DNA from: a virus
DNA length: 25,136 nucleotides
Strand: one strand, 5' to 3'
Virus record (IMG/VR): IMGVR_UViG_3300003873_000125
Span: 1-25,136 of that record
Within the stretch, counting starts at the first letter, position 1. Each line of letters begins with the position of its first letter. Positions 1 through 25,136 of this stretch are shown piece by piece. The notes beneath the pieces were generated by a model. The model was not told where the DNA came from. It ran no database searches and saw nothing but the letters and a program-made list of their open reading frames with translations. A program made the translations under genes and the position numbers.

Positions 1-116
1 ACATAAGATTTTATGAATGCTTCTAAGTCATCACCGTTGCCTTCAATTTGCCATAGGAAGAATTGGGGCTCTAACTCGAAGTGGTCAAAGATTGATTGTG
101 CTGTGTCGGTTGACAT
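1..116 (-). CDS. Unknown protein, N-terminal fragment (runs off left edge)
   Basis: An open frame starts at the ATG complementary to 114-116 and runs off the window after 38 codons. A good ribosome site (AAAGG, about 7 bases upstream) precedes it, and it lies two bases after the stop of the phosphoesterase gene, so it continues the same transcript. The visible peptide begins MSTDTAQSIFDHFELEP and is acidic. No family can be named from this fragment. Whether it leads into the missing DNA polymerase domain cannot be seen. Confidence 0.7.
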   Translation of the reverse strand, partial: MSTDTAQSIFDHFELEPQFFLWQIEGNGDDLEAFIKSY

Positions 117-118
117 GG

Positions 119-631
119 TTATACCTTTGTGAATACCTCTTTTGCTTCAAAGGAGGCCTTTATGTCTTGAAAGTCTACAGGGAAGTAGTTAGTGTTTTCA
201 AGAGAGACGTTGGCATAACGCCAATCGTCAAGAGTTGCATTGTGTACATGTCCATGAACGTTGGGTTTATCACGTAGTTCTAATGAATGGATTGGAGCAT
301 GTGATAGCCAAGTATGTTTACGTTGATGTAGTCCATATACCTTTTCGAATACATCCCATAGCTCTCTTGTACGGAATTCTCCGTATTGGTTATCATGATT
401 ACCGAGTACTAGTCGTTTGTGGCCAGGAAGGGCACGTATGAGATCGAGAGAGGCCTTGTTGAAGCAGATGTCACCAAGGAAGAAGACTATGTCTCTTTTC
501 TTTATGATAGAGTTGTAGTTAGCAATGATTGTTTCATTGTGGTGAGTATCTGAGGTAAATTGAGTACGGAACTTATTTGAGATGCCTCTGTGGCCAAGGT
601 GCCAATCACTGGTCATATATACTTTACTCAT
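119..631 (-). CDS. Calcineurin-like metallophosphoesterase
   Basis: 170 residues with the full metal-binding series of the calcineurin-like phosphoesterase family: SDWHLGH at 8-14 (D9, H11), GD at 53-54, GNHD at 77-80, SHAPIH at 110-115 and HGHVH at 126-130. These residues bind two metal ions and hydrolyse phosphate esters. The length matches the small single-domain members found in phages and bacteria. The substrate is unknown; its position downstream of three nucleotidyltransferases makes a nucleotide or RNA-end substrate possible, but this is inference. It starts at an ATG preceded by AAAGGT and ends two bases before the next gene. Confidence 0.9.
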   Translation of the reverse strand: MSKVYMTSDWHLGHRGISNKFRTQFTSDTHHNETIIANYNSIIKKRDIVFFLGDICFNKASLDLIRALPGHKRLVLGNHDNQYGEFRTRELWDVFEKVYGLHQRKHTWLSHAPIHSLELRDKPNVHGHVHNATLDDWRYANVSLENTNYFPVDFQDIKASFEAKEVFTKV

Positions 632-660
632 ATTTTACCTTTTGTATTTAATATATATAG

Positions 661-1278
661 TTATAGCCCTATTATTCGCTCAATCTCATTACGCCACCTT
701 TCAGGCGAAGTTGTTAAGTGAGCAGTGTTGTAGTGCTGGCGAACAGCACGTAGTGAGCCTTTGTGGGGCACAAGAGTTTTAGTGTGGAGTATACGATAGA
801 ACCGCATTACTCGTAGAGGGTCTTCAGCTATGCGTTGGGAGGGCTTACCAATAAAGCGTAAAGTCCTGTTACTAATATCACGAAGCCCACTCCCGCAAGG
901 ATCACTGATAGTATGGCTGCCCATATGTAGATAAAGGGCATTGATAGTAAAATCACGGCGCATACAGTCAGTACTAATAGTACCGAGTACACCCCCTTTA
1001 TTATCTTTGTCTTGACGAAAGTTGGATATTTCAAAATGGTTTCCTTGTTTAGATATGTTGAGGACTAGGTATTGTTTACCTGTTTCTTTTACTGACCACC
1101 CAGCGTTAGTGAATAGTTTAGCCATAGCATCATAAGGAGCATCAGTTACTATGTCGATATCCTTTGAGGGTATACCGAGTAACAAGTCTCTAATGTAACC
1201 ACCAACTATATAGTTATTAGGCGTTAATTGGCGTAGGAGGATCGTAAGTTGGAGTATTACTAGGTCGTGGTGAGTCAT
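661..1278 (-). CDS. Minimal CCA-adding enzyme / poly(A) polymerase head-domain protein
   Basis: 205 residues of the class II tRNA nucleotidyltransferase/poly(A) polymerase head: VGGYIRD at 25-31, the metal-binding pair in SKDIDIV (D40, D42), RRDFTINAL at 107-115, DPCGSGLRD near 127-134, and the neck signature EDPLRVMRFYR at 152-162. CCA-adding enzymes use these to add C, C and A to tRNA 3' ends. Typical enzymes are about 370-410 residues, so here most of the neck, body and tail that hold the tRNA are missing. Its start lies inside the 3' end of the RlaP-like gene (62-base overlap), after a GGAG site 8 bases from the ATG, suggesting coupled translation. Whether so short a protein adds CCA, single nucleotides or acts on another RNA is open. 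Confidence 0.88.
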   Translation of the reverse strand: MTHHDLVILQLTILLRQLTPNNYIVGGYIRDLLLGIPSKDIDIVTDAPYDAMAKLFTNAGWSVKETGKQYLVLNISKQGNHFEISNFRQDKDNKGGVLGTISTDCMRRDFTINALYLHMGSHTISDPCGSGLRDISNRTLRFIGKPSQRIAEDPLRVMRFYRILHTKTLVPHKGSLRAVRQHYNTAHLTTSPERWRNEIERIIGL

Positions 1279-2254
1279 TGAGTAGCTCCAGTAGTAGTTT
1301 GTTATAGGTAGTGATGTTAGGCTTATCTGGTAGTGATGATGACAACATTAGCTGGTCAACTTCTTCTATACCATTAGCAATTACTTCCATTACAGATTCT
1401 AGGGATTCCTTACCAGACTTTATTGACTTAATGTAGTCAGCGTGTTCTAGCGGGAAGGTGATAGTTCTTCTTGCAAGTAGTTCCTTGACTTCAAGAAGTA
1501 CACGTACAGCATGTGATAAGGCTTTGTAGTCTACTGAATCAGTAGCAGCTTTAGCACGATTGCCATATTGCTTCTCCATTTTTACCAGTTTGTCTAAGAT
1601 GTACTCACGTGGCAATGATATATCAAATAGTTTGCCAAGTACAGAGATATAGGTGATGTCAGTATCACCTTTATTACCACGAGGACCAGGGGCTTGTACT
1701 ATTTTGATGTACTTGTAGTCAAAGTAATTCACTATGTAGTTAACACTTAGAGGCCCTTGTAGCTTACCAATGAAGTGTGTCAGTTCGTTATAACGCTCAC
1801 CTTTTATATTGTATTTTTTGCTTTGACCTATGCAGTACCCTATAAATGAGTGGACTGATTTGTGTAGTAACTGTGGTATATTACTTCGTATTATACTAGA
1901 AGCTTTAGTTGTAAATAACTGAGTGTCTTCACGTTTCATACTGAATAGTAGATCTAGAGCACCGGTCTCACCTTTTTTAAGGAGGTTAAGGAACTTATGG
2001 ATTGACCATAGTTGTAAGTCTATGTCATCAGCACCATTACGTGACTTGTCATCACCAGTTGTTGAGGTGTAGTGGTCAGGTGCTATTTGTAGTAACAAGT
2101 CTTCAGTTGTTGGAATGAAGATACCCTTATAGTCACAGTCACTGTTAGGACCATCAGTACCATATAGCTTTGACCCTGTAAGGGTTAAGTAAATTACACG
2201 ATAGTTAGGGTATTGCTTGTAGAATGGTACTAAGAGTTGGTTAATTACTTGCAT
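1217..2254 (-). CDS. RlaP-like nucleotidyltransferase
   Basis: 345 residues. The N-terminus carries a polymerase-beta-type nucleotidyltransferase signature: GSKLYGT at 27-33 followed by NSDCDYKGI at 37-45 (D39 and D41 as metal ligands), with a further acidic strand DDIDLQ at 75-80. This arrangement matches the RlaP family (RNA-ligase-associated predicted nucleotidyltransferases, common in large lytic phages). The middle is helical and the C-terminal tail is proline-rich and probably disordered. It overlaps the upstream gene by 14 bases and the downstream CCA-like gene by 62 bases, so the two transferases are probably made together. The biochemical substrate of RlaP proteins is not well established; a role in RNA repair is inference. 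Confidence 0.8.
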   Translation of the reverse strand: MQVINQLLVPFYKQYPNYRVIYLTLTGSKLYGTDGPNSDCDYKGIFIPTTEDLLLQIAPDHYTSTTGDDKSRNGADDIDLQLWSIHKFLNLLKKGETGALDLLFSMKREDTQLFTTKASSIIRSNIPQLLHKSVHSFIGYCIGQSKKYNIKGERYNELTHFIGKLQGPLSVNYIVNYFDYKYIKIVQAPGPRGNKGDTDITYISVLGKLFDISLPREYILDKLVKMEKQYGNRAKAATDSVDYKALSHAVRVLLEVKELLARRTITFPLEHADYIKSIKSGKESLESVMEVIANGIEEVDQLMLSSSLPDKPNITTYNKLLLELLNDSPRPSNTPTYDPPTPINA

Positions 2255-2486
2255 TATTTAACTTCCCATCCTCTAAAATAGCTTTAAGTCTTAGATTTTC
2301 TTGCCTTAGTTTAATAATACTTTTGTACTGAGCATTAGATCTTTGACGTAAACTTTTCATTTCTTTAGCCTTCTCATCTACAACATAAAATCTTATCTTT
2401 GAGCTGTATAGATGTAACTCTATAGGGCATACATCTGACAACTTTGCATATCTTTTCTTACGTTTAAATATACCAAACATTCCCAT
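2241..2486 (-). CDS. Small basic coiled-coil protein, unknown function
   Basis: 81 residues, not recognised. It starts with a hydrophobic MGMFGIF, then a basic stretch KRKKR (8-13), and has a predicted coiled coil from about residue 40 to 73 (RQRSNAQYKSIIKLRQENL, leucine or isoleucine every three to four residues). It sits three bases after the exonuclease gene and overlaps the RlaP-like gene by 14 bases. A good AAAGGATAAT site precedes the ATG. Its place just after the truncated polymerase gene would allow a role as a replication accessory, but nothing in the sequence shows this. Confidence 0.7.
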   Translation of the reverse strand: MGMFGIFKRKKRYAKLSDVCPIELHLYSSKIRFYVVDEKAKEMKSLRQRSNAQYKSIIKLRQENLRLKAILEDGKLNNASN

Positions 2487-2489
2487 TAA

Positions 2490-3317
2490 TTATCCTTTTG
2501 TGCCAAGTAGTGGCTTGTAGTTGTTATTAGGCAAGTACTTACGTACCTTGCTTGGCTTCTTGTACTCTTTTACTGGACCATCTGGTAACCATTTAGGTGC
2601 AAAGATGGTGGAGAGTTTAGTAGCAAGTTGATGCTTCTCTGTGAGGAGCTTAGTGTTTAATGCTTTAGCTGCCTCGATGTCTATGTGGAAGCCATAGTGG
2701 GTTTGCTCAGCTATGATTGCTGCTGCTTGGTGTTCTATAGTTACTACAGATTCTAGTGGGAAGTTATCCTTAGCTAGGAGGAATAGTAATAGGCGAGATG
2801 TTAGGTCAACATCTTGGTTACAATAGATAGCCATTTCTTCAGTCATCTCATTGAATTCTTTGAACTCTAGTTTGAGATCACCTAAGCGTTTACCAAAGGC
2901 ATCTAATGCATATGGTCTAGCCCAGTCGATAGTATCTAGTAGTTTTAGAGAGGCATCTATAGAGTAGAGCTCATCCTTGGAGTACATGATTTTTGATAGT
3001 ATTAGTGTATCTAGTACTTTGAAATCTATATCTATGTTTAAGTGCATTTTAAGTTGTGGTAAATCGAAGCCACAGAGGTTGTGCCCACATACATAGTCAC
3101 ATGTGTGTAGTAACTCAACACTCTCTAATAGTGACCCATTGCTGTAAGGAGTCCACTTGTAGGTGTAGATCTTACTAGGGGTGGTAGTTACTTCACCAGT
3201 ATCAGAGATATGGATGAAGGATACACCATTCATAAAGATGATCGTTGTTGGTATGAAGTCAGTTTCAAGGTCAAATACCGCAATGGATTTACCGTGAAGC
3301 CATTTAGGTATTGACAT
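2490..3317 (-). CDS. DNA polymerase A-type 3'-5' exonuclease subunit, polymerase domain absent
   Basis: 275 residues matching the N-terminal half of phage family A DNA polymerases. The three exonuclease motifs are present: ExoI VFDLETD (D16, E18), ExoII GHNLCGFD (N80, D85) and ExoIII YCNQD (Y165, D169), which bind two metals for proofreading. Residues 194-245 (IEHQAAAIIAEQTHYGFHID onward) match the segment that opens the polymerase domain in T7-like enzymes, but the frame ends cleanly 30 residues later, before palm motif A. No polymerase motifs occur in the next 2.4 kb, so the catalytic domain must be encoded elsewhere or is missing. A strong AAAGGATAA site precedes the ATG. Either a natural two-gene polymerase or a standalone exonuclease. 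Confidence 0.88.
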   Translation of the reverse strand: MSIPKWLHGKSIAVFDLETDFIPTTIIFMNGVSFIHISDTGEVTTTPSKIYTYKWTPYSNGSLLESVELLHTCDYVCGHNLCGFDLPQLKMHLNIDIDFKVLDTLILSKIMYSKDELYSIDASLKLLDTIDWARPYALDAFGKRLGDLKLEFKEFNEMTEEMAIYCNQDVDLTSRLLLFLLAKDNFPLESVVTIEHQAAAIIAEQTHYGFHIDIEAAKALNTKLLTEKHQLATKLSTIFAPKWLPDGPVKEYKKPSKVRKYLPNNNYKPLLGTKG

Positions 3318-3320
3318 TTG

Positions 3321-3644
3321 TTATCCTTTATTTATAATCTCAGCAACTCTAGCAATAGTTTCCTTTAGGTACTCTATCTCGCTGTTAGCAACTTCTAGTG
3401 AAGTTTCTAATACAGCTACCCTATCCTCAGCGGCCTTTAGAGGTACCGTAGAGGCATTATCTTTTGCAAGAGGTATATTGGCAAGGGTAATAGCGTTTAT
3501 GTCCTTAGAGGCAAAGTACGCAACGGAGAGAAGCTCATAGAGATTCTTGTAGTAGTCACCAGAGGTGTCAGAGTGGTCTAGCTTTGCAGCTAGGTCTTCT
3601 TGTTCTTGAATAGTTGTTTGTAATTGTTCTATTTTGTTACTCAT
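3321..3644 (-). CDS. Hypothetical coiled-coil protein
   Basis: 107 residues, not recognised. Two helical segments are likely: residues 1-25 (IEQLQTTIQEQEDLAAKL) and 65-103 (KAAEDRVAVLETSLEVANSE...), both with coiled-coil spacing and mostly acidic. Its ATG overlaps the stop of the upstream gene as ATGA and its stop lies three bases before the exonuclease gene, so it belongs to the same tightly coupled group. No signal peptide or membrane segment. Confidence 0.7.
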   Translation of the reverse strand: MSNKIEQLQTTIQEQEDLAAKLDHSDTSGDYYKNLYELLSVAYFASKDINAITLANIPLAKDNASTVPLKAAEDRVAVLETSLEVANSEIEYLKETIARVAEIINKG

Positions 3645-3820
3645 AACTGTGCCTTTCGTTTCTCTAGGAAGAAGTTATCAACTGCTATTGCAGCTGCATA
3701 AGCATCAGAATCAAGTCGCTTGTTCTGTTGCTGTATCTCTTGTACTGATAATCCTACTACTGTGTAGTAGAGATTAGCACGTATGGCTTTTACAAGTTGC
3801 TGAAATTCTATAGAGTCCAT
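3641..3820 (-). CDS. Hypothetical small protein
   Basis: 59 residues from the ATG at 3820 (MDSIEFQQLVKAI), chosen because AAAGGAC lies 7-8 bases upstream; an in-frame ATG at 3844 would add eight residues but has no ribosome site and overlaps the previous gene. Predicted mostly helical with a charged C-terminus (EKRKAQL). No family recognised. The stop overlaps the next ATG as ATGA. Confidence 0.65.
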   Translation of the reverse strand: MDSIEFQQLVKAIRANLYYTVVGLSVQEIQQQNKRLDSDAYAAAIAVDNFFLEKRKAQL

Positions 3821-3831
3821 AGTGTAGTCCT

Positions 3832-4389
3832 TTAAGGTAGCCATAGGCCAGTAGGTGTATTAGTAAGGTTAGCAAACCATTTTATAGCACGGAAACGCCA
3901 GTTTAGTATGAAGCCTTCACGTAGAAGAGCTTTTTCGAATTTATTGATGCGATAGTTTTTAATAGCAAGATCAATTGAACTAAATGAATTTATCATATAC
4001 TTAACAGCGTTACGTATTTTATCTACATCTGATGGGTGCTCCAATACTAGTAGATCTAAACTACCCCTATCACTTAAGGCTTTAACTAGGAAATTATTAC
4101 CGGTTTTAGGTGACACTTTGAAATAGTTACCAATTGGCAACCTTTTATGACTGGTTGTATCCATTTGTTCATAAGTAGCTAAGGAGATAGCAAAATCGTA
4201 ATCAGAGTTATCAGTATGGACACCTAGTGCACGAGAGCCAAACTCCACACCACCAGTGAAGCATAGGGCATCGATTGAGATGGGTGCTGATTGGGTTGAT
4301 GCACTATTGTAGCCAGGGGATGAACGTACAACACTTGGTGTTGGTACGGGGATGGGTGTTACACCTGCCCAAGGGTTATTGAATGCCAT
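3832..4389 (-). CDS. MNT-like nucleotidyltransferase domain protein
   Basis: 185 residues. After a proline- and serine-rich N-terminus (1-38) comes a polymerase-beta-type nucleotidyltransferase signature: FTGGVEFGSRALG at 44-56 followed by NSDYDFAI at 61-68 (D63, D65 as metal ligands) and a third acidic strand GSLDLLVLEHP at 109-119. The C-terminal third is helical and basic. Unrelated in detail to the two other transferases in this block. The substrate is unknown. The start codon has no convincing Shine-Dalgarno sequence; it overlaps the stop of the 29-codon thyX-like remnant, so translation is probably coupled to that frame, as it would have been to the original thyX. Confidence 0.8.
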   Translation of the reverse strand: MAFNNPWAGVTPIPVPTPSVVRSSPGYNSASTQSAPISIDALCFTGGVEFGSRALGVHTDNSDYDFAISLATYEQMDTTSHKRLPIGNYFKVSPKTGNNFLVKALSDRGSLDLLVLEHPSDVDKIRNAVKYMINSFSSIDLAIKNYRINKFEKALLREGFILNWRFRAIKWFANLTNTPTGLWLP

Positions 4390-4465
4390 TTGGTTTCACA
4401 ATCAAGTCTAAATACTTACTAGGAGTAACTACCTTTATGGCTTGTGCTAGGTGTTGTATTTTCAT
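4376..4465 (-). pseudogene. Diverged thyX 3' end remnant (29-codon frame)
   Basis: A 29-codon frame starts MKIQHLAQAIKVVTPSKY and ends just inside the next gene. Without gaps it matches the C-terminus of the ThyX encoded upstream: IQ-LA----TP-KYLDLI---N-I, 14 identical of 26 positions. It is a second copy of the thyX 3' end, separated from thyX by the homing endonuclease gene. It has its own ATG with AAAGGA six bases upstream, lying inside the endonuclease's 3' end (which it overlaps by 47 bases), and its stop overlaps the start of the nucleotidyltransferase gene. It cannot be an enzyme alone. It is probably the original gene end left behind when the endonuclease arrived, possibly kept to couple translation of the next gene. 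Confidence 0.78.
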
Positions 4466-5162
4466 TCTGTTTCCTTTGTAATTGCCAGCCTTTAGCCTTA
4501 CCTCTTATAACAGGTCTTTTATAGACTGCTGAGTCTTTCAATGTACCATAAGGCAAGTCTAAGCTTTTTAAATGTTGTTGGAGGTCTTTCACCTCTACTA
4601 CTATCCCATCAGGGTTTGTTAATAACCATGTAGCTGAGTTACTATTCAGAGCACCACACATTCTGGCACTTGCAGCTGCTTTTAGCTCTGCAGCTTTTTC
4701 TTTCGTGAAACGTTCTGTGTATGTTGAGGTGTGATACTTTGAAGTTTTCATTTTAGTAATAATAGCCTCTGCTTTTTCAGTTCCAAAGTACTCTGCATAG
4801 GATTTACCCTTTTTAACGGAGGGCCTTCCAGTACTAGCTTTACCTATTTTATCTCTTGTTTCCTGTGTGAATATTGTGCCAGGGCAGTTGCCATCTACAC
4901 CATTTTCATTAATAAGATTTGCCCATTTAGTTGAGTGTACTATGTCAAATAATACAGAAAAATTTAAAGCATGAGTTCTTAGTAGAGAACTTACTTCTAG
5001 GTACTCCCCAACCACTATAGTAGATACATCATTACCATGTTTGGCAATGTGCTTCTTCCAATATATTCCTGAGCCTTTATAGTAATAAGGGTCTTTTGTT
5101 GTTTTACCAAAGTACCTTAACCCTGTTACATTATGTGTCTTTACATATAGTGATATCATCAT
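4419..5162 (-). CDS. GIY-YIG homing endonuclease
   Basis: 247 residues. The N-terminus has a GIY-YIG nuclease core of the free-standing phage type: SLYVKTH at 4-10, LRYFGKT at 15-21 and YKGSGIYWKKH at 28-38. A NUMOD3-like DNA-binding motif follows (FTQETRDKIGKASTGRP, 98-114), and the C-terminus has the W...PDG...GW pattern (W179, PDG 184-186, GW 225-226) typical of endonuclease DNA-recognition regions. Such enzymes cut alleles lacking the insertion and spread by repair. It starts 46 bases after the thyX stop behind AAAAGGATA, with two consecutive ATGs. Its 3' end overlaps a relic of a second thyX end, which identifies thyX as the likely target. Confidence 0.9.
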   Translation of the reverse strand: MMISLYVKTHNVTGLRYFGKTTKDPYYYKGSGIYWKKHIAKHGNDVSTIVVGEYLEVSSLLRTHALNFSVLFDIVHSTKWANLINENGVDGNCPGTIFTQETRDKIGKASTGRPSVKKGKSYAEYFGTEKAEAIITKMKTSKYHTSTYTERFTKEKAAELKAAASARMCGALNSNSATWLLTNPDGIVVEVKDLQQHLKSLDLPYGTLKDSAVYKRPVIRGKAKGWQLQRKQNENTTPSTSHKGSYS

Positions 5163-5208
5163 TATCCTTTTAATAATGACAGTATAACTTAAATACAGTT
5201 AACAAATA

Positions 5209-6108
5209 CTATGTACCTAGTATACTGGTGATTTTATTTTCTCTCATTATTAGATCTAAATATTTACGTGGGGTAGCTTTAATCATCCCCTCTGCTAACC
5301 ATTGTATTTGAAAATAAGCACTGCCTGAAGCCCTTAGTTCTAAGTAGTTCTTCAGACTTCTAAGGTTAAAAGTAACAACAAGATCTGTCTTAAAATTGTC
5401 ATTTACGAGATGCTTAAAGGCATCCCCAACATTTCGCTTAGACTTACCAGCTTCTAATGTGTTGAATAGGGTTTGAGAGTCTTTAATATTTGTTACATAG
5501 TCAAGTGATGACTTGGCAATAGCTAGTTTAACAAACTCATCATAGCCCAGTGCTACACATTGGAGGCTTAGTTTACGGAAGATATCAGTAGCTTGTAAGT
5601 TATTGTAGTCATTGCCAGTAGTTACAAATAGGTCTAGCTCACGAATGGTTTTTAGGAACCATGGTGAGGGTACACTATTGGTTATATTTTCAGCAAGTTC
5701 AGCTACGAAGGCATTTAGAACATTTGACATTGTATAGCGAGTACTACGTACAGATATAGCTTGGAGGCGATGACGTGCATGCTCTTGGAGTACACCACGG
5801 CTAGTACCCTTGATAAGGTACGTAAGGTTAGCGTGTTCTAGGATACTATGGTGAAAGTGAGTCCATGCTAGTTTATCTAGGAGGTCTGAGTGTTCAATAT
5901 TTGCTAGTTGGTTATAAAATCTTGCATCAAAGTCTTTTTGTGAAGTTATAGTAGATATATTACTATTTATAGCCTTTATAAAGGAGTTTTCACTAGCATC
6001 AAAGCTATCATAGCAAGTACGTGCAGCATATTCTGCTGTCCCAATTCCAGTTTCTTGTAGTAATAATACCTTAGGTAGTGAGTAGTTAATTCCATGAATA
6101 GTTTTCAT
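5209..6108 (-). CDS. thyX: Flavin-dependent thymidylate synthase ThyX
   Basis: 299 residues. ThyX makes dTMP from dUMP using FAD, NADPH and methylenetetrahydrofolate. The family signature RHR-x7-S is present at residues 112-122 (RHRLQAISVRS), preceded by the conserved HSILEH (87-92) and the strand NLTYLIKGTSRGVLQEH (94-110). It is longer than the usual 210-250 residues, with extra sequence in the middle (about 135-205). It starts at an ATG after AAAGGAC. The C-terminal part (IQWLAEG...KYLDLI) exists in a second, diverged copy beyond the downstream homing endonuclease, so this 3' end was probably brought in by the endonuclease. The protein appears intact. Confidence 0.93.
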   Translation of the reverse strand: MKTIHGINYSLPKVLLLQETGIGTAEYAARTCYDSFDASENSFIKAINSNISTITSQKDFDARFYNQLANIEHSDLLDKLAWTHFHHSILEHANLTYLIKGTSRGVLQEHARHRLQAISVRSTRYTMSNVLNAFVAELAENITNSVPSPWFLKTIRELDLFVTTGNDYNNLQATDIFRKLSLQCVALGYDEFVKLAIAKSSLDYVTNIKDSQTLFNTLEAGKSKRNVGDAFKHLVNDNFKTDLVVTFNLRSLKNYLELRASGSAYFQIQWLAEGMIKATPRKYLDLIMRENKITSILGT

Positions 6109-6159
6109 TAAAGTCCTTTAGTAGTCTCAACAGAACCACCTACCAGTGGCTCTATGAGG

Positions 6160-6969
6160 TTACTTAGTTTCAGCGTCGAAGCTAAGTTTTGGGTAGATCT
6201 CATTAGCGAATACTTCTTTGTATTCGTTGAGTTCGTTGAATGCTTTCTCTTTTTGCAGGTACTCAATGATTGAGCCACTAGCATCGTTCAGGTCAGAGAG
6301 GAAGCGTTGATTACGTGTGTTAGTAGACTCCATTATCACGGGAGCAACTTCTTTGTAGAAGGCTTGCCAGTCTTCTAGGAGGCTATATGCTTGTAACATC
6401 TTTTCTAAGAACTCTGATTTACCCTCTGAGGATAAGCGAGATGCTTGGTAGATGTCATCATCTGATAGCTGGTGCTCTTCAAGGAGCCACTCATGGAGTG
6501 CTTTCTTTTTTAGAGCTTCTACAGTTATAGCTGATGCTGACATTTTTTTAACAGCTGTACCATTATCCTCTGCAGCTCTGCGAAGGTTGTCAGCTGTTGG
6601 CTTGCCATATTTTGCTACACATATATCTAGAAGTGCTAGACCATCTTCTATTGAGTCTGGTAAGTATTCAGTAGCTGATAGAGATAGTGCTACATAGTAT
6701 TTTTCTTTAACTGCCTCTAGTACAGGGCGTTTTTGTAAGTAGCTGATGTAGGTTTCAGCTGTTTCGACAGTGTAGTTTAGCTCAGCTATTGATTGCTCAT
6801 AGCCAGATGTAGACAGGTTACTGCGGAGCATGTAGAAGACCTCTCCCTTACCATAGTTAAGCAGCTCTGTGCTGAACATGTCTACACGTTCTAGTTGTTC
6901 TTTTGCCCATTTAGTGTCTATGATGTTGTCTTCTGGGAGGATGACACCAGTTTGTGATTCATTATTCAT
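6160..6969 (-). CDS. Hypothetical acidic helical protein
   Basis: 269 residues, not recognised. No signal peptide or membrane segment; the sequence is acidic and predicted almost wholly helical. The ATG overlaps the stop of the upstream gene as ATGA (four bases). It stops about 50 bases before thyX. No catalytic motif is visible. It may be a structural or regulatory protein of the replication block, but that is only from position. Confidence 0.75.
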   Translation of the reverse strand: MNNESQTGVILPEDNIIDTKWAKEQLERVDMFSTELLNYGKGEVFYMLRSNLSTSGYEQSIAELNYTVETAETYISYLQKRPVLEAVKEKYYVALSLSATEYLPDSIEDGLALLDICVAKYGKPTADNLRRAAEDNGTAVKKMSASAITVEALKKKALHEWLLEEHQLSDDDIYQASRLSSEGKSEFLEKMLQAYSLLEDWQAFYKEVAPVIMESTNTRNQRFLSDLNDASGSIIEYLQKEKAFNELNEYKEVFANEIYPKLSFDAETK

Positions 6970-7430
6970 TTTAATACCTTTTTTAGATTTTTTATTGATG
7001 GTGTGTTGACTTTACGAGTTGGTAACACTGTTACTAATGTGTTGTTAGCAACTACACCCACTACACCTTTTTTTAGGACGTACTCACCATCTTGTAGCTT
7101 GTCAGTTGTAGCTAGTTGGTTTAGTAAACATTTGTGTAGCATTTTGGATATATCTTCATCAGTGCCTTTACCGTTATGGCGTTGGCGATATCTGTGAATA
7201 GCATGTGCAGTAATTGATAGTTTGTCAACAGTTGTTGCTAATTTTGTTTTCTTGTTGGCAATGACATCTTGGAGTTTTTGGATTTGAACTCTAGATGTTT
7301 CTGCTTCTTCAAGAAGTATAGCAATTAACTCATTAGCTATTGAAAGCTTTTGAGTATCCATTGGGCGGGAAGGTAGTAGATTTAGTAACCTTTTAAATAA
7401 CTTAGTTACCAAACCATATCCCGATGCCAT
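6966..7430 (-). CDS. Hypothetical protein with coiled coil and small C-terminal beta domain
   Basis: 154 residues. Residues 28-68 look like a coiled coil (IANELIAILLEEAETSRVQ...). The C-terminal half has a helix with HAIHRYRQRH (76-85) and then two strands ending in VANNTLVTVLPTRK (127-140). This order (His-Arg-rich helix, then a strand ending in a 'VVTVLP'-like segment) recalls small RelE/DUF4258-like domains found in phages, but the match is weak and I do not assign a toxin or nuclease function. Its 5' end overlaps a small membrane protein gene by 29 bases. Confidence 0.65.
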   Translation of the reverse strand: MASGYGLVTKLFKRLLNLLPSRPMDTQKLSIANELIAILLEEAETSRVQIQKLQDVIANKKTKLATTVDKLSITAHAIHRYRQRHNGKGTDEDISKMLHKCLLNQLATTDKLQDGEYVLKKGVVGVVANNTLVTVLPTRKVNTPSIKNLKKVLK

Positions 7431-7566
7431 GAATAATACCTACAGGAGCTACTAATGCACCTGCTATTAGTAGTAAGTATTTAGCACCTAGTAGGCAGTA
7501 TATGACGTGGGTTACCCAAGCACTGGTTAGTGTAATTAGGGTTAATAATAAAGCATAGAGTTTCAT
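7402..7566 (-). CDS. Small membrane protein (54 residues)
   Basis: A 54-codon frame (MKLYALLLTLITLTSAWVTH...) with a strong site, AAAGGAACAAC before the ATG. Two hydrophobic stretches (about 3-20 and 28-50) separated by a short loop around YCLLGAKY suggest two membrane helices with short tails. The ATG overlaps the stop of the upstream gene and the 3' end overlaps the next gene by 29 bases, so it fits the chain of coupled genes. Function unknown. Confidence 0.65.
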   Translation of the reverse strand: MKLYALLLTLITLTSAWVTHVIYCLLGAKYLLLIAGALVAPVGIIHGIGIWFGN

Positions 7567-7811
7567 GTTGTTCCTTTATATATTATATTTTTTATACTAC
7601 GTTCACCAAGGCCAGTAGCCATTGTTGCAGCTTTTAAAAACATTTTGAAGTCTGGAGATACCTCTTTAGCTTCTCGTAGTATTGCTGTACGAGCCTCATT
7701 AATCGATACTTTGTCGAAAGGATTTAATGAGAATGTCTTTTGCTTTATAAAGAAGTATAGCTGGCCATATGTTAGTTTGGTTGATGGGTACCATGGTTCA
7801 GATCGAGGCAT
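7563..7811 (-). CDS. Hypothetical small basic protein
   Basis: 82 residues beginning MPRSEPWYPSTKLTYGQLYF; no family recognised. The C-terminal part (ATMATGLGERSIKNIIYKG) resembles a helix-turn-helix in outline, but this is weak. Its ATG overlaps the stop of the upstream gene by one base (TAATG), and it overlaps the start of the small membrane protein by four bases. Confidence 0.65.
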   Translation of the reverse strand: MPRSEPWYPSTKLTYGQLYFFIKQKTFSLNPFDKVSINEARTAILREAKEVSPDFKMFLKAATMATGLGERSIKNIIYKGTT

Positions 7812-8386
7812 TAGATACCTACTTTTAGTCCTGCAACCATGTATGTAGTACTCTCAGGGCTACCAGCGTTATAGCGATGAGCCCACTCTTGTAGGGTTAA
7901 ATCTATTGAAGGTGTTGTTACTTCTTCTACAGATCCTACAATGTGATTAATTGCAACTAGAGTTGGAGTTGTAAAACTAGATAGCTTTTGACGTACATTA
8001 CTATTTATTAACTGTGATGTATGAGGGTTAATAAGGGTACTAGCCTTCTTTATAAGGTAGCTGTAGTCTTTGTTGAAGCTACCTTTACCACTGAATACAT
8101 TTTTGCGATAGTTAGCAAATGCTCTATGGGTTAAGATGATCATAGCTATATCATGTGGTGTTGTTTTATGAAGTATAATGTAAGCCATCTCTACAGCTGC
8201 ACGGTGGGTTTCATAGGTTACAGGTGATGTACCTGATTGGTCTACTGCACGTTGCTGACGTTGCACCTCATCACGGTCATACCAGAATATATTGCGATCA
8301 AATGTTGTTATTGTTTCATCGTTTTTATCTGGTTTACGGTCTGCAATTGACTTGAAGAATTGTTCGATAAGTATATCTTTGTTCAT
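7811..8386 (-). CDS. Hypothetical protein
   Basis: 191 residues, not recognised. Soluble, mixed helical, with no signal peptide. The ATG follows AAAGGACATTAC and overlaps the stop of the upstream membrane peptide (ATGA). Residues 57-98 contain two likely helices (HRAAVEMAYIILHKTTPHDI). No catalytic signature seen. Confidence 0.72.
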   Translation of the reverse strand: MNKDILIEQFFKSIADRKPDKNDETITTFDRNIFWYDRDEVQRQQRAVDQSGTSPVTYETHRAAVEMAYIILHKTTPHDIAMIILTHRAFANYRKNVFSGKGSFNKDYSYLIKKASTLINPHTSQLINSNVRQKLSSFTTPTLVAINHIVGSVEEVTTPSIDLTLQEWAHRYNAGSPESTTYMVAGLKVGI

Positions 8387-8547
8387 GTAATGTCCTTTAT
8401 TATTGTAACCATTAGTGTTGCAACTAGTGCAATGGTTAGTAATATATCTATTAAACGATGATAATAGATATGGTTAGCTTCCTCTAGGGAAATTTTATTG
8501 TTGCGTCGCAATAACTTTAAGTCATCACCTTTAAGCCAGTGTATCAT
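8383..8547 (-). CDS. Small single-pass membrane protein (54 residues)
   Basis: A 54-codon frame, MIHWLKGDDLKLLRRNNKIS..., with AAAGGAGCCC upstream of the ATG. The first 30 residues are charged and probably cytoplasmic; residues 33-51 (IDILLTIALVATLMVTII) form one membrane helix with a short KDIT tail. It overlaps the upstream DUF1737-like gene by 17 bases and the downstream gene by four (ATGA). Function unknown. Confidence 0.65.
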   Translation of the reverse strand: MIHWLKGDDLKLLRRNNKISLEEANHIYYHRLIDILLTIALVATLMVTIIKDIT

Positions 8548-8716
8548 ATATGGGCTCCTTTAATTTTACTAATGACATTGTCCAAGTTTTTGCTAGGTCA
8601 CCTTCATTATATGGGATCCAACCCTCTCTAATAAGGTTATTTACTTTTTCTTCATATGCACTACGTGTGGTGCTTGAAACTACTATATATTCAATTATTA
8701 GTCTTGGGTCAATCAT
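8531..8716 (-). CDS. DUF1737-like small protein
   Basis: 61 residues. The pattern YEEKVNNLIREGWIPY (21-36) between two strands (IEYIVVSS and TWTMSLVKL) fits the small DUF1737-type fold, whose members carry an 'xxKVNxLIxxGW' helix and occur in phages and bacteria with no established function. It follows AAAGGACACC, and its ATG lies within the last codons of the upstream gene (8-base overlap). Confidence 0.7.
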   Translation of the reverse strand: MIDPRLIIEYIVVSSTTRSAYEEKVNNLIREGWIPYNEGDLAKTWTMSLVKLKEPIYDTLA

Positions 8717-9398
8717 TGGTGTCCTTTATGAGGAAGTCTATATGGTAGCTATGAAGATGCTGTAGCAATAACGCTGTGTCATCTTGGTACTTATTAGCAA
8801 TACCATAAATTACAGCTATTGTTTTAGGTGTAATCGTTAGCCCTGGTTTAGGCAAGCTGTCTATTATAGAACGTAATATACAATAGCGGTGGTGTTTTTC
8901 TGTAATAGTATCACCAATATTGATGTAATCATATACTATTATGGGTTCTATTATATTTGAGAATTCCTTAGTTAGTGTTAGTAATTTTTTATGTATGGAA
9001 GTCTCTATCATTGACTTAAGTGCTGGTGCAATGCCTCTGCGTAGTGCAGCGTAGTTAGTTAAGCTTAGCTTTAGCTCATTTTCAAACTTACTATAATGGT
9101 TATGGATATAAATACTACGTGAAAAAGTTACATTCAAGGGTTCACCAATTGCTATACGAGGAGTTGAGCCCTGCATTGCAAATAGTGTAGCCCTGTCTGT
9201 TGATAATTTAGGAGTAAACTTACTATACATACGACCCACTTGTAGGTAGTTATTATATAGTATTTTAAGCTGAGTGTCTTTAATAAGTTTAGAGTTATCA
9301 TCTGTAGGTGTAATATTATTTAGCTTTATGACCATTTGCTGTAACTTGATGTACTCATCATATAATTTTGACTTACGAGATTTAAAGATACTTAGCAT
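8709..9398 (-). CDS. Hypothetical protein
   Basis: 229 residues, not recognised. Basic and probably helical, beginning MLSIFKSRKSKLYDEYIKLQ. It has no signal peptide or membrane helix and no motif I can name. It follows the coiled-coil gene by ten bases and overlaps the DUF1737-like gene by eight. Part of the same leftward group as the TelA-like gene. Confidence 0.72.
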   Translation of the reverse strand: MLSIFKSRKSKLYDEYIKLQQMVIKLNNITPTDDNSKLIKDTQLKILYNNYLQVGRMYSKFTPKLSTDRATLFAMQGSTPRIAIGEPLNVTFSRSIYIHNHYSKFENELKLSLTNYAALRRGIAPALKSMIETSIHKKLLTLTKEFSNIIEPIIVYDYINIGDTITEKHHRYCILRSIIDSLPKPGLTITPKTIAVIYGIANKYQDDTALLLQHLHSYHIDFLIKDTND

Positions 9399-9407
9399 TA
9401 GAAGCCT

Positions 9408-9941
9408 TTATATATCAGATACTAGGGAGTCAAAAGCATTTACTATTTTGTCAAGGGATCGCATGCGTTTATTATATTTAATGGTATCTATAGTTGATAG
9501 CTTATCGTTGAAACTAGCAATTAAGGATGTAAGAGACTCTTGTATCTTATCTGCATTTGGTTGAAGCTTAGTAGATAAGTTATCAACTTCTTGCTGCATT
9601 GTTTGTATTGCTAATTGATTTGCTGAGTGTATAGAATCTATAGCTGCTGATACTGTAGCTGTCATAGTATCTTCAAAGGATTGTCTTGCAAGAAGGTCTA
9701 CAGAACCACCTGCAAGTACAGCTGTTACGTATTGATAGCATGTATATCTTTGCATAATTTCTGAATAATTACCTCTCCCTGTATGTACCTCTGTGTTGTC
9801 AGTTAATACTATTGATGAAGCTGTTAATGATTTTACCATAGCAAATGGTATGGTACTTGCACTTGTTTTAAAAAAGAATATACCTTGAAGCTCCTCAGCT
9901 GATAGTTCTTGTAATTCGTCTAATGTAAAATGAATTTTCAT
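9408..9941 (-). CDS. Hypothetical protein with C-terminal coiled coil, TelA-like neighbour
   Basis: 177 residues. The first 75 residues look like a small beta-rich domain (FFFKTSASTIPFAMVKSL, then SIVLTDNTEVHTGRGN); from about 90 to 165 the chain is helical with coiled-coil spacing (SIHSANQLAIQTMQQEV...). It lies two bases after the TelA-like gene and follows AGGACTAACC. Being directly coupled to a TelA-like gene suggests a partner protein, but no homology supports a name. Confidence 0.72.
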   Translation of the reverse strand: MKIHFTLDELQELSAEELQGIFFFKTSASTIPFAMVKSLTASSIVLTDNTEVHTGRGNYSEIMQRYTCYQYVTAVLAGGSVDLLARQSFEDTMTATVSAAIDSIHSANQLAIQTMQQEVDNLSTKLQPNADKIQESLTSLIASFNDKLSTIDTIKYNKRMRSLDKIVNAFDSLVSDI

Positions 9942-9943
9942 GG

Positions 9944-10951
9944 TTAGTCCTCTTGCTTATTTATACCCAGAGCTTGACATTGTGCAGATACTCTATTCTC
10001 TAATTGCCTAGACACATCCATACCAATGTCTTTAAGTTCATTGTAAGTATCTACAGTTGCCTTTATACGTTTAGCTGTACACTCATTCATTGTTTTTTGG
10101 AAGGCTGCATTAGTCTCAGCCGATTTCTTATAGAAGTCCACATCTACACCATTTGTTAGTTGGTCAGATACTTCCATAATTAGTCCTTGTATATTAGCTG
10201 TGGATGTTCTAGATATCTCATTAGTTAGTTCTTGTAAGGAATCCATCATTTTAACACTATCAGATATTGATGTAATCATACCTGCTATAGATGTTTCATT
10301 AATTAGTTGAGCTTTAATGCTTGGTAGAGTTTTACTCATACGTAAGTGGAGTGCTTCCATCATTTCTATGATGAAGTGGAGTTTATTATGTACTTGGTCT
10401 TTAATAATTTTCTCTGACGATTGAGCTTGAATACTCATGTCATAAGCACGCATTTTACTAGCAGGGTCCGTTGTAGTTGATAGTATGTAGTCTATATCTT
10501 TGATAAATTCACCTAGCTTTTTTTCACTATTTAGCAGTGAGTTGCGTATGGTATCAGCTAGTGTAGTTAGCTCTACTAATCGCTTCTTCTTGATTTCGAA
10601 GTTATCGAAGATACCTTGCAGGACATCTTTTACGTTAGAGTCTTTTAGTGATTGTAGTTGTACCTCTTCTGCTTTTTTGGAAGCCCATGAACCAATAAGT
10701 GGTAAGTTACCAACTTGATTGTATAGTTTTTCACGAGTTGATTTCTTCTCACCAGATGCAAATGATATTAGGTACTCACGAGCTTTAAGTATTTCATCAC
10801 CAATTTCATTTAATTCATCCATATTGATATTTGTTGATATCTTTGATGTAGTTGTATCTACTACTATAAGGAACTCTGAGAAGCTATCTTCTAGTTTTGT
10901 AATACTTATTTCACGTTCTTCCACCATTTCAACTTCTAATTCTTTACTCAT
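9944..10951 (-). CDS. TelA-like protein (toxic anion resistance family)
   Basis: 335 residues, nearly all helical. Two regions match the TelA/KlaA family: residues 66-128 (a GEKK...NQVGNLPLIG segment followed by an amphipathic helix with KKRLVEL) and 209-300, where LPSIKAQLINET (209-220), LTNEISRTSTANIQ (242-255) and VDVDFYKKSAETN (269-281) follow the family's 'LPAxKxQ ... TNExL ... ETLKxxN' order. Family members are linked to tellurite and other toxic-anion resistance and to envelope stress, with an unclear mechanism. No membrane helix is present. It is flanked by two helical genes that probably form a unit with it. Confidence 0.72.
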   Translation of the reverse strand: MSKELEVEMVEEREISITKLEDSFSEFLIVVDTTTSKISTNINMDELNEIGDEILKAREYLISFASGEKKSTREKLYNQVGNLPLIGSWASKKAEEVQLQSLKDSNVKDVLQGIFDNFEIKKKRLVELTTLADTIRNSLLNSEKKLGEFIKDIDYILSTTTDPASKMRAYDMSIQAQSSEKIIKDQVHNKLHFIIEMMEALHLRMSKTLPSIKAQLINETSIAGMITSISDSVKMMDSLQELTNEISRTSTANIQGLIMEVSDQLTNGVDVDFYKKSAETNAAFQKTMNECTAKRIKATVDTYNELKDIGMDVSRQLENRVSAQCQALGINKQED

Positions 10952-10960
10952 GTCTATTCC

Positions 10961-11389
10961 TTATAGTTCCCAGTGTTTTACTGGGTTTGTTGTTGGTGGC
11001 TCAGAGGCTATAGATGTAGCTGTAATTTCAGCTACTTCAGCTTGCAGTTTAGCCTCTATTTCTTGCTTTTCTTTTTTAGCCTCAACTTTTTTAGAGGCCT
11101 TTATATCAGTTTCAAGAGTTTTAGCTTTGTGAGCAGCTACTTGAGAAGCTTTCATACCAAATGCTGGCATTTTTGTACGAGGTTTTATATTGTTTGGTTG
11201 ATCAAGTTGTTCTTGATCATCAGAAGCCTCTGAAGGAGTTTCAGGGGCTGGGGTAAGTGATTGTACCTCTGAAGGTAGATCGTTGCTTGTAGAGCTTATA
11301 TGGGACTCTGACAAGGTATTTAATAAGTTAGTTACTGCAAGCACTTGGTCGTAAGATAGTTCCATTGTTATTGTCATTGTTTTTTTCAT
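10961..11389 (-). CDS. Hypothetical low-complexity protein
   Basis: 142 residues. A short N-terminal helix (MELSYDQVLAVTNLLNTL) is followed by a Ser/Pro/Glu/Gln-rich disordered region (33-70), then a basic Ala/Lys/Glu-rich helix (ASKKVEAKKEKQEIEAKL, about 98-118). No family recognised. The ATG follows AAGGAGAAACA, the same unusual site as the lipoprotein gene upstream, and it lies nine bases before the TelA-like gene. Confidence 0.7.
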   Translation of the reverse strand: MKKTMTITMELSYDQVLAVTNLLNTLSESHISSTSNDLPSEVQSLTPAPETPSEASDDQEQLDQPNNIKPRTKMPAFGMKASQVAAHKAKTLETDIKASKKVEAKKEKQEIEAKLQAEVAEITATSIASEPPTTNPVKHWEL

Positions 11390-11613
11390 TGTTTCTCCTT
11401 GTGTGTCTCTGTGTATTTACAGTACTCCATTATTGTATCTAGCTGGTTTAGTTTACCACCTCTACCACGTATAAACATACCATCATACTGCTGATAGTAG
11501 TCTTTACATAATTTAGGGTAGTTAGCATACCTAGTGGTTTGTAAGTTTTTAACATCATCACAACCTATGATTAATGGTAAGGCAATAAGTGAGGTAGCTA
11601 TAAGCTTTAACAT
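11386..11613 (-). CDS. Small lipoprotein
   Basis: 75 residues from the ATG at 11613, chosen because GGAGAAACA directly precedes it; an in-frame ATG further upstream adds residues before the signal peptide and lacks such a site. The N-terminus is a lipoprotein signal: MLK, a hydrophobic core, then the lipobox LIIGC with Cys18. The residue after the Cys is Asp, which in Gram-negative bacteria usually keeps a lipoprotein in the inner membrane. The mature part is about 57 residues with two further Cys. Phage lipoproteins often block superinfection; that role here is only a guess. Confidence 0.75.
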   Translation of the reverse strand: MLKLIATSLIALPLIIGCDDVKNLQTTRYANYPKLCKDYYQQYDGMFIRGRGGKLNQLDTIMEYCKYTETHKEKQ

Positions 11614-11659
11614 TGTTTCTCCTAGAGGTTTAATAGGAATAGCCAAAAGGCTACTCTAA

Positions 11660-11980
11660 TTACGACTCTAGAGGTTGATCTAGAGTTGCAAGGATGCGAT
11701 CAGCTTCAGCTTGTGCTGATGCTAAGCGAACTTTGTTGTTTGCTTTGCGGATTAGTGAGTCGATAGCTGTATCTTCACGGAGTTCATCTACGGCGTCATC
11801 TACTACTATTTTGATGGCTGTTGAGCCACCAGTAGTTACAGTTGATACACCTTGAAGGCCTGAGTGGATTACATCACCACTTGTTTTGATAGTGTTGTCT
11901 ACAACTTCTATTGTTGAAGCCATAGCACTCAGCATAGTTCCGATAGCCGTTAGTGGCCCCATTGTTTTACGTTTTTGCAT
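11660..11980 (-). CDS. Hypothetical amphipathic/helical protein
   Basis: 106 residues: a weakly hydrophobic, Gly/Thr/Val-rich stretch (7-60) followed by an acidic helix and a coiled-coil-like segment (IRKANNKVRLASAQAEADR, 77-95). Its layout resembles the protein at 23514-23843 (a GTxxV-rich middle, then 'DLxxxAR.NAL' and a charged helix), so the two may be distant paralogues. AAAGGATAACA precedes the ATG. Function unknown. Confidence 0.68.
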   Translation of the reverse strand: MQKRKTMGPLTAIGTMLSAMASTIEVVDNTIKTSGDVIHSGLQGVSTVTTGGSTAIKIVVDDAVDELREDTAIDSLIRKANNKVRLASAQAEADRILATLDQPLES

Positions 11981-12212
11981 TGTTATCCTTTGTGTATATT
12001 ACATAAGAATACCTTACACCTGAATCTTGGAGGACATTAACATTGTAGGAGAATATTAGGTGGTATAAGGCATTAGTATGCAATATATAGGTAGAGCAAG
12101 CAAAAGCCCACTCTAGTAGTTGTAACCAGGTACTAGCCCGGCGTCGTCAGTGTTAAACACTTTATTTCCTTTTTGGGAGCTTTACCTCCCGTAAGGAGGC
12201 TATGAGCAGTGG
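11981..12212. other. Intergenic region with operator-like palindrome and hairpin
   Basis: About 230 bases with no convincing gene. It holds a palindrome AGTGTT-A-AACACT at 12149-12161, suited to a dimeric regulator, and a GC-rich hairpin CCTCC/GGAGG with a five-base loop at 12185-12199 just after the stop of the gene at 12213. On the minus strand TTGCTT, 17 bases, CATACT (about 12100-12070) is a weak sigma70-like promoter candidate for the gene at 11980. None of these is tested. Confidence 0.4.
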
Positions 12213-12479
12213 TTAATACTCATCTACTGGAATTGGCTCTAACTCAGCAGTCATATCTGTAATAACTACAGATACGCGATCACTGTTTAGAAGTGGTGGT
12301 AGTTTATCAGTTGCCATTGCAGCTGTTACCTCACTTGCATTTGATACTCCACAAACTCTTCTTGCGAAATCATCTGTGATATGTACCCAGTTAATCATTG
12401 CTTGTGTCTTATTAGACACCATACGTGCTGAGAATTGGTTTTTGCTCTTGATTGAGCTTGTTCCTTGATTGAATGCCAT
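12213..12479 (-). CDS. Small MAFN-family protein, copy 1
   Basis: 88 residues from the ATG at 12479, preceded by GGAG eight bases upstream; a longer frame exists but its start has no ribosome site. It is a paralogue of the protein at 17967-18227: both begin MAFN, share K-N-(Q/S)-(F/Y) near residue 13, a W(V/I)-I-D-FA-V-G core, and end with an acidic D-Y tail (PIPVDEY against LVDIDNY). No named family. It is followed by a GC-rich hairpin. Confidence 0.78.
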   Translation of the reverse strand: MAFNQGTSSIKSKNQFSARMVSNKTQAMINWVHITDDFARRVCGVSNASEVTAAMATDKLPPLLNSDRVSVVITDMTAELEPIPVDEY

Positions 12480-12564
12480 GGTAGTGACTCCTTTATGCCC
12501 TGTGGGTCTTTTTAGTTTTATAGGACATCCTTGTCCTTGTCTCCAGTTAACGACATGAGGTCGG

Positions 12565-12804
12565 CTATTGCATATGAGGTGGTTTATTAACCTCTTCTTT
12601 TGGGATGAGTACTTTGTTGTACTCAACCATTTCTACTTGTTGGGTTAAATTGTATAACCACTCTGCTATTGCTTTTGTGTGACCTGGTTGTATTGGTATT
12701 TGTAACCCTCGCATGTGGGTTATGACTAGGGACTTTACATCTTTTATTGGTTGAAGTAGCTCAATTTTAGAGCCATTTACAATTATTGTGAAAGGTTCAA
12801 ACAT
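12565..12804 (-). CDS. Hypothetical small protein
   Basis: 79 residues beginning MFEPFTIIVNGSKIELLQP. Its N-terminus resembles that of the protein at 20530-20751 (MLEPFITF...), and the pattern is like small FlbD-type beta proteins, but the likeness is short. It follows AAAGGGCTAAT and starts two bases after the HNH gene stop. The 85 bases after its stop hold an 11-codon frame (MSYKTKKTHRA) with AAGG upstream that I do not call. Confidence 0.68.
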   Translation of the reverse strand: MFEPFTIIVNGSKIELLQPIKDVKSLVITHMRGLQIPIQPGHTKAIAEWLYNLTQQVEMVEYNKVLIPKEEVNKPPHMQ

Positions 12805-12805
12805 A

Positions 12806-13207
12806 TTAGCCCTTTATTGGTGGGTAATAAGTGACACCTTTACCTGCAGAAGCATGTGTAGCGGTGTGGCACTTCTTGCAGAGGACTACTAGGTCATCTA
12901 GCTGTTCTTTGCCTAGGGAATGGTAGTGTAAATGGTGTACTTCTAAGTGGTTGTTAGATTTACACATCTCACATTGTAGTCCCGACTCATATAGCCGTTG
13001 TTTACGTGCTGGGTTCTCATACCAAGACTCTGATTTAATATATGAGGAGTAGTTTATAGGCTCTTTCTTTGTTGGTGTTTTGAAAGAGGGTAGCACGTAG
13101 TCTATTGGGTGTGGTTGTTTGGTGGTTTGTTGTCCATTAAATTCATCGTTGCTAGCTATAACAAATATGAATATAAATACAACAACTATAGCTATCGCTA
13201 GTATCAT
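12806..13207 (-). CDS. Membrane-anchored HNH nuclease domain protein
   Basis: 133 residues. Residues 2-18 (ILAIAIVVVFIFIFVIA) form an N-terminal membrane helix. A flexible linker leads to an HNH domain: CEMC at 79-82, the catalytic-type VHHLHYH at 90-96, then DDLVVLCKKCHTATH (104-118) with C110, C113 and H118, giving a zinc site and a beta-beta-alpha metal nuclease core. Standalone HNH proteins in phages are often homing or packaging endonucleases, but a membrane anchor is unusual for those. GGAGACAAG precedes the ATG. It may act on DNA entering at the membrane; this is inference. Confidence 0.82.
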   Translation of the reverse strand: MILAIAIVVVFIFIFVIASNDEFNGQQTTKQPHPIDYVLPSFKTPTKKEPINYSSYIKSESWYENPARKQRLYESGLQCEMCKSNNHLEVHHLHYHSLGKEQLDDLVVLCKKCHTATHASAGKGVTYYPPIKG

Positions 13208-13434
13208 CTTGTCTCCAATATGTAAGTTAGTAAGTCTTCAAAGGATATTTCATGGTTATATCTACGTACTTTTCCTCTTATTACTTGCATTGTTGCATAG
13301 ATTATATCTAGGTCCTCCTCGTAGCGTGAGAGTACGGTGTAGACATCTCTATGAGCTTGTGACTCTTCAGCAGCTTCTGCCTTTATGTCATTTTCCATTT
13401 CGTGTTTTGCTATGCGTAGTTCTTCTGGTGTCAT
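13204..13434 (-). CDS. Hypothetical helical protein
   Basis: 76 residues, acidic N-terminal helix (EELRIAKHEMENDIKAEAAE) and a second helix with arginines (MQVIRGKVRRYNHE). No family recognised. AAAGGAAAGCA precedes the ATG, and the stop overlaps the HNH start by four bases (ATGA). Confidence 0.7.
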   Translation of the reverse strand: MTPEELRIAKHEMENDIKAEAAEESQAHRDVYTVLSRYEEDLDIIYATMQVIRGKVRRYNHEISFEDLLTYILETR

Positions 13435-13443
13435 TGCTTTCCT

Positions 13444-13545
13444 TTACCAGTGATATATGTCGTAGGCTATAATAGTCCACTCACATATGACAGTGTTTGC
13501 TATTAGTAGTTTTATTATAAAGTCATTATTGATGGTGCTTTTCAT
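13444..13545 (-). CDS. Possible small peptide (33 residues)
   Basis: A 33-codon frame MKSTINNDFIIKLLIANTV... with GGAG ten bases upstream, overlapping the next small gene by 20 bases and ending just before the ribosome site of the gene at 13434. The middle is hydrophobic (FIIKLLIANTVIC). It fits the dense chain of coupled genes, but its short length makes it uncertain. Confidence 0.42.
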   Translation of the reverse strand: MKSTINNDFIIKLLIANTVICEWTIIAYDIYHW

Positions 13546-13651
13546 GCCATGGTGTCTCCATTAAGTGGTTGAGGTATACTAATGTATTGATATAGGCTAT
13601 ACCAAATAATATAGCAGATGTTAATTGGTTTATAAAGTAGAAATTAGCCAT
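13526..13651 (-). CDS. Small membrane protein (41 residues)
   Basis: A 41-codon frame (MANFYFINQLTSAILFGIAY...) after AAGGATACCA. Residues 10-30 form one likely membrane helix, and the tail is His-rich (METPWHEKHHQ). It lies eight bases after the gene at 13660. Function unknown. Confidence 0.58.
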   Translation of the reverse strand: MANFYFINQLTSAILFGIAYINTLVYLNHLMETPWHEKHHQ

Positions 13652-13659
13652 TGGTATCC

Positions 13660-14142
13660 TTATAGTGTAAACTCTCCTGAGTTGAGTTGTCTACATAGTT
13701 CTTTAATATTTGCTTCTGACATACAAGGTGCGTATGGTTCTTCAAGAGAACGAACTAAATAGCTATATTCTCTGTTATAGTGGTTGTACTTTAGAATATA
13801 TTTAGATTGTGTTTTATCACCCCAATCAGCTACAAAGCCATCATCATGATTAGCTAACCATGCTAAGATACGGTTATGCTTTTGCACGCTATCTCTAGCT
13901 GTCTCAGCTAGTTCTTCTGTTTTATACACATTACCAAAGCTTAGTCTATTCATATGATCAGAAATATCATCTTGCCAAGACGTTATACATGAATCACCTT
14001 CTGAATCTATATACCAATAGTCTTCTATATGCTGTGGTTTCCACATACCTGACGATTGAGTAGCACTAAGCTTGTCTACGTCTTCTTGAGCCATATCAAC
14101 TTCTATTTCTGTGTTGTCTGGTAGTGTTAGTTTAACTTTCAT
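13660..14142 (-). CDS. Hypothetical phage protein
   Basis: 160 residues. The segment MWKPQHIEDYWYIDSEGDS (33-51), followed by TEELAETARDSVQKHNRILAW, matches a small phage/prophage protein type in which a 'WxPxxGExYWyId' strand pair precedes an 'eAeeaR' helix. Function of that type is unknown. AAGGAAAATA precedes the ATG, and the gene overlaps the one upstream by one base. Confidence 0.72.
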   Translation of the reverse strand: MKVKLTLPDNTEIEVDMAQEDVDKLSATQSSGMWKPQHIEDYWYIDSEGDSCITSWQDDISDHMNRLSFGNVYKTEELAETARDSVQKHNRILAWLANHDDGFVADWGDKTQSKYILKYNHYNREYSYLVRSLEEPYAPCMSEANIKELCRQLNSGEFTL

Positions 14143-14670
14143 TATTTTCCTTCTAGGTCTAGTTTATTGAATGCTTCTAAAGCCCATTCAGGGTACTCAC
14201 CTTCGTATGCTTCGTAGTTATCAACTGAAGCACCACACCTTCCCCCATGAGTCTCATTAAATGTAGTGCTATTTTTTGAATCATAAAATCTTAAAGTCCT
14301 ACTATACTTATAGTAACCATCCCAAGCCCATACTAATTGACCATCAAAGAATCCAGTCTTAGGACATACAGCTAATTGCTGCCAAGTGTCGGGGGCAGTA
14401 TGAGGAAAGCCACTTTTCATCAGAGTCACAATATTCTGTGCTCTTTCCTTGTACCACACATTTACCTGTTCTGATTCCAGTAAACTTAATTACTGCTTTA
14501 TCTTGTTTACTTTTACAATAAACAGGATACTTTACTTCTGTATTTTTTAAGGCTTCTATCTCTTTACCTAGTTCTGCGTACTTTTCTTCAAAATCATCAT
14601 ATATTTTGTCTATAAAGTCGTAACTACCTTGCCCAGATATATGGACCTTTCTTGCTTGTTCTCTTGTCAT
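14142..14670 (-). pseudogene. Frameshifted hypothetical phage gene (or frameshift-expressed)
   Basis: Two overlapping frames (14359-14670, 103 residues; 14142-14459, starting only at a GTG without ribosome site) join into one 175-residue protein if one C is removed from the run of five at 14391-14395 (G5 on the plus strand). The joined reading passes smoothly through EKWLSSYCPDTWQQLAVCPK into FFDGQLVWAWDG, then LRFYDSKNSTTF, as in full-length phage proteins of this kind. The total length is one base over a multiple of three, as expected. It is either a real mutation, a sequencing error in the homopolymer, or a slippage site. Function unknown; the gene follows AAGGAGTC. Confidence 0.68.
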
Positions 14671-14679
14671 AATGACTCC

Positions 14680-14967
14680 TTATATAATTTTATCTAACTC
14701 ATGCTGTGTAATTGGATTGCCATTGAGCAACTCATAACATTCCACTTTATTCAATGAAGTTTGTAACTTCTGCAATATTAATGACAGTGTTGCCTTAGTG
14801 GTTGCTAGCTCTTTTGTAGTCTTATCAAGTACTGCTTCTTCTTGTTTAAGTTGCAGGTTTCGTTCCTCAAGGAACTCATTACGAGCCTTTAGGACGTTTA
14901 TCTTGTTAATCTTCTCTTGGTGCTTACCAAGGATTTCTTGCCATTGTTGTTCAGTTATAGTTAACAT
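14680..14967 (-). CDS. Hypothetical coiled-coil protein
   Basis: 95 residues with a long coiled coil from about 15 to 75 (GKHQEKINKINVLKARNEF onward, leucines at regular spacing). The N-terminus (MLTITEQQWQEIL) is helical. No family recognised. It follows AAGGAAAGAA, and its upstream region holds direct repeats. Confidence 0.7.
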   Translation of the reverse strand: MLTITEQQWQEILGKHQEKINKINVLKARNEFLEERNLQLKQEEAVLDKTTKELATTKATLSLILQKLQTSLNKVECYELLNGNPITQHELDKII

Positions 14968-15237
14968 TTCTTTCCTTAATCAAAAAATAAAGTTTGGAAA
15001 GTTGCAATGGTTAGAACCGTTACAATATCCACAAAACAACACAATGGTCTGAGAATTTGAAATTAGAGATAGTGATATTCACAACACTTGACAATGGTTT
15101 GAGAAGGGAGCCTCCGGCAAGAAGCAAGCGCTAGCGATAAATCACACAGAAGGCGACGCAAGGAGCTAACAGTTTGAGATGGAGGAATTGTAGTGGAGTC
15201 CCCGCTGGGACGAAGCGTTAAGCAATTAACAAATGCG
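14968..15237. promoter_or_regulatory. Intergenic regulatory region with direct repeats
   Basis: About 270 bases without a gene, between the RNA polymerase operon terminator and the gene at 14967. It contains ACAATGGTCTGAGAA at 15041-15055 and ACAATGGTTTGAGAA at 15091-15105, exactly 50 bases apart, with weaker relatives near 15003 and 15170. A sigma70-like promoter on the minus strand (TTGTCA, 17 bases, TATCTC; 15094-15066) overlaps the second repeat. A small hairpin GTTAA-GCAA-TTAAC lies near 15217-15230. The repeats may be operators or phage promoters. Confidence 0.45.
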
Positions 15238-15272
15238 AAAAAATAAGGCTACCCCAAAGGGTAGGCTTATTT
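15238..15272 (-). terminator. Intrinsic terminator after the RNA polymerase operon
   Basis: On the minus strand an inverted repeat AAATAAG-(mismatch)-CTACCC/GGGTAG-(mismatch)-CTTATTT with a four-base loop runs directly into a run of six T. It includes the stop codon of the gene at 15267, so it closes the polymerase operon. A second terminator of the same design lies at 22921-22954. Confidence 0.82.
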
Positions 15273-15524
15273 GTGGGTGGAGAGGATACGACGAGCTAGC
15301 CCATATTGTTTAGGGGTGAGAGAGCCAAAGGCTACTAGTGTTGAGGCTAAGCTAGTGAGGATAGTGGTGTCTTTAGTTGACATACCTCGCCAAGTGTCGG
15401 CTGGTACCTTGACACGCTTGCATAGGCTTCGCATAGCTACCTGACGGTAGGCTTTGCTTTCAGCTATCTTAGTTATTACATTAGTACGGCGTAGTTGTAT
15501 TGCATCATAGTGTGATTTAGTCAT
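15267..15524 (-). CDS. Hypothetical basic protein at end of RNA polymerase operon
   Basis: 85 residues, basic (MTKSHYDAIQLRRTN...), helical, with a possible helix-turn-helix-like pair (VPADTWRGMSTKDTTIL). No family recognised. It follows AAAGGATAACCACT, starts 31 bases after the RNA polymerase C-terminal piece, and ends inside the terminator. Being co-transcribed with the polymerase suggests a transcription accessory, but this is position only. Confidence 0.72.
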   Translation of the reverse strand: MTKSHYDAIQLRRTNVITKIAESKAYRQVAMRSLCKRVKVPADTWRGMSTKDTTILTSLASTLVAFGSLTPKQYGLARRILSTHK

Positions 15525-15555
15525 AGTGGTTATCCTTTGTGGTTATTGGTGGAGA

Positions 15556-16305
15556 CTAGCATAAAGCATAAGAGCTTGTAGCTAGTCCGTCTAAGAAGTC
15601 TTTGTTGTCAATACCAAAGTCTCTCTCGCAGAATTCTTCTAGGTAGTGACCTTCGGAGATTACACGTAGTGATTCGATGAATTGTTTACGAACTGCACCC
15701 ATATTGTTAGGGTGAGCTTGGAAGTCGTCGTGGATGTGAGTGAAGTCGAAGTTGTGGGCATCGGCTTGGGCTCTTACGCAGTAGCCATCTAAGCTGTGAA
15801 TGTAATTAGCCGGTAATGATGTACCTCGTTTGGAAGGCTGATTCTTCTTATGACGATATGGTAGACTTAGCCCTTCTATGTCTAGGGTGCCGTCGATAGT
15901 CTCCATTACTTTAACATGGGCTACGTGACCATCTGGTGTAGTCCACGAATGAGCTAGTGCCTCGTTGTCCCAACGGTCGTTGAGGACTTCCATTACATCC
16001 ATAGCACCTGGGAATAGCTCTTGTAGAGTTTCGTAGAAGGCATGAAGTTCTTCTGTGTCTTCTCCAAAGGCTTGGATTGGTTGTTGTTTACTGTTATAAA
16101 ATGTTGTCATAACAGGCTTCTTACAGAATGCTCTAATCTCACTGAAGCTCATACCATCAAATACTGGAGTATGAGGTAGCTTCTCTACCATGCGTTGAGC
16201 TACAAGAGAGTAAGGGTCTGCACGGACTACCTTTTCAGTGTAGTTGGCTGGATTGCTTTTAAGGCTACGGATTTCTGCTAGTATTTGTGATTTAGTTCTC
16301 TTCAT
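15556..16305 (-). CDS. T7/N4-type RNA polymerase, C-terminal catalytic piece (motifs B and C)
   Basis: 249 residues. Motif B is CKKPVMTTFYNS at 61-72 (K62 aligns with T7 Lys631, Y70 with Tyr639; N71 replaces the usual Gly). WTTPDGH at 121-127 matches the T7 WVTPDGF segment. NYIHSLDG at 167-174 leads to motif C IHDDF (H192, D193, the second catalytic Asp, T7 Asp812). ADPYSLVAQRMVEKL at 29-43 matches the T7 'QDIYGIVAKKVNEIL' helix. Residues 1-22 (MKRTKSQILAEIRSLKSN) are an extra helix at the split point. The ATG lies one base after the previous stop, with AAAGGA six bases upstream in the end of that gene, so it is translated separately. It must pair with the preceding piece to be active. Confidence 0.9.
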   Translation of the reverse strand: MKRTKSQILAEIRSLKSNPANYTEKVVRADPYSLVAQRMVEKLPHTPVFDGMSFSEIRAFCKKPVMTTFYNSKQQPIQAFGEDTEELHAFYETLQELFPGAMDVMEVLNDRWDNEALAHSWTTPDGHVAHVKVMETIDGTLDIEGLSLPYRHKKNQPSKRGTSLPANYIHSLDGYCVRAQADAHNFDFTHIHDDFQAHPNNMGAVRKQFIESLRVISEGHYLEEFCERDFGIDNKDFLDGLATSSYALC

Positions 16306-16306
16306 A

Positions 16307-17167
16307 TTAGTCCTTTAGTGAAGCAAGTTCTGCTTCTAGTTGTGATAACCTCTCGGCAACTTCTTCTGTGTATTGGCGTTCTACTTTAGCGTGGACATTA
16401 CAGTTTCTAGCTGTTATGCAGCAACCTGACAGTGCTGACATTATCTGGAGACCTGAGGCTGTTGAGTCTAGTGACATATTGTGACCTATTGGTTCACCAA
16501 GGATTACTCCGTGGTAGTAAGAAAACATAGCTTTGATGAATAGTAGTGGAGAGTCAGCTTCTTTGGATTGAGCTATGATAGCTTCTTCTATTGAGGCGAA
16601 GTCTCTCTCGTACTTGGTGTCATTGATTAGCTTGTAGAAGGTATTGCTGATGATAGCATTTGCTCTAGCTATTCTTTGTAGCCAAGTTAACTTGTCATAG
16701 CCCATAGTGTTGGCAATGTCTATCTTTAGGTAGTAGATACCTTCTTTAGTAAGTAACTCTTTGTTGCTAAAGCGTAGCATAGCTTTGCGATACTCGTTGC
16801 CTTGGATGTTTGTGTGGTAGCCTTGAGAGTAACTTCTACCACGCTTGTCGTATTTCCAACCGAAGTAGAACTGGTTACCATTTTCTAGTAAGTAATCTAC
16901 TACATCGTTAGTCTCTCTGTCTCTTAGTGCAAAGGACTTCTTACGCTCTTTCTGTTCAATAGCTGTTGGAGCTTCTGGACTCTTCCAGTCTGGCTCTTTT
17001 AGTTTATCACTTAATAGGTGCAGTATGTCTTCGTTGATTTCCCAAGGTACAGATTGTAGTTTGTTGATAGCAGATTTGTTTACTCGTTGTCCAACATTAT
17101 TACCACGGCCTAGTATGATGTTGTCACGGTCGTGCGTTAGTAGATGTGATTTTACTCTTGATTTCAT
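16307..17167 (-). CDS. T7/N4-type RNA polymerase, middle piece (DxxGR and motif A)
   Basis: 286 residues. AINKLQSVPWEINEDIL at 33-49 matches the T7 AINIAQNTAWKINKKVL helix. YDKRGRSYSQG at 106-116 is the DxxGR motif (D107, R111), followed by QGNEYRKAML (122-131). Motif A is SLDSTASGLQIMSAL at 232-246, with D234 as the first catalytic Asp (T7 Asp537). After C-N-V the T7 likeness stops and a charged helix VERQYTEEVAERLSQLEAEL (262-281) forms the C-terminus, likely a dimerisation coiled coil. Motifs B and C are absent; they are in the next gene. GGAGGATAACT precedes the ATG. Confidence 0.9.
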   Translation of the reverse strand: MKSRVKSHLLTHDRDNIILGRGNNVGQRVNKSAINKLQSVPWEINEDILHLLSDKLKEPDWKSPEAPTAIEQKERKKSFALRDRETNDVVDYLLENGNQFYFGWKYDKRGRSYSQGYHTNIQGNEYRKAMLRFSNKELLTKEGIYYLKIDIANTMGYDKLTWLQRIARANAIISNTFYKLINDTKYERDFASIEEAIIAQSKEADSPLLFIKAMFSYYHGVILGEPIGHNMSLDSTASGLQIMSALSGCCITARNCNVHAKVERQYTEEVAERLSQLEAELASLKD

Positions 17168-17185
17168 AGTTATCCTCCAAGTGGA

Positions 17186-17341
17186 TTAGTTAAAGAGAGA
17201 GTCTCTGTGTATTGTTGCTTGCTCAAATGTACTAAATACTTGTAGAAGTTTTGCATCTTCTTCTAGTATTGGGTAGTGAGCTTGCTCTAGTGGTGAGATT
17301 GTGTAACAGTCCTCTAAGAGGCTATAGTATACCCCGTACAT
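17186..17341 (-). CDS. Small protein between RNA polymerase genes (51 residues)
   Basis: A 51-codon frame, MYGVYYSLLEDCYTISPLEQ..., whose ATG overlaps the upstream polymerase stop as TAATG, with TTGGA eight bases upstream. It is acidic and aromatic and matches nothing I know. Because it sits where the N-terminal piece would join the middle piece, it may be a further polymerase component or simply an inserted small gene. Confidence 0.6.
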   Translation of the reverse strand: MYGVYYSLLEDCYTISPLEQAHYPILEEDAKLLQVFSTFEQATIHRDSLFN

Positions 17342-17928
17342 TAGTAATCCAAAGGCTTTACTAGCATAGGTGGTAGGTATTGAGTGAACTTGATACGCTT
17401 GTAGAGGTCTAGTGAGATGTGCATAGTTGGTATTACTACAGCACTATCACCGTGTACCTCTAGTTGAATACGGTTTACTGCACGGTCTGCTTCTTTGACA
17501 ATACGAACATCATAGATGCCCATATCTGCAAACTCTGCTAGTATTTCTACTCCGGTAGATACAGCATCTATTTGGTCTTGGTGGAGAGCTAGCCCTATTT
17601 GAGTAGCAATAGCCTGGATTGGTGCAACACCTGCAAAAGCTACTTCTTTACCTCCACGGATGAGGAACTCTGGTTTGATGAGGATGATAGCTGATAGTAG
17701 GCTATCTACTACTAGTTGCTTAGCCTCTTCTAGAGAATAGATTAGAGATAGCTCCTCTACTCTAGCTTTAGACTCTAAGTCCTCACGGTCTTTAGTGAGG
17801 AATAACTCTGCTCGTTCTAGTGCGTGGTCTATATCGGATTGCTTTATGGAAGCTATTTCTTCTTTGACCCATTTTGTTATGTTATGTTTACCCATAACCG
17901 ATTCTGTAATTAGCTGTGTTGAGTACAT
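17341..17928 (-). CDS. T7/N4-type RNA polymerase, N-terminal subunit (RNAP1-like)
   Basis: 195 residues, mainly helical. The link to the polymerase comes from its place just upstream of the catalytic pieces and from the C-terminal FTQYLPPMLVKPLDY, which matches the 'QPCVVPPKPW' segment that ends the N-terminal domain of T7 RNA polymerase. In phage N4 the equivalent subunit (p4/gp15) is a separate gene of about 270 residues paired with the catalytic subunit (p7/gp16). Here it is shorter. AAAGGACATTA precedes the ATG. The assignment is less certain than for the two catalytic pieces. Confidence 0.7.
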   Translation of the reverse strand: MYSTQLITESVMGKHNITKWVKEEIASIKQSDIDHALERAELFLTKDREDLESKARVEELSLIYSLEEAKQLVVDSLLSAIILIKPEFLIRGGKEVAFAGVAPIQAIATQIGLALHQDQIDAVSTGVEILAEFADMGIYDVRIVKEADRAVNRIQLEVHGDSAVVIPTMHISLDLYKRIKFTQYLPPMLVKPLDY

Positions 17929-17966
17929 TAATGTCCTTTGTAAGATTTAGTAGTTAAGGGTAGAGG

Positions 17967-18227
17967 CTAGTAGTTGTCTATGTCTACTAGTTCTTTCTCT
18001 TGAGTTACATCTTTAACTACAAGTTGAAAGTGCTCTGATTCTACTGCACGAATGATTAGGTCTTTAGCTTCTTCAGGAGTTAGCTCCTCTAGCTTTTTAC
18101 CTACTACATTTAGAGCAAATGAGTCTACTATGTTAATCCATAGAGCTGGTTTCTCTGTTTTAATTGAGCTGATAGACGCTACATATGAGTTCTTAGAGTT
18201 AGTTGATTTAGTTGTATTGAATGCCAT
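17967..18227 (-). CDS. Small MAFN-family protein, copy 2
   Basis: 86 residues, MAFNTTKSTNSKNSYVASIS..., acidic C-terminal half. It matches the protein at 12213-12479 along its length: MAFN start, K-N-(S/Q)-(Y/F), W-I-(N/H)-I-(V/T)-D-FA-(x)-V-G, then a D-V-T and a final D-Y tail. The protein at 18837-19094 shares the final D-I-(T/D)-N-Y and may be a third, diverged member. GGAGATAATCACA precedes the ATG. Function unknown; the protein is likely abundant given its strong ribosome site. Confidence 0.78.
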   Translation of the reverse strand: MAFNTTKSTNSKNSYVASISSIKTEKPALWINIVDSFALNVVGKKLEELTPEEAKDLIIRAVESEHFQLVVKDVTQEKELVDIDNY

Positions 18228-18296
18228 TGTGATTATCTCCTACGATAGTTTTGAATGTTAATTAGCCGACTTAGGCGCACTTGGTTACTACACCAT

Positions 18297-18318
18297 AGAG
18301 GCTACCGAAGTAGTCTCT
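18297..18318 (-). other. Hairpin with UUCG tetraloop after a stop codon
   Basis: On the minus strand AGAG-A-CTAC-TTCG-GTAG-C-CTCT: an eight-pair stem with one mismatch closed by a C(UUCG)G tetraloop, one of the most stable RNA loops. It begins two bases after the stop of the gene at 18321. There is no T run after it, so it is more likely an mRNA-stabilising or processing element than a terminator. Confidence 0.6.
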
Positions 18319-18320
18319 AG

Positions 18321-18743
18321 CTATAGTTTACCTGTGAAGGGTTCTCCTAGTAACTTATTGGATAGTACTATTGAGAATGAGATGGTATGTTGTTGGACAT
18401 CTTTATTATGTCTAGGTTTAAACTTGTTAACCATATAGGTATACAATGTTATTATATCTGAGTGGTTACTCATCTTATAGTAGACATAGTTATTACAAGG
18501 TATAGTCTTAGAAGCCATTTGCATAGCCTCTAAGAGGTTATCTAGTGAGTAGCCTATGAAGACTACTGTTTTACCTTTGTAGAGCTTGTAGATACCTTTA
18601 AAGGCTTCTGAGGTGGTAGTAGGTGGAAAAGCTACTCTAAGTAGTCGTTGCTTTTTGGCAAGGAGGTATTTAGGTAGATTTTTAGCTTTGAAGTCCTCCG
18701 GTGAGGAGTATTGAGAGGCTATCTCTAGTAGCTGATTTTTCAC
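18321..18743 (-). CDS. Hypothetical protein
   Basis: 140 residues, starting at a GTG (at 18743) directly after AAAGGAGATAAC; a TTG six codons upstream is the only other option. The N-terminal helix pair SPEDFKAKNLPKYLLAKKQR (about 13-32) is like the short DNA-binding motif seen in some phage endonucleases and regulators. The rest (GKTVVFIGYSLDNLLEAM, then a Lys/Arg-rich tail) is not recognised. It is followed by a UUCG hairpin. Confidence 0.68.
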   Translation of the reverse strand: MKNQLLEIASQYSSPEDFKAKNLPKYLLAKKQRLLRVAFPPTTTSEAFKGIYKLYKGKTVVFIGYSLDNLLEAMQMASKTIPCNNYVYYKMSNHSDIITLYTYMVNKFKPRHNKDVQQHTISFSIVLSNKLLGEPFTGKL

Positions 18744-18804
18744 GTTATCTCCTTTAGTCAATATTTGTGGAATTATTTAGTACCGTTATTGAAGTCCTAT
18801 GAGA

Positions 18805-18830
18805 ATTCCATAGTGGAATAGCTATGGAAT
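18805..18830. repeat. Inverted repeat between two genes
   Basis: ATTCCATAG and its exact complement CTATGGAAT are separated by an eight-base loop, just after the stop of the gene at 18837 and about 60 bases before the next start. No T run follows on either strand. It could be a processing hairpin or an operator. Confidence 0.55.
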
Positions 18831-18836
18831 AATTAG

Positions 18837-19094
18837 TTAGTAGTTAGTAATATCTACTATCTCGGTTTCAGCATTTGGATTGGATATTTCTATGGTAGTA
18901 GTCATTAGGTATTCCATAAGTTTACCTTGATTGATTTCCATAATATCTTGTACTGTTACAAACTCTTGTTGTTTACCTGTTACGGCTTTAAGGAATGTAG
19001 CTGAAGGGTTAAAGTGACCAACTACATTACCCGTAGGTGATTTAAAGGTAATGGAGAAGTTCTTAGTATGTTGTGGTTTCTTAGTGTAAGTCAT
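18837..19094 (-). CDS. Small early protein, possibly MAFN-like
   Basis: 85 residues, MTYTKKPQHTKNFSITFKSP..., beta-rich N-terminal half and a helical middle. The acidic ending ETEIVDITNY resembles the LVDIDNY ending of the protein at 17967, so a distant relationship is possible. AAAGGATAAACA precedes the ATG, and the conserved 19-base element lies 26 bases upstream. Function unknown. Confidence 0.7.
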   Translation of the reverse strand: MTYTKKPQHTKNFSITFKSPTGNVVGHFNPSATFLKAVTGKQQEFVTVQDIMEINQGKLMEYLMTTTIEISNPNAETEIVDITNY

Positions 19095-19299
19095 TGTTTA
19101 TCCTTTGATTTAATCTATTTTTAATAAGGTGAGCTATTGCTAGCAACGAAGTAATTGGCTGAGGAGACCTTTTAGCTCATAAAAGTAATTAAGAAAAGGT
19201 TGTAGGTAAGTTAGTTAGTAAGTTGTTGTTGTTGTTGTATGATGTTTTTAGGTTACTTTAAGATTAGCCTACTATCATACTTACAACTTATAACAATTA
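19095..19299. other. Intergenic region with structured repeat
   Basis: About 205 bases without a gene. It holds the conserved element at 19120-19138, a (GTT)5 tract at 19222-19236, and an imperfect long inverted repeat (GTATGAT at 19237-19243 against ATCATAC at 19274-19280, with GTTGT/ACAAC flanks) directly after the stop of the gene at 19300. The repeat is probably the 3' end structure of that gene's mRNA. Confidence 0.45.
19120..19138 (-). promoter_or_regulatory. Conserved 19-base element, copy 5
   Basis: Plus strand TTTAATAAGGTGAGCTATT, 26 bases upstream of the ATG at 19094. On the minus strand it is preceded by TTGCTAGCAA, as is the copy at 24847 (23 of 27 bases identical over the two). 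Candidate phage promoter or operator. Confidence 0.5.
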
Positions 19300-19698
19300 T
19301 TACTGCTCGTTATACTCTACATTACTCCAAGAGTACACCTCTGGTAGCTTCTGATTGAGGTTATCAAAGAGAAGCTTCTTAAGGTGGTCATTACTAACTA
19401 GTGCATTCATAGGAGTATCTAGAGAAGCTTTAAATATGAAGGTAGCTAATGCTTTAGCTCGTATCTCTGCACCGCAATGACGACAACCTAGTATTAGGTA
19501 GCGTAGGTTTTTATAAGTAAACTCAGAGAAGGTCTTGTTCCTAGCAGGTGGTGCAAGGTTAGTACCTACCTTCTCATCTTTTACCTTATGGTATATCTGG
19601 TTAGCTGTAAGGCTGTCCATAGTTTCCAGCATCTCAAGGTACATAAGTTCATCTTCGGCGTCAATGAAGTACTCTGGTTTAGGTTTCTTAGTACTCAT
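19300..19698 (-). CDS. Hypothetical protein with Cys/His pair
   Basis: 132 residues from the ATG at 19698 (MSTKKPKPEYF); this start overlaps the stop of the membrane peptide upstream, and an ATG two codons earlier is also possible. Acidic N-terminus, helical, with GCRHCGAEIRAKAL at about 71-84 containing a CxxC that could bind metal if other ligands exist. No family recognised. Confidence 0.68.
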   Translation of the reverse strand: MSTKKPKPEYFIDAEDELMYLEMLETMDSLTANQIYHKVKDEKVGTNLAPPARNKTFSEFTYKNLRYLILGCRHCGAEIRAKALATFIFKASLDTPMNALVSNDHLKKLLFDNLNQKLPEVYSWSNVEYNEQ

Positions 19699-19792
19699 TG
19701 GCATAGCTCAATAACTTAGAGAGTACTGTAGTTATACCATACAAGGCTAAAGCAATGATGGTAACAGTTAGTATTATTTGTAATGTGTTCAT
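19688..19792 (-). CDS. Small membrane peptide (34 residues)
   Basis: A 34-codon frame MNTLQIILTVTIIALALYGI... after AAAAGGATTATT, an ideal site. Residues 3-27 are one membrane helix. Its stop lies inside the start of the next gene. About 155 bases upstream (19793-19947) hold no further gene that I can support. Confidence 0.58.
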   Translation of the reverse strand: MNTLQIILTVTIIALALYGITTVLSKLLSYANEY

Positions 19793-19947
19793 AATAATCC
19801 TTTTAAGGGTGGTAGAAGGGCTTTATGTCCTTTTGGGCTACCATGGGTTAGGTCAAGGGTAATTCGTGGCTTGTAGGTAGCTTAGAATTACTCTGAAGGG
19901 TATAGATATGGATTGGTGTAGTAACTAAGGATTGTAATCGGAAGCTA

Positions 19948-20217
19948 CTACAAGGTTGGTACAACTATATCCGGCTCTAATAGGTTACTAAGACTTGTGT
20001 CCTGGCTACTGGAAGTGGGACTGTCGTCAGAGTCAGTGGTGGCTAGTTGTAGTTCTAACTCGAAGAGTTCTATAGCTGGTTGTATCAGAGATTGCTTGAT
20101 TGTAACACCATATTTTAGGAATACATGAGATACTATCTCTGAGTGTGATAAGCCTTCAAGTTCAAGGCTATAAATGTAGGGTACTACTGAGTGGTAGATG
20201 TAATTGTGGTGGTTCAT
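19948..20217 (-). CDS. Hypothetical acidic protein
   Basis: 89 residues. A helical N-terminal part (VVPYIYSLELEGLSHSEIVS, resembling a short HTH-like 'GLSHSEIVSHVFLKYG' unit) and a Ser/Asp/Thr-rich disordered tail (60-80). AAAAGGATAACAA precedes the ATG, with the conserved element 28 bases upstream. No named family. Confidence 0.7.
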   Translation of the reverse strand: MNHHNYIYHSVVPYIYSLELEGLSHSEIVSHVFLKYGVTIKQSLIQPAIELFELELQLATTDSDDSPTSSSQDTSLSNLLEPDIVVPTL

Positions 20218-20244
20218 TTGTTATCCTTTTGGTTTATTGCATTT

Positions 20245-20263
20245 TCTAATAAGGCTAGCTTTG
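20245..20263 (-). promoter_or_regulatory. Conserved 19-base element, copy 4
   Basis: Plus strand TCTAATAAGGCTAGCTTTG, 28 bases upstream of the ATG at 20217, in a 47-base gap. It keeps the TCTAATAAGG core and adds a palindrome GGTTAACC just upstream on the minus strand. Confidence 0.5.
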
Positions 20264-20264
20264 G

Positions 20265-20540
20265 TTAACCAGCGGTGAATACTTTAGTGAGGATTGGTAC
20301 CACTTTACCTTTGTAGATGATGTAGTCAGTACCTATTGGTAGGACTTTGAAGGATAAGTAGTCGTCCTCTAGTAAGATAGAGTAGGACTTATTTAAGGTG
20401 GCTAAGTCTTCTCCAGTAGCTTTCTCGGTATCACATATTAGCTCTGTTACCTCTGACTGGTTGTCTACTAGTACTAGTACTTCGTTCTCTTGGATGTTGT
20501 TGTAAGCTCTTAAGGCTTTTAGTCGTAATTTATTGTTCAT
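20265..20540 (-). CDS. Hypothetical protein
   Basis: 91 residues, alternating strands and helices, with no signal or membrane segment. Begins MNNKLRLKALRAYNNIQENE. AAAGGAAACTT precedes the ATG; it overlaps the upstream gene by 11 bases. No family recognised. Confidence 0.7.
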   Translation of the reverse strand: MNNKLRLKALRAYNNIQENEVLVLVDNQSEVTELICDTEKATGEDLATLNKSYSILLEDDYLSFKVLPIGTDYIIYKGKVVPILTKVFTAG

Positions 20541-20751
20541 AAGTTTCCTTTTGGTTTGTTTGATTTAGAATAGCCAAAGCTTCTTCTAGGGACTCTTTAA
20601 TGATAATTTGTTTTCTATCTGCATAGTCTCCAGATAATGTATATAGTAACTTTACCCTCGACCCAAATACCCTAATAGTCAGCACTGATGAGCGTGGTAA
20701 GGAGATGGTATCTCCGTCGGTTTCTGTGAAGGTGATAAACGGTTCTAGCAT
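20530..20751 (-). CDS. FlbD-like small protein
   Basis: 73 residues. EPFITFTETDGDTISLPRSS then IIIKESLEEALAILNQ follow the order of small FlbD-type proteins ('I.L..xDG..I.L... KESxEEVlxxL'), a compact beta fold with a terminal helix. Function of the phage versions is unknown. AAGGATAACCA precedes the ATG. Confidence 0.6.
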   Translation of the reverse strand: MLEPFITFTETDGDTISLPRSSVLTIRVFGSRVKLLYTLSGDYADRKQIIIKESLEEALAILNQTNQKETYEQ

Positions 20752-20754
20752 TGG

Positions 20755-21015
20755 TTATCCTTTAAGTTTTATTGCATTGTCTTCTAAGGTAGAGACTGGA
20801 TGAGATGTGTATTGCCAACTATTTGCTTTATACATGTTAACATCAAAGCTATATTCTTCCTCTATACGTTTTGCTGTTTCTAGGAAGTTACCTATAAAGA
20901 TATCTTTCTGACCATTCATACAAAGTGTAGTTGTAGTACCCAGTTGAGGGCATAGATATTGAGAAGTGGTAGCTATAGTACTGTTGGATATAGCTTCTAT
21001 TACAAATAGTTTCAT
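20755..21015 (-). CDS. Tandem paralogue family, member 5
   Basis: 86 residues. Shares with four upstream neighbours the start (F/Y)VI(E/Q)A, a middle F-(I/R)-GNFLET-A-RIEEE segment (here IFIGNFLETAKRIEEEY, about 45-61), and W-Q-Y near the end. No known family. AAAGGATACCAA precedes the ATG, which overlaps the upstream stop. The most diverged member. Confidence 0.78.
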   Translation of the reverse strand: MKLFVIEAISNSTIATTSQYLCPQLGTTTTLCMNGQKDIFIGNFLETAKRIEEEYSFDVNMYKANSWQYTSHPVSTLEDNAIKLKG

Positions 21016-21281
21016 TTGGTATCCTTTATGAGTAGTGGTGCACTAGCTGGTATAGCAGTATATTGCCATTGTGTGGTATAAGAGACTGGATTTTCTCTGT
21101 CATACTCTAGTTCTTGTGCTATTCTAGTAGCTGCCTCAAAGATGTTACCTTGAAAGAGTTTATCACTAGTGTTAAATGTTGTTAGGCTTTTAGCATACCC
21201 TTTTTTGGTAGCTAGATAGATAGGTGTGTTGTCAGGGGATTCTAGTAAGTCTTCAGCTTCAATTACGAATTGTTGGGTCAT
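21012..21281 (-). CDS. Tandem paralogue family, member 4
   Basis: 89 residues from the ATG at 21281, where AAAGGACCAACA stands upstream and the start overlaps the previous stop as ATGA; a longer frame upstream lies inside the neighbour. MTQQFVIEAEDLLESP start, IYLATKKG strand, FQGNIFEAATRIAQEL core and QWQYTAIP near the end. Very like member 3. Confidence 0.82.
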   Translation of the reverse strand: MTQQFVIEAEDLLESPDNTPIYLATKKGYAKSLTTFNTSDKLFQGNIFEAATRIAQELEYDRENPVSYTTQWQYTAIPASAPLLIKDTK

Positions 21282-21541
21282 TGTTGGTCCTTTATGGGTA
21301 GTGGTGAGAAGGCTGGGACAGTAATATACTGCCATTGCTCATCAGAGGCATACACTTTGTCATGCTCTAGTTCTTGCTCTATTCTAACAGCTGTTTCAAA
21401 GAGGTTACCTCTAAAGAGGTTGGCATTACGGGTAAAAGCTGTTAGATCACTAGCATCTCCTTGATTATTATCTAGATAGATAGGTTGAGTGTCAGGTGAT
21501 GTTAGTAAGTCTTTAGCTTCAATTAGGTACAATTGGGTCAT
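21278..21541 (-). CDS. Tandem paralogue family, member 3
   Basis: 87 residues, MTQLYLIEAKDLLTSPDTQP, IYLDNNQ, FRGNLFETAVRIEQELEH, then QWQYITVPAF. Nearest to member 4, which suggests a recent duplication. AAAGGACTTACA precedes the ATG. No named family. Confidence 0.82.
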   Translation of the reverse strand: MTQLYLIEAKDLLTSPDTQPIYLDNNQGDASDLTAFTRNANLFRGNLFETAVRIEQELEHDKVYASDEQWQYITVPAFSPLPIKDQQ

Positions 21542-21753
21542 TGTAAGTCCTTTACTATTTGGTAATGCCAGTTACTACCAAGTTTAGGGTTAGAGGCTAG
21601 CTCTTGGTCTAGGCGGTGTTTAGTAGAGAATAAATTACCTCTAAACCTATCTTTTTTGGTACAAGCTACCTTACTAACCTCGTATGCTAAATATATGGGA
21701 CAATCGGGAAGTAAGTTGTTTGTAGCTTGTATTATGTATTGCTGGGGTTTCAT
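21538..21753 (-). CDS. Tandem paralogue family, member 2
   Basis: 71 residues, the shortest. MKPQQYIIQATNN, PIYLAYE, RFRGNLFSTKHRLDQELA, then WHYQIVKDLQ. The FRGNLF-RL-QEL core is retained while the loop before it is shorter. Overlaps member 1 by four bases (ATGA-type) and follows AGGACTTACA. Confidence 0.8.
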   Translation of the reverse strand: MKPQQYIIQATNNLLPDCPIYLAYEVSKVACTKKDRFRGNLFSTKHRLDQELASNPKLGSNWHYQIVKDLQ

Positions 21754-21995
21754 TGTAAGTCCTCTATTACTTCAATGTATGGTACTGATTCATAGTTCCA
21801 TGCAGAAGCACTTATCCTACGGTTGGCTATATCAAATAACCTCTCTTCTTTTATACGGGTAGCTACTTCTAGAAAGTTACCTATGTATATGTTTTCATCT
21901 GGTAGCCTACGGATAATTGAACCTACAGCTTTATCAAGGTAGGCTATGTCATTGGTTTTCTCAGAAGTGGCCTTTATTACGAATTGTGGGCTCAT
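21750..21995 (-). CDS. Tandem paralogue family, member 1
   Basis: 81 residues: MSPQFVIKATSEKT, AYLDKAVG, IYIGNFLEVATRIKEER, WNYESVPYIEVIEDLQ. First gene of the five-member run on the minus strand. AAAGGACATACC precedes the ATG. TTATTGAAGT, a sequence also found upstream of two other gene groups, lies about 47 bases upstream. Roughly 150 bases further upstream contain no gene. Confidence 0.8.
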   Translation of the reverse strand: MSPQFVIKATSEKTNDIAYLDKAVGSIIRRLPDENIYIGNFLEVATRIKEERLFDIANRRISASAWNYESVPYIEVIEDLQ

Positions 21996-22120
21996 GGTAT
22001 GTCCTTTACTATTGGTTAGCTACGGAGTGTAACGAGAGTAGCTTATTGAAGTGATGTTGTTGGGAAGTGTAATTTTCAGGTGGGACATTATGTATAAAGT
22101 ATACGGTATCCCGTGCCATA

Positions 22121-22154
22121 GCCCTCAGAGGCCCATAGAGGCCCCTCAGAGGCC
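22121..22154. repeat. Tandem GCCC(N)TCAGAG repeats at a gene end
   Basis: Three head-to-tail copies of a 10-11 base unit (GCCCTCAGAG, GCCCATAGAG, GCCCCTCAGAG) plus GCC, overlapping the stop codon of the gene at 22146. They are much richer in GC than the surroundings. A related palindrome GCCTCTGAGGC occurs inside the same gene at 22372-22382. Confidence 0.6.
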
Positions 22155-22478
22155 AAACGACCCCTTGCCCTTACCTGACATCCTCTGAGAGATAAAATCC
22201 CTTGTAGAGGCTCTGAGAGCATCTACACGACGTGTAGGTATTTTAGCCCCATTATGGCTACTATTTGGTAACTCTTGTATTACCTCAAGTAGCCACCTAG
22301 CGGTGACTCCTTTCTCCTCGTTAGAACCCTTTATGGCTTTATGTAAGGTAGCAAGTGCTTGCTCCCTAGTAGCCTCTGAGGCCCCTTGGTAGGCATCTAA
22401 GATTGGTGCCATGATAGTGGCATCATTGTAGCTACTTGTACCTTGCAGGTGTTCATTAATCAATGTTATAACTCTCAT
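22146..22478 (-). CDS. Hypothetical protein
   Basis: 110 residues, helical: acidic/neutral first two-thirds (DAYQGASEATREQALATLHK) and a basic Ser/Gly/Lys-rich tail (QRMSGKGKGSFGL). No family recognised. AAAGGAAACTT precedes the ATG, and TTATTGAAGTC (minus-strand GACTTCAATAA) lies 30 bases upstream. Confidence 0.72.
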   Translation of the reverse strand: MRVITLINEHLQGTSSYNDATIMAPILDAYQGASEATREQALATLHKAIKGSNEEKGVTARWLLEVIQELPNSSHNGAKIPTRRVDALRASTRDFISQRMSGKGKGSFGL

Positions 22479-22534
22479 AAGTTTCCTTTATATAAAATTA
22501 TTGACCCCTTATTGAAGTCAGTGGTGAAATGGGA

Positions 22535-22723
22535 CTAGACTTTATGCCAAGTCAAGCCACCATATTGAGGACCATAAACTTCTGGTCTCTCATATATATG
22601 TATAGCTTCGTATTCAGGTTCGAAGTCCAACTCTAGTGTGCGACCAGTTATTGCAAAGATTTCGTTAAGCTCAACTTCGTTGACCTCAAGGAACTCCTCA
22701 TAGGTTAGTGGTGTATATGTCAT
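22535..22723 (-). CDS. Hypothetical small acidic protein
   Basis: 62 residues, MTYTPLTYEEFLEVNEVELN..., strongly acidic, ending in an aromatic-rich VYGPQYGGLTWHKV. Such acidic early phage proteins sometimes mimic DNA or bind host proteins, but nothing here proves it. AAAGGACGCTT precedes the ATG, with the conserved element 26 bases upstream. Confidence 0.68.
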   Translation of the reverse strand: MTYTPLTYEEFLEVNEVELNEIFAITGRTLELDFEPEYEAIHIYERPEVYGPQYGGLTWHKV

Positions 22724-22748
22724 AAGCGTCCTTTATTTAGATTCATCA

Positions 22749-22767
22749 TCTAATAAAGAGAGCAACT
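22749..22767 (-). promoter_or_regulatory. Conserved 19-base element, copy 3
   Basis: Plus strand TCTAATAAAGAGAGCAACT, 26 bases upstream of the ATG at 22723. It differs from the copy at 24847 at one position of 19. Confidence 0.55.
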
Positions 22768-22920
22768 GATGGAGACTGAGTCAATTGAGCAGATGAATTG
22801 CGTAAGGAACGGAGAGGCCGGACTCAAGTACGGTACGGTTGTCCCGTAGCGTCCTGTCCTCCTCGTGAAAAGTGGAGCTATTGGGTGAAGCTCTTGGGCT
22901 CTTAGTGGTGCTCTTAAAGG
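22768..22920. other. Gene-free leader region with small inverted repeats
   Basis: About 150 bases without a gene, between a terminator and the conserved element. It includes TACGG-TTGTC-CCGTA (a perfect five-base stem) near 22834-22850 and an ACGGTACGG direct repeat. Richer in GC than the neighbouring genes, so it may be transcribed as a structured leader or serve as a control site. Confidence 0.35.
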
Positions 22921-22954
22921 AAAAAATAAGGCCTCCCGTAAGGGAGACTTATTT
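22921..22954 (-). terminator. Intrinsic terminator
   Basis: On the minus strand AAATAAG-(internal loop)-CTCCC-TTAC-GGGAG-(internal loop)-CTTATTT running into a T6 tract. Same design as the terminator at 15238-15272. It ends the transcript of the genes from 22986 rightward. Confidence 0.8.
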
Positions 22955-22985
22955 AGAAGGAGAGAAGGAGAATGGAAAGGACACT

Positions 22986-23270
22986 TTAGCGAACAGGTAT
23001 TGCAGAGAATGACGAAGTGACACCACTTAGTATCATCTCAGTAGCTACTTTAGCGTTAGCAGAGCCAACTACTTGCTCAAGTGGCTTGTTGTCATATGTA
23101 GAGTTGATAACAGTAGCATAGCAACCTCTTCTATTTGAGATTAGTAGCTCAGGAGTAAGCAACTCAGCGTAGTGAGTAGTAGCAGAAGCTACGATGTTGT
23201 TAAATGACTCTTCAGTAAGAGTAGCAGGAGTTGGGATTACAGCTTTAGTAGCTTTGTTGAAGTTTGACAT
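22986..23270 (-). CDS. Hypothetical protein
   Basis: 94 residues, MSNFNKATKAVIPTPATLTE..., Ala/Thr/Val-rich, soluble. No family recognised. AAAAGGTCTTATT precedes the ATG, and the gene is last before the terminator at 22921. The ending FSAIPVR is short and basic. Confidence 0.72.
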   Translation of the reverse strand: MSNFNKATKAVIPTPATLTEESFNNIVASATTHYAELLTPELLISNRRGCYATVINSTYDNKPLEQVVGSANAKVATEMILSGVTSSFSAIPVR

Positions 23271-23314
23271 AATAAGACCTTTTAGTTAGATGGATGGGTG
23301 AGCCTTGAAGGCAA

Positions 23315-23401
23315 CTATTGGCGATGAGTAGTACTAAGTATTACCATTATGATAAATGGTAGCATTACATAGAACATATTATGGTTAAGAAACTCTACCA
23401 T
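23315..23401 (-). CDS. Possible membrane peptide (28 residues)
   Basis: A 28-codon frame MVEFLNHNMFYVMLPFIIMV... with a weak AAGAA site. Residues 9-23 form one membrane helix. It fills the gap between two genes in a region where other short membrane peptides occur, but evidence is limited. Confidence 0.38.
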   Translation of the reverse strand: MVEFLNHNMFYVMLPFIIMVILSTTHRQ

Positions 23402-23410
23402 TGATTGTTC

Positions 23411-23521
23411 TTACAGTTGTTGTATAGATTGTAAGGCTCTATAATAGTTAGCGAAGTCACTAACTGAACCACCTGGGAACTTAGCTACGAAGGCACTTAA
23501 GGCCTCCATTATACTAGGCAT
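23411..23521 (-). CDS. Small protein (36 residues)
   Basis: A 36-codon frame MPSIMEALSAFVAKFPGGSV..., whose ATG lies inside the last codons of the upstream gene (8-base overlap) with TAAGG six bases upstream, as is usual here. Helical, no membrane segment. Function unknown. Confidence 0.55.
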   Translation of the reverse strand: MPSIMEALSAFVAKFPGGSVSDFANYYRALQSIQQL

Positions 23522-23843
23522 TAGTAGCCTTAGCTCTAGCAAGTACTGCTTTGAGGTTGTCAAGCTCAGCTTTTTGTTGCTCAAGCTCTATCTCACGATG
23601 TAAAGCGTTAACTCTAGCGTCATTCTCTAAATCTGCAATGAGGTCATTACCCCAAAGTGTAGAAGCTGTACGCAATAGACTAGTACCAACTCTAGCTGAG
23701 CCTGTTACATCTGTAGCTACACCAATAGCATCTACTACTATGTTGTTAGCACCAGCTACTGTAGTTACGCCTAGTTTCTTAATAGAGCCAAATAGCCCAA
23801 CTTTACGCTGATATGTAGGTTGTTGTGGTTGTTGATTATTCAT
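23514..23843 (-). CDS. Hypothetical protein with C-terminal coiled coil
   Basis: 109 residues from the ATG at 23843 (MNNQQPQQPTYQRK), after GGAGGACATT; a TTG upstream would lie within that site. Gln/Pro-rich start, Val/Thr/Ala/Gly-rich middle (25-65), then a charged coiled coil (REIELEQQKAELDNLKAVL, 82-100). Possibly a distant relative of the protein at 11660. Function unknown. Confidence 0.72.
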   Translation of the reverse strand: MNNQQPQQPTYQRKVGLFGSIKKLGVTTVAGANNIVVDAIGVATDVTGSARVGTSLLRTASTLWGNDLIADLENDARVNALHREIELEQQKAELDNLKAVLARAKATNA

Positions 23844-23923
23844 AATGTCCTCCAAGACGATTATTGTTGTTTATTGTAGTTCCGACAAGTGGTGCGGTAT
23901 GTTAACCCCGCAGGTGACAACCC

Positions 23924-24001
23924 CTACTCAGGGATTGTTACTAGGACTGTAATGTTTTGATGTTTAACATTACAGTAATAAGTGATGTACTTAGTTACCA
24001 T
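23924..24001 (-). CDS. Possible leader peptide (25 residues)
   Basis: A 25-codon frame MVTKYITYYCNVKHQNITVL... with AAAGGTCAACA before the ATG. The conserved element lies 30 bases upstream, the same spacing as at three other genes, which supports it. However, a perfect hairpin (23947-23975) lies within it, so the region may instead be a structured leader, or the peptide may regulate the next gene. Confidence 0.4.
   Translation of the reverse strand: MVTKYITYYCNVKHQNITVLVTIPE
23947..23975. repeat. Perfect 10-base inverted repeat
   Basis: CTGTAATGTT and its exact complement AACATTACAG around a nine-base loop, about 105 bases upstream of the gene at 23843. An adjacent weaker hairpin (ACAACCCCT/AGGGATTGT, 23917-23939) follows on the minus strand. 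Probably a 5' leader structure or an operator. Confidence 0.6.
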
Positions 24002-24030
24002 TGTTGACCTTTCAATTGATTTATTCTATC

Positions 24031-24049
24031 TCTAATAAGGAGAGCACCT
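24031..24049 (-). promoter_or_regulatory. Conserved 19-base element, copy 2
   Basis: Plus strand TCTAATAAGGAGAGCACCT; one difference from the copy at 24847. It lies 30 bases upstream of the 25-codon frame and about 190 bases upstream of the gene at 23843. Confidence 0.55.
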
Positions 24050-24062
24050 TATAGAGAGATGG

Positions 24063-24197
24063 TTATGGTAAGACAACCGTAACAAGTGTTAAAATAAGCA
24101 GAGTGATGACAACTCTGCCTGTAACTGTAGCAAGTACAGGACCTACTACTGGGATGAAGTATAGACGACGAAGGAAGTCTATAGTAGGCTTATGCAT
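24063..24197 (-). CDS. Small membrane protein (44 residues)
   Basis: A 44-codon frame, MHKPTIDFLRRLYFIPVVGP..., with GAGG nine bases upstream, overlapping the previous stop by 8 bases. A basic N-terminus (FLRRLY) precedes a hydrophobic stretch; residues 14-24 and 29-43 are hydrophobic, giving one or two membrane segments. Function unknown. Confidence 0.58.
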   Translation of the reverse strand: MHKPTIDFLRRLYFIPVVGPVLATVTGRVVITLLILTLVTVVLP

Positions 24198-24426
24198 AAT
24201 AAGCATCCTCTGCATCTGCTATAGAAGTAAACACTTCCATTTTTTGCACATGGTAGCTACGCTTGTAGCAGAGTTCGTCCTCTGTACCATGGTTGTGAAG
24301 TAGCTCACTAGCATAAGCATTAGCTAGCTCTTCAGTAGAGAATGTTTGTAGCACCGTTGTAGACCAATCGTCAGGACTTGCAGCGTCAAATAAAACACAC
24401 TCTTCTATAATTGTAAATACTTGCAT
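24190..24426 (-). CDS. Hypothetical small acidic protein
   Basis: 78 residues from the ATG at 24426 (MQVFTIIEECVLFDAASPDD), after AAGGAGAACATC; a start nine codons upstream lies before that site and is rejected. A beta strand, a helix with EELANAYASELL, then strands: like the small phage 'FxTxEeAxxYa' proteins of unknown function. The end overlaps the small membrane protein. Confidence 0.72.
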   Translation of the reverse strand: MQVFTIIEECVLFDAASPDDWSTTVLQTFSTEELANAYASELLHNHGTEDELCYKRSYHVQKMEVFTSIADAEDAYYA

Positions 24427-24535
24427 GATGTTCTCCTTAACTCTGCCTACCACAAGGGTTAGGACTTACTAAGTACAGCTATAAGGTAGCAACCCTCTTT
24501 TGTATTTGAAATGCGGTAGAGCCACATTAGTAGAG

Positions 24536-24778
24536 CTAGCTTGCAGGCCATACTCTATATGAGCCATTAGACTCTTTGATAGGATAACGGGTATCATCAC
24601 TATCTGATAGCTCAAGAGATGAGCCATTCCATATGAGAGTGTATTCTGAAGTGAATACAGAAGCCTCCCACATAGTGTCTTGGTCTGATAGACCTAGTAC
24701 ACTAGAGATACTTGATAGAGATGCCACCTCTCTGTCAAAGTTGTTGATAAGGTTGTCCATTGTTTGAAAGTTATGCAT
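24536..24778 (-). CDS. Hypothetical small acidic protein, first gene of the window's right end
   Basis: 80 residues, MHNFQTMDNLINNFDREVAS..., acidic, Ser/Asp-rich, with aromatic residues near the end (GSYRVWPAS). AAGGATATACA precedes the ATG. It is the most upstream gene on the minus strand in this window; the conserved element lies about 69 bases upstream. Confidence 0.7.
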   Translation of the reverse strand: MHNFQTMDNLINNFDREVASLSSISSVLGLSDQDTMWEASVFTSEYTLIWNGSSLELSDSDDTRYPIKESNGSYRVWPAS

Positions 24779-24846
24779 TGTATATCCTTGTGTAGTGATG
24801 GCATCAAGGCCATACAGGTACTACAGATAGCTTATAGCTACCACTC

Positions 24847-24865
24847 TCTAATAAGGAGAGCAACT
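24847..24865 (-). promoter_or_regulatory. Conserved 19-base element, copy 1
   Basis: Plus strand TCTAATAAGGAGAGCAACT, about 69 bases upstream of the ATG at 24778. On the minus strand the core reads CTCTCCTTATTAGAGAG, with CTCTC/GAGAG able to pair around CTTATTA, and TTGCTAGCAG lies just upstream, as in copy 5. Confidence 0.55.
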
Positions 24866-24945
24866 GCTAGCAACAACCTCAACTGCAGAGACTAACAACG
24901 GATGGCTCTTGTGTGTAGCTTTTAATTAGTATGGCTGGCAGAAAG

Positions 24946-24983
24946 GTACCCCCTGGAGACTTCTTATGGGGGGCAGGGGGTAC
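24946..24983. repeat. GC-rich 10-base inverted repeat
   Basis: GTACCCCCTG pairs exactly with CAGGGGGTAC across an 18-base loop. The loop contains a second G6 run (24968-24973) that could pair with the same C run, so two alternative foldings exist. No clear T run follows. May be an attenuator-like or promoter-associated structure. Confidence 0.6.
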
Positions 24984-25038
24984 TCAAGTAATGGAATTTG
25001 TAGCTATACTGCAGCCCCTCCCAAAAAATTAAAAAATT

Positions 25039-25047
25039 TCCCTATAG
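25039..25047 (-). promoter_or_regulatory. T7-like initiator sequence
   Basis: On the minus strand GGGCTATAGGGAAA contains the nine bases CTATAGGGA, identical to the initiation core of T7-type promoters. It lies about 260 bases upstream of the first gene. With no T7-like upstream recognition part (TAATACGACTCA), it may be chance; it is noted because this phage encodes a T7-type polymerase. Confidence 0.25.
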
Positions 25048-25091
25048 CCCTTTGTGCAATTTTTTTCCACAACACTTTGCTAATACCCTCA

Positions 25092-25117
25092 TTTAACAGC
25101 CCCTACGGGCTATTAAA
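25092..25117. repeat. Stem-loop near the right edge
   Basis: TTTAA-C-AGCCC-CTAC-GGGCT-A-TTAAA: two stems of five pairs separated by one mismatch, four-base loop. The stable small hairpin recalls the hairpin promoters used by the N4 virion RNA polymerase, but those have three-base loops and the match is not exact. Confidence 0.55.
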
Positions 25118-25122
25118 TTCCA

Positions 25123-25136
25123 GGAGAGTTCTCTCC
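25123..25136. repeat. Palindrome at the window edge
   Basis: GGAGAG-TT-CTCTCC, six paired bases around a two-base centre, ending exactly at the last base. It may mark a genome or contig end, or the window may simply stop here. Confidence 0.5.

Follow-up and report, generated by a model that had tools for sequence, protein, structure and literature searches.

A phage homing endonuclease gene that probably entered thyX together with a replacement 3' end

In a 25 kb virus record (the window, 25,136 nucleotides, analysed at its full length) a thyX gene is followed by a nuclease gene and then by a second frame that reads like another thyX 3' end. This raises the question of which of the two ends belongs to the gene and how the other one arrived. 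The initial annotation had suggested that the endonuclease invaded thyX with a donor's gene end and left the old end downstream. Its coordinates all proved to be right, and the features concerned are as follows.

3832..4389, minus strand: next gene, nucleotidyltransferase-like (weak Polbeta/NTP_transf_2 matches, below cut-off)
4376..4465, minus strand: putative displaced native thyX 3' end (remnant), a 29-codon open frame with its own ATG (native-end profile; tree of ends)
4472..4477, minus strand: AAAGGA, resembling a ribosome-binding site, 6 bases ahead of the remnant ATG at 4465 (sequence)
4419..5162, minus strand: predicted GIY-YIG-fold homing endonuclease gene (HEG), 247 aa (HEG of locus L003, PHROG 314, structure model)
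5163..5208, minus strand: spacer between thyX and the HEG, with AAAAGGA as ribosome-binding-like site (sequence)
5209..5313, minus strand: putative foreign 3' end inserted into thyX, beginning near codon F266 (identity to L003, R281)
5209..6108, minus strand: thyX, FAD-dependent thymidylate synthase, 299 aa, apparent hybrid (PF02511, E 4.6e-28)

The thyX product carries both features that define a ThyX, the Thy1 domain and the RHRx7S motif (RHRLQAISVRS, residues 112-122), and the solved structures nearest to it are those of the ThyX entries 3ah5 and 3n3y. Its C-terminus reads IQWLAEGMIKATPRKYLDLIMRENKITSILGT followed by the stop, with RENKITSILGT as C-terminal extension. A profile of 28 native thyX ends, from which the window was left out, matched this end at 5313..5242 (E 6e-12) and the remnant at 4459..4394 (E 5.2e-12), which bears out the claim of a complete thyX with a second thyX-like frame behind the HEG; a search of the whole window with the same profile found no third end. 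The remnant frame reads (M)KIQHLAQAIKVVTPSKYLDLIVKPNGIQ and a stop (4465..4376). A recount agreed with the 14 of 26 residues originally reported as identical without gaps, a match with a chance of about 3e-6 over the whole window by a simple binomial. In DNA the two copies agree at 64% over 69 bases, so their earlier description as well diverged holds. The second frame had also been said to end inside the next gene. The ATG of the nucleotidyltransferase gene (4389) lies within the remnant and the remnant TAA (4378-4376) lies past it, so the two overlap as claimed. On its other side the remnant is overlapped by 47 bases of the HEG, in a different frame, which correspond to about the 16 last residues of the nuclease. 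The remnant region of L003 is laid out similarly (AAGGA, then ATG) and that of L002 is not. RNA folding of the remnant and the spacer revealed nothing unusual in structure.

The nuclease between the two ends has no significant Pfam match, the GIY-YIG profile included, and its match to PHROG 314 (homing endonuclease) is weak (E 1.6e-4). A structure model built from 47 relatives, which replaced a model from two sequences that was too poor, reached a mean pLDDT of 83, with values above 95 in the N-terminal part. It matches the catalytic domain of I-TevI (1mk0; TM 0.68 by target, probability 1.00, with a Foldseek E of only 0.039) and also chain 1u3e of I-HmuI. With regard to the catalytic Arg, Glu, and Asn of motifs B, D, and E, residues Y6, Y17, G19, N82, and E86 are invariant in the 47 relatives, as conserved positions rather than a residue-by-residue mapping on I-TevI. 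NUMOD3 motifs occur in 24 of the relatives. By structure prediction, the protein is a GIY-YIG-fold homing endonuclease, putatively an active one. The predicted catalytic fold and NUMOD-like DNA-binding part resemble the modular nucleases I-TevI and I-HmuI, although the window nuclease is not intron-encoded, has little sequence similarity to them, and is missed by the Pfam GIY-YIG model. A promoter-like match (5247-5219, 9/12, by consensus only) overlaps the thyX end.

GIY-YIG and HNH nucleases are often found in phage group I introns, for example in the thymidylate synthase gene td of T4 (PMC2988022). The remnant could thus be imagined as the true 3' exon of a group I intron or similar element, with a spliced mRNA and the upstream end as a read-through alternative. 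The upstream end, however, is a full homologous C-terminus with its own stop, which splicing would need to excise, and positions 3800-7000 hold no credible Rfam match; no ribozyme core or RNA element was found around the HEG. An intron is therefore extremely unlikely.

The thyX genes of phages and metagenome-assembled genomes were collected by scanning IMG/VR and GTDB genomes. The resulting set of 35 comprises the window, 17 further phage genes, and 17 genes from metagenome-assembled genomes, nearly all of the latter from Sulfurimonas or other Campylobacterota. A single C-terminus with no HEG behind it was found in 32 of them. The remaining three, namely the window and the phage loci L003 and L002, have an HEG, and all three have two ends, as against none of the 32 HEG-free loci. 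L003 carries an orthologous GIY-YIG nuclease and a remnant at 1855-1917. L002 carries an HNH nuclease (PF13392, E 4e-13) unrelated to the GIY-YIG HEG, and its remnant lies at 6613-6684. The upstream end of all three has R281, a donor-type residue absent from the 32 HEG-free genes; when the association was tested the counts were 3/3 and 0/28 (Fisher p 2e-4), and four HEG-free genes added later also lack R281. A second candidate, I276, was dropped as a residue specific to HEG loci since HEG-free L161 has it, and this leaves R281 and the C-terminal extension as the only specific features. The sample is small, with three occupied loci of which two are in phages with a common gene order. On account of this order, the window and L003 may descend from one insertion, in which case there would be two independent cases rather than three. 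A degenerate-DNA scan of IMG/VR for the R281-type end found no further R-type ends. Neither a donor-type end nor the HEG was detected in 397 Campylobacterota genomes, a search in which no positive control gave a signal, and no HEG-free junction of thyX with the nucleotidyltransferase gene was found.

Comparison of the window with L003 separates the end of thyX from its body. Over 24 end codons the two agree at 92% in protein and 83% in DNA, against 59% and 60% in the body; among 30 genes ranked by identity to the window, L003 is 9th for the body and 1st for the end. The excess of end over body identity amounts to 33 points, which is 6.5 sd over the mean for native genes (7, sd 4). Rare residues divide in the same way: in the body the window has nine in common with L007, seven with L001, and three with L003, and in the last 64 columns four are common to the window and L003. 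The nearest relatives are therefore L007 and L001 for the body and L003 for the end, and judged by sequence the window thyX joins a resident body to a 3' end of foreign type, which makes it a hybrid. The upstream limit of the inserted end is uncertain, as the rare residue A260 is also common to the window and L003. Alternatively, thyX and HEG could have entered an ancestor of the window and L003 once, with only vertical inheritance thereafter, the similarity of the ends reflecting C-terminal constraint and no end being imported. The common downstream gene order would fit this, as would HEGs that are 66% identical where the backbone exonuclease gene is 52% identical. Against this, native genes show no such end-over-body excess, the body of the window lies nearer L007 and L001 than L003 in its rare residues, the same layout recurs in L002 from another phage group, and the stranded second end would be left unexplained. 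Descent without an imported end is thus very unlikely.

The ends were then placed in a tree, which comprises 38 of them with the three remnants counted in and is weak in detail because it has 23 columns. All three remnants group with the native ends of L001, L004, L013, and L147 (97/94), and the window remnant groups with L001 and L013 (81/85). The end of HEG-free L161 is joined by the three upstream ends (93/98), and L161 is for this reason the best guess for their source lineage; a clade of the three without L161 has no support. Accordingly, the initial proposal that the two ends differ in descent stood as regards the groupings, the remnant falling with native ends and the upstream end with L003, L002, and L161. 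Tests of constrained trees of the ends, over the 23 columns, were not significant (p-AU 0.10-0.21). The body tree is poorly resolved, and a clade of the three HEG-bearing bodies is neither supported nor rejected (p-AU 0.17).

These trees also bear on a local origin, in which the 3' end of thyX doubled in its own lineage before the HEG inserted between the two copies and these diverged. Such a duplication would account for homologous copies that directly flank the HEG, and the tests do not reject trees constrained to place each end next to the remnant of its own locus (p-AU 0.10-0.19). Yet the two copies within a locus are only 55-64% identical in DNA whereas the upstream ends of different loci are 68-83% identical, the same split of end types recurs with the unrelated nuclease of L002, and two ends never occur in HEG-free relatives. 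Taken together, this makes a local duplication very unlikely. Across all three loci the remnant starts within about two codons (F266 to I268), though the GIY-YIG and HNH nucleases are unrelated. Both nucleases may target this stretch, which is conserved, or an existing cassette may have exchanged one nuclease for the other.

An occupied and an uninterrupted allele can be compared directly in L002 and L001. L001 lacks an HEG, and its thyX lies between the same genes as that of L002, at 67% identity for the downstream neighbour and 42% for the upstream one. The thyX of L001 ends GIRHLAEAMKQVTPSKYLDLIIKGTK, and its stop codon overlaps the start of the next gene. Behind the HNH gene of L002 comes QIRWLAQAIKEATPSKYLNLIVKGTHNE and a stop, a frame that runs into the same next gene as in L001. 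The L001 end resembles the L002 remnant as far as the next start codon, and on this alignment L001 is the uninterrupted allele of L002. In both, the AAAGGA ahead of the next start sits within the native end, and the stranded end may have been kept because of this. The initial annotation had expected HEG-free relatives to show an undivided gene: all 32 have one end only, and L001 provides a clean uninterrupted counterpart. No HEG-free relative has both ends, and in no case was the upstream end placed with the rest of thyX beside a remnant without thyX relatives, so its main idea of invasion with a donor's end is supported by the relatives and by the ends tree. In the L002 spacer between thyX and the HNH gene (L002:5878-5908), a perfect 11-bp inverted repeat (GTTAATTCTAG / CTAGAATTAAC) surrounds the thyX stop; this repeat is absent from the GIY-YIG loci.

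The reading we favour, with a probability of roughly 0.87, is that a free-standing GIY-YIG HEG entered thyX at its 3' end and carried with it a substitute for about the last 30 codons, forming a nuclease-plus-rescue cassette in which cleavage and resistance are presumed. The HEG would cut an HEG-free thyX around codons 266-268 or slightly beyond them, where the sequence is conserved, and the break would be repaired from a co-infecting HEG-bearing phage. The thyX body would provide the left repair arm and the native end the right one (in the donor, its own remnant), so that the stretch inserted would consist of the divergent end and the HEG. The divergent end would keep ThyX whole and, being altered in the presumed target, would probably escape recutting. 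The remnant could be refreshed from each new recipient, which would explain why that of the window is like L001, a relative of its body, and not like the L003 remnant. It would persist because it holds the ribosome-binding region and the start of the next gene, and it could serve again as a right homology arm. That the HNH gene of L002 sits within about two codons of the GIY-YIG breakpoint, with the same end type, is counted in favour of this explanation.

Mobile endonuclease ORFs that replace gene ends are known from atp6 of Allomyces macrogynus and from atp6, atp9, cox2, and nad3 of Glomus sp. (PMC3630166). As in these mitochondria, a foreign C-terminus is in frame with the gene, an endonuclease ORF lies behind or with it, and the native C-terminus is displaced downstream; the native end groups with relatives and the inserted end elsewhere (PMC3630166). 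In the window, as in the Allomyces atp6 type, the foreign end is in frame with thyX directly before the HEG and the remnant is directly behind it. The fungal cases concern respiratory genes with, for example, a LAGLIDADG nuclease, whereas here the nucleases are of the GIY-YIG and HNH families and the gene, from a phage, serves nucleotide metabolism; in addition, two unrelated nucleases share one site and the type of end inserted there. The free-standing Seg and Mob nucleases of T4, known for intronless homing, likewise lie beside conserved genes without an intron and should spread through cutting and repair in which the flanks are co-converted, but their insertion sites are between genes or within a gene that they split, and they cleave at a distance of at least hundreds of bases (PMC2988022). 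A term search of this T4 review (PMC2988022) found no duplicated target end. No phage example of an end-replacing HEG was found by term searches in PMC2988022 and PMC10448857 or by searches of open-access papers. In the synthetic, Cas9-based home-and-rescue drive HomeR of Drosophila, the target is likewise an essential gene at its 3' coding end, and the drive carries a re-coded end, 22-27 residues long, for the part downstream of the cut (PMC7968924); the thyX arrangement differs in being natural, with drive only presumed. Bringing the missing part along may be how an intron-less selfish nuclease can settle in coding sequence that the phage probably needs, and phages would thereby join fungal mitochondria, the setting from which the mechanism has otherwise been described. 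Each invasion would leave a readable fossil in the stranded end and create hybrid genes, and the uninterrupted and occupied alleles are defined substrates for testing the imported end as a resistant antidote.

A relative of the window HEG lies antisense at the Rz/Rz1 genes in L166:2501-4400, from a phage group that includes L092, L088, and L099-L103. It is flanked by an intact Rz with a truncated Rz1 on one side and, on the other, by a shrunken Rz vestige carrying the start of an intact Rz1; in HEG-free L174:2501-3200, whose Rz is 84% identical, Rz and Rz1 form a single overlapping pair of the ordinary kind. This looks like a second gene at which an HEG arrived with an extra copy of what it targets. 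A test for flanking duplication at 55 HEG loci put L092/L088, L003, and L002 (as L123) clearly above the control maximum and L071 slightly above it, with a long gapped match. Natural home-and-rescue elements might form a general class in phages, in which nucleases of unrelated families are accompanied by a cut-resistant substitute for the end, or for all, of a target gene (two nuclease families with one end type at thyX, a spare gene with an HEG relative at Rz), a generalization that is offered tentatively and at slightly less than even odds.

Several minor observations concern the surroundings of the locus. A 102 kb sister phage of the window (G013, the contig of L147, with L152 as G013:1-9000; exonuclease gene 65% identical) has the same order around 6160-6969 and the exonuclease genes as the window, with a 161-aa gene in place of thyX, HEG, and nucleotidyltransferase gene; its thyX lies elsewhere on the contig and has a native end. 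Within the window, five adjacent small genes of 71-107 aa (20755-21995, minus strand) resemble tandem paralogues (FVIEA...IYL...LFxGNLFExAxRIxQEL...W.Y). Nucleotidyltransferases are clustered at 661-2254 and 3832-4389 (minus strand), with an RlaP-type RNA repair polymerase (PF10127), a poly-A polymerase head domain (PF01743), and the gene behind the remnant. A T7-like RNA polymerase at 15556-17167 (minus strand) is apparently split into 17167..16307 (PF00940) and 16305..15556 (HDD-type end), resembling the two-subunit RNA polymerase of N4-like phages.
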